NCBI RefSeq assembly: GCF_014697415.1
Contig: NZ_JACJRT010000008.1
Span: forward strand, 1 to 64,000
Source of the DNA: Cyanobium sp. FACHB-13342
GTDB taxonomy: Bacteria > Cyanobacteriota > Cyanobacteriia > PCC-6307 > Cyanobiaceae
Direction of reading: 5' to 3'
DNA: 64,000 bases
Below the pieces are notes generated by a model. It saw only the letters and a list, made by a program, of their open reading frames with translations, was not told where the DNA came from and made no database searches. Numbering within the stretch: the first letter of the stretch is position 1; every line of letters starts with the position of its first letter. The position numbers and the translations under genes were made by a program. Below are positions 1 through 64,000 of the stretch, in pieces.

Positions 1-2088
1 TCGCTGGTGAGTGTGTTGGCGACGGTGACGACGGTGGATGGCGATAACGACAGCATTGTGGATTCGAGCAGTGCATCAACACCGTTGAGCCTGACGATCA
101 GCGATACGGATCCTTCTTTTGATAGCTCTACAATCGTTATTAAAACTCCGAATGCCAACCTAGGACCGACCAACCTTGAGCTTCTTGATTGGACTTCAAA
201 TCCTGACGGTATTGCCTCTGTTGATATGTCTAACTTGACCGTCTATTTCGCTGGATCTTCGACACCGGCTCTGCTTGTCCAAGTTGCCGAGAATCAGTGG
301 AAGGCCACTTATACTCAAGTTATCTCGGGCACATCTGTTAACACGGTCTATACTTTTACTTATGAGTATATTGATGCAGACGGTAAGATCTCCTTTAGCG
401 TTGCGACTGATAAGGGATCTCTTTATACCATGACTATAGATGGAGACTCTGCCGATACTGTTTTGGTTGGTACGCAGACAGGTGGGGAGTTTTTCATCGA
501 TACTGCTCAGAAGTCGGCGATTCCTGGAGGACCGGAAGGTTATACAGTGCTTCCGGTGGGCGAATCTGTCGATCTACTTGTTGTTCCTACCGATAACCTG
601 GGTAAACCTGCTCTTGTTAATACCAGCTCGCCTGGATGGGGTGTTAAAGCTTCAACACAAGGAGATTCTGCGCAAACTGTGGATCCCAATGAATCCATCG
701 CTCTTAAATTCTTTGCGAATGGATCTCTTTCTGATGGCTATGTTGTGACTGATGATGCTCGTGCTGGTACCGAGAAGGTATCCTTTACTCTTAATAATTT
801 TACGGGAGGAGCCAAGGAGATTGATGTTAGGTTTGTCGTCGTCTTGATCAATTCCTCGGATGAGACATTCTCCGTTGAGCTTGACAGCGGTTTGTACGAT
901 AAAGCATTTGATGGAGAGCGTTTCTCTTTCGTGGCTGATGACCTTTCTTCTGGCAAAGCTGGTGATTGGTTAATTCATTCTGTTGAAGTTATCAACGAAG
1001 GAGACAAAGGCGGATTTAGAGTTAATACCCCTTCTTACGCCGAGCCTCAAGCTATTCCAGTTCCTCCGGTTGCGGTTAATTTTGATCTTGTCGTTACAGA
1101 CAATGACGGCGATCAAGACTCCGCCTCTTTTTCCCTGTCTCTTAATGATTCCTCTGTTTCAGACATTACTGCTAGTGTAGATGGCTCTGTTCTTGTCCCC
1201 CCTGTTGCCATCGATCTTGATCGCGATAATTCAATCTCCTACATTTCGCATTCGGATTCTGCGTTTAGTTCTGAATCTATTCTTTCAGCAGCGGCTTGGG
1301 TTGGCTCCTCAGACGGCCTGCTCGTCTACGACTACAACAACGACGGCCGGATCAGCGAAGCTAGGGAATTCGTCTTCACCATGTGGGGCGACAATCCTGA
1401 TGTTACCACCGACATGCAGGCCTTGGCTGCCTACTTCGACTCGAACAAAGATGGTGTCTTTGATTCACAGGATGATGCCTGGGATTCCTTCGGGGTCTGG
1501 CAGGATCTGAACGTCGATGGCATTCAACAGGAAGGCGAGTATGCCTCCCTTGGCGATTGGGGAATCGAGAGCATTGCGCTCAGCTACGACGACGACAGCA
1601 CGGCCTATAGCGCTGCTGATGGCGCCGTCCAGGTTTACGGTCAGATGACCGTTACCTACGACGACGGCACCACTGGTCTTGCCGAGGACATGGCCTTCGC
1701 CGTTCAGGCTGCAGACACCAGCTATCCAGTTGATCAGCTGGTGGCGTCCTATCTCGACACCATGGCCTCATCGGGTGATACCGATGGCAGTGGCGACCTC
1801 AGTGTTGCCGAGCTGGCTTACGGCCTTGACTACATGGTGTCGTCCTTCGTCGACAGCTATGGATTGTCGATCGAAGACCATGCGGTGATCCAGCAGGATG
1901 TGTACAACCAACTCGCCCACGAACTCAATGATCTCTCGGTGGACGACGGTATCGATATCGCCTTCGATGCTGCCGGCGATGCCAATGGCGCCGACGTACT
2001 CGCCGCCCTGGATCAGCACTTCATGGAAATCCATGATGCCCATGTGGTGCCTGTTGACAGCTACGACGATCCCGGTTCGATGGTCTGA
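1..2088 (+). CDS. Large calcium-binding secreted/adhesin-like protein, C-terminal part
   Basis: The frame is open to the left edge, so the N-terminus lies outside the window; the visible part is about 695 residues and ends in TGA. A GTG at 7 is only an internal candidate start. The first two thirds is beta-rich and repetitive, with Asp-rich stretches such as VVTDNDGDQDSASFSLSL, typical of repeats in large type I-secreted adhesins. The last third has Asp/Asn-rich calcium loops (DLDRDNSIS, DYNNDGRISEA, DSNKDGVFDSQDD, DLNVDGIQQEGE), an end-cassette common in such proteins. No RTX nonapeptide run or LPxTG anchor is seen. It probably acts at the cell surface or outside the cell. The part before about 1290 is visibly more AT-rich than the part after it. 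A hairpin terminator follows. Confidence 0.75.
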   Translation, partial: SLVSVLATVTTVDGDNDSIVDSSSASTPLSLTISDTDPSFDSSTIVIKTPNANLGPTNLELLDWTSNPDGIASVDMSNLTVYFAGSSTPALLVQVAENQWKATYTQVISGTSVNTVYTFTYEYIDADGKISFSVATDKGSLYTMTIDGDSADTVLVGTQTGGEFFIDTAQKSAIPGGPEGYTVLPVGESVDLLVVPTDNLGKPALVNTSSPGWGVKASTQGDSAQTVDPNESIALKFFANGSLSDGYVVTDDARAGTEKVSFTLNNFTGGAKEIDVRFVVVLINSSDETFSVELDSGLYDKAFDGERFSFVADDLSSGKAGDWLIHSVEVINEGDKGGFRVNTPSYAEPQAIPVPPVAVNFDLVVTDNDGDQDSASFSLSLNDSSVSDITASVDGSVLVPPVAIDLDRDNSISYISHSDSAFSSESILSAAAWVGSSDGLLVYDYNNDGRISEAREFVFTMWGDNPDVTTDMQALAAYFDSNKDGVFDSQDDAWDSFGVWQDLNVDGIQQEGEYASLGDWGIESIALSYDDDSTAYSAADGAVQVYGQMTVTYDDGTTGLAEDMAFAVQAADTSYPVDQLVASYLDTMASSGDTDGSGDLSVAELAYGLDYMVSSFVDSYGLSIEDHAVIQQDVYNQLAHELNDLSVDDGIDIAFDAAGDANGADVLAALDQHFMEIHDAHVVPVDSYDDPGSMV

Positions 2089-2115
2089 TCCTCTCGTTTT
2101 CTAGGTCTACACTCA

Positions 2116-2150
2116 GGCTCCGGCGTATTTCGTCGGGGCCTTTTTCTTTT
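2116..2150 (+). terminator. Rho-independent terminator after the adhesin-like gene
   Basis: GGCTCCGGCG and CGTCGGGGCC form a 10-bp stem with G-U pairs around a 5-nt loop (TATTT), followed directly by TTTTTCTTTT. It lies 28 bases after the stop codon and separates the adhesin-like gene from the response regulator. Confidence 0.8.
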
Positions 2151-2175
2151 TGACCCCCCTCGCAGGCTTGTTGGC

Positions 2176-2865
2176 GTGTCGATCACCGCCCGCGTCTTAC
2201 TCGCCGATGCCGATGCCCGACGCTCTGACTTGCTGCAAAAGCATCTCAGTGCCTTGGGCTGTGTGCTCCACCTGGAAGTGGATGGCCTTCAGGCCCAGCA
2301 GCACCTTCTTCAATCGCCACCAGATCTCGCCGTTCTCGACGCCTCCCTTCCCACCCTCACGGGCATCGACATCACCAGGCGGCTGAGGGACCATGGCTCC
2401 ACCCTTCCCTTAATGCTGCTCTGCCGCTCCGATCGCTACAGCGAACGGGTGGCGGCCTTAGACGCCGGCGCTGACGAGGCGCTTGCGTTTCCTTTTGCCC
2501 TCGAGGAGTTCACAGCCCGTATCCGAGCTCTCTTGCGTCGCTCCCGGATGGGCGCCAATGATGCGGATGGCGCCCAGCTCATCCACCGCGACCTCACCAT
2601 CAACACCGATGAGCGCCTCGTGAGCCGCGCTGGCCTGAGCCTCAAGCTCACCGTGAAGGAATACGAGCTCCTGCTGTACCTGTTGCGCCACAAGGAGCAG
2701 GTGCTTTCCCGCCACCAGATCCTCACCGCCGTGTGGGGTGACACCTGGGTGGGAGACGACAATCTCCTCGATGTCTACATCCGCTATCTGCGCAAGAAGA
2801 TCGAACGCCCCGAGCTGGACCCGCTTGTGCACACGGTGCGGGGCGTGGGGTTCATGTTGAAATAA
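2176..2865 (+). CDS. OmpR/PhoB-family response regulator with atypical receiver
   Basis: A 229-residue transcription regulator with a GTG start. Residues 1-120 form a receiver: the acidic pair D11/D13 and the likely phospho-acceptor D55 (LDASLP) are present. The switch Thr/Ser position is Cys83 (MLLCRS), and the nearly invariant Lys of the KPF motif is Phe105 (AFPF). Residues 135-229 form a winged-helix DNA-binding domain with LTVKEYELLLYLL and the ending VHTVRGVGFMLK. No partner histidine kinase is adjacent. The family binds DNA at target promoters after phosphorylation; the missing Lys suggests that ordinary phosphorylation switching is weakened or lost. It resembles cyanobacterial RpaB/NblR-type regulators in size, but I cannot name an orthologue. 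Confidence 0.85.
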   Translation: MSITARVLLADADARRSDLLQKHLSALGCVLHLEVDGLQAQQHLLQSPPDLAVLDASLPTLTGIDITRRLRDHGSTLPLMLLCRSDRYSERVAALDAGADEALAFPFALEEFTARIRALLRRSRMGANDADGAQLIHRDLTINTDERLVSRAGLSLKLTVKEYELLLYLLRHKEQVLSRHQILTAVWGDTWVGDDNLLDVYIRYLRKKIERPELDPLVHTVRGVGFMLK

Positions 2866-2923
2866 CCCCTGGTGTAGTCAGCTCCCCCTCCCCACCTCAA
2901 GGAATGCCGTCAGTGGCTGTATC

Positions 2924-3079
2924 TCAGAGTTCGGCAAGGGTACGTTGTCCCGTGTCAATCAGTGGGGTGACGCGTCCCATCGGGCGCCCGGCTTTGCAGA
3001 TCACGAAGGGCTCGCCTGCGGCCCTGCCGCGCGCTGATCTGCAACCAGCTTCCCCGTTGCAGAATTGCTTCATCACCAT
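2924..3079 (-). pseudogene. Remnant of a Phd/YefM-type antitoxin
   Basis: On the minus strand, residues reading RAAGEPFVICKAGRPMGR match the conserved core of Phd/YefM antitoxins (GEEFVITKRGKPVAR). The N-terminal DNA-binding part before it is too short and does not align over its full length, and the C-terminus ends early. After the stop, another frame reads LTAFLEVG, which resembles the usual family end, so a frameshift is likely. No toxin gene follows; the next gene downstream on this strand would overlap the response regulator. Nothing else is seen in the gap 2866-3180 except a short plus-strand frame ending in an ATGA overlap at 3181. Confidence 0.45.
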
Positions 3080-3180
3080 TTCGCCTCGGCTGAAGCGGTA
3101 GGTGCGGTGCGGCTGACGGGATCCCGCTTGCATGTAATCAGTGAGGCGGCCCGCTACGGCCGGGTGCTGGTGGTGCAGCC

Positions 3181-3450
3181 ATGACACCCCAGGAGGACGC
3201 CAGGGTGTTGATGGCCTTGGTGGATCGACACCTGCGGGCCCTGAGGCTGAACCTGGATCCCGCCTACCCCGATGAGGAGTGGGGTTGCACCGCGCCGCAG
3301 GCCGTGGAAAGGCTCCTCAAGGCTCCCATCGTGCTCGATGATCAGCGCCCTCCGTACACTCAAATGCTGCAGGAGTTGACACTGTTGGCGCGACTCGATC
3401 TGGACCATGCCCTTCTCCGTCTCCAGCCCTATGCGGTGGAAGCCCGCTAG
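3181..3450 (+). CDS. Hypothetical protein, possibly interrupted by a stop codon
   Basis: An 89-residue frame of unknown function, rich in Leu, Asp and Arg. Its start ATG overlaps the stop of a short upstream frame (ATGA), which hints at translational coupling or a broken longer gene. After the TAG at 3448 the same frame continues for 32 residues with protein-like composition (ILEQIGSLRSQLEQALAEG) to a TAA ending at 3549. The intact gene may therefore have run from 3181 to 3549 and been cut by a nonsense change. No family was recognised. It sits between the antitoxin remnant and the DUF2442 gene in a patch that looks accessory. Confidence 0.35.
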   Translation: MTPQEDARVLMALVDRHLRALRLNLDPAYPDEEWGCTAPQAVERLLKAPIVLDDQRPPYTQMLQELTLLARLDLDHALLRLQPYAVEAR

Positions 3451-3579
3451 GAGGAAGGGCCCTCCCCGCTCACGGCTGATCGCAGCTTGATTCTCGAGCA
3501 GATCGGGTCCCTCCGCAGCCAGTTGGAGCAGGCACTGGCGGAGGGGTAATTGTCGGCGGAGATCAACTGAAGCTGGGCA

Positions 3580-3816
3580 TCACTCGTACAACTCCTCCCG
3601 CTGACAGGTCAAGAGCTCATCGGTAGCGGGCTGAGCTGCGAGACGGCTCAGGTGGGCACGGCGGATGGTGCGGTCACCAGCCAATGGCCCCGTAACCGGT
3701 TGATCTCGGCTGAGTTCAAATCCTGGCTCAAAGGCTTCCAGTGCCGCTTCCAACATCTGGCGCAAGTCGTCACCCGGTGTCGAATCGGTTTGTGCTGATA
3801 ACGATCCCATGGCCAT
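3580..3816 (-). CDS. Hypothetical small protein downstream of the DUF2442 gene
   Basis: A 78-residue frame starting 9 bases after the DUF2442 stop on the same strand, so it could be its co-transcribed partner. It has an acidic amphipathic stretch (DDLRQMLEAALEAFEPGF) and an Arg/Gln-rich end. No family was recognised. DUF2442 genes often sit beside a small DUF4160 toxin-like gene, but this protein shows no clear DUF4160 signature. The reading is tentative because the region is short and has open frames in several phases. Confidence 0.3.
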   Translation of the reverse strand: MAMGSLSAQTDSTPGDDLRQMLEAALEAFEPGFELSRDQPVTGPLAGDRTIRRAHLSRLAAQPATDELLTCQREELYE

Positions 3817-3825
3817 TGGGTTCGT

Positions 3826-4086
3826 TCAGGTCCGGCCTGCATGCGTTCTTGATGCAGGAGCTCCGCGAAGCAGGCCTTCGCTGCTGAGGTCTTCGTCAAT
3901 CTCAGGCCAGTGGATTCCATAGCCTGCACCTGCGAGCACCCAGTTAGCGCGTTCTTCGGGCCTTGCGTGCAATAGTTTTGGGTACCAAGCCAAGGGGACG
4001 CTGATGGTGCGTCCGTCAGCCAAGTCGACAGAGAGGGCGTCCTCGGAAACACGGACCCCTACAACGCGCTCCCCCGAATTAGCCAT
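3826..4086 (-). CDS. DUF2442 domain protein
   Basis: An 86-residue protein. The sequence SVDLADGRTISVPLAWYPKL, followed by HARPEERANW and GIHWPEIDEDLSSEGLL, is the full DUF2442 signature. The family is small, often lies in toxin-antitoxin-like pairs with DUF4160, and is proposed to be the antitoxin side; its molecular role is not established. The C-terminal tail after SEGLLRG is short and Arg-rich. It is the best preserved gene of the accessory patch between the response regulator and chlH. Confidence 0.75.
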   Translation of the reverse strand: MANSGERVVGVRVSEDALSVDLADGRTISVPLAWYPKLLHARPEERANWVLAGAGYGIHWPEIDEDLSSEGLLRGAPASRTHAGRT

Positions 4087-4107
4087 GGAAGTCTTGCAAA
4101 AGAGTGC

Positions 4108-7100
4108 TCACCCCTCCGTAACTCCCTCGATCCGGTCTTCGATCTCCTGGTAGATCTCCTGCAGTTGGGCGATGTTTTCATCGCTGGTTTCCCAGTAGCC
4201 GCGGCCGTTCACTTCCAGCAGGGTGCCCACGATGCGGCGGAAGCTGTGGGGGTTGAGCTCCATCAGCCGCTTCCGCATCTCCGGGTCGTTGATGAAGGTG
4301 TCGTTGGCCTCTTCGTACACGAAGTTGTCCACCGCGCCGCTGGTGGCGCTCCAGCCCAGGGTGAAGTTGAGCCGCTTGGCCACTTCCCGCACACCCTCAT
4401 AGCCGCTGTTCAGCATGCCCTCATACCACTTGGGGTTGAGCAGCTTGGTGCGTGAATCCAGCCGGATCGTTTCGCTCAACGAGCGCACCTGGGCGTTGGC
4501 CGTGGTGGTGTCGGCGATGTAGCTCGCCGGCGCCTTGCCGTCATCGCGCAGGCCCGCAATCAGCTTGGTGGGATCGCTGTCGAAGTAGTGGCTCACATCG
4601 GTGAGCGAGATCTCCGCCGAATCCAGGTTTTGGAAGGTTACATCGGCGGTTTTCATCGCCGATTCGAACACGTCGCGGTTCTGGTTCATCTCGCCGGGGT
4701 TGTCGGCGTTGAAGGCAAACGTCTTGCGCGAGAGGTACATCTCCTGCAGCTCGTTCTCCTCCTCCCAGGTGCTGTTCTCTACCGCCAGGTTCACGTTGGA
4801 GGAGTAGCTGCCGCTGGCATTGGAGAACACCCGGGTGGCCGCGTCGCGCAGCGAGATGCCCTGCTCCGCCGCCTGCTCCTGGGCGTGGCGGCGCACGAAG
4901 TTCATCTCCAGGGGCTCATCGGCCTCGGCCGCCATCTTCACGCCCTGGTCGATCAGGCCCATCTGGTTGATGAACAGGTCGCGGAACACGCCAGAGCAGT
5001 TCACCACCACGTCGATGCGGGGCCGCCCCAGCTCCTCGAGCGGGATCAGCTCCAGCTTGTTCACCCGGCCGAGCGAGTCGGCCACCGGCCGCACGCCGAT
5101 GAACCAGAGGATCTGGGCCAGCGATTCGCCGTAGGTCTTGATGTTGTCGGTGCCCCACAGCACGCAGGCAATGGTTTCGGGCCAGGCGCCCTGCTCCGCC
5201 TTCTGGCGCTCGATCAGCCGGTCCACCACCACCTTGGCGGCCGCGATCGCGGCGCGGGTGGGGATCGACTGGGGATCGAGGGCGTGGATGTTCTTGCCAC
5301 TGGGCAGCACGCCCGGGTTGCGGATCGGGTCGCCGCCGGGACCCGGCAGCACGTATTCGCCATCGAGGGCCTTGAGCAGGCTCTCCATTTCCATGTCGGC
5401 GCAGATCTGCTCGAGGCAGAAGCGCAGATAGCCAAACAGCTTGTCGAGCTCGGCCTGATCCACATCGCCAAAGCCGGCCGCGCGGCAGGCGCTCAGCCAG
5501 GGGCTGGGCAGCTGGAAGCCGAATTGCTCCAGCAGCTTGAAGAACCAGCCGAAGTTTTCCCGCAGGGTCACCCGCCCATCGGCGCCGGTGACGGCCTTCA
5601 CCATCGAGCCCACCGCCGCGCGGCACACCTCGGTGATCGTGCGGTTCAGCTCCACATCGGCGAGCACACCGTTGTCGTTGCCCTTGTACACGTCGGCGAT
5701 CGTGCGGCCCCGGCTCTCGGCCAGCAGGCCCGGCAGGGAGCGCAGGCCGTCTTCGTCGCGCTCCAGCGCGGCGATGTTCACCAGGGTGGCGATCGCCTCC
5801 TCGGCGGTGGGGGGCTTGCCGATCGTGTGCAGACCGCAGGGCAGCAGCCGGCTTTCGATCTCCATCAGCTGGCGGTACACCGCTCCCACCACGCCGTCGC
5901 GGCCGTCCAGATCCAGCTCCGAAGCATCCCCCTCGGGCAGGGTCACGTCCTTGTCGAGGTTGCACTGGCGGGCCGTTTCCACGATCGCGTTCACGATCTG
6001 CACACCCCGGCTGCCTTCGCGCAGTTGCTGGTAGGAGCCCACCAGCTCACCCAGCTCCTTGAGGCCCCGATACAGGCCGGCGTTTTCCGCCGGCGGCGTG
6101 AGGTAGCTGATCGTGGAGGCGTAGCCCCGCCGCTTGGCGATCGTGGCCTCGCTCGGGTTGTTGGCGGCGTAGTAATAGAGGTTCGGCAGGGCGCCGATCA
6201 GGGAATCGGGGTAGCAGGTTTCGCTCATGCCCATCTGCTTGCCGGGCATGAACTCCAGCGAGCCGTGGGTGCCGAAGTGCAGCACCGCATCGGCCTGCCA
6301 CACCTTCTCCAGGTAGGTGTAGTAGGCGGCAAAGCCGTGGTGGGGGCTGGCGCTGCGGGAATAGAGCAGCCGCATCGGGTCGCCCTCGTAGCCAAAGGTG
6401 GGCTGCACCCCCACAAACACGTTGCCGAAGTGGCGGCCGTAGATCAGCAGGTTGGTGCCGTCGGAATTCAGGTTGCCGGGGGGCTTGCCCCAGTTCTCCT
6501 CGAGCCGCTCGGAATAGGGCGTCAGCCGCTCGTACTCCTCCACGCTCATGCGGTGGGCGATCGAAAGCTCCGGCGCCCCCTGCAGGGCTTCCGGATCGTT
6601 GATCACCGCTTCCATCAGGGCCTTGGAATCGCGGGGCAGGCCCTGCACGTCGTAGCCCTTGGCCTTCATCTCCTCAAGCACCCGGTAGATCGAACCGAAC
6701 ACATCCAGGTAGGCGGCGGTGCCCACGTTGCCCTTGTCGGGCGGGAAGCTGAACACGGTGATCGCCAGCTTCTTCTCGGCCCTGGGCTTCACCCGCAGCG
6801 ACGCCCAGCGGATCGCCCGCTCGGCGATCGCATCCACCCGGTCTTGCAGGGTGTGGGCCTTGCCGGTGGCGTCGTCGCGGCCGCTCAGCACGATCGGCTC
6901 AATGGCGCCATCGAGTTCGGGGATGGCGATCTGCAGCGCCACCTGCACCGGGTGCAGGCCCAGGTCGCTCTCCTCCCACTCCTGGGTGGTTTGGAACACC
7001 AGGGGCAGGGCCACCATGTAGGGGCGGTTGAGCTTCTTGAGCACCTCGATCGCCTTGGGGTGGTCCTGGCGGGCCGGGCCACCCACCAGGGCAAAGCCCG

Positions 7101-8112
7101 TAAGACTCACCACCCCATCCACCAGGGGGATGTCGGGGTTGAGCGGGTCGTAGAAGAAGGCGTTCACCGGCTTGGTGAAATCCAGGCCGCCGCAGAACAC
7201 CGGGATCACGGTGGCGCCGCGGTATTCCAGTTCCTGGATGATTGCCACGTAGTGGGCCTCATCGCCGGTGACGATGTGGCTGCGCTGCAGCACCAGGCCG
7301 ATCACCGGGCCTTTGCGGGCCTCCTCTGAGAGATCGCTGCGGCTGGAGGTCCAGTTGAGGTATTCCTTGAGGTCTTCGAACATCCCCGGCGCCAGGGGGT
7401 GCCAGATGCCCAGGTCGGGGAACACCTCGGGCTCGGCCACCACCACCGCCGGCCGGTCGCTGTCGCCCTTCGGGAACACGTATTTATCGGCCAGCATCAA
7501 CAGGAAGTTCCTGAGGTTGTCCGGCGTGCCGCCCAGCCAATACTGGAAGCTGAGCATGAAGGAGCGGGCGTCCTGCGCCTTCTCCACCGGCAGGTATTTG
7601 AGAACCGTGGGCAGGGTGTTGAGCAGCTTCAACATCGCGTCCTGGAAGCCGGCGCCGCCGGCCTCCTTGCGCTTTTTCATGAAGCTGGCAATGGCGCTCT
7701 TGCTCTGGCCCAGCTGGGCCATCGAGAAGGTGCCCAGTTTGTTGAGCCGCATCACCTCCGGCATGGAGGGGAACACCACTGCCGCCTTGAGCCGGTCGCG
7801 GTGGGGGGCCACCGCCTCCACCACCTTCTGGGCCAGATCTTCGATGAAGATCAGCGAGGCGATGAACACATCGGCAGCGGCCACATCGGCCTGGAAGTCG
7901 GCGTAGTTCTGGGGGTCGCGCAGTTCTTCAATCAAATAGCCGCTCAGCTCAATCGCCAGCGGGCCGTTCTGGGCGTTGAGCGAGGTGGCCGCCTGGGTGA
8001 GGGCGTTCTGGTACTGGGGCTCGAGCACCACATACACGGCTTTCATCACCGCCCGGCCGTTCACGTCGCCGGGGGTGACGCGGCGGTTGGTGGAGCGGAC
8101 CTGCGTGAACAT
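4108..8112 (-). CDS. chlH: Magnesium chelatase subunit H
   Basis: A 1334-residue protein, the usual length for ChlH. With ChlI and ChlD (not in the window) it inserts Mg2+ into protoporphyrin IX, the first committed step of chlorophyll synthesis; ChlH binds the porphyrin. The ATG at 8112 ([12 protein letters not shown]) was chosen because the N-terminus then matches the cyanobacterial family ([16 protein letters not shown] soon after); the frame remains open upstream to 8502. The CobN/Mg-chelatase core is visible, with [19 protein letters not shown] near residue 610. It is transcribed divergently from the HD-GYP gene, with about 85 bases shared upstream. AcsF, a later enzyme of the pathway, is encoded at the other end of the window. 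Confidence 0.97.
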
Positions 8113-8197
8113 GCGCGCGGTGGAGTGAGCACTGGTGGCGAATCTACGGAGGGCCACGCCCAGATGCGAGCCCTGGCCGGCGTTGCTACCAAGGGGC

Positions 8198-11005
8198 ATG
8201 CCCAAACGCTTCCCCCGGGTGGGGCTCACCACAGCCCTCGTGGGCCTGTTTCTGCCTCTGGTGTGCGGCACCGGTCTGCTGGTGAGTGCCCTGGGGGTGC
8301 GCCGCACCGAGGAGGTGCTCTCCAGCGCCAGTGAGCAGACCCTGCAGGCCCTGGTGGGGGAGCTGCGGGCCCAGCTCGGCCGGGCCCTCGATCCCGCCAA
8401 GGCCGTGCTGGAGCTCGAGCGGATCGAAGTTCTGGCCGATGACCTCAGCTTTGACCAGCGGCTGGTCCTGTTACCCCGTTTTGCCGAGGCCCTGGCCAAC
8501 ACCCCCGCCTACGCGGCCTACCTGGTGGCGGATCGGGGCGGTCGCTTCTTTTTGGTGGCCCGGGCGCGGGGCCGCCAGGGGGTGATGGTGCCGGGCCTGC
8601 CGCCCTCTGCCGCCCTGCTCGTGCAGGGCATCGATCCCGGCCAGCGCCAGGGGCGGCGGCTGGTGTTCGACGCCGCCCTGCGTCAGCTGAGTGACCAGCA
8701 GGTGCCCTTGCCCGCTGGCTTCGTGCTCGCGAACCGCCCCTGGGTGCGCCTGGCCCAGACGGCCAAGGGCCCGGTGCTGGCGCCGGTGCACCGCTTCAGC
8801 TTCGGCGGCCAGATGGGGGTGACGCTGTCGTTGGCCACCGCCGATGGCGGGGCCGTGGGGGCCGCCCTGCCCCTCAGCAACCTGGGTGAGCTGCTGCGCC
8901 ACTACCGGATCACTCCGGGCACCCAGCTGGCGATCGTCACCCCCGGGGGCTCGGTGGTGGCCACCCCGGGCATGGCGGGCATGGGGTTGCTCAGCCAGGA
9001 GCCGCGGGGTGAGGTGGTGATGCCCACCCTGGCCCAGCTCGGCATGCCGGCCCTGGCCGCCCTCGCGCCCAGGCTGCAGGCGGCGGTGGCCCAGGCCGAT
9101 GCCGTGGAGCGAGCGCCGGGCTTCAGCCGCTTCCAGGCGGGGGGGCAGATCTGGCGCGGCGCCGTGGTGGGGCTGCCCTCCCCCCTCAAGGGCGGCAGCA
9201 CCTTCCTGTTGATGGCCCTGCCCGAGCGGGAATTGCTGGCCGACTCCCGGCGCCTGGCCCGCGATGGTGGGGCGGCCACCCTGCTGGTGCTGCTGCTCAC
9301 CGTGCCGGTGGTGGTGCTGCTGTCCCGCCGGCTCTCGGCCAGCCTGCGCCGCCTGGCCCGCCAGGCCCAGGCGATCCGGGGCTTCCAGCTCGATGGCGAG
9401 CCAGTGTCCCGGTCCCGCATCGCCGAGGTGGATGGGCTGGTGGTCACCTTCGAGGGCATGCGGGGCACAATCCGCCGCTTCCTCGACATGTCGGCCCTGC
9501 TGGCCGCCGAGGAGAACGTGGACCGGCTGCTGGAGCAGCTGCTGGAGGAATCGGTGCAGGTGAGTGGCGCCCGCGGCGGCACCTTGGTGGTGCCCCCGGA
9601 CCGGCGCCTGGTGCAGGGCGAGGTGGAGGCCGGGCCCGGGGATGGCGCCGCCGACGGCCTGGCCCTGCCCCTGCTGAGCCGCCGGGGCGAGAGCCTCGGC
9701 GAGCTGGTGTTGCACTTTGCGGGGCCGCCCGAGCCGGCCCGGGTGGCCTTCTGCCGGGCCCTCTCCGGCAACGCGGCGGTAGCCCTGGAAACCCGCAGCC
9801 TGATTGCGGCCCAGAAGGCCCTGTTTGAGGCCTTCATCCAGTTGATCGCCGATGCGATCGACGCCAAGAGCCCCTACACCGGCGGCCACTGCGCCCGGGT
9901 GCCGGAGCTGGCCAAGCTGCTGGCCACCGCCGCCTGTGAGGCCCGCAGCGGCCCCTACGCCGGCTTTGCCCTTTCGGAGCAGGACTGGGAGGCCCTGCAC
10001 CTGGCCTCCTGGCTGCACGACTGCGGCAAGGTGACCACGCCGGAATACGTGGTCGACAAGGCCACCAAGCTCGAAACCCTGCACGACCGCATCCACGAGG
10101 TGCGGATGCGCTTCGAGCTGCTCAAGGCCACGGCCGAAACCGACACCTGGCGGGCCATCGCCGCCGGTGGGGATCGGCAGGCCCTGCAAGCCGAGCTGGA
10201 GCGGCTCTGGGCCGAGCTCGATGCCGACTTCGCCTTCGTGGCCGAATGCAACCTGGGCGGCGAGTTCATGGCCCCGGAGCGCATCGAGCGGCTCCAGGCC
10301 ATCGCCGCGCGCCGCTGGCGCCGCACCCTCGACGACCGGGCCGGCGTGAGCGCCGAGGAGCTGCGCCGGCGCCAGCGTCAGCCCCAGCCGCCCCTGCCGG
10401 TGTGGGAGCCCCTGCTGGCCGACCAACCCCACCACCGCATCGAGCGCCTGCCCCAGCAGCGCCTGCCCAAGGACAACCCCTGGGGCATCACCATGGCCGA
10501 GCCGGAGTTGCTCTACGACCGCGGCGAGCTGCACAACCTGGCGATCAGCCGCGGCACCCTCAATGCCGAGGAGCGCTACAAGATCAACGAGCACATCATC
10601 CAGACGATCCGGATGTTGGCGGCCCTGCCCTTCCCGGCCCACCTCGCGGCCGTGCCCGAGATCGCCGGGGGGCACCACGAAACCACCGACGGCCGGGGCT
10701 ACCCCCGCGGCCTCACGGCTGGGCAGATGAGCCCCCTGGCCCGGATGATGGCCATCGCCGACGTGTTCGAGGCCCTCACCGCCGCCGACCGGCCCTACAA
10801 GAGCGGCAAGCCCCTGTCGGTGGCTCTCGACATCCTGGTGACGATGGCCGCCGAGCGGCACCTCGATCGGGAGCTGCTGGAGCTGTTCCTTGAGGCCGGC
10901 GTCTGGCGCACCTATGCCGAGCGCTTCCTGGCCCCCGAGCAGCGCGACGGGGTGGATCTGGCGGCCCTGCTCGAGCGGCTGCGGGCCCCTCGGGGTGCCG
11001 CATAG
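8198..11005 (+). CDS. Membrane-bound HD-GYP phosphohydrolase with sensor region
   Basis: 935 residues from the ATG at 8198; an upstream in-frame ATG at 8135 would add 21 residues but removes the clean N-terminal signal anchor. Order: TM1 about 8-28, a long periplasmic sensor region, TM2 about 357-380, a HAMP-like linker, a short GAF-like segment, then the HD-GYP domain. The metal-binding HD lies at about 607-608 (LHDCGK), and [11 protein letters not shown] at about 826-836 completes the GYP signature. HD-GYP enzymes hydrolyse cyclic di-GMP. About 218 residues separate the two motifs, so an insertion interrupts the catalytic domain. It stands alone between chlH and dapB. Confidence 0.85.
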
Positions 11006-11034
11006 GCTCGCCCCAGACGCGTTTCGCCTCCGCC

Positions 11035-11883
11035 ATGGCCCCTGATTCCGCCGCCTCCACGCCGATCCCCGTTGTGGTGGCCGGAGCCCTGGGCCGCATG
11101 GGGGCCGAGGTGGTGAAGGCGGTGGGCGCCGCGGCGGACTGCACCCTGGTGGCCGCCATCGACACCACTCCCGGCAAGGAGGGGGCCGATGTGGGCCTAG
11201 AGCTCGGCCTCGGTGAGTTGGAGGTAGCGATCACCGCCGATTTCGAGGGGGCCCTCTGCCAGGCCAGCCAGGCCGCCCGCCAGGGGGGAGCTGCGGTGCT
11301 GGTGGATTTCACCCACCCCTCGGTGGTCTACGAGCACACCCGCGCCGCCATCGCCTACGGCGTGCATCCGGTGATCGGCACCACCGGCCTGTCGCCCGCC
11401 CAGCTGGCCGATCTGGCGGCCTTTGCCGACAAGGCCTCGGTGGGCGGGGCGGTGATTCCCAACTTCTCGGTGGGCATGGTGCTGCTGCAGCAGGCCGCCG
11501 CCGCCGCCGCCCGCTTCTACGACTGCGCCGAGCTCACCGAGCTGCACCACAACCGCAAGGCCGATGCCCCCAGCGGCACCTGCATCAAGACCGCCGAGCT
11601 GATGGAGGAGCTGGGCAAGGCCTTCAACCCCCAGCAGGTGGAGGAGCACGAAACCCTCGCCGGCTGCCGCGGCGGCCAGCGCGAGAGCGGCCTGCGCCTC
11701 CACTCGATTCGCCTGCCGGGGCTGGTGGCCCACCAGGAGGTGATGTTCGGCGCCCCAGGGGAGACCTACACCCTGCGCCACGACACGATCGACCGCTCCG
11801 CCTACATGCCTGGCGTGCTGCTCACCGTGCGTAAGGTGCGCCAGCTGGGCGGCCTGGTGTACGGCCTGGAGCGGTTGCTCTGA
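11035..11883 (+). CDS. dapB: 4-hydroxy-tetrahydrodipicolinate reductase
   Basis: A 282-residue NAD(P)H-dependent enzyme of the diaminopimelate/lysine pathway, cytoplasmic, giving tetrahydrodipicolinate for lysine and peptidoglycan. The N-terminal nucleotide-binding loop is GALGRMG, and the catalytic and substrate motif [14 protein letters not shown] is intact, with His/His/Lys and the ligand-binding Gly-Thr. Length is normal for cyanobacteria. It starts 30 bases after the HD-GYP gene and is followed by a conserved membrane-protein gene on the same strand. Confidence 0.96.
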
Positions 11884-11909
11884 GCCTGGCCTGCGCACAC
11901 ACTGGCGCC

Positions 11910-12557
11910 ATGCTGATTCCACTTCGCCCCGGTGAGCTGCCGCGCCTGATTCCCGCGGTGGCCACCGGCCCCCAGTTCAACGCCTGCACCGGCAATCCCC
12001 GCAAGGTGCTGCAGCGGGTGCTGATCTCGGTGATCGGCGCCGTGATCACCCTGCTGATCAGCCAGACCCTGCTGTTCTCCAGCCAGTTCGGGCCCGTGTT
12101 CCTGGTGGTGGGTGTGGTGTTTGCCCTCTACCTGCTCTGGGGCCCAATCCTGGAGGCGGGCCAGAAGAATGCCACCCTGCGCCGCTACCCGGCGGCGGCC
12201 CTGTTTGAGGGGGAGATCGCCGACCTCTACACCCGCGAGATCGTGGAGGAGCGCCGCGAACAGGCCAACAACAGCGGCCGGCTGGAGCTGGTGGAAAACC
12301 GCCGCACCTGGCTCACCCTGGAGCTCGAGGACGAGGAGGGCTACTTGGGCAAGGTGCGCTTCCCCTTTGAGAAGAAACACCAGCAGATCCGGGCCGGCAT
12401 GGTGGTGCGGGTGCTGGTGCTCAGCGAGCGCAACGACTTCTCCCGGATCGGGGCGATCAGCGATGCCTGGTTGCCCCAACTGAAGCTGTGGGTGGGGGAG
12501 TACCCCTTCTTGCTGCGGCCAGCCTTTGAGGAGCTCTGCCTGAAGCGGTTTCGCTGA
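11910..12557 (+). CDS. Conserved cyanobacterial membrane protein
   Basis: 215 residues. Two hydrophobic segments at about 34-54 and 61-79 (LISVIGAVITLLI, VFLVVGVVFALYLLWG) are followed by a charged, beta-rich soluble region. It belongs to a family common in cyanobacteria that is sometimes labelled phosphate ABC transporter permease; I see no permease features, so that name is not supported. Function is unknown. It lies 27 bases after dapB. Confidence 0.7.
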   Translation: MLIPLRPGELPRLIPAVATGPQFNACTGNPRKVLQRVLISVIGAVITLLISQTLLFSSQFGPVFLVVGVVFALYLLWGPILEAGQKNATLRRYPAAALFEGEIADLYTREIVEERREQANNSGRLELVENRRTWLTLELEDEEGYLGKVRFPFEKKHQQIRAGMVVRVLVLSERNDFSRIGAISDAWLPQLKLWVGEYPFLLRPAFEELCLKRFR

Positions 12558-12670
12558 GCCGGGGAGTCGCTGTCCGCCTGTTGTGTCTGCACTTTGTACA
12601 GGCTGTACAGAGCTCAGCAGGCCCGCCGTCGCCGCTGCTGCCCGCCCAGCCCCGGACCAAAACCTCCCGA

Positions 12671-12702
12671 TTGCGTTACAAGCTGCAATATTGCGTTACA
12701 CT
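12671..12702 (+). promoter_or_regulatory. HLR1-like direct repeats upstream of hli
   Basis: TTGCGTTACA occurs at 12671 and again at 12691, exactly 20 bases apart. Read as 8-mers with 2-base spacers the block is GTTACAAG, GCAATATT, GTTACACT. The RpaB target HLR1 is direct (G/T)TTACA(A/T)(A/T) repeats with 2-base spacing and controls high-light genes, including hli genes. Here the outer copies fit well and the middle one is degenerate. The block ends about 29 bases before the hli start. Confidence 0.5.
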
Positions 12703-12730
12703 TCGCACATCACCCCGTACCCAGGTCCCC

Positions 12731-12985
12731 ATGCCCCAAGTCACCGCCGCTGAAGCCGCCACCATTCGCGGCGCCACCGTCACTACCGAAGACGGCGGCC
12801 GTCTCAACGCCTTCGCCACCGAGCCCCGCATGGAAGTGGTGTCCACCGAGAGCGGCTGGGGCTTCCACGAGCGCGCCGAGAAGCTCAACGGCCGCATGGC
12901 CATGCTCGGCTTCATTGCCCTGTTGGCCACCGAGTTCGCCCTGGGCGGTGAGTCCTTCACCCGCGGCCTGCTCGGCATCGGTTGA
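12731..12985 (+). CDS. hli: High-light-inducible chlorophyll a/b-binding-like protein (HLIP)
   Basis: 84 residues from the ATG at 12731; the frame continues upstream but the conserved family start and spacing favour this ATG. The chlorophyll-binding helix signature ERAEKLNGRMAMLGF is intact, including the Glu-Asn pair and GRMAM, and leads into one membrane helix ending before GGESFTRG. HLIPs sit in the thylakoid membrane, bind chlorophyll and carotenoid, and protect photosystem assembly under light stress. A strong terminator follows and putative RpaB repeats precede the gene, so it is probably a single-gene unit. Confidence 0.93.
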   Translation: MPQVTAAEAATIRGATVTTEDGGRLNAFATEPRMEVVSTESGWGFHERAEKLNGRMAMLGFIALLATEFALGGESFTRGLLGIG

Positions 12986-13050
12986 GCCCGAGTGCCCCTG
13001 GTTTCTGCTGGCTGACTGAGCGCCATCTGCTGAGCCACTCCTGAAGCACG

Positions 13051-13078
13051 CCGCAGCAGACTTGCTGCGGCTTTTTTG
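13051..13078 (+). terminator. Rho-independent terminator after hli
   Basis: CCGCAGCA, a GACT loop and TGCTGCGG form a perfect 8-bp stem, followed by CTTTTTTG. It isolates hli from the downstream monooxygenase gene. Confidence 0.93.
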
Positions 13079-13120
13079 TGCCCGCTCCGCCGGGTAGCCT
13101 CCCCGCCCCCTGCCCCCGCG

Positions 13121-14290
13121 ATGGTCGAGTCCAATCCGGTCCTTCGGGCCCAGGTGAACGGGGCGGGACCCACCGGTGCCCTGGCGGCCCTGGCCCTGGC
13201 TGAGGCCGGCTGGCAGGTGGAGATCCACGATCCCCTGCCCGCCGCCACCCTGCTGGAGCGCAGCCGCGCCTACGCCTTCAGCCACTCCAGCCAGCGCCTC
13301 CTGACCACCCTGGGTGTTTGGGAGCCGCTCCAGCAGGCGATGGTGCCCTTCCGCTCACTGCAGCTCCTGGATCTGGCCATTGGCCAGCAGGTGCCCTTCG
13401 GCCTGGCCGACCTGGGCCCCCGGCTGGCGGCCGCCCCCGGCGCCGCCGTGGGCTGGGTGGCCCAGCACCGCCCCCTGATGACGGTGCTGCTGGAGCGCCT
13501 CGCCGCCCACCCCGCCATCCGCCTGGCGTTGGGGACGCCATCCTTGTCCGCCGCGGGCTCGGCCCCAGCCGATCTGATCGTGGCCGCCGATGGGCCCCAC
13601 TCCCCCACCCGCTCGGCCCTGGGCATCGGGGCCCTGCAGTGGGCCTACCGCCAGAACTGCCTCACGGCCCTGGTGCAGCTGCGGGGCTCCGCCGACGACC
13701 AGGCCTGGGAGCTGTTCCGCCCGGAGGGCCCCTTTGCCATCCTGCCTTTGGGGGAGGGCCTGTTCCAGTTGGTCTGGAGCGCTCCGGCTCCCCGCTGCCG
13801 CCAGCTGGAGAGCCTGGGGGACGCGGCCTTCCTCGATGCCCTTGCCGGCGCCCTGCCGGATCGCTTCCAGCCCGATGCCCTGCTCGACGACCCGCGCGCC
13901 TTTCCGGTGAGCCTGCTGCTGGCCCACCGCCTGCACCGGGGAACCACCGTGCTGGTGGGGGAGAGCGGCCACCGCTGCCACCCGGTTGGCGGCCAGGGGC
14001 TCAACCTCTGCTGGCGCGATGTGGCCCAGCTGCATCGCCTGGCCCGCCGGGTGCGGGCCGGTGGGCTGGCAGTGGAGCGGCTGCCGGCGGCCTATGGCTT
14101 GCGTCGCTGGCCCGATCTGCTGCTCACCTTGGTGGCCACCGATCTGCTGGTGCGGCTGTTCTCCAACCGCTCCCCCCTGCTGCTGCCCCTGCGCCGCCTG
14201 GCCCTGCTGCTGCTGGCCCGCCTGGCCCCCCTGAGGCGGCTGAGCCTGGCGGCCATGACCCAGGGACCTTGCCAGCTGCTGCGGCCCTGA
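13121..14290 (+). CDS. FAD-dependent monooxygenase, UbiH/VisC-like
   Basis: 389 residues from the ATG at 13121; an upstream GTG at 13076 would start inside the hli terminator. The N-terminal dinucleotide-binding motif GAGPTGALAALALAEAG lies at residues 14-30. A second FAD motif near the end reads HPVGGQGLNLCWRD. The usual GD before it is GESGHRCHP, still compatible with binding. These flavoproteins hydroxylate aromatic rings, often in quinone synthesis, but the substrate here is unknown. A hydrophobic C-terminal helix may associate with the membrane. Confidence 0.82.
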   Translation: MVESNPVLRAQVNGAGPTGALAALALAEAGWQVEIHDPLPAATLLERSRAYAFSHSSQRLLTTLGVWEPLQQAMVPFRSLQLLDLAIGQQVPFGLADLGPRLAAAPGAAVGWVAQHRPLMTVLLERLAAHPAIRLALGTPSLSAAGSAPADLIVAADGPHSPTRSALGIGALQWAYRQNCLTALVQLRGSADDQAWELFRPEGPFAILPLGEGLFQLVWSAPAPRCRQLESLGDAAFLDALAGALPDRFQPDALLDDPRAFPVSLLLAHRLHRGTTVLVGESGHRCHPVGGQGLNLCWRDVAQLHRLARRVRAGGLAVERLPAAYGLRRWPDLLLTLVATDLLVRLFSNRSPLLLPLRRLALLLLARLAPLRRLSLAAMTQGPCQLLRP

Positions 14291-14333
14291 TCAGCATGGC
14301 GATTCCGGAGGTCTTCACCCCGCAGCGCTGCCC

Positions 14334-14555
14334 ATGGTGATCAGCACCGCCAGCCAACCGCCCCCCTCCCAGGCCTTGCTGCGGCTGCTGCGCCATCAGT
14401 TCGGCCTCAGCGAGAGCGCCCTGGCCCTGGGCCTGCGCCAGGCCCAGCAGGAGCAGGCCCCCCTGCCGGTGGTGCTCTGGCGCTTCGGCCTGATCAATTT
14501 GGAGCAGTTCGACGCCCTGCTCACCTGGCAGGACACCGGTGGGGATCAGGCGTAG
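14334..14555 (+). CDS. DUF2949 family small protein
   Basis: 73 residues, with [20 protein letters not shown] matching the cyanobacterial DUF2949 pattern (a helical pair around a W-x-x-G-L core). Function is unknown. Its last 10 bases overlap the convergent apt gene, so transcription of the two probably interferes or shares a termination zone. Confidence 0.7.
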
Positions 14556-15070
14556 ATGATCAGCGACTCCACGGGCTGGTGGTCGGGCAGTTTGCGGCGC
14601 CCCTCCAGGGCCGCGAGCTCGGCCACGAAGCCAAAGCCACACAGCTGGCCGCCGGCGGCCGCCACCAGCTCCGCGCAGGCGGCGGCGGTGCCCCCGGTAG
14701 CCAGCAGGTCGTCAATGATCAGCACCTTGGAGCCGTCGGCCAGGGCATCGCTGGCAATTTCCAGGCGGTCGCTGCCGTATTCCAGGGCGTAGTCCACCCC
14801 GGTCACCGCGCCGGGCAGCTTGCCGGGCTTGCGCACCGGCACAAAGCCCAGCCGCACCGCCGTGGCGAGGGCCGTGCCCACGATGAAGCCCCGCGACTCG
14901 ATGCCCACGATCAGGTCGGGCTGCAGCCGCTCACACACGGCCGACAGCTGACGGATCACTTCCTGCCAGCCCTCGGGGTCGCGCATCAGCGGCGTGAGGT
15001 CGCGAAACAGGATGCCGGGCTTGGGAAAATCGGGCACATCCCGCACGAATTCCCGCAGGTCTGGGGCCAT
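14546..15070 (-). CDS. apt: Adenine phosphoribosyltransferase
   Basis: 174 residues from the ATG at 15070; a GTG at 15091 would add 7 residues. It makes AMP from adenine and PRPP (purine salvage, cytoplasm). The PRPP loop [13 protein letters not shown] is intact, as is the N-terminal [14 protein letters not shown] signature. It is divergent from the DUF3038 gene, with about 41 bases between starts. Confidence 0.96.
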
Positions 15071-15111
15071 GGGCGTGACGGTGGGGTGCACTTGCTGGCA
15101 TCATCGCAGCC

Positions 15112-15654
15112 ATGCCCCAGGACCCAACCGCGCCTGAATCCAGCGCCCCCCTCCCCCGCCGCGGCCTGGAACGGCTTGATCTGCTGCTGCTGAGCGCTGA
15201 AGCCCTCGACCTCAATGGGGGGGAGGCGATGGTGTGGATGAGCGAGCAGATGGGCTTCACCAGCCTCTTTCCCAACCGGGTGGAGCTGTGGAAGCGCCGT
15301 TGCACCAATCCCCTGCGCCGTACCACCCGCCGCGAAGCCCTGGCGCCGGCGGAAACCGACGCCCTGATCCGCATCCTTTGCGCCCTGGCCGACCGCCTCT
15401 ACCCCCTGCTGCGGGGGCTGCTCACCAGCGCCGAGCCCCCCGAGGTGCTCAGCCAGCGCTGGGCCCTGTTCCGGGGGCGGCTCACCGATCTGATCCGGGC
15501 GCGCATGAACCCCCGCCGCGGCGGGGTGCAGCAGTTGCTGGATCCGGAATCGGGCGCCCGCCAGGCCCGCCTGCTGATCCAGGCCTTGGCCCTCGGTGCC
15601 GGTGTGGGCGGCTTCGAGCGCCTGCGGGCCAGCCTCCTCGACGCCCAACCCTGA
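15112..15654 (+). CDS. DUF3038 family protein
   Basis: 180 residues, mostly helical and Leu/Arg-rich, with the LDLLLLSAEALDLNGGEAM region that I associate with cyanobacterial DUF3038. Function is unknown. It is followed after 13 bases by a DUF4335 gene; the two families are commonly neighbours in cyanobacteria, which suggests a shared role. Confidence 0.75.
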   Translation: MPQDPTAPESSAPLPRRGLERLDLLLLSAEALDLNGGEAMVWMSEQMGFTSLFPNRVELWKRRCTNPLRRTTRREALAPAETDALIRILCALADRLYPLLRGLLTSAEPPEVLSQRWALFRGRLTDLIRARMNPRRGGVQQLLDPESGARQARLLIQALALGAGVGGFERLRASLLDAQP

Positions 15655-15667
15655 ACCGGCCCACCCC

Positions 15668-16288
15668 ATGAAGCAGACCCTCCAATACGACCAACTCAGC
15701 TGTCGCCTCAAGGTCGAGGGTCTGCCGGACGTGTCCGTGGGCCAGAGCGGTGACGCCCTTGGCATCATCACCGGCTGGAGCCTGCAGTGGGCCGGCCGTC
15801 CCGAGCTGGAGGGCCGCAAGGAGCACCTGCTGGCCCTGATGCAGGTGGTGCTGCCCTATGCCCGCTATCTGATCAGCGGCGTGCCCCGGCGCTTCGGCGC
15901 CGAGCCCCAGCCGGTGGAGATCGCCCCCAATCCCCAGGGCGGTCACACCCTGCTGCTGCGCAGCAGCCAGCCCGACACCCCGCCGCTGCAGCTCGCCCTC
16001 GACGATGCCGAGCTGGCCGATCTGGTGCGGGTGCTCGACCAGCTGCGCCTCGACCCGCGGCTGCAGCTGCCCCTCGAGCTGCCCCAGCCCCAGCCGCTCC
16101 GGGCCAGGGACCTGCTCGAGCGCCGGCCCCTGGTCCAGCGCCTGGCGGCCCCGGTGGGCGGACTGCTGGCCGTGGTGGTGGCCTCCGGCTTGGGGCTGCT
16201 CATTCCCGAACCGAAGCCTGGGGCTGGCCCCGCCACCCGGCCGGCGGCCACCCAGCCTGCCGCCACCCCGCCGGCGCCCGCCCCTTGA
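15668..16288 (+). CDS. DUF4335 family protein
   Basis: 206 residues from the ATG at 15668, just after the DUF3038 stop. The N-terminal half is a beta-rich soluble domain (LQYDQLSCRLKVEGLPDVS; ILTGW-like IITGWSLQW). A hydrophobic helix at about 162-180 (PVGGLLAVVVASGLGLLIP) is followed by a Pro/Ala-rich tail. This layout fits a C-terminally anchored cyanobacterial DUF4335 protein. Function is unknown; it is probably co-transcribed with the DUF3038 gene. Confidence 0.72.
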   Translation: MKQTLQYDQLSCRLKVEGLPDVSVGQSGDALGIITGWSLQWAGRPELEGRKEHLLALMQVVLPYARYLISGVPRRFGAEPQPVEIAPNPQGGHTLLLRSSQPDTPPLQLALDDAELADLVRVLDQLRLDPRLQLPLELPQPQPLRARDLLERRPLVQRLAAPVGGLLAVVVASGLGLLIPEPKPGAGPATRPAATQPAATPPAPAP

Positions 16289-16332
16289 CGTCGACGGTCC
16301 GCTGGTCACACTGAGCGGGAGTCGATAGGGCC

Positions 16333-16581
16333 ATGGCCACGATGACCTGGTCGGAACTGCGCATCCGGGTGGCGAGGATCGGGGCTGCCCTTGGCGTGGT
16401 GGTGCGCAGCGATCCGGAGGTCTGCGGGCTCAGTGGCGACAACTTTCGCCTCTCCCTCCACCATGGCGGCCAGGGGGATTGCACCGTCGCCGATCTCTCC
16501 CTGATCGACTGCCCCAACGAACTGGTGTTGATGGAGTTCGAGCGTTGGATGCGTGGTGCGGGCTACGCCCTCGAGGTATGA
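16333..16581 (+). CDS. Hypothetical protein
   Basis: 82 residues, soluble, with no recognised domain. The stop overlaps the start of the next gene (ATGA at 16578-16581), indicating translational coupling, and the context is a same-strand run of conserved cyanobacterial unknowns. It ends with an acidic/aromatic stretch (LVLMEFERWMRGAGYALEV). Confidence 0.6.
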   Translation: MATMTWSELRIRVARIGAALGVVVRSDPEVCGLSGDNFRLSLHHGGQGDCTVADLSLIDCPNELVLMEFERWMRGAGYALEV

Positions 16582-16943
16582 CCTCGCCCCGCCGTCGCGC
16601 CCTGCAGCTGCCCACCCCCGGGGATGCCAACCGGCGGGTGTTCCGTCGCAAACGGCGGCCGGCCCGCTGGCGCCAGGCCGGCATTGCCCTGCTGCTGGGG
16701 GCCGCCGGGGTGCTCCTGCTGCTGGGCCTGCTGCAGCTGCCGGATCGGTTTGACACCTTCCTGATGCTGAGCACGGCCCTGGCCAACCTGATCGGTGGGG
16801 TGCAGCAGGCGCTTTTGGGGGTGCTGCAGCTGCTGGCCGTGGTGCTGGTGGTGCTGGCCGTGATCCTGGCCCTGGGGTTGGTGGTGACGGGGCTGATCCG
16901 GCTGGTGCGCGCCCTCTGGCCCCAGCCCTCCCGTCCCCGCTGA
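16578..16943 (+). CDS. Hypothetical two-helix membrane protein
   Basis: 121 residues from the ATG at 16578; longer upstream extensions would overlap the coupled gene before it. A very basic N-terminus (RRRALQL, RRVFRRKRRPARWRQ) is followed by two long hydrophobic segments at about 35-55 and 74-108. The basic N-terminus should stay in the cytoplasm. No family was recognised. It is coupled by an ATGA overlap to the 82-residue gene and ends 19 bases before ppk2. Confidence 0.6.
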   Translation: MTSPRRRALQLPTPGDANRRVFRRKRRPARWRQAGIALLLGAAGVLLLLGLLQLPDRFDTFLMLSTALANLIGGVQQALLGVLQLLAVVLVVLAVILALGLVVTGLIRLVRALWPQPSRPR

Positions 16944-16962
16944 GGCGCGGCCGCCGCACACC

Positions 16963-17877
16963 ATGGGCAAGTCCAAAAAGCACGACCAGCCCCCCGCCGC
17001 GCCCCGTCCTCCCCATTTCGGGCCGCTGAGCGATCGCTACTACCCGTCGGCCCTGCTCGATGATCTGGCCGCCGAGGCCCGGTCGGCGCCCAATGGCGGC
17101 CGGCTTGACCGCAAGCTCTACGAAAGGGAGCTCACCCGCCTCCAGGTGGAACTGGTCAAGATGCAGTACTGGGTAAAGGCGTCGGGGTTCCGCCTGATTG
17201 TGTTGTTCGAGGGCCGTGATGCCGCCGGCAAGGGCGGCACGATCAAACGGATCACCGAACCCCTCAATCCGCGGGGCTGCCGGGTGGTGGCCCTGGGCAC
17301 CCCCTCCGACCAGCAGAAGACCCAGTGGTATTTCCAGCGCTACGTCGAGCACTTCCCCGCTGCCGGGGAGATCGTGGTGTTCGATCGCAGTTGGTACAAC
17401 CGGGCCGGGGTGGAGTCGGTGATGGGCTTTTGCACCGCCGACCAGTTGGAGGAATTCCTGCAGAGCTGTCCGGAGTTTGAGCGGATGCTGGTGCGCTCCG
17501 GAGTCGTGCTGCTCAAGTATTGGTTTTCCGTGAGCGATGAGGAGCAGGAATCCCGCTTCCAGGCCCGTATCGACGATCCCGCCCGCCGCTGGAAGCTAAG
17601 CCCGATGGATCTGGAAGCCCGCAGCAAGTGGGAGAGCTTTTCCCGGGCCAAGGATGTGATGTTCTCCCGCACCAACATTCCGGAAGCCCCCTGGTTCACG
17701 GTGGAGGCCGACGACAAGCGCCGCGCCCGGCTCAACTGCATCCAGCACCTGCTCAGCAAGATCCCCTACGAGGACATGACCCCGCCGGCGATCAAACTGC
17801 CGCCCCGCAAACCGGCCCAACACACCCAGCGGCCGCCGCGCAACGAGCAGTTCTTTGTGCCCAACCACTATCCCTAG
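16963..17877 (+). CDS. ppk2: Polyphosphate kinase 2
   Basis: 304 residues, the one-domain PPK2 size. The Walker A loop GRDAAGKGGTIKR, the lid/Walker B region VVFDRSWYNRAGVE and the later SPMDLEARSKWESFSRAKD block are all intact. The family transfers phosphate between polyphosphate and nucleotides, generally running from polyphosphate to nucleoside diphosphate or monophosphate; the preferred nucleotide cannot be read from sequence by eye. It is cytoplasmic and likely links polyphosphate stores to nucleotide supply. Confidence 0.95.
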   Translation: MGKSKKHDQPPAAPRPPHFGPLSDRYYPSALLDDLAAEARSAPNGGRLDRKLYERELTRLQVELVKMQYWVKASGFRLIVLFEGRDAAGKGGTIKRITEPLNPRGCRVVALGTPSDQQKTQWYFQRYVEHFPAAGEIVVFDRSWYNRAGVESVMGFCTADQLEEFLQSCPEFERMLVRSGVVLLKYWFSVSDEEQESRFQARIDDPARRWKLSPMDLEARSKWESFSRAKDVMFSRTNIPEAPWFTVEADDKRRARLNCIQHLLSKIPYEDMTPPAIKLPPRKPAQHTQRPPRNEQFFVPNHYP

Positions 17878-17880
17878 CGC

Positions 17881-17994
17881 TTACCCGTGCAGGCGCTGGA
17901 ACCACAGGCCCGCCAGTTGGTAGGAACTCCAGAGGAAGGCCAGCAGGATCAGCCAGTTCAACCAGGGGGGACGCTGGGGGGCCTCGGGGCGCAT
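17881..17994 (-). CDS. Small single-helix membrane protein (37 residues)
   Basis: A short frame that reads MRPEAPQRPPWLNWLILLAF and then LWSSYQLAGLWFQRLHG. A Pro-rich N-terminus leads into one hydrophobic helix of about 20 residues. It converges on ppk2, with only 3 bases between the stops. Composition and the clean start/stop suggest a real small thylakoid or plasma-membrane protein; no named photosystem subunit fits. Confidence 0.5.
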   Translation of the reverse strand: MRPEAPQRPPWLNWLILLAFLWSSYQLAGLWFQRLHG

Positions 17995-18052
17995 GGGTAG
18001 GACATGGGGCTCAGCCCACCCACACTCGCATTGGTTCCGCCTGGCCTTGCCA

Positions 18053-18077
18053 TAAAAAAGCAGGGATTGCTCCCTGC
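18053..18077 (-). terminator. Rho-independent terminator on the minus strand with no obvious gene
   Basis: Read on the minus strand: GCAGGGA, GCAA loop, TCCCTGC, then TTTTTTA. This is a strong intrinsic terminator. No minus-strand protein gene ends just before it, and its T-run is on the wrong side to terminate ppk2. It would end a transcript starting somewhere in 18080-18250 or further up, possibly a small RNA. The gap 17995-18255 shows nothing else. Confidence 0.75.
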
Positions 18078-18255
18078 CTGATCACCACTCCCTTCATGGC
18101 GCTCGAGTGGACCCTAGGAAGGCGGCCAGCCAGGGCTGCCAATCCACCGCTTTTCCACTGCATCACACACCGTGAAGCCGCTCTGCTGCCTGGCGCTCCC
18201 TGCCGGGAAGTCCCCTAGCGTTTGGGCCGCTGGCCGTGGGGATCGGGGTTCACAG

Positions 18256-18546
18256 ATGGGAAACCCAATCAGTGTCGAGCTGTTTCTGCAGCGGGCCCGC
18301 TCTCGGTTTGGGGATCAATACGACTACGGGGCGATGGTCTACAAGAGCTACAAGACGCCGATCCGGATTCGCTGCACCACCCATCCGGTGAAGGAGATCT
18401 CCATCACCCCGGAAAAGCACCTGCAAACCACCGGCGGCTGTAAGTACTGCTTGCGCGAAAAGCGCATCGTCAACCTGGAGCGCGAACTCAACCGCGCCAG
18501 TGCTGAGCGGCCTGCCCAGCTGCGGCCCATCACGGCTCAGGACTGA
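18256..18546 (+). CDS. DUF723-like Cys-containing small protein
   Basis: 96 residues from the ATG at 18256. It contains ARSRFGDQYDYGAMVY, IRIRCTTHPVKEISITPEKH and GGCKYCLREKR, the layout of the DUF723-like repeat: an aromatic YDY motif, a C-x2-H segment and a terminal C-x2-C, probably a small zinc-binding fold. Such repeats are common in phage and endonuclease-like proteins but also occur as stand-alone genes in picocyanobacteria. The role is unknown. It lies next to tRNA-Ser. Confidence 0.6.
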   Translation: MGNPISVELFLQRARSRFGDQYDYGAMVYKSYKTPIRIRCTTHPVKEISITPEKHLQTTGGCKYCLREKRIVNLERELNRASAERPAQLRPITAQD

Positions 18547-18586
18547 GGGATCAGCGGCTCAAGCCCCGGCATACCCGGGCCAGAAA

Positions 18587-18671
18587 CGGAGAGGGTGGGA
18601 TTCGAACCCACGGAGGCTTGCGCCTCGCCGGTTTTCAAGACCGGAGCCATCAACCACTCGACCACCTCTCC
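18587..18671 (-). tRNA. trnS: tRNA-Ser (UGA)
   Basis: An 85-nt tRNA with a perfect 7-bp acceptor stem (GGAGAGG/CCTCTCC), anticodon stem CCGGT/ACCGG around loop CTTGAAA (anticodon TGA), a long variable arm and T-loop GGTTCGAATCC. The CCA end is not encoded. It reads serine UCA codons. Confidence 0.97.
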
Positions 18672-18816
18672 AGGGGGCTGGCCGTACAGGGCCGAGCCGG
18701 CACCATGGTCTCATGACTGGCCGCCCTTGGGGGATCTGAGAACTTGCTGAGAGCAGGCTGCCCCATGGGAGCAATCTGACTAAACTCAAAGGGGAACAGG
18801 GCCCAAGGGGATCCGG

Positions 18817-19986
18817 ATGGTGGTATCGCGACCAACTCGTCGAAAGCGAGTCCTTTCCATCCAGCAGATCTTTTTGCTTCTGGCCATTCTTAATGGAATT
18901 GTACTCGGCTATTTGATCTATTCAGCTTCGACGTTGCTGAGTAATCCGAGCTCCAGTCAGGTTCAGGCACAAACAACAATCTTCTTGGCCGTACTGTTGG
19001 TGATCGGCGTCACGATCTCCTACCGAATTCTCTCCTTGCGGGTGGTCGAGCCCCTGGGCCGTCTGGTGCGTCAGGCGAATGCCATTGCCTCAACCGATAC
19101 CAATGAATTGTTGACCCTGCGGGGCAATGATGAGATCGGCCGCCTCACGGAAGCCTTCAACGCCGTTCTGATCCGTCAACGCCAAGCCTATGACCTGGTC
19201 GATTCGGCACACCAACGCCTGAAGGACGTCACCAAACAGGTTGATGATTCCATTCAGTACGCTGCCCTGCTTCAAAAATCGATTCTTCCCAATCGGCAGC
19301 TACGCGAGCGCTTTGGCAACGATCACTTCATCCTTTGGCAGCCGCGCGATACGGTTGGAGGGGATTATTACGTCTTCCACGAAGAGGGTGGACGCTGCCT
19401 CGCCGGAGTGGCTGATTGCGCTGGCCATGGGGTGTCTGGGGCGATGATGACCATGTTGGCCCGAGCGGGCATTGATCGCTCGATTCAACTCAAGGGAATC
19501 GGCTCACCAGCTGCCGTGCTTAAAGCTACCAATGATGGGATGCACAGCATTCTGAGTGAGGCCCAATTGTCTCGGGCAATCGCCACAACCATGGATGTGG
19601 GGCTTGTTCTGATTGACGCCGAATCTCAGCTACTCCGTTTCGCCGGTGCCAAGATCTGGCTCTATTGGAGTGACGGCAAAACCGTTCACTTCATCAAGGG
19701 CGATAACCGTAGCCTGTGGGATCGCCGCACCGGCGACTATCACGACCATGACGTGCCGTTGAGCTCTGGCAACACCTACTACCTCACCACCGATGGTTTC
19801 CTGGACCAGGCGGGGGGTGAGCATGGGTTTGGACTCGGGTCTGATCGGTTTTCCCAGTGGATTCTGGAACATGCCCACAAGCCACTTGGTGAACAGCATG
19901 AGGCCTTTTCCAAGGCTTTGGACGCGTTTAAAGGGGACCATCCCCAGCGCGATGACATCACCATGCTCTCCTTCCGTTTCAGCTAA
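18817..19986 (+). CDS. siaA: SiaA-like membrane PP2C (SpoIIE-type) phosphatase with HAMP domain
   Basis: 389 residues: TM1 about 17-39, a periplasmic loop of only about 13 residues, TM2 about 53-73, HAMP about 74-125, a short coiled linker and a SpoIIE/PP2C phosphatase domain from about 150. Metal-binding Asp residues are visible at VGGDYY (D183) and VADCAGHGVSGAMM (D200), with RDDITMLSF at the end. In Pseudomonas aeruginosa, SiaA dephosphorylates SiaC to activate SiaD. The siaB-, siaC- and siaD-like genes follow here in the same order. It lacks the large periplasmic sensor of the Pseudomonas protein. Codon usage is less GC-rich than neighbouring core genes. Confidence 0.82.
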   Translation: MVVSRPTRRKRVLSIQQIFLLLAILNGIVLGYLIYSASTLLSNPSSSQVQAQTTIFLAVLLVIGVTISYRILSLRVVEPLGRLVRQANAIASTDTNELLTLRGNDEIGRLTEAFNAVLIRQRQAYDLVDSAHQRLKDVTKQVDDSIQYAALLQKSILPNRQLRERFGNDHFILWQPRDTVGGDYYVFHEEGGRCLAGVADCAGHGVSGAMMTMLARAGIDRSIQLKGIGSPAAVLKATNDGMHSILSEAQLSRAIATTMDVGLVLIDAESQLLRFAGAKIWLYWSDGKTVHFIKGDNRSLWDRRTGDYHDHDVPLSSGNTYYLTTDGFLDQAGGEHGFGLGSDRFSQWILEHAHKPLGEQHEAFSKALDAFKGDHPQRDDITMLSFRFS

Positions 19987-20045
19987 TGCAGTTCAAGCAT
20001 CCCTGATCCCCCTCAGATGGTAAAATCGAAGTCAGCAAACAGCCC

Positions 20046-20603
20046 ATGGACAGCTCCCTAACAACCAGTCGAAGCCTCTCCTCCTTGAGAGACTTCTTCA
20101 CCCACGAGCGGATTTTGATCTGTTTCAATGGGCCAACCTCGCGAACTCTGATTGGTGAAATCGGAGCGGCTCTAAAAGAGCACATTGAATCCACCAGGGA
20201 GTGCATGTCATCCGCAATGGATGTCTTTAGTGTCTACATCGAAATGAGTCAAAATATCAGGCACTACACGGCGGCACGTGGCTACAACGATCAGGATGCG
20301 ACGGCAACTGTCGTGATCGCCGAGTCTGGAGTCGATCGTTATATTGTTTCTGCTGGCAATATGATTGAGTTGTCCGACGGTCAGCAATTATTGCAGCGTG
20401 TTTTAGAGCTGGCTCGACTCGACAAGGCAGAGCTGAAGTCTCTCTACAAGGAGCAACTGCGGCGGCCCCGGGAAGAGGGGGCTGTGACCGGTGCCGGCCT
20501 TGGGTTAATTGATGTTGCCCGTAAGTCGTCTGAGCCCCTGCAAGCCAGCCTCGATGAGCTTGGCGCCGGCAAGGCCTTTTTCACACTCCGTGCCACAATC
20601 TGA
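20046..20603 (+). CDS. siaB: SiaB-like kinase
   Basis: 185 residues matching the SiaB layout: an N-terminal segment, a central helix with EMSQNIRHY (the N-box-like part of a GHKL fold) and GAVTGAGLGLIDVARKS (the G-box-like part). In Pseudomonas SiaB phosphorylates SiaC on a Thr and so turns the pathway off. It starts 59 bases after siaA and ends 5 bases before siaC, so the genes are surely co-transcribed. An anti-sigma-type kinase is the alternative reading, but the DUF1987 neighbour favours SiaB. Confidence 0.75.
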   Translation: MDSSLTTSRSLSSLRDFFTHERILICFNGPTSRTLIGEIGAALKEHIESTRECMSSAMDVFSVYIEMSQNIRHYTAARGYNDQDATATVVIAESGVDRYIVSAGNMIELSDGQQLLQRVLELARLDKAELKSLYKEQLRRPREEGAVTGAGLGLIDVARKSSEPLQASLDELGAGKAFFTLRATI

Positions 20604-20608
20604 GGGTC

Positions 20609-21007
20609 ATGACAAACACTGATTTCCAGAAAAATCTGAGTCTGGCCCCAACCCAGTCCACCCCCGCAGTCAAAGGTGAGTGGGACACAGGGCTGCTCGT
20701 CATGACGGGAGAGTCCTACCCAGAAAATACCTATGAAATTTTTGACTCCATCATAGGCTGGGTGGAAGAGTTTCTTGGTTCTGAAGATCGACCACTAAAG
20801 GTTGAGTTGAAGCTTAATTACTTAAATACCAGTAGTATTCGCGCCATGATCGATATTTTTGACAGGCTTCAGTCTGCTGCTGATGATGGCAGGTCAATAA
20901 CTGTGTTTTGGTTCTACGACAGTCGTAACCCCCGTTCGGCCGAGTTGGGTGAAGAGTTCAAAGAAGATTATACTTTTGATTTTGAGATCGCTGCCGTCGC
21001 GGCCTAG
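20609..21007 (+). CDS. siaC: SiaC-like phospho-switch protein (DUF1987)
   Basis: 132 residues. The core VELKLNYLNTSSIRAMIDIFDRL is the DUF1987/SiaC signature; Thr74 or the adjacent Ser75/76 corresponds to the phosphorylated Thr region of SiaC. Unphosphorylated SiaC binds and stimulates the diguanylate cyclase SiaD. The sequence starts with a roughly 20-residue extension before the conserved part. This gene is clearly AT-richer than its surroundings (for example around 20,810-20,850), which may reflect transfer. It is followed after 11 bases by siaD. Confidence 0.85.
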   Translation: MTNTDFQKNLSLAPTQSTPAVKGEWDTGLLVMTGESYPENTYEIFDSIIGWVEEFLGSEDRPLKVELKLNYLNTSSIRAMIDIFDRLQSAADDGRSITVFWFYDSRNPRSAELGEEFKEDYTFDFEIAAVAA

Positions 21008-21018
21008 CTTTTGCCGTC

Positions 21019-21837
21019 ATGCCTTCACCCGGTGATCTCCGTTCGTCCGATGCCTTTGATGAGCGCATTGCTGAGCTTTTAGCCGATGAAGCCTATTTGG
21101 GTCATCCCCTGAGGGAAGCCTTGGCAGAGCTCATGGAGCGCATGACGCAGCAGGTGTCACGTCTGGAGCGGATCACCCAGATCTCTGATCGCTACCAAAC
21201 TGGCGTGCAGGAACGGGTGCGAAACCTGTCCCGGCGGTATGACCGGCAGATTCGCACCCTAGAGCGTGCCATCAGCATCTCTGACCGCTACCAGTCGATG
21301 CTGAACGACCTCAACAAGGCTCTGCGGGAGGCCTCGACCCACGATCTGCTCACCTCGATCCCCAACCGTCGCTTGATGTCCGAGCGTTGTCGCATTGAGG
21401 ATGAGCGGCTGGCACGTGAAGAGGGCACCTACTCCCTGCTCACCATGGACGTTGACCGCTTCAAGCAGTTCAACGACGTCTATGGCCACGACGTGGGTGA
21501 TGAGGTGCTGATTGAGTTGGCCAATTCCTTTACCAAGAGCCTGCGTGAGTACGACTCCTGCGGCCGTTGGGGTGGGGAAGAGTTTCTTGCCCTCTTGGTC
21601 AATGCTGACCTCGATACGGCCTCTGATGTTGCCCAACGCATGTTGGAAAATACCCGGGCTCTGAGAATCAAGGTCGGCGAAGAGGTGTTGCGGGCCACCA
21701 TCAGCATTGGCGTGGCTGAACGGGCCGAAGGTGAGGTGTACACCCAAACCTACAAACGGGCTGACGATGCCCTGCTTTTGGCCAAGCAGTCGGGCCGGGA
21801 CCAGTTTGTGATCGCCGACCCGCCCGCTCGAGACTGA
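21019..21837 (+). CDS. siaD: SiaD-like diguanylate cyclase
   Basis: 272 residues: an N-terminal coiled coil (about 35-105) with two repeats of ISDRYQ, then a GGDEF-family domain with GGEEF at 185-189, so catalysis should be intact. The product-inhibition site RxxD is present (REYD, 176-179), exactly five residues before GGEEF. No EAL domain and no membrane segment. The coiled-coil stalk is the part that SiaC binds in Pseudomonas. It should make cyclic di-GMP from GTP under control of the three upstream genes. Confidence 0.88.
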   Translation: MPSPGDLRSSDAFDERIAELLADEAYLGHPLREALAELMERMTQQVSRLERITQISDRYQTGVQERVRNLSRRYDRQIRTLERAISISDRYQSMLNDLNKALREASTHDLLTSIPNRRLMSERCRIEDERLAREEGTYSLLTMDVDRFKQFNDVYGHDVGDEVLIELANSFTKSLREYDSCGRWGGEEFLALLVNADLDTASDVAQRMLENTRALRIKVGEEVLRATISIGVAERAEGEVYTQTYKRADDALLLAKQSGRDQFVIADPPARD

Positions 21838-21854
21838 GGAACCCCTAGGGGCCC

Positions 21855-24242
21855 TCAGTTGTTGCTGGGTTTGGCCAGAGGCAGCAGGCACTTGTCGGAG
21901 TCACAGCCCGCAGGGCCGGCTTCGACCAGTTCTCCGCGGTCGTAGCGCTGCAGCGCTTCAAAGAAGCAGGTGGTGCTGCGTCGCTCGGCCACTTCGGCGG
22001 TGAGGCGCTGGTACGTGGCCGCATCGATCGGCTCAAACGGCAGCCGCGGGAATGTGGCGTTGGCATCAAAGCGGGCCAGCAGGGCCGCCGAGATGTAGCC
22101 CTCGCCTTGGTCGATGGCCTTGTGGATGGCCTCGGCCAGCGGTTCGATTTCATGCTCCCGAAACTCGACCGTGGCGGACGTGTTGTGGGCCGTGTAGTGC
22201 TTCTGCACTTGCATGTAGAAATCGAACTGGGCCAGGGCTGAGAAGTTGTTGATCTCCACCTGATCGGCGCCGGGGATGTTGGCCCAGCTCACTTCCGTGG
22301 GGATCTCCACCAGCCACTCCGTGCAGCGGGGATCAAAGGCATCGTCGAGCAGGCGACCCTGGTCGTCCTTGTCGGATTGGGAGGGCACGATCGTGTAGCC
22401 GTAATCCATGCAGGCCAGGGCCACCGGATCGTTCTTGCGGAAGGTGATGCGGCGGATGAAGCGCTGGGCCTTGGGGGGATGCCAGCCGGGGGAGGCGCCG
22501 GTGAGCAGGCTCTTGGTGCCTGCCGGTTGCACGGTGGTGCAGCGGTTGGGGCGGCGCAGGCCGTGGCGATCGCAGTAGTCCCACACCGACTGGTTGACGA
22601 TCTCTTTCCAGCGGCTGAGGAATTCGGCCTCCTGGGCCTTGAAGGCCAGGCCCGCTTCCGTTTCGGGGCGGCCCGCTTCCCACCACTGCAGCCAGGGGGT
22701 GCCGAAGGCGTGAACGAAGAAGTCGAACAGGCCGGTGAAGCTCACCCCCACGATCGGATCCCAGGCCCGGCTCTGGCGGTAGCGCTCCACCTCAAAGCGA
22801 TGGTTGAGCAGGCAGGCCACGGCGAGCCCACCGGCCCGGAAGGCTTCCTCCTGGGCCACCAAGTCGGCGGGGTCGATCTGGTTGAGGTGGATTTCGGCCA
22901 GGTTGCAGTGGAAGTCGGCGCCGAGAATTTCGCCGCAGGGGTTGAGGCCGTAACGGCCGAGGCGGTGCTCCAGCTCGGCGGCACCGATCTCCGGGTGGTG
23001 GGTCGTGAGCCAGATCCCAGCCTGCTCCCTGCCCTGGTCGCAGTAGATGCCGATGAACTCCGTGCGCAGCTCTGGGGTGGTCAGCAGGTCGGCGTTGGAG
23101 CGGGCAATGGCTTCGGGGGCGAACTGGATGGCGCCCTCTCCGCTCTGGAATTGCTTGTTCACAGCTTCCAACACCGTCTCCCGCGAGGGGCGGCTGTGGA
23201 AGACGCGGGTGTGGTTGGCCATGCGCAGGGCATCGCGCTCGGGATCGATGCGCCAGTTGCCCTCGCTGTCCTGTTGCCAGAGGTTTTCCTTGGCTCCCGC
23301 GGCGGAGTTGTCCTCGGCGCTGAACTGCCGCATGCCGGCGCTGCGGCGGATGTTGCCGGCCACGATGGTGACGGCAGCCTCATCGATCAGCAGGCAGCAC
23401 TCCACCGAGGTGAGCTGGCGGCCCTGGGCCCTGTTGAGGATCTGGGCCACGCGGCCGTAGAGGTCCTTGAGCTTCACCGGGTTGGCCATGCCGCCAAATC
23501 CCTTGAGGGTTTCCCCCACCGGCCGCACGTCGGAGAGATCCACCGAGATTTCGATGGGGGTGGCGGGGTCGAAGCGCTCATCGCTGCAGAGGTTGAGCAG
23601 CAGCTGGTAGCTGTCAACCCAGCCGCGGCGGGTGTCGCCCACCTTGATGGCCACGCGGTTGCCATCGATGGTGTGGCTGGTGTGTTCCTGGCGCTGGCCT
23701 GCGGGTGTGGCGCCGATGTCGGTGACGCCCGTAATGGTCAGCTGGTTGCGCACCGCCGGCAGGCGGTTGATCAGGTGGGGCTCAATGATGGCGCCCGTGC
23801 CGCAGCCCATCATCGCCAGATCCATCATCAGCCCGAAGGCTTCCCAATCCACCAGGTTGGTGGAGGTGCAGTTGTAGGAGCCGGAAAAGTTCTCGCTGCG
23901 CTCGATCCACTCGGTGCCGCCAATCCACAGCCAGCGGCCGGAGGGCAGGGCCTTCTGCTGCTGCTGCATGCGGCGCAGCAGGGCCACTTCCTCGTCGTTG
24001 AGGTTGCCCAGGCGGCGCAGGCCGCCCAGGTTGCGCTCGGCCACCTGAAACCAGCTCTCCCGGCCGGTTTCGGTTTTGCGGCTGTAGGTGCGGTAGAAGA
24101 CCGGGTTGGCGGCCGGTGCCGTGGCCGGGAAGTCGAGGGCCTCGCCCGCCGGACTGCCGCTGGCGGCGGCATAGGCCTTTTCAGCTGCAGCCTTTTCGGC
24201 GGCTTCGCTGATCGAGGAGGGGGGCGTGGCGGAGAGGGTCAC
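21855..24242 (-). CDS. nrdJ: Adenosylcobalamin-dependent ribonucleotide reductase (class II)
   Basis: 795 residues from the GTG at 24242 ([10 protein letters not shown]); the frame is open to 24317 but that would run further into the divergent region. It reduces ribonucleotides to deoxyribonucleotides with vitamin B12. Visible are the first redox Cys (SYNCTST), the radical-site motif NPCGEI, a [20 protein letters not shown] block, and the C-terminal redox pair CDSDKC. Class II monomeric enzymes of this type are typical of picocyanobacteria and need no oxygen and no NrdB. It converges on siaD with only 17 bases between the stops. Confidence 0.95.
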
Positions 24243-24370
24243 AGGCGGTACGGCCCTGGGGTGAGCCGAACCATAACGCCACCGGTGGGGTGTGCAAGAA
24301 GCCGTTGACACCAGCAACAGTGGGCCCTGGAGCGGGGTGGGCAGACTGGTTGCTGCTGCTGAGGCGCCTG

Positions 24371-25060
24371 ATGGAGCGGATTCCCGAGCCCGAGCTGATG
24401 GATGGGCCTGCCCAGGTGGAGGCCTATGCCGCGGCCGATTTCGAGGCCTCCGACGCGGCGATGGTGGAGCGGCTTGCCCACCTCTGCGGCGGCGATCCGG
24501 GCCTGCGGCTGGTGGATCTGGGCTGCGGCCCCGGCAACATCACCTTCCGCCTAGGCCGCCGCTGGCCTGAAGCGTCGGTGCTTGGGCTGGACGGCGCCCC
24601 CCGCATGTTGGCCGTGGCCCGGGAGCGCCTGGCGGGAGCGCCGCCGGAGCTGGCGGCGCGACTGGGCTTTGAGCAGGCGGTGCTGCCCCTGGAGAGCCCT
24701 GGACCCCTGGCCAGCGGTTTTACGGCGGTGGTGAGCAACAGCCTGTTGCACCACCTGCATGATCCGGCGGCGCTCTGGCAGGCCGTGGCCCAACTGGGCG
24801 CCCCTGGGGCCTTTGTGTACATCCAGGACCTGCGGCGTCCCGCCAGTCCCGAGGCGTTGGAGGCGCTGGTGGTCTCCCAGACGCAGGGAGCGCCCGAGGT
24901 GCTGCGCCACGACTACCGCGCCTCCCTGCATGCGGCCTTCAGCGTGCGGGAGGTGCAGGAGCAATTGGAGCGTTCGGCCCTCGAGCACGCCTGCCTGGCC
25001 GGTCTCCAGGTGGCACCGCGGCAGGAGCGCTACCTGGAGGTGTGGGGCCGGCTGGGTTAG
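24371..25060 (+). CDS. Class I SAM-dependent methyltransferase
   Basis: 229 residues from the ATG at 24371 ([10 protein letters not shown]); upstream starts overlap the nrdJ leader. Motif I is [15 protein letters not shown], followed by [11 protein letters not shown] and [11 protein letters not shown], a typical Rossmann methyltransferase order. The substrate is unknown. The last four bases overlap the convergent DoxX gene. Confidence 0.8.
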
Positions 25061-25455
25061 GCGTCGTCTTGCTCGATGACCAACAGGAGCCCCGCCATGA
25101 TCGACAGATTTTTCAGCAACTGAATCCGCTCTGCCCCATCGCCGGCGTTGCCGTGGAACAGCAGGGTTGTGGGGATCAGAAAGATCAGCAGCAGCACCGC
25201 TCCCAGGCGGGATCGCCAGCCGCTCATCACCAACGCAGAGCCCGCAGCCATCAGCAGCATGGAGGCCACCACCAAGGCAGGGGCCAAGGGCAGGCCCTTG
25301 GCCGCAATCGCGCCCGCCGTATCGGCAAAGCCCCCGAACTTTCCAATCACCGCATTGATGAAGACCAGGCAGAGAAGAACCCTGGCGATGCGGTTCAACA
25401 GGGAAGGCCTAGAGCTCGATGATGACGATACGGATGATGATACGGATGAGGTCAT
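25057..25455 (-). CDS. DoxX family membrane protein
   Basis: 132 residues. After a Ser-rich N-terminus (encoded by a GAT/ACG-like simple repeat) come four hydrophobic segments; [21 protein letters not shown] and [20 protein letters not shown] fit the DoxX family. DoxX-type proteins are small inner-membrane proteins with redox- or stress-related roles in a few species; the role here is not known. Confidence 0.75.
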
Positions 25456-25594
25456 GATTTGTCAGCGCTATCGTTTTTAGGTTGGTCTTCGGCTGTCTAG
25501 CACTGTGCAATGGCACCGTTCCTGCTCCACATGGTTTGTAACCGGAGCTTTGATTGAGGGCTTTGATCATCAGCTTCCCTGGAGCTGATTTTCA

Positions 25595-26761
25595 TTGTTT
25601 TCGGTTGTTCCCCAAGATGGCCGCCTGGCTGCAGAGCAGGCAGCATGGGTTGTTTCGATAGGCCCTGGCGTGGTCGAGCGCTTTTTGGATCCACGCCGGC
25701 CAAGGCGTCACCGCTGGCGTTGGGCGGCTCTCGTGGCTTTCGGGCTTGCGGTGACGCTGTTTTGGGGCAGCGGCTTTCAGGGTTGGAGCTCCGCTGCCGC
25801 CCCTGCCCAATCGAGCCCAGCACCCCCCACCAGATTGGAGCCCTTCGGGCGGGGGGGCGATCCTCTGGCTCCTGGGGTGTTGCAGCTGGGTGTCTATCTG
25901 ACCGTGATTGATGACATCAATCTGCTGGGGAATCAGTTTGGGGCTGAGTTTTTCCTCTGGACCCGCTGGGCAGGTTCCGCCGCAACCAATCCCAGTGATC
26001 GCCTCACCGTTCTCAATGCACCCAGCAACAATGATATCGATCGCTTCGAGTTGCTGGAGCGGCGTCAGCTGGGCGCAGTCAGCTGGAGCCTCTACAAGGT
26101 GCGGTGCCAAGTGGCGATGCCTTGGCGGTTAAACGATTATCCGTTGGATCGCCATCACCTGCAGATCAAAATAGGCTTGGAAAACCCCCTTGTGGAGGGG
26201 ATCGCCTTTAAGGTGGACAAGGCACAATCCTATATCGACCCTGACTTCATCCTCTACGACTGGAGCATTTCGCCCCTGAGAATTGATGTCTCCACTCTGA
26301 GTCTTAAGGGCCGTCTTGGGCTGCCAGATGAGGGTGGTCATGACGTCTCTTCCAGGCCGGTCGTTGATCTTTCTCTTGTGATTCGGCGTCGTAGTGAACT
26401 GGCGCTTTGGTCTAGCTTCTTGGGGAATTTCCTGGCCATTGGGCTTTGTATTCTTGCGCTGATCATTCGGGATAGCCGTGATGATCTCATTCTTGGCGCG
26501 GTGTTTTCAGCGGCTGGTAATTCCATCTATTTGGCCCAGCTCTTGCCGGCTTCTGCCCTTTCGGGTTTTGCGGGTCAATTTCAAGTGATCATTTATGTGG
26601 GCATCGTTTATGTTGTGATCGCGGATGAGTTGTTGGATCGCGTGTTCTCTTCTCAGGCCGAATCAGTGCTGCGCTATCTGCGCCCCGTTTTATTGCCCAG
26701 CTATGTGCTGGCGACCATGGTTTCGGTCTATCAGATATTGCCCTCTAATTTGTATTCCTGA
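25595..26761 (+). CDS. Pentameric ligand-gated ion channel-like protein
   Basis: 388 residues from a TTG at 25595, preceded by GGAG; a GTG at 25670 is the alternative. A signal-anchor-like helix (about 43-58) leads to an extracytoplasmic beta-rich domain. VYLTVIDDINLLGNQFGAEFFLWTRW resembles the start of the ligand-binding domain, and MPWRLNDYPLDRHHLQI matches the signature loop (F-P-x-D-x-Q-x-L) of Cys-loop receptors and bacterial relatives. Four hydrophobic segments at about 268-291, 297-318, 326-345 and 363-385 fit M1-M4. The ligand and ion are unknown. It is followed 15 bases later by a binding-protein-like gene and is less GC-rich than its neighbours. Confidence 0.6.
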   Translation: MFSVVPQDGRLAAEQAAWVVSIGPGVVERFLDPRRPRRHRWRWAALVAFGLAVTLFWGSGFQGWSSAAAPAQSSPAPPTRLEPFGRGGDPLAPGVLQLGVYLTVIDDINLLGNQFGAEFFLWTRWAGSAATNPSDRLTVLNAPSNNDIDRFELLERRQLGAVSWSLYKVRCQVAMPWRLNDYPLDRHHLQIKIGLENPLVEGIAFKVDKAQSYIDPDFILYDWSISPLRIDVSTLSLKGRLGLPDEGGHDVSSRPVVDLSLVIRRRSELALWSSFLGNFLAIGLCILALIIRDSRDDLILGAVFSAAGNSIYLAQLLPASALSGFAGQFQVIIYVGIVYVVIADELLDRVFSSQAESVLRYLRPVLLPSYVLATMVSVYQILPSNLYS

Positions 26762-26776
26762 TCCTTTCGCCTGTCC

Positions 26777-27838
26777 ATGAAGCGATCTCACCTCTTGCCC
26801 GAGCTGCTCTCAGTTGGGTTGTCCTTGTTGGCTTTGGGTTTTGGAGGCCTGCTGATCCGCGCCAAACTCCAAGATCGTCCCAGCATCAAGGATGATCTTG
26901 TGCTTACGGTCGATGAGCAACGCGCCTTGCCGGATGATGTGATGCCGGTGGTGTTATTGCAGCGTCCTTGGAATGATGAAAACTCCCTGCCTTTTTTAAT
27001 GTTAAAGCTTGTTTTGTCGCGCAGCGGAGAAAAGTATGCCTTGGGTTATGGAGAGACGGTAATGGATACCAAGGATTCCATTCAGCATATTGCCGCGTCC
27101 AAGGGGCTGTCTGCTGGCAACCCCACAGGGCTCAGCGTTGGACTGTTTGGTGCGATCGACGTCTTCAAGCCCGATGTTCTCCGCCTCCCCACTCCTGTTG
27201 ACGGAGGCTTGCTTGGCTTGCGCTTCTCTTGCGTCAACGTACGGCATGGCGATCGTTTCAAGTCGGTGAAATCAGTTCCCGATCTCAAGTCCTATTTGGC
27301 GGTACAGGCGCGCGGTTTCAGCGACGTCCGCGTGCTCGTTGGCAGTGGGCTGCCAACCTATGAAACCGCAGGTCGCTCCTATCTGAACTTATTGGACCAG
27401 GAGCGTGTTGATTATCTACCCCGCGGTCTGGCCAATTTAGAAGAAGAATGTGGGCCGAGGGCCGGCCAGTTGGGCTATGGCAATGTCACGGTTGACCGCC
27501 ATCTGTTGATCGCCTACCCCAATGCCTTTGTGTTTGTCATCAACCCCGACAATCAGCGTCTGAAATTGGCCCTGGAGCGCGGGCTAGCCCGCGCCATGGC
27601 GGATGGCAGCCAGCGGCGCCTCTTGCAGCAGCGTTTTTTCACGCCCTGGCTCAAGCAGACCCTGCGCCTGCGGGATCGGCGTCTGTTGGTGTTGTCCACC
27701 CCGGAAACGGAGGCCTTGCTTCGGCAAACGCCCCCATCGGCCTGGTTGGTGCCCTGGGATCGGTTGCCCCGCTCCGATGCCCCCCCCGTGTCTGCGGGCG
27801 TGCTGTGTCAGGAATCTTTCTTTGCCCCGCTTTGCTGA
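26777..27838 (+). CDS. Membrane-anchored periplasmic solute-binding-like protein
   Basis: 353 residues. An N-terminal hydrophobic anchor (about 9-27) with no lipobox is followed by a periplasmic domain. LRLPTPVDGGLLGLRFSCVN, then ERVDYLPRGLANLEEE, then ANAFVFVINP-like YPNAFVFVINPDN and LERGLARAMADGSQRRLLQQ, give the order typical of type II (amino-acid-like) solute-binding proteins. No ABC permease or ATPase is adjacent. Its immediate partner is the ligand-gated channel-like gene 15 bases upstream, so it may present or sense a ligand for that channel; this is inference. The protein ends with a Pro-rich segment. Confidence 0.62.
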   Translation: MKRSHLLPELLSVGLSLLALGFGGLLIRAKLQDRPSIKDDLVLTVDEQRALPDDVMPVVLLQRPWNDENSLPFLMLKLVLSRSGEKYALGYGETVMDTKDSIQHIAASKGLSAGNPTGLSVGLFGAIDVFKPDVLRLPTPVDGGLLGLRFSCVNVRHGDRFKSVKSVPDLKSYLAVQARGFSDVRVLVGSGLPTYETAGRSYLNLLDQERVDYLPRGLANLEEECGPRAGQLGYGNVTVDRHLLIAYPNAFVFVINPDNQRLKLALERGLARAMADGSQRRLLQQRFFTPWLKQTLRLRDRRLLVLSTPETEALLRQTPPSAWLVPWDRLPRSDAPPVSAGVLCQESFFAPLC

Positions 27839-27865
27839 GCTGACCCTGCCTGGCAGGCTGGGCCG

Positions 27866-29515
27866 ATGACCACCAGCACCACCGCCAGCACCACCCCTCC
27901 CGAACTGGCGGCCCTGGCCGAGGCGGTGGGCCGCCGCCGCAATTTCGCGATCATCTCCCACCCGGATGCGGGCAAGACCACCCTCACCGAGAAGCTCTTG
28001 CTCTACGGGGGAGCGATCCAGCAGGCCGGTGCGGTGAAGGCCAAGGGGGAGCAGCGCAAGGTGACCTCCGACTGGATGGAGCTGGAGAAGCAGCGGGGCA
28101 TCTCGATCACCTCCACCGTGCTGCAGTTCGACTACAGCGGCAGCACGATCAACCTGCTGGACACCCCAGGCCACCAGGACTTTTCGGAAGACACCTACCG
28201 GACGCTGGCCGCCGCCGACAACGCGGTGATGCTCGAAGATGCCGCCAAGGGCCTCGAACCCCAGACCCGCAAGTTGTTTGAGGTGTGCCGCCTGCGCCGC
28301 ATCCCGATCTTCACCTTCATCAACAAGATGGATCGCCCCGGGCGGGAGCCCCTGGAGCTGCTGGATGAAATCGAGCAACAACTTGGCCTGGCCTGCTGGC
28401 CGGTGAACTGGCCCATCGGCAGCGGCGATCGCTTCCGCGGCGTGATCGACCGCCGCAGCCACGATCTGATCCTGTTTGAGCGGGCTGAACGGGGACGTAC
28501 CAGTGAGGAGAAGCGCCTCTCGGTGGCCGAGGCCCGCGCCTCCGGAGCCGTGGAGCCGGAGCTGTTGGACCTGGCCCTGGAGGAATTGGAGTTGCTGGAG
28601 GGCGCCGGCGCCGACCTCGACCTGGACCAGGTGCACGCCGGGGAGCTCAGCCCGGTGTTCTTTGGTTCGGCCATGACCAACTTCGGGGTGCGGCCCTTCC
28701 TCGATGCCTTCCTGGAATTGGCCCAGAAGCCCGTGGCCCGCTCCAGCAGTGCCGGGGTGATCGATCCGATCCGGCCGGGCTTCAGCGGTTTTGTGTTCAA
28801 GCTCCAGGCCAACATGGACCCCCGCCACCGCGACCGGGTGGCTTTCGTGCGGGTGTGCTCCGGCAAATTCGAGAAGGACATGACGGTGCAGCACGCCCGC
28901 ACCGGCAAGGCCATTCGGCTGTCGCGCCCCCAGAAGCTGTTTGGTCAGGACCGGGAGGTGGTGGACGACGCCTATCCCGGCGATGTGATTGGCCTCAACA
29001 ACCCCGGCATGTTTGCCATCGGCGACACCCTCTATCTCGGCCCGAAGGTGGAATACGAGGGGATCCCCTGCTTCAGCCCGGAGATCTTTGCCTGGCTGCG
29101 CAATCCCAACCCCTCGGCCTTCAAAAGCTTCCGCAAGGGGGTGAACGAACTGCGGGAGGAGGGGGCCGTGCAGATCCTGTACGACACCGACCAGAGCAAG
29201 CGCGATCCGATCCTGGCGGCTGTGGGTCAGCTCCAGCTGGAGGTGGTGCAGTACCGGCTCGAACACGAATACGGCGTGCAGACCCGGCTCGAGCCGCTCG
29301 GCTTCACGGTGGCCCGCTGGGTGGTGGGCGGCTGGCCGGCCCTGGAGCAGGTGGGGCGCATCTTTAATTGCAAGACGGTGCGCGATGCCTGGGACCGGCC
29401 GGTGCTGCTGTTCAAGAACGACTGGAACCTGGGCCAGCTGGCCCAGGACCATGCCGATCTGGAGCTCAGTGCGGTGGCACCGGTGGTGAGCGGGGTCGAG
29501 CCCATCAGCCTCTAG
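27866..29515 (+). CDS. prfC: Peptide chain release factor 3
   Basis: A 549-residue translational GTPase that recycles RF1/RF2 from the ribosome. The G1 loop is [15 protein letters not shown], switch/G3 is [18 protein letters not shown] and G4 is [11 protein letters not shown], all intact. Domain III features ([20 protein letters not shown]) follow. Length is normal for the family. It begins 27 bases after the binding-protein-like gene but has much higher GC, so it is probably a separate unit. Confidence 0.96.
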
Positions 29516-29572
29516 TGAGCCACGCCAGCGGCCCGGGCGCGCCAGACTGGGACGTAACGAACCATCACAGCG

Positions 29573-29812
29573 ATGCCGAAGCCTCTCTGGCTGGTGCGTC
29601 CCCGCCCGGACGGGGGCTGCGATTACGTGAGTTTCCTGCCCGCCCAGGGACCCATTGGCGCCATCACGGTGGAGATGCGGGAAGGCAGCCATCTGCCCCC
29701 CCAGCTCCCCCTGCTGAAGCACCGCAAGCGTCTCGGGGCCGAGGAGGCCGAACACTGTCGCCGCCGCCTGCAACAAGAGGCGGGCTTTCGCTCCAGTGAG
29801 CCCCTTTTTTAG
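29573..29812 (+). CDS. Conserved hypothetical small protein
   Basis: 79 residues, basic, beginning MPKPLWLVRPRPDGGCDYV. No recognised domain, signal or membrane segment. A C-terminal stretch of His/Arg/Leu (LLKHRKRLGAEEAEHCRRRLQQ) is predicted helical. Strand and spacing fit a gene between prfC and the CPP1-like gene. Confidence 0.5.
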   Translation: MPKPLWLVRPRPDGGCDYVSFLPAQGPIGAITVEMREGSHLPPQLPLLKHRKRLGAEEAEHCRRRLQQEAGFRSSEPLF

Positions 29813-29905
29813 CCGGTCCTCGATACGCTCCAGTCAGGGAATTCCCCTGGCTTCACCCAGCGGATCTCCTCCGCTGATGTCCCTGGTGCCGCCTCCCGGC
29901 TTCTC

Positions 29906-30583
29906 ATGACCCAACGCTCCGATCAGCCCGCTCCGGCGGCCGAGCCCTCCGGCCCCTATGAACGGCTGGGCGTTGCGGCCGATGCCAGCTTCGATGAGGT
30001 GCAGGCCGCCAAGCTCGCCCGGCTCGAGGAGGTGGGGGACGACACCATGGCCCGCTCCCGGATCGAGGCGGCCTACGACGCGGTGTTGATGGAGCGACTC
30101 AAGGAGCGCCAGCAGGGAAGGGTCAGCAGCGCAGCCAAGACGGCCTCCCAGCGCGAACAACTGGCGCCGCCGCCGCCCCGCCTGGCGGTGCCCTCCCTGC
30201 CCCAGCTCCAGTTGCCCCGGGTGGCCGCCCCCCAGCTCTCCCTGCCGGGCCTGGCCCTGGCGACGGGCCGAGAGCTGTGGTTCCCGCTCGCCACCTCGGG
30301 CGTGCTGTTGTTGGTGCTGCTGCTGGCCCCCGGCTTCCCCCCCGACCTCGTATTGGCCCTGGCCACCGCCATGGCGGTAATCAACCTCCAGTGGCGCCAT
30401 CGCCGCTTCCTGGCGGCGGTGGGCTGGGGCTTTGCCCTGCTGTGCCTGGGCCTGCTGCTGGGGGCGATCCTCACGGGAGCCCTCTCCAGTTCCCTCCCCC
30501 TGGGGCTGCCCCTCTCCCCCCTGCAGGTGCAGAGCCTGCCGGCTTTGCTGTTGCTGTTGCTGGGGGCCCTGCTGCTCGGTTGA
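29906..30583 (+). CDS. CPP1-like chaperone-type membrane protein
   Basis: 225 residues. An N-terminal J-like region (GPYERLGVAADASFDEVQAAKL, then SRIEAAYDAVLMERLKERQQG) is followed by a Pro/Leu-rich linker and four hydrophobic segments. This matches the CPP1 (DUF3353) family, the plastid members of which stabilise protochlorophyllide oxidoreductase. The J-like domain lacks the HPD motif. It probably assists chlorophyll biosynthesis at the membrane, consistent with chlH and acsF nearby. Confidence 0.8.
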   Translation: MTQRSDQPAPAAEPSGPYERLGVAADASFDEVQAAKLARLEEVGDDTMARSRIEAAYDAVLMERLKERQQGRVSSAAKTASQREQLAPPPPRLAVPSLPQLQLPRVAAPQLSLPGLALATGRELWFPLATSGVLLLVLLLAPGFPPDLVLALATAMAVINLQWRHRRFLAAVGWGFALLCLGLLLGAILTGALSSSLPLGLPLSPLQVQSLPALLLLLLGALLLG

Positions 30584-30602
30584 GCGGTGGTCCGCACCCC
30601 GT

Positions 30603-31520
30603 TCAGGCCACGGGCGCCAGTTCGTCAATCAACCCGGCCAGTTCCGCCGCTTCCACGATGTAGGCCGCACTGCAGAAGTGGCAGGTGAGCTCGGCCTGGC
30701 CGTCCTCAGCCAGCATGGCGCTGAGCTCATCGCGCCCCAGCAATTTCAGCGCTCCGACGCTGCGCTCGCGGTTGCAGCGGCACTGGAAGCGCACCGGCGT
30801 GCAGGCGGCGGCATCGTCGAGGGGCTGGGGGTCGAGGTCGGGAAAGATGTCTTCGAGCAGGCTGTGCAGGTGGCCCTCGCACTCCGCCAGCCGCTGGCTG
30901 AAGTGCTGCACCTCCCGGCAGCGGGCCTCCAGCAGGGCCACCAGCGCCGGCTCGCGGGCGGCCTTGGGCAGCACCTGCACCAGCACGCCACCGCTGCAGC
31001 GCACGCCGCTGCTGTCGATCTGCTCCCCCACAAACACCGCCGAGGGGGTCTGCTCGGAGTGGAGCAGGTAGGAGGCCAGGTCGTCGCCAATGCCACCGCT
31101 CACCAGCTCCACCGTCGAGCTGAACGGTTCCCCTTCTCCCAGGTCGCGCACCACGTGCAGGTAGCCCGTGCCGGTGGCGGTGCGGAAGTCGAACTGGGAC
31201 AGGCCGTCCGGTCCGGTGACGGGATCGAGTTCCAGGGCTGGATGGCCCACGTAGCCGCGCACCGTGCCATCCCGGCCCGCATCCACCATCAGCCCCCGAA
31301 GCGGCCCATCCGACTGGATGCGCAGGTTGACCCGGCCGTGGGCCACCTTCATGGAGCTGGCCAGCAGCAAGCCGGCCGTCATGGCGCGCCCCAGCAGGGC
31401 GCTGGTGAGGAAGGAGAGGCCGTGGCGCTCCCGGGCGCAGCGGCTGGTGTGGCTGGTGCTGACGGCCACCAGACGGATGCCGCCTCCGGCGGCCGTGGCC
31501 CGCAGCAGCTGGTCGCTCAA
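30603..31520 (-). CDS. hslO: Hsp33 redox-regulated chaperone
   Basis: 305 residues from a TTG whose last two bases overlap the TGA of the upstream ATPase gene (TTGA), so the pair is translationally coupled. It prevents aggregation of unfolded proteins under oxidation. The zinc/redox switch cysteines are present as FQCRCNRE and TCHFCSAAY in the C-terminal part (CxC and CxxC). Length and the conserved [15 protein letters not shown] region fit the family. Confidence 0.94.
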
Positions 31521-32179
31521 GGCTCTCCGTCCTGGGGTGAAGGCATCGTAAGGATTGGCTGCTGGAGCACGCCCTGCTCGAGGCGCCAGCCGTCGTTGCT
31601 GACGCCCCGGAACAGGTCGGGTTCGTGGGTCACCACCAGCACCGCCCGCTCCTGGGCCAGGGCGGCCAGCAGCTCCAGGATCTCGCCCCGCACGGCCCAG
31701 TCCAGGCCGGCGGTGGGCTCATCCAGCAGCAGCACCCGGGGGTTGCGCAGCAGCTGCACCGCCAGGGCCAGCCGCCGCTGTTGGCCCCCGCTGAGCTGCT
31801 CCGGCGCCTGCTGCAGCGACAGGCCCTCCAGCCCCACCAGGGTGAGCACCTCCTGGGCCTGGTCGGCGGTGAGCCGCCGGTGCCCCAGCTTCAGCTCCTG
31901 GCCCACGCTGAGGCCGAGGAAATGGCGCTCCGGGAACTGGAACACCAGCCCGCACAGCCAGCGACGCTGGCGGCCGTTGAGCGGTTGGCCCTCCCAGAGC
32001 ACGGTGCCGCTGCTGGGTTCGGCCAGGCCGCTGATCACGTCCAGCAGGGTGGTTTTGCCGCTGCCGCTGCGGCCGGCCACCAGGGCGACGCGGCCAGCCG
32101 GCACGGTCAGGCTGACGTCACGCAGCACCGGTTGGGCCGCCGTGGCCGGGTGGTAGCTGACGTTGCGGAGCTCGAGCAT
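31517..32179 (-). CDS. Ecf/CbiO-type ABC transporter ATP-binding protein
   Basis: 220 residues from the ATG at 32179 ([11 protein letters not shown]). Walker [11 protein letters not shown]-loop [10 protein letters not shown], signature LSGGQQRR and Walker [13 protein letters not shown] are intact. The FPE around the Q-loop is typical of energy-coupling-factor ATPases and of cyanobacterial/plastid stand-alone homologues. No permease is adjacent. It is coupled to hslO; substrate unknown. Confidence 0.85.
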
Positions 32180-32239
32180 GGCTCCAGCATGCCGGCGGGC
32201 GAGTTTGATGGGGGCACCGTTTCCTGTTGCCCCGTCGTC

Positions 32240-32719
32240 ATGGAGGTGCGCTTCCGCGAATTCAACCCCTTCAACTGCTGGATCTGGATGCGCTTCCCCC
32301 ACCCGGTTGGGGCGGGTGAGCGGGGGTACCTGGAAACCACCTTTGACAGCTGGTTTTTCCTCGGCAAGCTGGGCGGCTTCAACGCCGAAAATCTCCAGGC
32401 CCATGAGGAGGGGGCGGAGCTGGGCTGGATTGCCTACAACCACGACAGTGCGGCGGCGGCCCTGCCGGCCCTGATGCACAACATGGGCCCGATGGAATAC
32501 CAGGACAACTGGGCCCGCTGCTGGGTGGACCTGGGTACCAGTGATGCCTTTGCCCTCGATGTGCTGATCAATGCCCTCGGGCAGCTCAACAACGACGTGC
32601 TCGAACTGGAGGAGCTGCTGATCGGCGGGCTCAACGACGACTGGCCGATCGAAGACCAGCCCGAGGCGATGTTTGCCGGTCTCGATGGCCTCGACTCGGG
32701 CGACCCCGAGGACGACTAG
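32240..32719 (+). CDS. DUF3531 family protein
   Basis: 159 residues from the ATG at 32240 (MEVRFREFNPFNCWIWMRF). Rich in aromatic residues, with TTFDSWFFLGKLGGFNAENLQ and MGPMEYQDNWARCWVDLGTSD, the pattern of the cyanobacterial and plastid DUF3531 family. It ends in a very acidic tail (DSGDPEDD). Function unknown. It is 7 bases upstream of rsmE, so the two are likely co-transcribed, and it is divergent from the Ecf ATPase gene. Confidence 0.8.
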   Translation: MEVRFREFNPFNCWIWMRFPHPVGAGERGYLETTFDSWFFLGKLGGFNAENLQAHEEGAELGWIAYNHDSAAAALPALMHNMGPMEYQDNWARCWVDLGTSDAFALDVLINALGQLNNDVLELEELLIGGLNDDWPIEDQPEAMFAGLDGLDSGDPEDD

Positions 32720-32726
32720 GCCCCCG

Positions 32727-33491
32727 GTGGTGCGGGAACTACGGCGGCTGTTGATTCCTCCCGGGCGGCTGGCGGCGAGCGGTGGGGCGCTGCCGCTGGA
32801 GCGGCAGGAGGCCCACTACCTGGGCCGGGTGCTGCGGCTGCGGCCCGGCGATCGCTTTGCCGTGGTGGATGGGGTGGGTCAGCTCTGGAGCGCGGTCCTG
32901 CGTCAGGCCGATCGGGCCGAGCTCGAGCAGCCCCTGGCGGCCCCGCTGGAGCAGGCGCCGGCGCCAGCTCCGCCCCTGGAGCTGGCGGTGGCCCTGCCAC
33001 GCCGTGATGGGGACGTGCTGCTGCGGATGGTGGTTGAACTGGGGATCGATCGGTTCACGCCGCTGCAGGCCGAGCGCAGCGTCGGGCCTGAACCCCTCAA
33101 GCCGGAGCGTGGGGCCACCATCCTGCGGGAGGCGCTGGAGCAGTGCGAGCGCCTGTGGCAGCCCCAGCTGGCCGCGGCCGAGCAAGCCCTGGCGCTTTTG
33201 GCGAAAACGCCGCCGTCTGGCCCGGGGCGGGGTCTGCTGGCCACCACCCGCCGCAGCGGCACTCCCCTGCTGCTGGAGGCGCTGGCCAACCTGGCTGCCG
33301 ATCCGGAGCGCCTGCGGGCCGGCGTCACCGTGGCCATCGGGCCTGAGGGCGGCTGGAGTCCGGCGGAGGAGGCCCTGGCCCTGGAGCACGGCTGGCAGCC
33401 CGTGAGCCTGGGGGCAACGATTCTCCGTTCCAGCACGGCCGCGGTCACCGCCGCGGCACTGCTCAGCCATTGGCGTGAACAGTTGGCGTGA
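32727..33491 (+). CDS. rsmE: 16S rRNA (uracil-1498-N3)-methyltransferase
   Basis: 254 residues from one of two tandem GTG codons (32727/32730) just after the DUF3531 stop. It methylates U1498 of 16S rRNA. The SPOUT knot motif AIGPEGGWSPAEEALA and the C-terminal SLGATILRSSTAAVTA are intact, as is the N-terminal RRLLIPPGR and HYLGRVLRL region. The stop codon lies inside a 13-bp tandem repeat (33470-33508). Confidence 0.93.
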   Translation: MVRELRRLLIPPGRLAASGGALPLERQEAHYLGRVLRLRPGDRFAVVDGVGQLWSAVLRQADRAELEQPLAAPLEQAPAPAPPLELAVALPRRDGDVLLRMVVELGIDRFTPLQAERSVGPEPLKPERGATILREALEQCERLWQPQLAAAEQALALLAKTPPSGPGRGLLATTRRSGTPLLLEALANLAADPERLRAGVTVAIGPEGGWSPAEEALALEHGWQPVSLGATILRSSTAAVTAAALLSHWREQLA

Positions 33492-33517
33492 GCTGTTGGC
33501 GTGAGCAGTTGGCTGGG
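33470..33517. repeat. 13-bp tandem repeat across the rsmE stop codon
   Basis: Three near-identical units of TTGGCGTGA(A/G)C(A/T)G at 33470, 33483 and 33496, followed by a partial unit. The rsmE TGA lies in the second unit. The unit length is not a multiple of three. Confidence 0.85.
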
Positions 33518-33559
33518 TAGGGGGCTAGGTGCTTGGCGGCGTTGCTGGGGCCTGGGCGT

Positions 33560-33952
33560 TCAGTTGCGGAACATGCCTGAGGCCATCTCCTTGAAGCCGG
33601 CCAGGTTGGCGCCGGCCAGGCGGCGACGGCTGCGCAGGGCGTTGGCGGGGTTGAGGCAGTCGGGAGCGAAGGTGGCCAGGCTCGGGGGGGGCAGGGCCTC
33701 CTGGGCCGCCCGCAGTTCGGCGGCGATGGCCTCGGCGGTGGTGGGGCTGGCCGCTGCGTTGCCCGGCAGGGGCTGGGTGCTGGCTGCGGTCTCGACTGGC
33801 TTGGCGACGGCCGCCTTGGCCTCGCCTGGGTTGGAGGCGGTTGGCTTCGCGTCGGCCTTGGCCGGCTTGGCTTCGGCGATGGTCACCGTGGCCGGCGTGG
33901 CGCCCTCGCTGCCCAGGTCCAGAAAAAAGGAGGCCTTGCGGTTGAACACCAT
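33560..33952 (-). CDS. Conserved hypothetical protein
   Basis: 130 residues from the ATG at 33952 (a GTG precedes it). The N-terminus MVFNRKASFFLDLGSEGATP and the C-terminus CLNPANALRSRRRLAGANLAG look conserved, whereas the middle is a low-complexity Ala/Lys/Pro linker (AKPAKADAKPTASN). Some members of this type are described only in picocyanobacteria. It is soluble with no signal peptide; function unknown. Confidence 0.6.
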   Translation of the reverse strand: MVFNRKASFFLDLGSEGATPATVTIAEAKPAKADAKPTASNPGEAKAAVAKPVETAASTQPLPGNAAASPTTAEAIAAELRAAQEALPPPSLATFAPDCLNPANALRSRRRLAGANLAGFKEMASGMFRN

Positions 33953-34067
33953 CACGGCAGCAGCGTCGTAAGGCGATTATCCGCTGCCCGCTTGCCCGGG
34001 CGGCTGGGCCGTCGCGCTGTGCAACACACTTTGATGGCGCCCCCGCACCGAATCAACCCGCCCATTC

Positions 34068-34907
34068 GTGCTCCTCTCCGCCCCGGTGCTCAGCCCTTCC
34101 GTGCTCACTGTTCCAGTGCTCTTCGCCCCTGACCTGGCCACCGCGACTGGTTTGGTGGCCCCCCAGACCTGGAGCCACTGGCTGGTGGCCCTGGCGCTCA
34201 ACACCGTGCTGATCGCCCTGGCCCAGCGCCTGCCCCTGCTCACCCGGGCCGGCTGGGTGCATGCCGGTGCCCTTGGCAGCCTGCTGTGGGGCTGCCTGGG
34301 CCCCCGGGGGTGGCTGGCGGTGGTGCTGTACCTGGCCCTGGGATCTCTGGTCACCCGCCTGGGCTTTCGCACCAAGCAGGCCCGCGGCCTGGCGGAGGGC
34401 CGCGGCGGGGCCCGGGGGCCGGAGAACGTCTGGGGCTCGGCGGCAACGGGTGCCCTGCTGGCCATGGCCGCCGCCCTGGCGACACCCCCGCTCCACCCCT
34501 TGCTGCTGCTCGGCTTTGCCGCCAGTTTTGCCGCCAAATTGGCCGACACCTGTGGCAGTGAGATCGGCAAGCGCTGGGGACGCCACACGGTGCTGATCAC
34601 CACCCTGCGGCCCGTGCCGCCGGGGACGGAAGGGGCCATCAGCCTGGAAGGCACCGCCGCCAGCCTGGTGGGCAGTGCCCTGATGGCGGCTCTGATGGCG
34701 GGCCTTGGCCTGATCGCCGGCCGTGACGCCTGGCTGCTGGTGACCCTGGTGGGCCTGGGGGCCACGCTGATCGAAAGCCTGATCGGCGCCAGTGCCCAGC
34801 AGCGCTGGCCCTGGCTCAGCAACGAGCTGGTGAACGGCCTTCAGACGGCGATTGCCGCAGGGCTGGCGCTGCTGTTGGCGCCGTTGGTGCGGGTGGCCGT
34901 CTCCTGA
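34068..34907 (+). CDS. DUF92/VTE6-like membrane protein
   Basis: 279 residues with about six hydrophobic segments. The signature RTKQARGLAEGRGGARGPENVWGSA, followed by FAASFAAKLADTCGSEIGKRWG, is DUF92. Plant VTE6 of this family is a phytyl-phosphate kinase that recycles phytol from chlorophyll into tocopherol and phylloquinone, so a phytol-recycling role is plausible. The exact start is uncertain (34068, or internal alternatives before residue 35). The last 67 bases overlap the convergent sigma-factor gene. Confidence 0.78.
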   Translation: MLLSAPVLSPSVLTVPVLFAPDLATATGLVAPQTWSHWLVALALNTVLIALAQRLPLLTRAGWVHAGALGSLLWGCLGPRGWLAVVLYLALGSLVTRLGFRTKQARGLAEGRGGARGPENVWGSAATGALLAMAAALATPPLHPLLLLGFAASFAAKLADTCGSEIGKRWGRHTVLITTLRPVPPGTEGAISLEGTAASLVGSALMAALMAGLGLIAGRDAWLLVTLVGLGATLIESLIGASAQQRWPWLSNELVNGLQTAIAAGLALLLAPLVRVAVS

Positions 34908-35722
34908 AGCCAGACCAGCAGGGCCTCCCCCTGGCGCTGGGCCTGGCGGCTGGTGAGCTGTAGCTCCAGGGCCAGTTCGCTCCAGCTCAGCCCGTCGAAC
35001 CAGTGTCCCTGCAGCAGCCGCTGCTCCAGCTGGCTGAGTTGGGTCAGCTGGGCGTGCAGCCAGCGGCAGCGACTGGGGTTCTGCTCCCGCTGGCCGGTTT
35101 CCGGTGCGGCCAGCTGGTCGAGCAGGCAGCCGCCTGCCTCGCCATCACCCTCGCTGAGGGGCGCATCCAGGCTGCGCACCTGCAGGGCCCGCTGCACCGC
35201 AGCGGCCTCGTCCAGCTGGGCTGGGCGGCAACCGAGAGCGTCTGCCAGGGCCGCCGGCGCCAGGGGGTCCAGCCCCTGGCTGCGGCGCTGCTCCTGCAGG
35301 CGGCGGGCCCGTTGCTGCAGTTCCCGCAGCCGCCGGGGGGTGTGCAGGGGCTGGCCGTGGTCGCGCACGTCGTGGAGCATGGCGCCCCGGATGTAGGGCA
35401 CGGCAAAGCTGCTGAAGTTGCAGCCCTGGCGCAGGTCGAAGGCCTCCACGGCCCGGATCAGGCCCAGGCTCCCTGCCGACACCAGCTCGTCGAAGGGCTG
35501 GCCGCTGTGCTGGCTCTGGCGCTGGGCCACCATCCGCACCAGGGCGAGGTTGTGCTCCACCAGGGCATTGCGCCACCACAGGCGGGTGGCGGCATCGGGG
35601 CTGGCCGCCATGGCCTCGAGCCAGCTGCGGTTGCGGGTATGCAGCTGGGAGGGGCCCAGATCATCGCCGCCGTGCTGGGGCGGGCAGGGGCTGGCGGAGC
35701 GGCGCAGGGGGGCGTGGGGCAT
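34841..35722 (-). CDS. RNA polymerase sigma factor, sigma-70 family (group 3-like)
   Basis: 293 residues. Region 2 is clear: HNLALVRMVAQR, then FDELVSAGSLGLIRAVEAFD and FSSFAVPYIRGAMLHDVRDHG, the last resembling SigF/SigG-type group 3 factors rather than the housekeeping STYAYWWIRQ form. A helix-turn-helix region 4 at about 225-270 (DGLSWSELALELQLTSRQAQR) is shorter and more divergent. It directs RNA polymerase to a special promoter set. No anti-sigma gene is adjacent. Its 3' end overlaps the DUF92 gene by 67 bases. Confidence 0.87.
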   Translation of the reverse strand: MPHAPLRRSASPCPPQHGGDDLGPSQLHTRNRSWLEAMAASPDAATRLWWRNALVEHNLALVRMVAQRQSQHSGQPFDELVSAGSLGLIRAVEAFDLRQGCNFSSFAVPYIRGAMLHDVRDHGQPLHTPRRLRELQQRARRLQEQRRSQGLDPLAPAALADALGCRPAQLDEAAAVQRALQVRSLDAPLSEGDGEAGGCLLDQLAAPETGQREQNPSRCRWLHAQLTQLSQLEQRLLQGHWFDGLSWSELALELQLTSRQAQRQGEALLVWLQETATRTNGANSSASPAAIAV

Positions 35723-35836
35723 GGGGATGAAACGTCGGTGTTTTCACCGTCGCCGCGGCATCCCCCCGGCCCGTTCCCCTCGCCGAGGGATTGGCTGTCA
35801 CCCGAATGGGGGATGGGCCTGGCTCCCGCCTTGCCC

Positions 35837-36517
35837 TCAGGCCATCAGGGGGGTTTGGCCGTGCAGGGGCTGGAGATCGGCCCAGGCCAGCAGGGCCGGC
35901 CAGTCGCGCACCCGTTGGTACACCTGGCGGTGTCCCTCGCTGTTGAGGTGCAGGCCATCGCTGCTGAGCCACTGGGGCCAGTCGGGGTCGGCAAGCAATC
36001 CCTCCAGCAGCGGCAGGAACGGCACATCGGCCTCCAGGCAGGCCTCCTCCAACAGGCCTTCGTAGCGGCGGATGTCGGTCTGGGAATACCAGAGCACCTC
36101 CGCATAGGGCATGGCGGCCTCATCCACCGGCGTGAGGCCGATCACGTGCACCGGGGCTATGGTTCGGGCCTGGCGCAGCAGCTGCTGCAGGCCGAACAGA
36201 AAGCCATCGGCATCCAGCTGGGGCCGGCCATCGGCGCGCCCCACCCGGGCGGAGTCGTTGATCCCTACGCCCAGGAGAATCCCCTGGGGCAGCTGGCGGC
36301 GCAGCTCGCCCCGGCAGCCCACTTCGGCGCCCAGGCGTGCGGCCAGCCGTTCCAGTCCGTCACCGCGGACGCCGAGGTTGTAGAGCACCGGGCCGCCGGG
36401 CAGGTCCATCCAGTGGCGTCGCAACCGCTCACACCAGCCCCCCTCCAGCGGGTCGCCCCAGCCGAACACACCGCTATCGCCAAGTGCCACCAGCTTCCTG
36501 GGGATGGCCATCACCAT
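35837..36517 (-). CDS. SGNH/GDSL-type hydrolase
   Basis: 226 residues. Block I is LVALGDSGVFGWGDP (catalytic Ser15), block II is LGVRGDG, block III is GVGINDSA and block V is SSDGLHLNSEGH with the catalytic Asp/His. No signal peptide is seen, so it is probably cytoplasmic. The family hydrolyses esters or thioesters of lipids and carbohydrates; substrate unknown. The start overlaps the end of the phnE-like gene by 44 bases (38 if the third codon Met at 36511 is used), so the two are co-transcribed. Confidence 0.87.
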   Translation of the reverse strand: MVMAIPRKLVALGDSGVFGWGDPLEGGWCERLRRHWMDLPGGPVLYNLGVRGDGLERLAARLGAEVGCRGELRRQLPQGILLGVGINDSARVGRADGRPQLDADGFLFGLQQLLRQARTIAPVHVIGLTPVDEAAMPYAEVLWYSQTDIRRYEGLLEEACLEADVPFLPLLEGLLADPDWPQWLSSDGLHLNSEGHRQVYQRVRDWPALLAWADLQPLHGQTPLMA

Positions 36518-38060
36518 GGGGGGTCTCCAGCAGCCACAGCCGTGCGCGGTCGCTCAGATCTTCCCCCAGCAAGGTCAACAGCGCATAGGCCAGCACCAAA
36601 GCCAGCAGCTGGTCCCCGGCAAAGGAACTGAGGGCTTCCAGCAGCTGGCTGCCCAGGCCCGTGGCCCCCACCAGCCCCACCACCACCGATTCCCGCAGGA
36701 TCACATCGGCGCGGTAGGCGCCATAGGCCAGGTAGGGACGGGCCAGGCCGCTGAAGCGGCCGTAGAGCAGGGCCAGCCGCGGCCCGGTGCCGGCGGCCAC
36801 CAGGGCCTGCTGCTGGGCCACTCCACTGGTCTCTGACGCCTCCAGCAGCAGGCGGCCCAGGATGCCGAGGTTGTGGAAGCCCAGGGCCAGGGCGCCGGTG
36901 AGTACGCCCGGCTGCAGCACAAACAGCAGCAGCAGGGCTGTCAGCGGTGGTGGCCAGAGCCGGCCCAGGGCCCACAGCCCCCGCACCAGCCAGCCCCCCG
37001 CGGGCCAGGGCTGCACCAGCAGCAGCAACAGGGGGGCCAGGCCCACGGCCAGGGCTGCGGCGATCAGGGTGAGCAGCAGGGTGTTGCCGATCAGCAGCGG
37101 CCAGGGCAGGGCAGCCACTGCGCTCCAGTCGGCAGGGCCCAGGGGGGGGAGCCCCTGCCACTGCAACAGGGCGGCGGGCCGCACGTCCAGGGCCCAGGCC
37201 ACGGCCCCCAGCAGGGGCAGCAGCACCAGGCCCGCTCCCACCATTTCCCGCCCCTGCCCTCCCACGGCCCGCTGGCGCAGCCCCAACCGGGCCGGCATGG
37301 CCCAGCGCCGCCGTAGCCAGCCCAGCAGGGCCTCCAGCAGCAGCATCACCGCCAGCAGCAGCCAGAGGCCGGTCCAAAGCTCAGGGAAGGCCAGCGACTG
37401 CAGGGTGAGGCGCAGTTCCGTGCCCAGGCCCCCCAGGCCGAACACGCCCAGCAGGGTGGCACTGCGCAGGGCACATTCGAGCCGGTAGCCGCTGTAGCTG
37501 ATCACCTGGGGCAGCAGCGGCGGGCCCAGGGCCGTGAGCAGGGCCGCCGGCGCCGCGGCCCCGCCACAGCGCAGGGCCTCCAGGTTGGCGGTGGGCAGGG
37601 CATCAAGTAGGTCGCTGACGACCCGGGCCACCAGGGCCCCGAAGGGAATGGCGATTGCCACCACCGCCACCGCCGGTTGCAGCCCCACCAGCTGGAGCAG
37701 CAGCAGGCCCCAGAGCAGCTCGTGAATCGAGCGGGGCAGGGCCAGCAGGCGGCGGATCCAGCCGGCCGGGCCGGCGCTGCCGGTGCAGGTGCGCCACACC
37801 ACCCGGGAGCTGGCGATGCCGAGCACCACGCCCAGGGCCAGGCTGCCGGCCCAGCCCAGCAGGGCAATGCCCGCCGTGATGCCCAGCCCCCCCAGCACCG
37901 ACCCCAGCACCAGCGGATCGAGGGAGGGCCGCAGGGCGGCGGCGGCGAACTGCCCCACCAGCTCCCAGCCACCGCCGTGGCTGATCCCCGGCAGCAGGGC
38001 CAGCACGGGCAGCAGCACGAGGGCGGGCAGCAGCACCCACAGGGGGGCGGCGGGCTTCAT
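36474..38060 (-). CDS. phnE: PhnE-like ABC permease, double-length
   Basis: 528 residues with about 12 hydrophobic segments, twice the usual PhnE size. Both halves carry an ABC permease loop: ANLEALRCGGAAAPAALLTA with YRLECALRSATLLG in the first, and QALVAAGTGPRLALLYGRF with YRADVILRESVVVGLVGATG in the second. This is a fused duplicated permease for a phosphonate/phosphite-type importer. Its ATG overlaps the stop of the ATPase gene by 4 bases (ATGA). Confidence 0.85.
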   Translation of the reverse strand: MKPAAPLWVLLPALVLLPVLALLPGISHGGGWELVGQFAAAALRPSLDPLVLGSVLGGLGITAGIALLGWAGSLALGVVLGIASSRVVWRTCTGSAGPAGWIRRLLALPRSIHELLWGLLLLQLVGLQPAVAVVAIAIPFGALVARVVSDLLDALPTANLEALRCGGAAAPAALLTALGPPLLPQVISYSGYRLECALRSATLLGVFGLGGLGTELRLTLQSLAFPELWTGLWLLLAVMLLLEALLGWLRRRWAMPARLGLRQRAVGGQGREMVGAGLVLLPLLGAVAWALDVRPAALLQWQGLPPLGPADWSAVAALPWPLLIGNTLLLTLIAAALAVGLAPLLLLLVQPWPAGGWLVRGLWALGRLWPPPLTALLLLFVLQPGVLTGALALGFHNLGILGRLLLEASETSGVAQQQALVAAGTGPRLALLYGRFSGLARPYLAYGAYRADVILRESVVVGLVGATGLGSQLLEALSSFAGDQLLALVLAYALLTLLGEDLSDRARLWLLETPHGDGHPQEAGGTWR

Positions 38061-38803
38061 GGCTCCTCGCTGCCGGCGTAGAGCTCCTCAAGCTGGGCCG
38101 GCTGGAGGCTGGCGCTCGGCTGGTCGAAGACCAGGCGCCCGGCCCGCAGCCCCACGACCCGATCGAACCCCGCCAGCAGATCGGGGCGGTGCAGGCTGAG
38201 CAGCAGGGCCCGCGGGGGACTGGCCAGCTCCAGCAGCAGGGCCAGCAGGTCGGCGGCCAGGCGGGGATCCAGGCTGGCCAGGGGCTCATCGGCCAGCAGC
38301 AGCTGGGGCTCCTGGCGCAGCAGGCGGGCCAGGGCCACCCGTTGCCGCTGGCCGCCCGAGAGGGCGGACACCGGCTGGTTGAGCAGCGCTGGATCGAGGT
38401 CCAGCCGCTGCAGCACGGCCCCACAGGCGGTGGTGTCGAGGGGCAGCAGCAGATTCAGCAGGGCCCGCGGCCAGCCCCATGCCGCCAGGCGGGCGGCGTT
38501 GAGGTTCTGTTGCACGGTGAGCTCCTCGATCAGGCGCAGGTCCTGCCAGAGGGTGCCGATGCGGGCCTGTTGGCGGCGGCGCGCCCGGGTTCCGCGGGCC
38601 CTGGGTTCCCCCAGCCACAGCACCTGGCCTTGATCAGGCTCCAGCAGGCCATTGGCCACCGCCAGCAGGGTGCTTTTGCCGGCGCCGCTGGGACCCAGCA
38701 GGGCCAGCCGTTCGCCGGGTTCGAGCCTCAGGCTCACCCGATCGAGGCGCGGCTGGCCGCGCCCCCGCACGGTGATGTCCTGGAGGGTCAGCAGGGAAGT
38801 CAA
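38057..38803 (-). CDS. phnC: PhnC-like ABC transporter ATP-binding protein
   Basis: 248 residues from a likely TTG at 38803 (MTSLLTLQDITVRG); no ATG precedes the conserved N-terminus closely, so the start is uncertain. Walker A GPSGAGKSTLLAV, signature LSGGQRQRVALARLL and Walker B LLLADEPLASLD are intact. It energises the adjacent permease. Upstream, two tiny genes separate it from phnD. Confidence 0.88.
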   Translation of the reverse strand: MTSLLTLQDITVRGRGQPRLDRVSLRLEPGERLALLGPSGAGKSTLLAVANGLLEPDQGQVLWLGEPRARGTRARRRQQARIGTLWQDLRLIEELTVQQNLNAARLAAWGWPRALLNLLLPLDTTACGAVLQRLDLDPALLNQPVSALSGGQRQRVALARLLRQEPQLLLADEPLASLDPRLAADLLALLLELASPPRALLLSLHRPDLLAGFDRVVGLRAGRLVFDQPSASLQPAQLEELYAGSEEP

Positions 38804-38904
38804 GGGCAGGTTCTGGGCAAGTCCCGGGCTGGACCGCAACCACCCATCCTGCCCTTTGGGATGGCGGTAGGTCGGCGCTGCCTGCTGATCCCCTGGGCCG
38901 GTCC

Positions 38905-38991
38905 TCAGGCTGAGGTGAGCCGGTAGACGATCAACGCCAGGATCAGCGCCACCAGGGACACCTCCACCAGATCGGGGCCGCGGGGGTTCAT
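38905..38991 (-). CDS. Tiny single-helix membrane protein (28 residues)
   Basis: Reads MNPRGPDLVEVSLVALILAL followed by IVYRLTSA: a short polar N-terminus and one hydrophobic helix. The size and shape resemble photosystem or cytochrome b6f small subunits, but no named one (PsaM, PsbX, PetN, Psb30) matches. It lies between phnD and phnC on the same strand, 8 bases after the 74-residue gene. Confidence 0.45.
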   Translation of the reverse strand: MNPRGPDLVEVSLVALILALIVYRLTSA

Positions 38992-38999
38992 GGCCGTCT

Positions 39000-39224
39000 C
39001 TAGGGGCGCCGCCGTTCGAGGCTGGCGGCCGAGGGCAGGGCCAGGGCCAGAACCAGCACGGGGATCTCAATCAGCAACTGGCCGTTCCCAAAGGTGATGA
39101 AGGCCAGATCCAGACAGGCAATGGAGCGCAGGAACAGCGACCAGGCCTCATCGCCCTCGTTGCTGGCCCGGGTCCAGATCACCAGGCCGGCGAGCAGCAG
39201 CACCAGATCGATCAACCAGACCAC
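39000..39224 (-). CDS. Small two-helix membrane protein
   Basis: 74 residues: one hydrophobic segment at about 3-17 (WLIDLVLLLAGLVIW), a polar acidic loop, and a second at about 46-65 (LIEIPVLVLALALP). No family was recognised. It lies in the phnD-phnC gap and is followed 8 bases later by the 28-residue gene. A GC-rich hairpin without a T-run sits just upstream at 39264-39280. Confidence 0.55.
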   Translation of the reverse strand: MVWLIDLVLLLAGLVIWTRASNEGDEAWSLFLRSIACLDLAFITFGNGQLLIEIPVLVLALALPSAASLERRRP

Positions 39225-39286
39225 GACGCTGATGGGCCGGAGTGTGCTGATTCTGAAGGGTGTGGGGCCTGAGCGGCCCCGTTTTG

Positions 39287-40261
39287 TCAGCGGATCTTGC
39301 CGATCTGGCGTCCAACCTGCTCGATCTTTTTGTATTCACCCGCTTTCACACTGGTGAATTGCTGGGCACCGAACAGCTCGAGGATGCGCTTCTGCTCGGC
39401 GTCGCTGGGGCGCCAGCTCACAATTGCGGCGCGCAACTTGGCCGTGAAGCCCTTGCCGAAGCGCTGATCCAGGTTGGGTTGGCCGAGCCAGAGGTAGTCG
39501 GGGTAGCTGGGGGTGCGCCAGATCTGCGTCACCTTGCTGCGGTTGGCCTTGCCGCTGCGCAGGCTGCTCTTCCACACCTGTTCGTTCACGGCGCCGGCGT
39601 CGTAGGCACCGCTCTGCACCAGCGCGATGGTGGCGTCGTGGCTGCCGCTGAAGCCCGGGGCGCCACCGGCGAAGTCGCCCAGCTTGACGCCCGCCTGGCT
39701 GAGGAAGTATTGGGGCATCAGCCGGCCGGAGGTGGAGCTCTCCGAGCCGAAGGTGAATCGCTTGCCCTTCAACACCGCCAGCCCCTTCTGGTTCTGGATC
39801 GGCTTGAGACCGCTGCGGGTGTTGGCGATGAACACGCTGTAGAACTGGGCGTCGATGTCCCGCTGGGCGATCATCTGCGCCCCGGGTTTCTGCAGGCTGG
39901 CCTGCACGCCGGTGAGGCCGCCGAACCACACCAGATCGAGATTGCCGGTGCGGAAGGCACTGACGGCGGCGGCGTAATCGGTGACGGGCACGTAGCTCAC
40001 CTTCACGCCGAGCTGGCGGCCCAGCTCATCGGCCACCAGGCCGTAGAGGCGGTTGAGTTTTTCCGGGTTCTGGTCGGGAATGGCCCCGATGCGCAGCACC
40101 GTCTTGGATTGGGCTGGCTTGGCTTGGGCTGGCTTGGGCTGGGTTGTCTGTTGCGCCAGGCCGGGCGGCACCAGGCCCCCATTCTGGGCTGGGAGGACCG
40201 CCGGCAGCAGGGTGAGGCAGAGCCCCGCCAGCGCGGCGGTCCAACGTTCTCGAGCAGGCAT
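39287..40261 (-). CDS. phnD: PhnD-like phosphonate/phosphite-binding protein
   Basis: 324 residues from the ATG at 40261. A signal peptide (about 1-26, ending near PAQNGG) is followed by a short Pro/Lys/Gln repeat linker (AQAKPAQSK) and the binding domain: LRIGAIPDQNPEKL, LVWFGGLTGVQAS, GSESSTSGRLMPQYFLSQAG and SGSHDATIALVQSGAYDAGAVNE are the PhnD family blocks. It captures phosphonate, phosphite or phosphate in the periplasm for the downstream PhnC/PhnE. No phosphonate-degrading enzymes are in the window, so the true ligand is open. Confidence 0.88.
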   Translation of the reverse strand: MPARERWTAALAGLCLTLLPAVLPAQNGGLVPPGLAQQTTQPKPAQAKPAQSKTVLRIGAIPDQNPEKLNRLYGLVADELGRQLGVKVSYVPVTDYAAAVSAFRTGNLDLVWFGGLTGVQASLQKPGAQMIAQRDIDAQFYSVFIANTRSGLKPIQNQKGLAVLKGKRFTFGSESSTSGRLMPQYFLSQAGVKLGDFAGGAPGFSGSHDATIALVQSGAYDAGAVNEQVWKSSLRSGKANRSKVTQIWRTPSYPDYLWLGQPNLDQRFGKGFTAKLRAAIVSWRPSDAEQKRILELFGAQQFTSVKAGEYKKIEQVGRQIGKIR

Positions 40262-40293
40262 GGCGGTGGGTCGCGCGGGGTGGGTTTGGGTTT

Positions 40294-41484
40294 CTAGAGG
40301 GTGGCCAGGAAGCGCTGGAGGCGCTCGAGACCGTTTTCGATGGTGACAGGTCCGGCGGCGCAGGACAGGCGGATGCAACGGTCGTCGCCGAAGGCCACAC
40401 CGGGCACCACCGCCAGCCCCACCTCATCGAGCAGGCGGTTGCACAGGGTCATCGAATCAAGGCCATAGGCACTCACATCGGGGAAGGCGTAGAAGGCCCC
40501 CTCCGGAGGCAGCAGCTTCAGCCGATCGATTGCCATCAGCCCAGCGGTGAGCAGGCTGCGGCGTTCATCAAACTGGGCCGCCATCGCCCGCACACAGTCG
40601 CGGGAGGCGCTGATCGCGGCCAGGGCACCGAACTGGGCAAAGCTGCAGACGTTGCTGGTGCTCTGGCTTTGCAGGGCACTGGCGGCGGCCACCACGGAGC
40701 GGGGGCCCGCTAGCCAGCCGATGCGCCAGCCGGTCATGGCCCAGCCCTTGGCAAAGCCATTCACTGTGAAAATGCGATCGGCCAGGTCCGGGGCCACGGC
40801 CGCAAAGCTGTGGTGGGTGTGGCCGGGGGCCAGCAGGAACTCGTAGATCTCATCGCACACCACCGCCACCTGGGGGTGGCGGCGCAGTACGGCTGCGATC
40901 GCCTCCAGTTCGGGCCGGCCCAACACCATGCCGGTGGGGTTGCCGGGACTGTTCAGCACCAGCAGCTTGCTGGCCGGGGTGATGGCAGCTTCCAGAGCGG
41001 CGGGATCCAGCCGGAATCCCTGGGCCGCCGAGCTGGGCAGCAGGGTCACCGCAGCACCGGCCAGCTTGGCGATCTCGGGATAGCTCAGCCAGTAGGGAGC
41101 GGGCAGCAGCAGCTCGTCGCCGGGCTCGAGCAGCACCTGGAACAGGTTGTACAGGGCCTGTTTGCCGCCGTTGGTCACCAACACCTGGTCGGCGGCGGTG
41201 GGGACCTGGTTTTCCTGGCTCAGTTTCGCGGCGATGGCGTCCCGCAGCGCCGGCTCGCCAGCGGCGGGTCCGTAGCGGGTATGGCCGGCCTCGAGGGCCG
41301 CGGCGGCGGCCTGGCGGATGAAGGCCGGGGTGTCGAAGTCCGGTTCGCCGGCGCTGAGGCTGCAGATGTCGTGGCCGTCGGCCTTGAGGGCCTTGGCCCG
41401 CGCGGCGATGGCCAGGGTGAGGGAGGGTTGCAGGGCCTGGGCCCGAGCAGACAGAGAAGGGGTGGCGGTGGGTGCGGCGATCAT
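40294..41484 (-). CDS. Class I PLP-dependent aminotransferase (aspartate aminotransferase type)
   Basis: 396 residues from the ATG at 41484 (MIAAPTATPS). Substrate/cofactor motifs are visible: LSAGEPDFDTP near the N-terminus, NSPGNPTGMVL, VVCDEIYEFLL and the PLP-lysine motif NGFAKGWAMTGWRIGW. The family transfers amino groups between aspartate/glutamate-like acids and 2-oxo acids; in cyanobacteria members may act on aspartate or prephenate. It starts 32 bases before phnD on the same strand. Confidence 0.92.
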   Translation of the reverse strand: MIAAPTATPSLSARAQALQPSLTLAIAARAKALKADGHDICSLSAGEPDFDTPAFIRQAAAAALEAGHTRYGPAAGEPALRDAIAAKLSQENQVPTAADQVLVTNGGKQALYNLFQVLLEPGDELLLPAPYWLSYPEIAKLAGAAVTLLPSSAAQGFRLDPAALEAAITPASKLLVLNSPGNPTGMVLGRPELEAIAAVLRRHPQVAVVCDEIYEFLLAPGHTHHSFAAVAPDLADRIFTVNGFAKGWAMTGWRIGWLAGPRSVVAAASALQSQSTSNVCSFAQFGALAAISASRDCVRAMAAQFDERRSLLTAGLMAIDRLKLLPPEGAFYAFPDVSAYGLDSMTLCNRLLDEVGLAVVPGVAFGDDRCIRLSCAAGPVTIENGLERLQRFLATL

Positions 41485-41612
41485 CCCTCCTGTGTCCGGC
41501 ATCGGGACGCGCGGCATCAGCACTGGAAACCATCCTGCCGCACCGATTTCCCGCGTACGGTTCAAGCCGGCACGAAACGGCCAACCAGTCACACCTTGAT
41601 GGCTCCGCGCCG

Positions 41613-42218
41613 ATGGCCCGCCCGCCTGCCCCGTCCGCTTCCCTGCAACAGCTGGCCCTGGCCTGCGCCGACTGCCGCCGTTGCGGGCTGGCCGAGGGCC
41701 GCCAGCAGGTGGTGGTGGCTCGCGGCAATCCTGAGGCCAGGCTGATGGTGATCGGCGAGGCTCCCGGAGCCCAGGAAGACGCGGAGGGCCTCCCCTTTGT
41801 GGGCCGCTCTGGCCGCCTGCTGGATCAGCTGCTGGCCGCGGCCGGTCTGGATCCTGCGGCGGACGTCTACATCTGCAATGGGGTGAAGTGCCGGCCCCCC
41901 AACAACCGCAAACCCACGGCCGGGGAGATGGCCGCCTGCCGCCCCTGGCTGGAGCAGCAGATTGCTGTGGTGGATCCCCCGCTGGTCGTGCTGCTCGGGG
42001 CCACGGCCCTTGAGGCGGTGCTGGGGATCCGGGGAGGCATCACCCAGCGGCGGGGCCAGTGGCTCAGCAGCCCGGTGGAGTGGCTGCGGGGCCGGCGGCT
42101 GATGCCGGTGCTCCATCCCTCTTACCTGTTGCGCTTTCCCACCCCGGCCGAGGGCTCTCCCCGGGCCCTCACCGCCGCCGACTTCTGGGAGGTGCGGCGA
42201 GCCCTGACGGCGCTCTGA
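41613..42218 (+). CDS. Uracil-DNA glycosylase, type 4/5 family
   Basis: 201 residues from the ATG at 41613. It removes uracil from DNA. Four Fe-S cysteines are visible: CADCRRCGL at the N-terminus and the pair in NGVKCRPPNNRKP and AACRPWL. The active-site block GEAPGAQEDAEGLPFVGRSG and the C-terminal HPSYLLR are intact. It is divergent from the aminotransferase gene, with 128 bases between starts. Confidence 0.92.
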   Translation: MARPPAPSASLQQLALACADCRRCGLAEGRQQVVVARGNPEARLMVIGEAPGAQEDAEGLPFVGRSGRLLDQLLAAAGLDPAADVYICNGVKCRPPNNRKPTAGEMAACRPWLEQQIAVVDPPLVVLLGATALEAVLGIRGGITQRRGQWLSSPVEWLRGRRLMPVLHPSYLLRFPTPAEGSPRALTAADFWEVRRALTAL

Positions 42219-42288
42219 GGGGGGCAAGACCGTTCAGGCGTGACACGGCGTTTCAAGCGAGCCAAGGTGGGGGATTCAGCCCGGGCCC

Positions 42289-43215
42289 ATGACCGAATCC
42301 GTTGGAGCCAGCTCGGGTCAAGCCAGCTCGCCATCCCCGTGTCGGATCGCCTTCAGCCACGCTTTCTCGGAGCTGCTGGTGGTGCAGAGCGTCCGGGCCC
42401 ATGCCGACCGGCGTGCCAACGAGGTGGGTGGCGTGGCGCTGATCCATGGCACCACCCGGAACGGCGATCTGGCCCACCAGTTGGCGGAGGTGTCGGCCTG
42501 GATTGATGCGGGCGTGGCGGCGATCGTGACCATGCCGATCGATGGGGCCGCGCTCCAGCCGCTGATGGCCCGGGCCCAGGCCAAGGGCATCCGCTTTCTC
42601 AGCTACGCCTTCCCCCTGGAGGGAAGTGATGGGGAAGCGGGCTTCGATGCGGTGCTCTCGGGCCGCCAGTGCGGGGCCGCTGCCGCCGCCTTCATCGCCG
42701 AACATGTTCCGCAAGGGGGGGCGAAGGCCCTGGTGGGGGCCCTGGCGGCCGCCCCCCTGTTCGCCCCGCGCTGGCTCGAGCCGATCCGCGCGATCGAGGC
42801 CGCCGGAGGACAGATCGTGGCCCTTGGCGACGGAGCCACGGTGGAGATCGGTCGCCGCCAGGCCGAGGAGGCGCTGCGGGAGCACCCCGACCTGGCGATC
42901 GTGGTCGGCATCAACGACGAGTATGCGGTGGGGGCGGCCCAGGCCTTTGAAGCGGCGGGCAAGGATCCGTCCCGCTCGTTTGTATGCGGTCAGGACGGGG
43001 CACCGGAGGGGCTGCGTGAGATCGCCCGGGGCCTGCACTACAAGGGGTCGGCGGCGATCCTGTTCGACCAGCTCGGCGCCGCGATCGTGGATCAATCCCT
43101 CCGCGCCATTGCGGGCCAGCCCGCTGCGATCCGCATCCCGTCTGAATACGTGTCTCTGGCGGATCCCGATCGCCTCCACCAGCTGCTCTCGGCATTCGCC
43201 ACCCTTGGCGGCTGA
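42289..43215 (+). CDS. Sugar-binding-protein-like protein without a signal peptide
   Basis: 308 residues. It has the type I periplasmic-binding fold order: RIAFSHAFSELLVVQSVRAHAD, IDAGVAAIVTMPIDGAALQPLM, AIVVGINDEYAVGAAQAFEAAG and FVCGQDGAPEGLREIARG. The N-terminus is Ser/Glu-rich and has no hydrophobic stretch, so it should stay in the cytoplasm. No helix-turn-helix (LacI type) precedes the domain and no ABC partner is adjacent. It may be a cytoplasmic small-molecule sensor; function unknown. It ends 61 bases before ispG. Confidence 0.7.
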   Translation: MTESVGASSGQASSPSPCRIAFSHAFSELLVVQSVRAHADRRANEVGGVALIHGTTRNGDLAHQLAEVSAWIDAGVAAIVTMPIDGAALQPLMARAQAKGIRFLSYAFPLEGSDGEAGFDAVLSGRQCGAAAAAFIAEHVPQGGAKALVGALAAAPLFAPRWLEPIRAIEAAGGQIVALGDGATVEIGRRQAEEALREHPDLAIVVGINDEYAVGAAQAFEAAGKDPSRSFVCGQDGAPEGLREIARGLHYKGSAAILFDQLGAAIVDQSLRAIAGQPAAIRIPSEYVSLADPDRLHQLLSAFATLGG

Positions 43216-43276
43216 GCGGCGGTCGCCAGTTCAGCGGTGGCTGTGACAGGCTTTCCCCACCTTCCGGCCCCGATTC

Positions 43277-44533
43277 ATGACCGGCACCCTGGCCCGCCCA
43301 GACGCCTCCTCTCCCGACCGGGCCACAGCCTCCGCAGCCGACTGGGCCAGCGACCCCCGCTTCGACACCCAGATCCACCGCCGCAAGACCCGCAGCGTGC
43401 GGGTGGGCAACATCTGGGTGGGCAGCGACCACCCGGTGGTGGTGCAGTCGATGATCAACGAGGACACCCTCGACATCGCCGGAGCCACCGCCGGCATCCG
43501 CCGCCTGCACGAGGCCGGCTGCGAGATCGTGCGGCTCACGGTGCCCTCCCTGGCCCATGCCAAGGCCGTCAAGGAGATCCGCCAGCGCCTGGAAGACAGC
43601 TACCAGCCGGTGCCGCTGGTGGCGGACGTGCACCACAACGGCATGAAGATTGCCCTGGAGGTGGCCCAGCACGTCGACAAGGTGCGGATCAACCCGGGGC
43701 TGTTCGTGTTCGACAAGCCCGATCCCAACCGCACCGAGTTCAGTGCCGAGGAGATCGCCGCCATTGGCGAGCGCATCACCGAGACCTTTGAGCCCCTGGT
43801 GAGCCTGCTCAAGGAGCAGGACAAGGCCCTGCGCATCGGCGTCAACCACGGCTCACTCGCCGAGCGGATGCTGTTCAGCTACGGCGACACGCCGCTGGGC
43901 ATGGTGGAAAGTGCCCTCGAGTTCATCCGCATCTGCGACCGGCTCGATTTCCACAACATCGTGGTGTCGATGAAGGCCTCGCGGGCACCCGTGATGATGG
44001 CCGCCTACCGGATGATGGCGGCCCGCATGGATGCGGAGGGCTTCCACTACCCCCTCCACCTGGGTGTCACCGAAGCCGGCGATGGCGACTACGGCCGCAT
44101 CAAGAGCACGGCCGGCATCGCCCCCCTGCTGGCCGAAGGGTTGGGCGACACGATCCGGGTCTCGCTCACCGAGGCCCCGGAGAAGGAAATCCCTGTCTGC
44201 TACTCGATCCTGCAGGCCCTGGGGCTGCGCAAGACAATGGTGGAATACGTGGCCTGCCCCAGCTGCGGCCGCACCCTGTTCAACCTGGAGGAGGTGTTGC
44301 ACAAGGTGCGCAATGCCACCGCCCACCTCACCGGTCTCGACATCGCCGTGATGGGTTGCATCGTCAATGGCCCCGGCGAGATGGCCGATGCCGACTACGG
44401 CTATGTGGGCAAGACCCCCGGCACCATCTCCCTCTACCGCGGCCGCGACGAGATCCGTCGGGTGCCTGAGGCGGAAGGGGTGGAAGCCCTGATTGCCCTG
44501 ATTCAGGAGGATGGCCGCTGGGTCGACCCCTGA
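43277..44533 (+). CDS. ispG: 4-hydroxy-3-methylbut-2-enyl diphosphate synthase
   Basis: 418 residues; the penultimate step of the MEP isoprenoid pathway, making HMBPP from MEcPP in an Fe-S cluster reaction. The [4Fe-4S] cysteines are C327 and C330 (CPSCGRT) and C361 (GCIVNGPGE); the ligand-like Glu follows in GPGE. The N-terminal TIM-barrel motif [11 protein letters not shown] is intact. It supplies precursors of the chlorophyll phytyl tail and carotenoids. Confidence 0.97.
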
Positions 44534-44550
44534 GCCCCCGTTGTCATCCG

Positions 44551-44579
44551 GTTACCCGCCCCGGTTGGGGCGGGATAAC
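44551..44579. repeat. Inverted repeat between ispG and ctpA
   Basis: CCCGCCCC, GGTT, GGGGCGGG is a perfect 8-bp hairpin, extended by GTTA on the left and TAAC on the right with one bulged A. No T-run follows on either strand, so it may be a weak terminator or mRNA-stabilising structure. Confidence 0.6.
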
Positions 44580-44626
44580 GGCGCTAGCTTGAGACCACGT
44601 TTCCCGAGCCCTGACGGCTCTTTCAG

Positions 44627-45973
44627 ATGGCCAGCCCCCGCGCCAGCCTGCTTGTGCTGGTTGGCATCGGCGCCTGTGCGGCCACGGCAGTTGTGGCCAG
44701 GGAAATGGTGACCCCCCCAGGGGGCACGTCGCGCATCAGCGACAGCCCCAAGGAAGTGATCGACCAGACCTGGCAGATCGTTTTCCGCGATTACCTCGAC
44801 ATCAACGGCAAGTACAAGCCGGCCCAATGGCGCCAGATGCGGCGCGATGTGCTGGCCAAGAGCTACGGCAATCCCAAGGAGGCCTATGAGGCCATCCGCG
44901 GCATGCTCGGCAGCCTCGATGATCCCTACACCCGTTTTCTCGATCCGCGGGAATTCAAGGAGATGCAGATCGACACCTCCGGAGAGCTCTCCGGGGTGGG
45001 CATCCAGCTGAGTCTCGACAAGGACACCAAGAACCTGGTGGTGGTGTCCCCGATTGAGGGCTCGCCCGCCTCCCGGGCCGGTGTGCAGCCCAAGGACGTG
45101 ATCGTGGCGATCGACGGCAAACCCACCAAGGGGATGAGCACCGAGGACGCGGTGAAGCTGATCCGCGGCCAGGCCGGCACCACGGTCACCCTCACCCTCA
45201 AGCGCAAGGCCCAGACCCTGGAGGTTCCCCTCACCCGGGAGCGCATTGAGCTGCATGCGGTCGAGCATCAGATCAACACCACGGGCGATGGCGTGAAGGT
45301 GGGCTACATCCGCCTCAAGCAGTTCAATGCCACGGCCACCAAGGACATGCGCCTGGCGGTGAAGGACCTGGAGGAGAAGGGCGTCCAGGGCTACGTGCTC
45401 GACCTGCGCAGCAACCCCGGCGGCCTGCTGATGGCCAGTGTGGAGATCGCCCGCCAGTGGCTCAACGAGGGCACGATCGTGTCCACCAAAACCCGCGATG
45501 GCATCCAGGACGTGAAGCGGGCCAACGGCCGGGCCCTCACCACCAAGCCCCTGGTGGTGCTGGTGAATGAAGGTTCGGCCAGCGCCAGCGAAATCCTCTC
45601 CGGTGCCCTGCAGGACAACCAGCGGGCGGTGTTGGTGGGCCAGAAGACCTTTGGCAAGGGTCTGGTGCAGTCGGTGCGAGGGCTCTCCGATGGCTCCGGC
45701 ATGACCGTGACCATCGCCAAGTACCTCACCCCCAGCGGCCGGGATATTCACAAGCACGGCATCGACCCGGACGTGTCGGCGAAGATGACCGAGCTGGAGG
45801 CCCAGCGTCTCAAGCTGGAGGATCTCGGCACCAAGAAGGACAGCCAGTACCGGGTGGCGGAGTCCACCTTGGTGAAGCGGTTGCGCAGCGCCAACGGGGT
45901 GGACAAGGCCTACAACCCGGCCAGCGCCAACCTGCCGGCTGCCCTGGCCAAGCCCGCACCTGTGACGCGCTGA
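44627..45973 (+). CDS. ctpA: Carboxyl-terminal processing protease (CtpA/D1 processing type)
   Basis: 448 residues: a signal peptide/anchor (about 6-24), an N-terminal helical region, a PDZ domain at about 110-190 (SGVGIQLSLD, GVQPKDVIVAIDGKP) and a serine protease domain with the Ser/Lys dyad Ser319 (GSASASEIL) and Lys344 (TFGKGLVQ). The family cleaves the C-terminus of proteins in the thylakoid lumen or periplasm; in cyanobacteria CtpA processes the D1 protein of photosystem II, and paralogues exist, so the substrate is not certain. Confidence 0.93.
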   Translation: MASPRASLLVLVGIGACAATAVVAREMVTPPGGTSRISDSPKEVIDQTWQIVFRDYLDINGKYKPAQWRQMRRDVLAKSYGNPKEAYEAIRGMLGSLDDPYTRFLDPREFKEMQIDTSGELSGVGIQLSLDKDTKNLVVVSPIEGSPASRAGVQPKDVIVAIDGKPTKGMSTEDAVKLIRGQAGTTVTLTLKRKAQTLEVPLTRERIELHAVEHQINTTGDGVKVGYIRLKQFNATATKDMRLAVKDLEEKGVQGYVLDLRSNPGGLLMASVEIARQWLNEGTIVSTKTRDGIQDVKRANGRALTTKPLVVLVNEGSASASEILSGALQDNQRAVLVGQKTFGKGLVQSVRGLSDGSGMTVTIAKYLTPSGRDIHKHGIDPDVSAKMTELEAQRLKLEDLGTKKDSQYRVAESTLVKRLRSANGVDKAYNPASANLPAALAKPAPVTR

Positions 45974-45980
45974 GTTTTCT

Positions 45981-46196
45981 TTGACTGCCCCCTCAGAGTC
46001 GATCTGGACGCACAAGCCCTGGTGGTGCCAGCCCTGGAGCATCGTGCTCACGGGGCTGATGGTGCCCTCGGCGAGTTGGCTGCTGCTGCAGCGCTGGTGG
46101 ATCACCGCACCCCTCGCAGCCGGCGTCGGGGTGTGGTGGTGGCTGTTCCTGGTGCTGGTGCCGCGGGCCTACCAGAACGATCAGAGCAACGGCTGA
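45981..46196 (+). CDS. DUF6737 family small membrane protein
   Basis: 71 residues from a TTG, 7 bases after ctpA. KPWWCQPWSIVLTGL, followed by two hydrophobic stretches, fits a small cyanobacterial membrane family (DUF6737 type). Function is unknown; it is probably co-transcribed with ctpA. Confidence 0.65.
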   Translation: MTAPSESIWTHKPWWCQPWSIVLTGLMVPSASWLLLQRWWITAPLAAGVGVWWWLFLVLVPRAYQNDQSNG

Positions 46197-46209
46197 GGGA
46201 AGGGGGCCG

Positions 46210-46383
46210 TCAGGCCACCGGCTGCATCAGGCCGCCACCGGGGCTGGAGTCGTCGTCGTCGTTGTTGTTTTCGCCATTGCCGCCCATCACGGCGTAGAGC
46301 CCCAGGGCCGCCATGCTGATCAGGGCTGAGATCCAGCCCGTTCCATCGAGCAGGCCGGAGCTCAGTTCAGTCAGTTCTCCCAT
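46210..46383 (-). CDS. Small membrane protein with Asp-rich tail (57 residues)
   Basis: A 57-residue frame with a clean ATG at 46383. An N-terminal acidic helix (MGELTELSSGLLDGTG) leads to one hydrophobic helix (WISALISMAALGLYAVMGG), then a polar tail with NNNDDDDSS encoded by trinucleotide repeats, and a Gly/Pro-rich end. It converges on the DUF6737 gene with 13 bases between the stops. No family was recognised. Confidence 0.55.
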   Translation of the reverse strand: MGELTELSSGLLDGTGWISALISMAALGLYAVMGGNGENNNDDDDSSPGGGLMQPVA

Positions 46384-46448
46384 GGAGGCGGCCGGCGTCG
46401 TTCTCAGGATTGTAACGAACTTTTGCGCGACTGGGTGCCCCTGGGTGG

Positions 46449-49400
46449 TCAGACCGCCAACACCTCTTCGTTGCGGGCCTTGAGCTGCTCGCGCCGCTGG
46501 GCTTCGGTGAGGCCGTCGGCGCCCGGGAGCTGCTCGGCCATCTGGTTGAGCCAGCCCATCAGTTCCTCCAACTGTTTGTCGGGCGCCAGCACCCCCAGGC
46601 CCCGGGCCAGCACCTTGGCGGTGCTCCCCGATCCCGCCTGATACACGAGCCGCCCGTGCAGGTGCTGGGGCAGGCCCTGGCGCAGCAGCCGGAAAGCGGG
46701 CTCCTCCATCGGCGTGTCCAGGGCGATGTTGGGCGGCTCCGGCTTGATGCGGGAGAAGCCGCAGCGCTTGGCCACCAATTTCAGCTCCATCAGCTGCAGC
46801 AGCGATTGCACCGGCGCGGGGATGGCGCCGTAGCGATCCACCCAGCCGGCGGCCAGCTCCACCAAGGATTCTTTGCTGGTGCAGTCGGCGGCAGCCCGGT
46901 AGGCGGCCATCTTCTCGTCGTTCTCGGTGATCCAGTCGCCGGGGATGAAGGCGGTGATCGGCAGGTCAATCTGGGTGTCGTCGACCGCCGGAATGTCCTG
47001 GCCCTGGATCTCGGCGAGGGATTCCTGCAGCATCTCCATGTAGAGGTCAAAGCCGATGGTTTCCATCTGGCCGCTCTGCTCCACCCCCAACAGGTTGCCC
47101 ACGCCGCGGATCTCCATGTCGCGCATGGCCAGCTGGTAGCCGCTGCCCAGCTGGGCGAATTCCTGGATGGCCCGCAGCCGCTGGCGCGCCGCCTCACTCA
47201 GGGAGGCATCGCCCGGATAGAAGAGCCAGGCGTGGGCCTGGATGCCGCTGCGGCCCACCCGGCCCCGCAGTTGATAGAGCTGGGCCAGGCCGAATTTGTG
47301 GGCGTCCTCAATCAGGATCGTGTTCACTCGCGGGATGTCGAGGCCGCTCTCCACGATCGTGGTGCAGAGCATCAGGTCGGCCTCACCGGCGTTGAAGGCC
47401 ACCATGGCGCTCTCCAGCTCGCCCTCGGCCATCTGGCCGTGGGCCACCAGCAGCCGCAGGCCCGGGATCATGGCCCGCAGTTGGGTCGCCACGTCCTCGA
47501 TGCCCTCCACCCGGGGCACCACATAAAAAATCTGGCCGCCGCGATCGAGTTCCTGGCGGATGGCGCTGCGCACCGCTTCTTCATCGAGGGCGGCCAGGTG
47601 GGTTTTGATCGGCCGGCGCAGGGGCGGTGGCGTGGTGATCAGGCTCATTTCGCGCACACCCGAGAGGCTCATGTAAAGGGTGCGCGGGATCGGCGTGGCG
47701 CTCAGCGTCAGCACGTCCACGTCTTTTCTGAGGGCCTTGATCTTTTCCTTCTGGTTCACGCCGAAGCGCTGCTCCTCATCCACCACCAGCAGCCCCAGTT
47801 GCTTGAAGGTGGTGCTCTTGCCGAGCAGTTGGTGGGTGCCCACCACCACATCCACGGTGCCTGCGGCCAGCCCTTCCTGGATCACCTTGCGCTCGCCGGC
47901 GGTGCGGAAGCGGTTGAGCAGGCTCACCTTCAGCGGGTAGGGGGCGAAGCGTTCGGTGAGTGAGCGCCAGTGCTGCTGGGCCAGCACCGTGGTGGGGGCC
48001 AACATCGCCACCTGTTTGCCGGCGGTGACGGCCTTGAAAATGGCGCGGATCGCCACCTCGGTTTTGCCGAAGCCCACGTCGCCGCACACCAGCCGGTCCA
48101 TCGGCTGGGGCTGCTCCATGTCGCGCTTCACATCGCTGATGGCCTTCAGCTGGTCGGGGGTGGGCTCGTAGGGGAAGGAGTCTTCGAGTTCGCTCTGCCA
48201 GGGGCCATCGGCGGGGAAGGCGAAGCCCGGGGCCTGGTGCCGCTCGGCGTAGAGCTTCACCAGATCCACCGCCACCTTGCGCACGGCCTTCTTGGCCCGC
48301 TCCTTGGCCTTGGCCCAGGCCGTGCCGCCCATGCGGTTGAGGTCGGGCGGGGTGTCGGTGCTGGCCCGGTAGCGGCCCAGGCTGCCCAGCTGGTCGGCCG
48401 CCACCCGCAGCAGGCCGTCGGCGTACTGCACCACCAGGTAGTCGCGCGATTCGCCGCTGATGGCCAGCTTCTCGAGCTTGAGAAACTTGCCGATGCCGTG
48501 GTTGCGGTGCACCACGAAGTCGCCCGGCTGCATCTTGCCCGGATCCACCGTGCGGCTGGCGGCCTTGCGGCGGCGGCGCACGTAGCCCGTGGCGGCCAGG
48601 GCGTGCTGGCCGAAGAATTCCCGATCGGTGATCAGCACCAGCTTCCAGGCCGGCAACTGCAGCCCTTCCAGTTCGGCGGTGCCGCGGGTTTTCAGGGCCA
48701 CCGGGGTGCCCTGCTCCACCAGCCGCTCGATGGCGGGGAAGTCGGAGGGGTTGGGCACGAAGCGGGTGATGCAGTCGTGCTCCTCCAGCAGGGCCACCGC
48801 CCGGCTGGGCTGGGCCGAGAGCAGCCACACCGTGGCCCTCTCGGCCACAAAGCCCTTCACCAGGCCCGCCAACTTGCCGAAGGCGTTGGGGTAGGCCGGC
48901 ACGGCGCGGGAGGCCAGATCGAAGCTGTTGGGGTGCTTGTCGGTTTCGTGCAGCTCCTCCAGGTCGAAGCCGGTGAAGGCGGAGGTCGGCTCCAGCGCCT
49001 CCGCCGGGGGGCGGTGCAGCAGGGGGGGCAGCAGCTCTGGGGCGCTGCTGGCATCCAGGCCCAGATCCTGCACCACGTCGGCGTAGTGGTCGCCGGCGTG
49101 GTCAAACCACTGCTGGCCGTGGGAGAGGCAGTGGCGCCGCCCATCGATGGCGATCAGGGTGTTGGGGGGCAGGTAGTCCAGCAGGGAGGCGGGCCGCTGC
49201 CAGGCCAGGCCCATCAGCCGTCGCATGCCCTCCGGGGTGCCCCCTTCGAGCAGCCGTTCAAGGGCTTCCGGGCTCAGCAGGCGCTCCAGTCCATCGGGCA
49301 TCGAGTCGCGCAGGGCATCGGCCACCAGGGGGCCGTAGCCGCTGGGGGTGAGGCGTACCACCTCGATGGCATCGAGGGAGCGCTGGGAGGCGGGATCGAA

Positions 49401-50036
49401 CTCCCGCAACTTCTCCAGCTCCTCGCCAAAAAACTCGAGCCGCACGGGCAGCTCGGCACTCACCGGAAACACGTCGACGATGTCGCCGCGCCGGCTCCAG
49501 CTGCCCTCCTGTTCGATCGTGGGCACCCGCTCGTAGCCAAGCCGGGTGAGGGTGGTGCCCAACGCTTCCAGATCGACGCACTCGCCCTTGCGCAGGCTGA
49601 GGCACTGGGCCTGCAGGGCGGCGGGCGGGGGCAGATGGGGTTGCAGGGCCCGCTCGGTGGCCACGATCGCCAGCCGGCGGGCGCCGGGTTGGGCCGGCAG
49701 ATCGAGCAGCTCGCCCAGCACCTGCAGCTGCCCCCAGGTGATCTCACTGGTGGGGTCAAAGGGCTCGTAGGGGCTGCCCTCGCTGGTGGGGTACAGCTGG
49801 CAGCTGTCCCAGCCCATCAGCTCCAGCAGGGCCGCCCAGCGCCCGGCCTCCTCCAGGGTGGGCACGATCACCAACAACGGCGCCTGGCTGCTGCCCGCCA
49901 GGGCGCTGCTCACCAGGGCCCGCGCGGCCCGTCCCGCGCCGGAAAGCCGCAGCCGTTCGGGGCGCTCCAGGCGGGCCCGCACCTCCGCCGTCAGCGGCAC
50001 CTGCTGCAGTTGGCGCACCAGGGCGGAGAGGGGCAT
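46449..50036 (-). CDS. mfd: Transcription-repair coupling factor
   Basis: 1195 residues from the ATG at 50036 ([12 protein letters not shown]). It frees RNA polymerase stalled at DNA damage and recruits UvrA. Visible parts are the UvrB-like N-terminus ([17 protein letters not shown]), the RNA-polymerase-interacting region ([14 protein letters not shown]), a RecG-like helicase with Walker [12 protein letters not shown] and DEEQRFG, and the late motif [11 protein letters not shown] with [11 protein letters not shown]. Length is normal. It is divergent from the metalloprotease-like gene. Confidence 0.97.
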
Positions 50037-50098
50037 GGGCGGTGCGGAGGGCAGGTGGCTCCGATCTTCGCAACTGGCCCCAGACTGAACTCGGTTGC

Positions 50099-50845
50099 TT
50101 GCCCTGTCTGGTCCGATCCCGCCGCCCGTCTCGCGCACCCCTGGTCCTGCTACTGGGGGGGCTGCTGCTGCTGCTGGGGGCCGGATGGGCCGCCTGGCCG
50201 CTGCGGCCCCCTGCAGGGGCGTCCTCCGTGTTGGCCAAGTCGGCTTCTCCGGCCGCCGGGCTCTCGCCAGCGGCGGAGGCGACCCTGCTGCAGCACTTGG
50301 CCGTTGCTGACCGGCAGTGGTTGCCCCGGGCCGAGATCCTGCCCAATGGCGCCACCCGGTACCACTACCGCCGCCGCCCCGGGGAGCCCAGGCTGTCGGT
50401 GGCCGAGCTGCGGGCCCTGATCGCCAACCCCCCCCGCTTCGGGGCGGAGCGCCTGGCGATCGGAGAGTTGTTAACCGTGCTCGCTGCCGCTGGGGTGCGC
50501 CTGGAATTGACCCAGCCACGCAAGACCGGGGCAGCGGGGGAGTGGGATCCGTCGGCCCGCACCCTGCGGATCCAGCCGAGGGTGGTGGGCAAGGGCAGCC
50601 TGGAGTTCGCCCGGGTGCTTAACCATGAGGCCATCCATGTGGCCCAGAGCTGCCGTAATCGGGGGCTGCGCTCCAGTCCTCGCCCCCTTGGTCTGTCCTC
50701 CCAGGTGCCGAGCCATCTCGCCGCCATCCTGGAGGAGCCGATCTACCGCACCGCGTCTGAACGTGTTCGGCAGCTCGAGCGGGAGGCCTATGCCAACCAG
50801 GAGCGTCTCGGGCTCGGGGCCCAGCTCGTGCGCCGCCACTGCTGA
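50099..50845 (+). CDS. Putative membrane-anchored zinc metalloprotease-like protein
   Basis: About 248 residues from a TTG at 50099; the open frame reaches an ATG at 50042, six bases from the mfd start. A basic N-terminus and a signal-anchor helix ([19 protein letters not shown]) are followed by a periplasmic domain. [17 protein letters not shown] has the H-E-x-x-H pattern of zinc peptidases (HEAIH), with a later Glu-rich helix ([23 protein letters not shown]) that could supply the third ligand. No named peptidase family was recognised. Confidence 0.6.
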
Positions 50846-50906
50846 GGCGCGGCGCAGTTCTGTTCGAAACGCGTGATTAGGATCCAATCAAAATCTGGAG
50901 ACCTGG

Positions 50907-51338
50907 GTGGATCCTGTTCAAGCTCAGACTCCCTACCTTCCTGTCGACCCCGACCCTGGCAGCCAGGGGATACCCACGATCGAGGCCCTGCAGAACAGCG
51001 ATCGCCCCTTCGTGCTGGCCAATTCCCTTGGAGAGGTTGTGTCGATCAATGCAGCCTTTCAAGCCACCTACGGTTGGACGGAGGATCAACTGCGTGGTCA
51101 GTCACTGAGCTTGATTCTTCCGGGATCCTTTCAGATGTCCCACCAGCTGGGATTCTCCCGCTTCCAGGCCACGGAACAGTCCACGATTTTGGCCCATCCC
51201 CTGCGGCTCAAGACCGTGTGTGCCGACGGCACGGAGGTGGTGTCGGAGCATTTCATCCTCGGCGAGAAGCGAGAGACCGGCTGGGTGTTTGGAGCCACCC
51301 TCACCCCGCTGCCGGACTGTGTCGAAACCGATGCCTGA
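50907..51338 (+). CDS. Stand-alone PAS domain protein
   Basis: 143 residues from a GTG. One PAS domain: RPFVLANSLGEVVSINAAFQ, TYGWTEDQLRGQSLSLILP, then EVVSEHFILGEKRETGWVFG. No effector domain is attached. Its stop lies inside the start of the next gene (ATGCCTGA, 8-base overlap), so it is coupled to a PAS-GGDEF-EAL protein and probably senses a signal for it. Confidence 0.8.
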   Translation: MDPVQAQTPYLPVDPDPGSQGIPTIEALQNSDRPFVLANSLGEVVSINAAFQATYGWTEDQLRGQSLSLILPGSFQMSHQLGFSRFQATEQSTILAHPLRLKTVCADGTEVVSEHFILGEKRETGWVFGATLTPLPDCVETDA

Positions 51339-53094
51339 TGACACGCTGATCCAGGAGCTGCGCCGCACCCTTGGCCGGCTGGATTCGGCCCTCGGCCAGA
51401 TCAGTGAGGGACTGGTTCTGGTTGACGCGATCGGCCAGGTGTTGTGGACGAATGCCGCCTTCGATGGGCTGGTGGGGAAGTCGCGCCTGGAGATCCTCGG
51501 TGTGGATCTCCATCAGCTGCTGCCGCGCAACTTTGTTGATGAGCCGATTCTCACGATTGAACAGACCCGAGGAGGGCTTTTAAAAACAGGTTTTGTGACG
51601 GCCATTCTCTGTGAGGATCCGGTTTCCGCTCTCGAAATTGAATGGCGCCCCGTGGTGACCGAGGTGCCCAATCCCCTGATGTTTTGCTTCCGGGATGTGA
51701 GTGCCCGGATCTCCTTTGATGAGCTTCAGCAGAAGAGCCGGCAGACCGAAGAGAGATGGTTAAAGGCCAACCAGATGTATCTCGATCTGCAGTCGAAGCA
51801 GTTGGCCTTGGCCGCCAAGGTGATGAAGTGCCCGGTGACCGGGCTGCCGAACCGCCGGGGCCTGCGCTCCAAGATGGCGGCGGCCCTGCGCCACCTGCGT
51901 CGCACCCCCGGCAATGTCACCCTGTTGTTCTGTGATCTGAACCGCTTCAAGGAGGTCAATGACGTCTATGGCCACCAGGTGGGGGATGAACTGCTGATTG
52001 AGGTGGGCAAGCGCCTCCAGGCCACCCTCCGGCCGGAGGATGTGCTGGCCCGTCTTGGTGGCGATGAGTTTGTCGTGCTCAGCCCCGACATCCCCACGCC
52101 GATGGCGGCCGTGCAGGTGGCGGAACGCCTGCAGGCGGCCCTCGCGGTGCCCTGGAAGATCCAGGACTACGTGATCACGCCGAGCATGAGCATCGGCATC
52201 GCCTCCACGGATGATGCCGAGATGACGGTCGACGAACTGTTGCGTCGTGCTGACTTGGCCATGTATTCAGCCAAGGGCAACGCCGAGCGCTCGATCACCA
52301 TCTTTGACCATGTCATTGATGAACAGGTCAAGCGGGGAATCCTGATCAAACGCCAGTTGCAGGATGCGATTGACAGTGACCTGTTGCGGGTGGACTTCCA
52401 GCCCATTGTCAACCTGGAAACCCGAGAGTCGGTGGGCTATGAAGCCCTGTCCCGGGTCCGGGATATTGAAGGTGGTTGGATTTCACCCGTCGACTTCATT
52501 CCCGTCGCTGAAAGCGTGGGCCTGATTGATCCCCTGGGGGATCTGGTGTTGCGGCGCTGCCTGGAGGTGTTGCGCCTGTTGGGGCATCCGAGCACTGATC
52601 AGGTGATCTCGATCAATGTCAGTCCCCTGCAGATCTGCCGGCAAGGCCTGGCAGCCCGGGTGATCCAACTGGCGGAGCGGGCCCAAGTGGAGTTCTCGGC
52701 CTTGGCGATCGAGGTCACGGAATCGGTACTGATTGATCGACCCATCGAGGCGATGCGGGAATTGGAGTCCCTCCGGGCGGTGGGCTGCCGGGTGTATCTC
52801 GATGATTTCGGCACGGGGTACTCGAGCATGTCCTGGTTGGCCCAGTTGCCCATTGATGCCATCAAGATCGATCGCAGTTTTGTCATGGGCCTGCTCACCG
52901 ATCCCCGCCGCGCCCTTGTGGTGGCTTCGATGATTCGCCTCTCCAGGGATCTGGGTCTCGACGTGATTGCGGAAGGGGTGGAGCAGGAAGACCAGGCCCA
53001 GGCCCTGCTGGCGATGGGCTGTTGCAAGGCCCAGGGATTTCTGTTCGGTCGTCCCGCTCCGATTCCCGCCTCAGTGGAGGCTCGCGCGCTCTGA
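51331..53094 (+). CDS. PAS-GGDEF-EAL cyclic di-GMP signalling protein
   Basis: 587 residues from the ATG at 51331. Order: a PAS domain at about 20-130, a short coiled helix, a GGDEF domain with GGDEF at 243-247 and an inhibition site RPED five residues before it, and an EAL domain with EAL at 371-373 and the metal-binding DDFGTGYSS at about 491-499. All key motifs for both cyclic di-GMP synthesis and breakdown appear present, so it may be bifunctional. No membrane segment. The coupled PAS protein upstream likely regulates it. Confidence 0.9.
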   Translation: MPDDTLIQELRRTLGRLDSALGQISEGLVLVDAIGQVLWTNAAFDGLVGKSRLEILGVDLHQLLPRNFVDEPILTIEQTRGGLLKTGFVTAILCEDPVSALEIEWRPVVTEVPNPLMFCFRDVSARISFDELQQKSRQTEERWLKANQMYLDLQSKQLALAAKVMKCPVTGLPNRRGLRSKMAAALRHLRRTPGNVTLLFCDLNRFKEVNDVYGHQVGDELLIEVGKRLQATLRPEDVLARLGGDEFVVLSPDIPTPMAAVQVAERLQAALAVPWKIQDYVITPSMSIGIASTDDAEMTVDELLRRADLAMYSAKGNAERSITIFDHVIDEQVKRGILIKRQLQDAIDSDLLRVDFQPIVNLETRESVGYEALSRVRDIEGGWISPVDFIPVAESVGLIDPLGDLVLRRCLEVLRLLGHPSTDQVISINVSPLQICRQGLAARVIQLAERAQVEFSALAIEVTESVLIDRPIEAMRELESLRAVGCRVYLDDFGTGYSSMSWLAQLPIDAIKIDRSFVMGLLTDPRRALVVASMIRLSRDLGLDVIAEGVEQEDQAQALLAMGCCKAQGFLFGRPAPIPASVEARAL

Positions 53095-53922
53095 GCTGCT
53101 TCCCGCTTCGGCCCTGGCCAGCCACTCGCTCTCCAGCAGCATGTTGAATTGCAGGAGCTGGGTATCGCTGAGTTGCTGCCGGCTGGCCAGGCTGAAGTGC
53201 TGCTCGAGGAAGCTGCGCCCCTGGCCCGGATCCCACTGCAGCTGCTCCAGCAGTTGGTCGCATTGACGCAGCAGTTCCCGGCGGCGTAGGGGCGCCGGCG
53301 CGCTGGCGGGATCCTGGCCCGCTGCCAGCCCTTCCAGGGCCTGCAGGTAGGCCAGCAGATCGCCGTAGCTGGTGAGCCGGTTGCGGCTGGGATGGCCAAA
53401 CACCCGCTCCAGGTAGGTGCCCTCCTGGGCCCGGTCCCAGCCCAGTCGTTGCAGCTGCAGGTCGAGCCGGGCCAGTTCGCTGCTCCAGTCCTCGGGATCG
53501 GCGGGGGGCTCCACCGTGTCCGGGGCCAGGCTCGGCAGTTGGGGGCTGGGCGGGGCGACGGGGTCCCCACTGGGCTTGGCGCTGGGTGGAGCGCTGGTTG
53601 GTGGATTGATGCTTGGGGAAGGGATGCTCGGGGAGGGAATGTTTGGGGCAGGGAGGGTTGGTGGATGGGGGCTTGGTGCCCTGATGGGCTCGGCTGCCCG
53701 AGCTGGCTTGGCCGGTGCATCCGGCAGGTGGCTTTGCAGCCGCTGGCGGGCCCGGTCTTCCGCCTCCTCGGCGGTGGGGCCCTCTCCCAGGGCGGCCTCG
53801 AGGATCCGCCCCCCGCGGCGGGCCCGCACCAGCACCACCCGGCTGCCAGTTTCGGCATGCACGAGCTCAACCTCCAGGTCGAGTTCCGACGTTCGGTTGG
53901 AGCTGTCCCCTGCCATGCCCAC
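53071..53922 (-). CDS. Conserved hypothetical protein with Pro/Ser repeat linker
   Basis: 283 residues. A small N-terminal beta domain (LDLEVELVHAETGSRVVLVRA, RILEAALGEGPTAEEAEDRA), a long low-complexity linker with imperfect IPSPS repeats, and a helical C-terminal domain with LERVFGHPSRNRLTSYGDLLAYLQAL. I recognise the last part only as a recurring picocyanobacterial sequence of unknown function. Its 3' end overlaps the convergent GGDEF-EAL gene by 24 bases. Confidence 0.65.
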   Translation of the reverse strand: MGMAGDSSNRTSELDLEVELVHAETGSRVVLVRARRGGRILEAALGEGPTAEEAEDRARQRLQSHLPDAPAKPARAAEPIRAPSPHPPTLPAPNIPSPSIPSPSINPPTSAPPSAKPSGDPVAPPSPQLPSLAPDTVEPPADPEDWSSELARLDLQLQRLGWDRAQEGTYLERVFGHPSRNRLTSYGDLLAYLQALEGLAAGQDPASAPAPLRRRELLRQCDQLLEQLQWDPGQGRSFLEQHFSLASRQQLSDTQLLQFNMLLESEWLARAEAGSSSERASLH

Positions 53923-53996
53923 GTGCTGTTCCCCCAGGTCCCGGCCTGTTGAAGCTGACTTTCTAGACTGATGTCCATCCTGACCCGCTGCAGCCC

Positions 53997-54755
53997 GTGG
54001 AAGCGGAGTCGATCCAGTCCCTCACACCGCTGATTCGCCAGGCCGACCAGTGGCGGGAGGTGCTGTTGCTGCTGCCCCTGCTGGTGGCGCTCGAGGCCGT
54101 GCTTTCCGCCGATAACGCCATTGCCCTGGCGGCCATTGCCCGCGGTCTGGAGGACCCGGCCCGCCAGCGCCAGGCCCTCAACCTCGGATTGGCCCTGGCC
54201 CTGGTGTTTCGGCTCGGGCTGATCGTGGCGGCCCGGTGGGTGCTGAATTTCTGGCCCCTGCAGTTGGCGGCGGCGGGCTACCTGCTCTGGCTCTGTGGCC
54301 GCCATCTGGTGTTGGTGTGGTCCGAAGGCAACACGGACCCGGACGACCCGGCTGGAGCGCAGGCTGAGCCGGGCGGCCATGGGTCCCTGCACCATGCCGG
54401 CCTGGGCTCCATCGTGGTCACCCTGGCCCTCACCGACCTGGCCTTTTCGCTCGACAGCGTCGCGGCGGCAGTGGCGGTGAGCGATCGCCTGGGGCTGGTG
54501 ATGGCCGGTGGGGTGATCGGGGTGATTGCCCTGCGTCTCACCGCCGAGCTGTTCATCCGCTGGCTGGAGGTATACCAGCACCTGGAAACGGCTGGCTATC
54601 TGGCGGTGGGCCTGGTGGGCATCCGCCTGCTGCTGCGGCTCGGCTTGCCCCAGGTGGTGCCGCCGGAATGGCTGCTGTTGCTGATGGTGGCGGCCCTGTT
54701 TGTCTGGGGATTTTCGGTGCGCTCGCCCCAGCTGGAGCCCCCCGCCGAGCCGTGA
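53997..54755 (+). CDS. TerC family membrane protein
   Basis: 252 residues from a GTG, with about seven hydrophobic segments. The two TerC signature blocks are LEAVLSADNAIALAAIARG and TDLAFSLDSVAAAVAVS, each with the conserved acidic residues in the membrane. TerC proteins move metal ions or assist insertion of membrane proteins; in plants and cyanobacteria a TerC protein is needed for thylakoid function or metal tolerance. Its stop overlaps the next gene's GTG (GTGA). Confidence 0.85.
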   Translation: MEAESIQSLTPLIRQADQWREVLLLLPLLVALEAVLSADNAIALAAIARGLEDPARQRQALNLGLALALVFRLGLIVAARWVLNFWPLQLAAAGYLLWLCGRHLVLVWSEGNTDPDDPAGAQAEPGGHGSLHHAGLGSIVVTLALTDLAFSLDSVAAAVAVSDRLGLVMAGGVIGVIALRLTAELFIRWLEVYQHLETAGYLAVGLVGIRLLLRLGLPQVVPPEWLLLLMVAALFVWGFSVRSPQLEPPAEP

Positions 54756-55117
54756 GGGTCGAGTTGCGCCAGATCGGCAGCGACCGCCTGCTGGAGGTGC
54801 TCGAGCTGGCCGAGGCTGGCGAGGTGCCCCATCCGGGCCGTTGGCTCGAGGCCGGCGGTCGCAGCTACCTGGTGTTGCAGCGCCGCCACCGCTACCAGCT
54901 ACGCAACGGTCGCTATGAACTCGCCAGCGTGGCCCTGCAGGTGAAGGCCCAGCGCCAACCCGCCGATGCCCGCTGGTGGCAGAACCAGTGGGTGATCGGT
55001 GATCCCCGTTGCCGCTTCAACGCCCGCAGTCCGCTGCTGCGCTGTGCCGTGCTGCCGGATGGCCCCTGCGAGCGCTGCAGCCACTTCGCGGCCAACGGAT
55101 CCCCGCCCCATGGCTGA
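54752..55117 (+). CDS. DUF6464 family protein
   Basis: 121 residues from a GTG that overlaps the TerC stop. The C-terminal part GDPRCRFNARSPLLRCAVLP, followed by GPCERCSHF, has four cysteines in a CxxC-like arrangement and is typical of cyanobacterial DUF6464, possibly metal-binding. It is coupled at both ends (8-base overlap with the next gene). Confidence 0.72.
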   Translation: MRVELRQIGSDRLLEVLELAEAGEVPHPGRWLEAGGRSYLVLQRRHRYQLRNGRYELASVALQVKAQRQPADARWWQNQWVIGDPRCRFNARSPLLRCAVLPDGPCERCSHFAANGSPPHG

Positions 55118-55790
55118 GCCCCCGATCCGCTGGATTCAGGGGCAGCGGGTGGAGGGCCACGGCGTGGCCTCCGGCCGTGATCCCGGCTCCCCCTACCCGG
55201 CCGGCACCATCAGCCTGCAGAGCCCGCGCTTTGCCGAGCAGGGGCTGGATCTGTCGGATTGCTTTGCCGGCACCCTCAACCTCTCGTTGGCCCCCTTGGA
55301 GTTGCGCAGCGAGCACCCCGACCACTGCTTTGAGCGGCTGGCGTGGACCGACCGCCACCCGCCGGAGACCTTCCGCTTCTGGCGGGTGCTGGTGCGGCAC
55401 GGGGACTGTGCCCCCCAGGCGGGCTGGATTTACCAGCCCGATCCCGATACCAAGCTGTGCCACGACCAGCCGGCAGCGGTGGTGGAGGTGCTGGCCCCTT
55501 TCCTGCCCGGACTGGAGCCCGGCGCCTCGATCAGCCTTGGGGTCGATCCCGAGCGCCTCTGGACCATCGATGGCGCCAGGCTGCGGGCCCGGTTGCTGGA
55601 GTTTTTCAAGTTTCGGGTGCTGGCCGCCCAGGACACCTTTTTTAGGGACTTCCGCGTTCCCCACAGCGGCGCCTTGGATCCATCCCAGCTGCGCGCCTGG
55701 CTGCAGACCGCCTGGCCCGAGGCCCTGGCGCTGTCGGATCGGGATCTGCGGCTCTGCTGTGAGCGGGCCTGGCAGCTCTACGGACCCTGA
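55110..55790 (+). CDS. Conserved hypothetical protein
   Basis: 226 residues from the ATG at 55110, which overlaps the DUF6464 stop. The N-terminal half is beta-rich ([36 protein letters not shown]), with a conserved [17 protein letters not shown] region; the C-terminal half is helical. No signal or membrane helix. Function unknown; translation is coupled to TerC and DUF6464. Confidence 0.65.
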
Positions 55791-55792
55791 CG

Positions 55793-57199
55793 GTGGATCG
55801 CGCGGTGCCCCCTAGGGTGGAGGATCCCGCAGCGCCAGCGATCCGTCAGTCCGCTCCCCGATCCGGCACCGCAACGGCCGTCGCCAGTCCCCAACCCGTG
55901 GCCGCCGATCCGCTGCCCAGCGTTGCCGTGGTCGACTTCCCATCCCTTGGGCTTGGCGAGCCGATCCTGAAGGCGGTGGCCGAGAAGGGCTACACCACCC
56001 CTTCGCCGATCCAGGGTCAGTGCATCCCGGCCGTGCTGGCCGGCCATGACGTGATGGCGGCGGCCCAGACCGGCACCGGCAAAACGGCGGGCTTCACCCT
56101 GCCGATGCTGGAGAAGTTGCGCCACGGCCCCCATGCCCGCGCCGGGGTGGTGCGGGCCCTGGTGCTCACCCCCACCCGCGAGTTGGCGGCCCAGGTGGGT
56201 GAGAGCGTGCGGGCCTACGGCCGCTATCTCGACCTGCGCAGCGATGTGGTGTTCGGTGGGGTGAAGGTCAACCCCCAGATCAGCCGCCTGCAACGGGGCA
56301 CCGACGTGCTGGTGGCCACCCCGGGCCGCCTGATGGATCTCTACCAGCAGAAAGCGCTGCGGCTGGATCGGGTCGAGATCCTGGTGCTCGATGAGGCTGA
56401 TCGGATGCTCGACATGGGCTTTATCCGCGACATCCAGAAAATCCTCGCCCTGCTGCCGCCCAAGCGCCAGAACCTGCTGTTCTCGGCCACCTTCTCCGGC
56501 GACATTCGCCGGCTGGCCACGGGGCTGCTGCACAACCCCGTGCAGCTCCAGGCCACCCCGGAAAACCGCACGGCACCCACGGTGGAGCACCTGCTCCATC
56601 CCTGTGACATGGACCGCAAGGGGGATCTGCTCAGCCATCTGATTCGCAGCAACGACTGGCAGCAGGTGCTGGTGTTTTCCCGCACCAAGCACGGCGCCAA
56701 CCGCATGGCCGAGCGCCTCAGCCGCGAAGGCATGACGGCGGCGGCCATCCACGGCAACAAGAGCCAGGGGGCCCGCACCCGGGCCCTGGCCGATTTCAAG
56801 GCCGGCTCCCTGCGGGTGCTGGTGGCCACGGATCTGGCTGCCCGGGGCATCGACATTCACCAGCTGCCCCACGTGATCAACCTCGACCTGCCCAACCAGG
56901 CGGAGGATTACGTGCACCGGATCGGCCGCACCGGCCGTGCCGGCCACAACGGCCACGCCATTTCCCTGGTGGCAGCCGAAGAGAGTGAACTGCTGCGGGC
57001 CATTGAGCGCATGATCGGTACCCGTCTGCCCCGCCAGGAGGTGCCGGGCTTCGAGCCCAAGGTGCTTTCCGCTCCCCCCCTGGATCTCAGCGGGGGCCGC
57101 GGGCGCGGCGGCCGTAGTGGCGGTGGCCACGCTGGGGGCGTTCGCCGTGGGGGAGTCGAGGGGCGTCGCCCCCGCCGTCCCGGCGGTTCCGGCCGCTGA
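55793..57199 (+). CDS. DEAD-box RNA helicase, RhlE-like
   Basis: 468 residues from a GTG two bases after the previous stop. The full motif set is present: [15 protein letters not shown] (I), PTRELAAQV (Ia), ATPGRLMDL (Ib), [13 protein letters not shown] (II), FSATFSGDI (III), [13 protein letters not shown] (IV), [11 protein letters not shown] (V), [10 protein letters not shown] (VI). The C-terminal tail is Gly/Arg-rich. It remodels RNA in the cytoplasm; cyanobacterial relatives are cold- or redox-regulated. Confidence 0.93.
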
Positions 57200-57305
57200 G
57201 CGAGGGTTCCCGCCAAGGCTGACCCTCAGGTTGCGCTGAACAGCAGCGGTCGACACATTGGCCTCGGGGGTTGTGGGCTCGAATGGCTTTGTTGGAGCCA
57301 TTGCC

Positions 57306-57509
57306 ATGCCCTACGAGCCCGGATCTCCGGAGTGCCGCGTGCTGATCGACTGCAAGGGGCAGATCGAGTCGATGCTGCTGGCCCTGGGCCGCATTGACAA
57401 CAGCCAGCACATCCGTGATCAGCTGGTGTCCGTCCATAACCAGCTCGAAGGTCTGCATGCCCTGCACCGCAAGGCGTCGCTTCCGCCCGAGAGCCCGGCT
57501 GGGGCCTGA
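57306..57509 (+). CDS. Conserved hypothetical small protein
   Basis: 67 residues from the ATG at 57306 (MPYEPGSPECRVLIDCKGQI), predicted helical and soluble (IESMLLALGRIDNSQHIRDQ). An in-frame TTG at 57258 would add 16 residues. The sequence looks like a picocyanobacterial small family but I cannot name it. Confidence 0.55.
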   Translation: MPYEPGSPECRVLIDCKGQIESMLLALGRIDNSQHIRDQLVSVHNQLEGLHALHRKASLPPESPAGA

Positions 57510-57513
57510 GCGC

Positions 57514-57735
57514 TCAGCCCGCTGGTGATCCGCTCACCACCAGCGGCTGCCGTGCCCTGTCGAGGGCCTGCCCCATCTCGAGACCGTGACAGGTCGCATA
57601 GGCGCTGGCCAGGGTCGCAACCCGGCGGCGTTGTTGGGGCTGTTGCTCGTGGCTGACCACGTATCGGCCTGAGGTTTCCCGGTAAATCAGGCAGCCGTTT
57701 CCGGTTTCACAGACGTAGGACAGCTCGTTCCCCAT
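57514..57735 (-). CDS. Conserved hypothetical small protein
   Basis: 73 residues. LSYVCETGNGCLIYRETSGR contains two cysteines, followed by a Gln/Arg-rich segment and a helix. No signal or membrane segment. It converges on the 67-residue gene with 4 bases between the stops. Confidence 0.55.
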   Translation of the reverse strand: MGNELSYVCETGNGCLIYRETSGRYVVSHEQQPQQRRRVATLASAYATCHGLEMGQALDRARQPLVVSGSPAG

Positions 57736-57826
57736 GGATCCAATGCGAACTCTTCCTCCTCTCTAGCCAGAGTCCGGGGGGCATCAAAGTGTGTGAGTCC
57801 TAACAACACAGAACGTAAGTTGGCCG

Positions 57827-58855
57827 TTACGAGCCGTCACCCAGGCGGTCGCCCGGCCTGGCCTCCAGCTGCTGGATCAGGCTCTGCCCCTGGGCCGCGG
57901 CCTTACCCTCCAGCTGGGCTTGCCGCAGCAGCAGGGGGCATCCGCCGCTAGCCAGCACCACGCCAACCCCGGGGACGATCGCCAGCACGCTGCCCGGCGG
58001 GGCGTCAGCGGGGGTGGTGCCCAGCAGGGTCCGGGCTTCCGCGCTCAGCCCCTCCGCCAGCCGGGCGACGAGGGGTTCGGTGGCCAGCAGCTTCAACCGT
58101 TTGCCCCGCCAGCTGGTGTGGGCCCCTGGATACAGCCCCATCACCCGCCTGTGGATCGCCAGGGCGGAGGCGCCCCAGTCGATCACGGCGTCCTCTTTGG
58201 TGAGCATGCGGGCGTAGCTCAGGCCCTCCTCTGCCTGGGGCCGCACCTGCAGCCGGCTGAGGCGCTCGGGTTCGGGGCCCGGTCCCGCGGCGGCGATGGC
58301 CGGAAGGGCCTCCACCAGCAGTTCGGCGCTGAGGTTGGCCAGGCGTTGGCCCAGCTGGTGGGCGTTCTCCAGCAGTCCGATGGCGATCGAGCGCTCCAGC
58401 AGCAACGGTCCGGTGTCGAGTCCTGCCTCCATGGCCATGATGCCCACGCCGGTCTCGGCATCCCCCTCCAGCAGGCACCACTGGATCGGCCCCGCCCCCC
58501 GCCAGCGGGGAAGCAGGGAGCCGTGGGCGTTCCAGCACCCCAGGGGGGGCTGCTGCAGCACCTCCGGGGGAAGGATCTGGCCAAAGGCCACCACCACATA
58601 GGCGTCGGCCCCCAGGGCGCCGAGCTGCTGCTGGCAGGCAGGCTCGCGCCGGATCCGCTCCGGGGTGAACACCGGGATCCCCAACTCCAGGGCCCGGGCC
58701 TTCACGGGGCTGGGCTGCAGCTCCTTGCCCCGGCCGCGGCGCCGATCCGGCTGGGTCACCACACCCACCAGGCTGTGGCCGGCGGCCACGAGGGCCTCCA
58801 GGCTGGGCACGGCGTAGGCCGGCGTTCCCCAGAACAGGATCTTCACAGGGGCCAC
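57827..58855 (-). CDS. fmt: Methionyl-tRNA formyltransferase
   Basis: 342 residues from a GTG at 58855. It formylates initiator Met-tRNA using 10-formyl-tetrahydrofolate. Motifs: KILFWGTPAYAVPSLEAL at the N-terminus, the catalytic Asn/His/Asp region NAHGSLLPRWRGAGPIQW, and MEAGLDTGPLL. The C-terminal tRNA-binding domain is present. It is followed by no partner; def is not in the window. Confidence 0.95.
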   Translation of the reverse strand: MAPVKILFWGTPAYAVPSLEALVAAGHSLVGVVTQPDRRRGRGKELQPSPVKARALELGIPVFTPERIRREPACQQQLGALGADAYVVVAFGQILPPEVLQQPPLGCWNAHGSLLPRWRGAGPIQWCLLEGDAETGVGIMAMEAGLDTGPLLLERSIAIGLLENAHQLGQRLANLSAELLVEALPAIAAAGPGPEPERLSRLQVRPQAEEGLSYARMLTKEDAVIDWGASALAIHRRVMGLYPGAHTSWRGKRLKLLATEPLVARLAEGLSAEARTLLGTTPADAPPGSVLAIVPGVGVVLASGGCPLLLRQAQLEGKAAAQGQSLIQQLEARPGDRLGDGS

Positions 58856-58870
58856 ATTCGGGCTAGGGGG

Positions 58871-60283
58871 TCACGCCTCGCCGGTGATGGAGAGGCCCTC
58901 CACCCACACGTAGGGGCAGAGGCCATCGGGGGTGATCTTGGCGTCGCCTTCAAAGCCCACAATCGCCTGCAGCACCGCACGGATGTCGCCGGCCACGGTG
59001 GCGGCCTCGATCGAGCGGCTGACGCCGTTCTGCACCAGCCAGCCGTCGAAGGGCAGGGAGAAGGATCCCTGGCTGGCCTTCACCCCGGCGTGCAGGGCCG
59101 AGAGGGAATCGATCACCACCAACGGCCCTGCGTGGCTGAAGCGGTTCAGCCCCTGTTGGCCGCCGTCGCTCCCCGGGGTGGCTCCGATTTCAAACCAGTC
59201 GGCCCCGACGGACACCTTGGCGCCCAGGCCGGCATGGCCGGTGGGGGCCACCCCGAAGGCGCGGGCCGTGGCCTCCGAGTGCAGAAAATTCCTGAGCACC
59301 CCTCCCTCCACCAGATCCAGGGGAGCGGTGGGGGTTCCCTCACCGTCGAAGGCCGAGGCCCCCACGTTGCCGGGGTGCAGGCCGTTGTCGCGGATGCTCA
59401 GGAACGGCACCGCCAGGTTGGATCCCAGCGAGTCGCGCTGGCTGAGGCTGACCCCATCGAGCACGGCCCGGGCATTGAACAGGCTGCTGAAGGCGCCGAT
59501 CAGATCGAGGAAGGCCTCTGGGCTGAACACGCAGGTGTAGTGCCCGGTTTCGATCGGGGCGTAATCCAGGTGGGCAATGGTGCGCTCGGCCGCTTCCTCG
59601 ATGCAGCCGGCGATGTCGAGGTCGGCGGTGCCGTAGCCCAGCCTTACGGCTCCGGCACTGCGGGGTTTGCGGCCGGTTTCCTCGGCGCGGGCATAGAGAT
59701 AGATGCTGGCCGTCGTGAGCACCTGGTGGCGGCGGGCTCCGTCGCTGTTGAGGTAGAGCCGCTCGCTGCTGCGCTGGGCCAGGCCGTTGTAGGGCACGGT
59801 GCCGATGGCGGCATGGCGAGCCAGCAGGTCCCGTTCCGCCTGCTTGAGGGTGTCCAGCAGGGTGAGGATCGGCTGGGGTTCGTGCAGGGGTTGCTCGAGG
59901 CTGGCCAGGGGTGCCGTGGCCAGCGGGGAGAAGGCCGGGGTCTCCTCGGCATTGCCGAAGCTGCTGGCATCCCGGGCCCCGGCCAGGGCCCGGGCCAGCC
60001 CCCCATCGGAGAGATCCGAGGTGCTGGTGATGCCCACCAGGCCATCACCGTTCCACACCCGCACCGTGATGGCACTGCGCTGGGCCCCCTTCATCTGTTT
60101 GGCCTCCCCGCGATCCACCTGCACGGAGGTGTCGGTGCTGCAGGAGGCTCCCAGATCCCAGCGCTGGATGCCGGAGCTGCGGGCCAGCTGTTGGAGGCGC
60201 TCGCCCAGGGCCTCGGGGTTGAGCGTCGCCGGGGTCTGCTTGGTGGGTTGTGGGTTTGGGGTGGGGAGGCTGGCCATGGTCAA
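58871..60283 (-). CDS. pmbA: TldE/PmbA-type metalloprotease-complex subunit
   Basis: 470 residues from 60283 (MTMASLP), overlapping the tldD stop by four bases (ATGA). TldE homology is visible in [38 protein letters not shown] and the glycine-rich C-terminal half. The subunit lacks the HExxxH zinc site; TldD supplies it. The complex processes peptides in other bacteria; cyanobacterial substrates are unknown. Confidence 0.9.
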
Positions 60284-61716
60284 CGGCCCCCCACGGTGAT
60301 CGAATCCACCTTGATGTGGGGCTGGCCGACGGTGACAAAAATGCTGCCACTCACGGAGCCGCAGAAGCCTGCGGCTAGTTCCAGATCATTGGCACACATC
60401 GAGATGCGGGGCATCACTTCCTTGGCCTCGCCGATCAGGGTGGCCCCCTTCACCGGCTTGGTGAGCTGGCCGTTCTCGATCAGGTAGCCCTCCTCCACGG
60501 CGAAATTGAACTGGCCGGTGGGCCCCACACTGCCGCCGCCCATCGACTTGCAGTACAGGCCCTTGTCCACCGAGGCGATCAGGGCGTCTGGGGTGTGGGG
60601 GCCTGCGGCGATGAAGGTGTTGCGCATCCGGCTGGCGGCCGCAAAGGCATGGCTCTGGCGACGGCCGCTGCCGGTGCGTTCGTGGCCCGTGCGCCGTTGG
60701 CCGGCGCGGTCGCTGAGGAAGCGTTTGAGCACGCCGTTCTCGATCAATACCGTGCGCTGGGGTTCCATCCCCTCGTCGTCCATGGAGAGGGAGCCGAAGG
60801 CGCCGTCGGTGAGGCCCTCATCAATGGCAGTGACGGCCTCATGGGCAATCCGTTCGCCCACCTTGTCGGCGAAGGGGGTGGTGCCCCGCTCCACCTGGGT
60901 GGTTTCCAGCAGGTGGCCGCAGGCCTCGTGGAAGATCACACCGCCAAAGCGGTTGGCCAGCACCGCCGGCATCTGGCCGGCCTCCACGTAGTCGGCGTAG
61001 AGCATGGTGCCCACGCTGGCGCACACATCCTGGGCGGAGGCGTCCGCGTCCCACTGGCGCAGGTCATCGGGGCGGCCGGAGGTGCCATAGCGACGACCCA
61101 GGCCGGCGCGGTGCTCCCCATCGGCGGCCAACACATTCAGGCCCAGGGACTGGTGCAGGCGGATGTCCTGGGCGAAGGTGCCATCGCTGGCAGCCACCAG
61201 CACGCTCTGCCAGTCGCGCGCGTAGCTGGCGCGGCGGGCCTGGAGGTGGCGCCCGTGGTGGGCCAGCCGGGCGGTGCCCTCCAAAAGCTTGAGCGTGGCC
61301 TCTGTCAGGGAGGGACAGCCGTTGAGCCAATGGGCCTTGGCCCCGGCGAAGTCAGCCAGGGCCCCCAGGCCCTCGAAGCCCAGGGCGGGGGTGCTGGTGC
61401 GGGTCAGGCCGAGCATGCCCAGGGCCTGCTCGAGGGCCTGGAGCAGGCCGCGGTCGCTGAGGTCGTTGGTGCTGACAAACCCGTCCCGTTCGCCGCAGAA
61501 CACCCGGATGCCAGCCCCCATGCCAAAGGCAGGGCTGACACTGGTGATGGTGTCCTGTTCCGCCAACACACCGATGTGGTCGGTGCGCTCCAGGAAGATC
61601 TCAACGAGGTCGGCCCCGGCTCCCCGCCCCGCTGCCAGCAGGCTGTCGAGGCGTGGCCGCCAGGTGTGATCGAAGCCATCGGCGATGGCGCCGACGGCGG
61701 GCATGGTGGCAACCAA
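60280..61716 (-). CDS. tldD: TldD-type metalloprotease subunit
   Basis: 478 residues from 61716 (an ATG at 61704 is possible). The zinc-binding [10 protein letters not shown] (H263, H267) is intact, as is the N-terminal [17 protein letters not shown]. It forms a heterodimeric protease with the PmbA/TldE subunit encoded next, with which it overlaps by four bases. Confidence 0.93.
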
Positions 61717-61783
61717 GGGGAAGTAGCGAGAGGAAGGGGAGCGGTGCGGCTTCGATCAGCGCACCGCGATCAGCGCAAGGCAA

Positions 61784-62887
61784 TCAACGCACCGAGGGCT
61801 GGAACTGCTCGCTGCGAATCGGGGCCATCAGGTAGAGCTTGGCCATCTCGGCCCCATTGGCGATCCAGTAGGGCAGTTTGCGCAGCACCTTCACAGGAGC
61901 GGGAGCGGAACTGGCGTCGGCCTCGCTGAGCTTCGCGTTGTTGCTCACCAGACGCTCCAGGCGAACGTAGAACTTCGGGTGCTCCACGTTCAGCACCACG
62001 GGGAACACCCGGGCGGAGGTTTCGTTGGTCTTGGCGATCACGACCTTGTCGTACTCGCGGGCATCGAGGCCCAGGGCTTCGTAGAACTCCTTGCGGGCCA
62101 CGTCGCGCACGTACATCGTGGCGAACACGGCCAGCAGGAAGAACCGACACCAGAGGCGAGCGCTCAGGCCGCGCACCGTGTCGGGCTGGGCCTTCATCAG
62201 GGCGTCAAAGAAGTCGCCGTGGCGGTTTTCGTCCTGGCACCAGTTTTCGAAGAAATTGAAGATCGGGAAGATCTTGCTCTCGGGATGCTTTTCGAGATGG
62301 CGGTAAATGGCGATGTAGCGCCAGTAGCCGATCTTCTCGCTCAGGTAGGTGGCGTAGAAGATGAACTTTGGCTTGAAGAAGGTGTAGGCCTTGCTGGCCG
62401 TGAGGAAGCCCAGGTCGAGCTGCAGGCCGAAGTCGCCCATGGCCTTGTTGAGGAAGCCGGCGTGGCGGGCTTCATCGCGGGCCATGTGGGCAAAGCACTC
62501 AGCCAGCAGGGGATTTTTCTCCTTGATGCGCCGGCTCAACTCCTTGTAGAGCAGAAAACCTGAAAATTCGGAGGTGCAGCTCTGCTCAAGGAATTCGATG
62601 AAAACCTGGCGGGTTTCGGGATCGAGCTTCTCGGCCGCCCCCTCAAACTCCCCGTTGCGCACGAAGTGATGACGGTTGTAGTCCTTGCGGAATTCTTCGC
62701 AGATCGCCTCCAGCTCCACTTCGTTGGGCCGCAGATCCATCGCCGCCATGGCGTCGAAATCCGTGGTGTAGAACCGCGGGGTCAGGATCGTGTCCTTGAC
62801 CGGATCCTTGGTCGCCGGTGCGTCCGGGGTGCCCGTGGCGGCAGTAGGGGGGGCTGCGGGAGTGGCGGTTGCGGCGGGAGGCACCAT
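61784..62887 (-). CDS. acsF: Mg-protoporphyrin IX monomethyl ester oxidative cyclase
   Basis: 367 residues. It forms the isocyclic ring of chlorophyll with O2 at a di-iron site. The two carboxylate/His motifs are [10 protein letters not shown] and [10 protein letters not shown], and the preceding glutamates ([13 protein letters not shown]) are present. An Ala/Pro/Thr-rich N-terminal extension of about 28 residues precedes [13 protein letters not shown]. No membrane helix is obvious. Oxygen-dependent form only; no BchE seen. Confidence 0.97.
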
Positions 62888-62935
62888 CGAGCGTTGCGGC
62901 TTAGGGCAGTCCCTGCATCGTAGAGGGACTCGCCC

Positions 62936-63331
62936 TCAGTTCGGGCCGAGCCACTTCTGCCCGTTCAGCCGCTGCACCAGCCGGGACACCAGCAGCGCCA
63001 GGCTCATTTTTTTCTCGTCGATCAAAAAAGATTCGAGCAGGCTGGGTTCGCTGCCCGCCTCCGCCACGGCCACGGTTTTGGCGGCATTGATGTCGGCTCC
63101 GGTGAAGCAGAGCCAGAAGCGGCGCTCTCCCGGCAGGGTGCCCTTGACCATCCAGCAGTCCGCACCCACGACCGGCATGGCCCCCTGCTCAAAGGAGAGC
63201 TCGGGGGCGGGGCCGCCGTAGCCCTGAATTTCCTTGGCCAGGGCTGGCATCAACAGCTGGGGCACGTAGCTGTCGAAGGGTTGATCTTCCGGGCTAGGCG
63301 GCTTGGCCTTGGCGGGTTTGGCTTCGCTCAC
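62936..63331 (-). CDS. DUF2996 family protein
   Basis: 131 residues. A Pro/Lys-rich N-terminus is followed by FDSYVPQLLMPALAKEIQG, DCWMVKGTLPGERRFWLCFTG and MSLALLVSRLVQRLNGQKWL, the order of the cyanobacterial DUF2996 family. Soluble; function unknown. It lies 49 bases upstream of acsF on the same strand. Confidence 0.8.
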   Translation of the reverse strand: MSEAKPAKAKPPSPEDQPFDSYVPQLLMPALAKEIQGYGGPAPELSFEQGAMPVVGADCWMVKGTLPGERRFWLCFTGADINAAKTVAVAEAGSEPSLLESFLIDEKKMSLALLVSRLVQRLNGQKWLGPN

Positions 63332-63397
63332 CAGTGCAGGCCCCTTGCGGCATCTCGATCGATTTTACGCAGGTCAGACCTTGACCAGGGGCCGGTT

Positions 63398-64000
63398 TCA
63401 CCAGTCGTCGTTGGCCGGGCTGTCCCAGCCCTCGCCCACGGCGGCCGCCTGGGTCACCACCGGTTCGGGCACGGGTGGGGCCTGGGAGGGGGGGCTTGCC
63501 GGCGGCTTCCCCTTGCGGATCACCCGGAATGGCACGGCCACGGTGGGGGCCGGATCGCCCGGCGGCCTGGGCGGTCCGGCGGTCGGGCCTGGGGCCGCTG
63601 GGGCGCTCTGCCGCGGTGGAGGGGTGCGATCGGCGGCCGCCTCCCAGGGTTCCGGGCCGTCCGCGTTCCAGGCCTGGCGAGGATCGCGGGCCGATCGACG
63701 CACCTGGCGGCGCAGGCTCCCTGGTGCCGTTCCCAGGGCCAGGGCGGCACCGGCGGCGCTCAGCCCGGCCCCACCCCCGGCGGCGAGGGCGATCCATGCG
63801 CCAATCGGCAGGGCAGGAGAGGTCCACACCAGCAGCCGCAGGGCGATGCCCGGCCTGGGGTTCAGGGCGCCCACCAGCAGCACCAGCACCAGCGGGGCGA
63901 GCAGGGGGAGCAGCAGCAGGCGTTGCAGCAGAACCAACGGACGGACTGGTGGGTAGGGGGGATCTAGAGCGACCGGGCGCCCGGGGATCCTGGCTGCTGG
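63398..64000 (-). CDS. Hypothetical membrane protein, 5' end uncertain or off the window
   Basis: From the TTG at 63937 it would be 179 residues, but the frame stays open without any stop to the window edge (DPPYPPVRPLVLLQRLL is protein-like), so the true start may lie outside. Two hydrophobic segments (LLLLPLLAPLVLVLLVGAL; LPIGAWIALAAGGGAGLSAAG) are followed by a long Pro/Ala-rich, probably disordered C-terminus with RVIRKGKPP and an acidic end. No family was recognised. Confidence 0.55.
   Translation of the reverse strand, partial: PAARIPGRPVALDPPYPPVRPLVLLQRLLLLPLLAPLVLVLLVGALNPRPGIALRLLVWTSPALPIGAWIALAAGGGAGLSAAGAALALGTAPGSLRRQVRRSARDPRQAWNADGPEPWEAAADRTPPPRQSAPAAPGPTAGPPRPPGDPAPTVAVPFRVIRKGKPPASPPSQAPPVPEPVVTQAAAVGEGWDSPANDDW

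Follow-up and report, generated by a model that had tools for sequence, protein, structure and literature searches.

A SiaABCD-type operon in one lineage of picocyanobacteria whose SiaA phosphatase lacks a periplasmic domain

Introduction

The closest described counterpart of the locus reported here is the SiaABCD system of Pseudomonas aeruginosa, which we take to be PA0172-PA0169. A 2025 study (PMC12834913) proposes that P. aeruginosa SiaA senses the membrane perturbation that accompanies a cold downshift; the chimera described there replaced the first 336 residues of SiaA, and the study could therefore not tell the periplasmic domain and the helices apart. A likeness in the proposed principle only, polar residues of the first membrane helix (TM1) reading the membrane, is found in the thermosensor DesK of Bacillus subtilis (same study), a histidine kinase of another family; the comparison with SiaA is one of analogy and no homology is claimed. 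Among cyanobacterial proteins, regulators of the slr1658 type (NF047703/NF052618) are distant profile relatives of the SiaB-family kinases. Whether freshwater picocyanobacteria live as single cells or as microcolonies is a question raised in two papers (PMC8955281, PMC11316352), and no description of a Sia pathway in picocyanobacteria was found in the open-access literature searched (one library).

Results

Gene set and family assignment

The window, the whole stretch of DNA analysed, comprises positions 1 to 64,000 of contig NZ_JACJRT010000008.1 of Cyanobium sp. FACHB-13342 (GCF_014697415.1). Its plus strand carries at 18817-21837 a siaABCD-type operon, in which four ORFs of 389, 185, 132 and 272 aa lie contiguously on one strand in the order A-B-C-D, all with intact reading frames:

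18817..19986, plus strand: siaA-type gene for a membrane PP2C (SpoIIE-type) phosphatase of 389 aa, with TM hairpin, HAMP, coiled linker and PP2C and without a periplasmic domain (ORF, Pfam, NCBIfam, PDB match, AlphaFold2)
20046..20603, plus strand: siaB, SiaC protein kinase of 185 aa, presumed catalytic Glu at E66 (ORF, Pfam, NCBIfam, PDB match, alignment)
20609..21007, plus strand: siaC, phospho-switch protein of 132 aa (ORF, Pfam, NCBIfam, PDB match)
21019..21837, plus strand: siaD, diguanylate cyclase of 272 aa with N-terminal stalk, GGEEF active site and RxxD I-site (ORF, Pfam, NCBIfam, PDB match, alignment)

The original prediction had assigned the four families and their order from the sequence, an assignment borne out by Pfam, by the NCBIfam profiles and by PDB matches. 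Pfam places SpoIIE and HAMP in SiaA, DUF6272 in SiaB, SiaC (PF09345, 1.5e-36) in SiaC and GGDEF in SiaD, and the top PDB sequence matches of the Sia proteins are the P. aeruginosa Sia entries 6k4e, 6kko, 6k4f and 7e6g. SiaB passes the equivalog cut-off of NF038264 (254.4 bits, cut-off 225), as does SiaD that of NF038266 (305.6 bits, cut-off 290), while SiaC passes both NF038265 (177.1 bits, cut-off 150) and PF09345 (125.1 bits, cut-off 24.5). The prediction had staked itself in advance on the SiaB and DUF1987 profiles, and both genes matched when these were run. SiaA reaches 425.6 bits against NF038263, below the equivalog cut-off of 700, because the periplasmic half of the model is unmatched, the alignment covering only model positions 308-657 of 658. 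The window SiaB, a full equivalog, gives no slr1658 match at E 0.001. A scan for sigma-70-type promoters returned one site against 1.5 expected, and that site lies inside siaC.

Conserved residues of SiaB, SiaC and SiaD

The locus resembles P. aeruginosa SiaABCD in gene set, gene order, phospho-threonine, PP2C ligands, GGEEF and I-site, and two SiaC-binding stalk motifs are common to the SiaD proteins of both. The SiaC threonine, the coiled-coil stalk, the GGEEF and the RxxD named in the original prediction were all recovered in the alignments, which place the switch residues as follows:

20828..20830, plus strand: codon of SiaC Thr74, equivalent of P. aeruginosa phosphosite T68 (alignment)
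21160..21210, plus strand: first putative SiaC-binding motif of the SiaD stalk, around residues 48-64, with S56 and Q60 (alignment)
21256..21309, plus strand: second putative SiaC-binding motif of the SiaD stalk, around residues 80-97, with S88 and Q92 (alignment)

T74 sits within YLNTSS, a motif that together with R109, E116 and D120 is invariant in all 16 rows of the SiaC alignment. The RxxD of SiaD is formed by R176 and D179, and these two residues and R207 are invariant in the alignment. The Ser and Gln of the second stalk motif are retained in 15 of 16 rows (degraded in L037), and 4 of 16 rows have a degraded first motif; in the window SiaD the P. aeruginosa interface residues R74, R80 and R90 are changed to T, S and N, respectively. 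The SiaB of one genome (G183, locus L032) has Lys in place of the presumed catalytic Glu.

The membrane hairpin and catalytic domain of SiaA

What sets the window SiaA apart from its P. aeruginosa counterpart is the lack of a periplasmic (dCache-like) domain and a TM1 that looks unrelated. Its parts are:

18850..18942, plus strand: first membrane helix, about residues 12-42, with clade-invariant I15, Q16, F19, N26, L30 and L33 (hydrophobic windows, alignment, AlphaFold2)
18961..19038, plus strand: second membrane helix, about residues 49-74, running into HAMP (hydrophobic windows, AlphaFold2)
19030..19170, plus strand: HAMP domain, residues 72-118 (Pfam)
19387..19980, plus strand: PP2C/SpoIIE catalytic domain, Pfam stretch 191-388, ligand D183 lying just ahead of it (Pfam, PDB match, alignment)

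Hydrophobic windows of 19 residues each (12-30 and 49-67) are 18 residues apart, and the AlphaFold2 model has helices at 15-42 and 44-93 with a sole break at residue 43. Thus the absence of a large periplasmic domain between the two TM helices, which had been predicted, holds by hydrophobic windows, by the model and by the relatives measured, whereas the accompanying figure of about 13 periplasmic residues depends on the method used. The open frame that contains SiaA spans 400 aa, so no sensor is concealed upstream in that frame.

Across 30 distinct cyanobacterial SiaAs a TM1 stripe, [ST]IQxxF...N[GS]x[VA]LxxL, is invariant in every sequence; I15, Q16, F19, N26, L30 and L33 are identical in all 30 and by their spacing occupy one helix face. 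Unlike this face, the TM1-TM2 loop is variable across the same sequences. The PP2C domain matches PDB 6k4e, and the metal-site residues D183, D200, G203, D326, G327 and D379, invariant in 31 rows, would correspond, by a constant offset of 274, to P. aeruginosa D457, D474, G477, D600, G601 and D653. A donor or origin of the hairpin was sought by searching SiaA residues 11-75 in seven genomes, in which the only matches outside siaA itself were of E 0.165-0.217 and 23-26% identity and no donor came to light.

Distribution, relatives and genomic site

A short SiaA characterises the whole cyanobacterial group as a clade trait: 14-24 residues separate the hydrophobic windows in 20 of 20 cyanobacterial SiaAs measured, and 272-293 residues do so in 53 of 54 measured close relatives outside cyanobacteria. 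Close SiaA orthologues in Pseudomonadota have long frames of 674-859 aa in eight of eight cases, one of them being the centre genome, which is also among the named loci. Of 398 genomes, a further 53 with matches carry phosphatases that are more distant and in some cases short. Four of these 53 were checked. Two (G935 and G742; loci L243 and L244) have Sia-like operons in which, as in the window, genes for a phosphatase, a SiaB-family kinase, a SiaC-like and a SiaD-like protein are adjacent; their proteins are 27-35% identical to those of the window, their SiaB and SiaC fall below the equivalog cut-offs, and the SiaB of L243 also matches the slr1658-type profiles weakly. Their phosphatases have no TM window and a CBS-like N-terminus (by eye), a soluble input in contrast to the membrane hairpin of the window, so that input modules have been swapped elsewhere too. 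At the other two (L241, L242) no SiaB, SiaC or SiaD match was found near the phosphatase, the contig of L241 being only 3.6 kb long. At a Holophagaceae locus (L167) the phosphatase is of PAS type and has no TM. In view of L243, L244 and L167, we rejected the general claim that sensor loss is unique to cyanobacteria.

Within the family the operon is patchy, present in 26 of 251 genomes and in 3 of the 16 genus genomes listed. All 25 other loci show the same A-B-C-D order with no additional gene within the operon, though one ends at a contig edge and one (G200) has broken frames. The sia genes are under purifying selection (dN/dS 0.027-0.060 in six of eight comparisons, the other two being saturated). 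The operon also occupies a conserved site between two genes:

18586..18672, minus strand: tRNA-Ser(UGA), left flank of the operon site (comparison of loci)
21855..24317, minus strand: nrdJ, B12-dependent ribonucleotide reductase, right flank of the operon site (comparison of loci)

The tRNA adjoins the operon in 24 of the 25 other loci, that is, in all with a readable flank and in several genera, and nrdJ does so in 21 of 25. In 6 of 10 sia-less congeners the two flanking genes are only 45-64 bp apart, and in the tree all 22 cyanobacterial operons included group together (100/100). This single group, the shared site and the congeners in which the flanks adjoin are best explained by one acquisition in an ancestor and subsequent losses. 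The shared flanks and the single grouping make repeated transfer among cyanobacteria unlikely. The clade-wide short SiaA, the invariant TM1 stripe, the conserved site and the apparent history of a single old acquisition that was later lost in places are additions to the original prediction.

Discussion

We consider it rather probable that an ancestor of part of the picocyanobacterial family acquired this locus once and that it works as a SiaABCD-type partner switch in which the hairpin phosphatase reads the membrane. The phosphorylation chemistry, the sensing and the output are inferred, and would run as follows. SiaB would phosphorylate SiaC at T74 and keep it off SiaD, as in P. aeruginosa, and SiaA would strip the phosphate, whereupon unphosphorylated SiaC would dock on the SiaD stalk and activate c-di-GMP production, capped by the product at the I-site. 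The input would enter through the tight TM1-TM2 hairpin, which leads into HAMP and PP2C. As SiaA has no outside sensor domain the signal probably comes via the membrane itself, and the invariant Gln/Phe/Asn/Leu face of TM1 may sense membrane state directly (thickness, fluidity or packing, as in cold or stress). This proposal draws on conservation and analogy, since the polar residues proposed for P. aeruginosa TM1 (R8, K10, S11) differ from those of the cyanobacterial helix and the seven genomes yielded no hairpin relative outside siaA. The profile and PDB matches, the conserved residues, the constant gene order and the purifying selection speak for a working switch; against it stand the low NF038263 score of SiaA, the altered interface residues of the window SiaD, the stalk motifs degraded in some rows and the SiaB Lys of G183. 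The genome has 16 GGDEF, 9 EAL and 4 PilZ matches, hence a c-di-GMP network is present for the switch to join, and its output is likely attachment or aggregation, i.e. the choice between single cell and microcolony.

It is conceivable, though we think it somewhat unlikely, that the sensor was merely lost and the phosphatase is constitutive, control then coming from expression, from SiaB or from feedback of c-di-GMP on SiaD. The missing periplasmic domain and the retained I-site agree with such a scheme, yet six identical TM1 residues in every SiaA compared are more than simple anchoring in the membrane would require, and HAMP is retained as well. Hairpin-only receptors can receive input from partner proteins, and the conserved TM1 face could serve as a docking surface through which a separate protein signals to the hairpin or to HAMP. 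That arrangement appears improbable to us, as none of the 25 other operons holds an extra gene and the flanks are a tRNA and usually nrdJ; at L035, the one locus where the gap between tRNA and siaA was read, two genes occur there on the opposite strand, one for a Na/Ca exchanger (Pfam) and one for a pentapeptide-repeat protein (by eye). A partner gene at another place in the genome would still agree with these observations. The patchy distribution, the broken frames of G200 and the SiaB Lys of G183 could be taken to indicate a passenger operon that has no role and is either decaying or newly acquired. Selection in the unsaturated comparisons contradicts this, as do the same site across several genera and the four intact frames in the window, and we regard it as very improbable indeed.

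On the preferred reading of a functional partner switch, a whole phospho-relay and its cyclase were apparently transferred between phyla and then kept at one site, and the choice of freshwater picocyanobacteria between single cells and microcolonies gains a candidate switch in the operon. The strongest form of the idea, that the switch was rebuilt in one picocyanobacterial lineage as a pure membrane-state sensor, with an invariant Gln/Asn TM hairpin acting through PP2C and c-di-GMP on single-cell versus microcolony life, is tentative and in our estimation doubtful; if it were true, loss of the operon would accompany free-living, single-cell lifestyles. The cyanobacterial SiaA is in effect a natural experiment on SiaA sensing: as it has no periplasmic domain, the question whether the domain or the helices sense becomes directly testable. 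Since SiaB, SiaC and SiaD are already caught by NCBIfam models, automatic annotation would probably name them. Weak SiaC matches occur in other cyanobacteria as well, at 24.5 bits in G355, just at the cut-off, and at 20.6 bits in G352.

Operon content and conservation

18817-21837 (+): four ORFs on one strand, with these Pfam families
ORF 1 (siaA): HAMP/SpoIIE phosphatase
ORF 2 (siaB): DUF6272 (SiaB) protein
ORF 3 (siaC): SiaC PF09345 protein
ORF 4 (siaD): GGDEF protein
18586-18672 (-): tRNA-Ser(UGA)
21855-24317 (-): nrdJ

The ORF coordinates leave gaps of 59 bp (siaA-siaB), 5 bp (siaB-siaC) and 11 bp (siaC-siaD). SiaB, SiaC and SiaD score above their NCBIfam cut-offs (254.4 vs 225, 177.1 vs 150 and 305.6 vs 290, respectively), whereas SiaA scores below its own (425.6 vs 700), its match being confined to model positions 308-657 of 658. 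The top PDB sequence matches are 6k4e (SiaA PP2C, 6.6e-94), 6kko (SiaB, 5.5e-62), 6k4f/6kko (SiaC, about 3e-41) and 7e6g (SiaD, 3.9e-77), and the genome holds one SiaC match. Nei-Gojobori dN/dS of the sia genes, computed by our own script, is 0.027-0.058 against relative G214 and 0.048-0.060 against G183 in unsaturated comparisons, two of the eight being saturated. The operon is a genuine, selected operon of the SiaABCD type, and as SiaA fails a tested defining feature, we class it as a variant.

In an alignment of 16 rows including the Pseudomonas aeruginosa stretch and numbered by that species, all rows agree at SiaC Y65, N67, T68 (T74 here), S69, R103, E110 and D114; the roles of these residues follow PMC8457831. 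The SiaD I-site (R170, D173 and R201; here R176, D179 and R207) is invariant, the second SiaC-binding motif, S82/Q86 (S88/Q92), is kept in 15/16, and the first, S50/Q54 (S56/Q60), has lost its Ser in four. Since R74, R80 and R90 of P. aeruginosa SiaD are T, S and N here, the SiaC-SiaD interface is partly different. Six PP2C residues of SiaA named in PMC7647112 correspond to D183, D200, G203, D326, G327 and D379, invariant in 31 rows. A figure legend of that paper gives E61 as the presumed catalytic Glu of SiaB, E66 here; a chain-based count makes it E62, a one-residue offset that we attribute to chain numbering. In the G183 locus (L032) a Lys (codon AAG) replaces this Glu while all four sia genes are still open; this may be a kinase-weak natural variant or a sequencing error.

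The short SiaA

The hydrophobic windows of this SiaA span residues 12-30 and 49-67. Its AlphaFold2 model (mean pLDDT 79.9, pTM 0.61) has helices at 15-42, 44-93 and 106-155, and its top Foldseek match is 6k4e (4.6e-29; TM-score 0.90 by target length). Among 22 named cyanobacterial loci, 20 were measurable (L108 and L110 are partial), and 14-24 residues, median 18, separate the two windows. In contrast, 272-293 residues lie between them in 53 of the 54 measured SiaAs from 58 non-cyanobacterial loci, the remaining value, 11 in L174, being an artefact of an extra window called inside its long region; siaA is absent from the fetched stretch in L169 and L184, and no spacing could be taken for L133, a 687 aa protein with a single called window, or for L167, 537 aa long with no window. 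A dCache_1-like Pfam match below cut-off lies in the periplasmic region of two of four full-length proteobacterial SiaAs tried (L142, L115). The best eight orthologues from 398 Pseudomonadota genomes, one of them the centre genome, are matches at 47-54% identity with open frames of 674-859 aa. The spacing contrast thus marks loss of the periplasmic region as a feature of the cyanobacterial group when set against its close orthologues.

In the first membrane helix I15, Q16, F19, N26, L30 and L33 are identical in 30/30 distinct cyanobacterial SiaAs, a count that overstates independence as the rows are related, though identity to this sequence is just 49-66% for rows from other genera. Position 14 is S or T, 27 G or S and 29 V or A, Y32 is Y in 28 rows, L61 and S68 of the second helix are identical in all 30, and the connecting loop is variable. 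From the spacing 16-19-26-30-33 we infer that the residues share one helix face. The proteobacterial first helix, with the consensus GLRxKSxxAL..., bears no recognisable likeness to it. For SiaA of P. aeruginosa it has been proposed that the protein detects perturbation of the membrane upon a shift to cold, and its R8/K10/S11 have been compared with the sunken-buoy motif of DesK (PMC12834913). Cyanobacterial SiaA does not share these residues, so the case for membrane sensing by the cyanobacterial protein is an analogy.

Other input domains occur elsewhere. In 53 further genomes of the 398 the phosphatases are distant (at most 40% identity among the matches listed), some of them short. In two of the four such loci inspected (L243 and L244), the phosphatase gene precedes SiaB-like, SiaC-like and SiaD-like genes at 27-35% identity, with SiaB and SiaC under equivalog cut-offs; these distant Sia-like operons encode a soluble phosphatase with no membrane window and an N-terminus that is CBS-like by eye. 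The Holophagaceae phosphatase (L167) carries PAS domains instead. Sia-type modules therefore exchange input domains, the membrane hairpin of cyanobacteria being one variant among these. No hairpin-only SiaA was found outside cyanobacteria in the part of the relatives checked, and the sensor loss is unique to cyanobacteria only among close orthologues.

Distribution and origin

SiaC is present in 26/251 genomes of the family (6/59 genera) and in 3/16 listed genomes of the genus. Across the phylum (339 genomes) strong matches occur in five genomes, all of this family, and the two weak matches, at 24.5 and 20.6 bits, lie outside it. The order siaABCD is kept in 25/25 other family loci, of which G180 ends at a contig edge and G200 has broken frames. 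In G200, a MAG (L048/L108), siaA is spread over two frames and a stop shortens siaC, by either decay or assembly error.

In a tree of the four joined Sia proteins (78 rows; L108, L169 and L184 left out) the 22 cyanobacterial rows fall on one side of a single branch, with SH-aLRT 100 in the first tree and bootstrap/SH-aLRT 100/100 (100% of 200 bootstrap trees) in a careful run. A midpoint root sets this branch among Pseudomonadota, the tree being in fact unrooted, its cyanobacterial stem long (0.42) and subject to long-branch warnings. As the cyanobacterial distribution is narrow, we infer transfer from proteobacteria to cyanobacteria. Within the family 24/25 other loci have tRNA-Ser(UGA) on the siaA flank, 27-2620 bp off, and 21/25 have nrdJ beside siaD at no more than about 170 bp; in L028 it overlaps the match. 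In ten congeners lacking sia the tRNA-nrdJ distance is 45-64 bp in six and 563-972 bp in three; in the tenth, L201, the 2.7 kb available up to the contig end contain no tRNA. An ancestral operon at one site followed by repeated loss fits these data better than repeated transfer. Adjoining the tRNA is a 124 aa ORF (18172-18546) with a CxxC-containing stretch and no Pfam match, with relatives at the same site in L030, L031, L032 and L037.

Proposed mechanism and c-di-GMP network

In P. aeruginosa SiaC is phosphorylated by SiaB and dephosphorylated by SiaA, and in its free form it turns SiaD into an active dimer (PMC7278518; PMC8457831). By homology SiaB would phosphorylate SiaC here, SiaA would remove the phosphate, and free SiaC would turn SiaD into the active dimer. 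We propose that input may enter through the SiaA membrane hairpin and that output may be aggregation or microcolonies. Freshwater picocyanobacteria live as single cells or microcolonies (PMC8955281, PMC11316352). In an open-access library, which largely lacks subscription journals, we found no paper on Sia in cyanobacteria, most items being judged by listing.

The 2.37 Mb genome has 16 GGDEF, 9 EAL and 4 PilZ matches. Among 39 genomes examined, GGDEF matches number 7-36 in 26 SiaC-positive vs 0-11 in 13 negative ones; within the genus the three positives have 16, 18 and 25, exceeding the 0-11 of ten negatives tested (p = 0.0035 by rank alone, not corrected for kinship). SiaC-positive G180 has no PilZ match. 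One of the 16 GGDEF matches is a GGDEF+EAL protein at 51220-53094. At 25595-26761 a 388 aa ORF recalls pentameric ligand-gated channels by eye, with no Pfam match at E 0.01. Elsewhere in the genome (G000:C9:17600-17917; L218:3580-4824, -) a 414 aa ORF joins a PilZ domain to a class III adenylate/guanylate cyclase domain, as predicted, which suggests a link between two nucleotide messengers.
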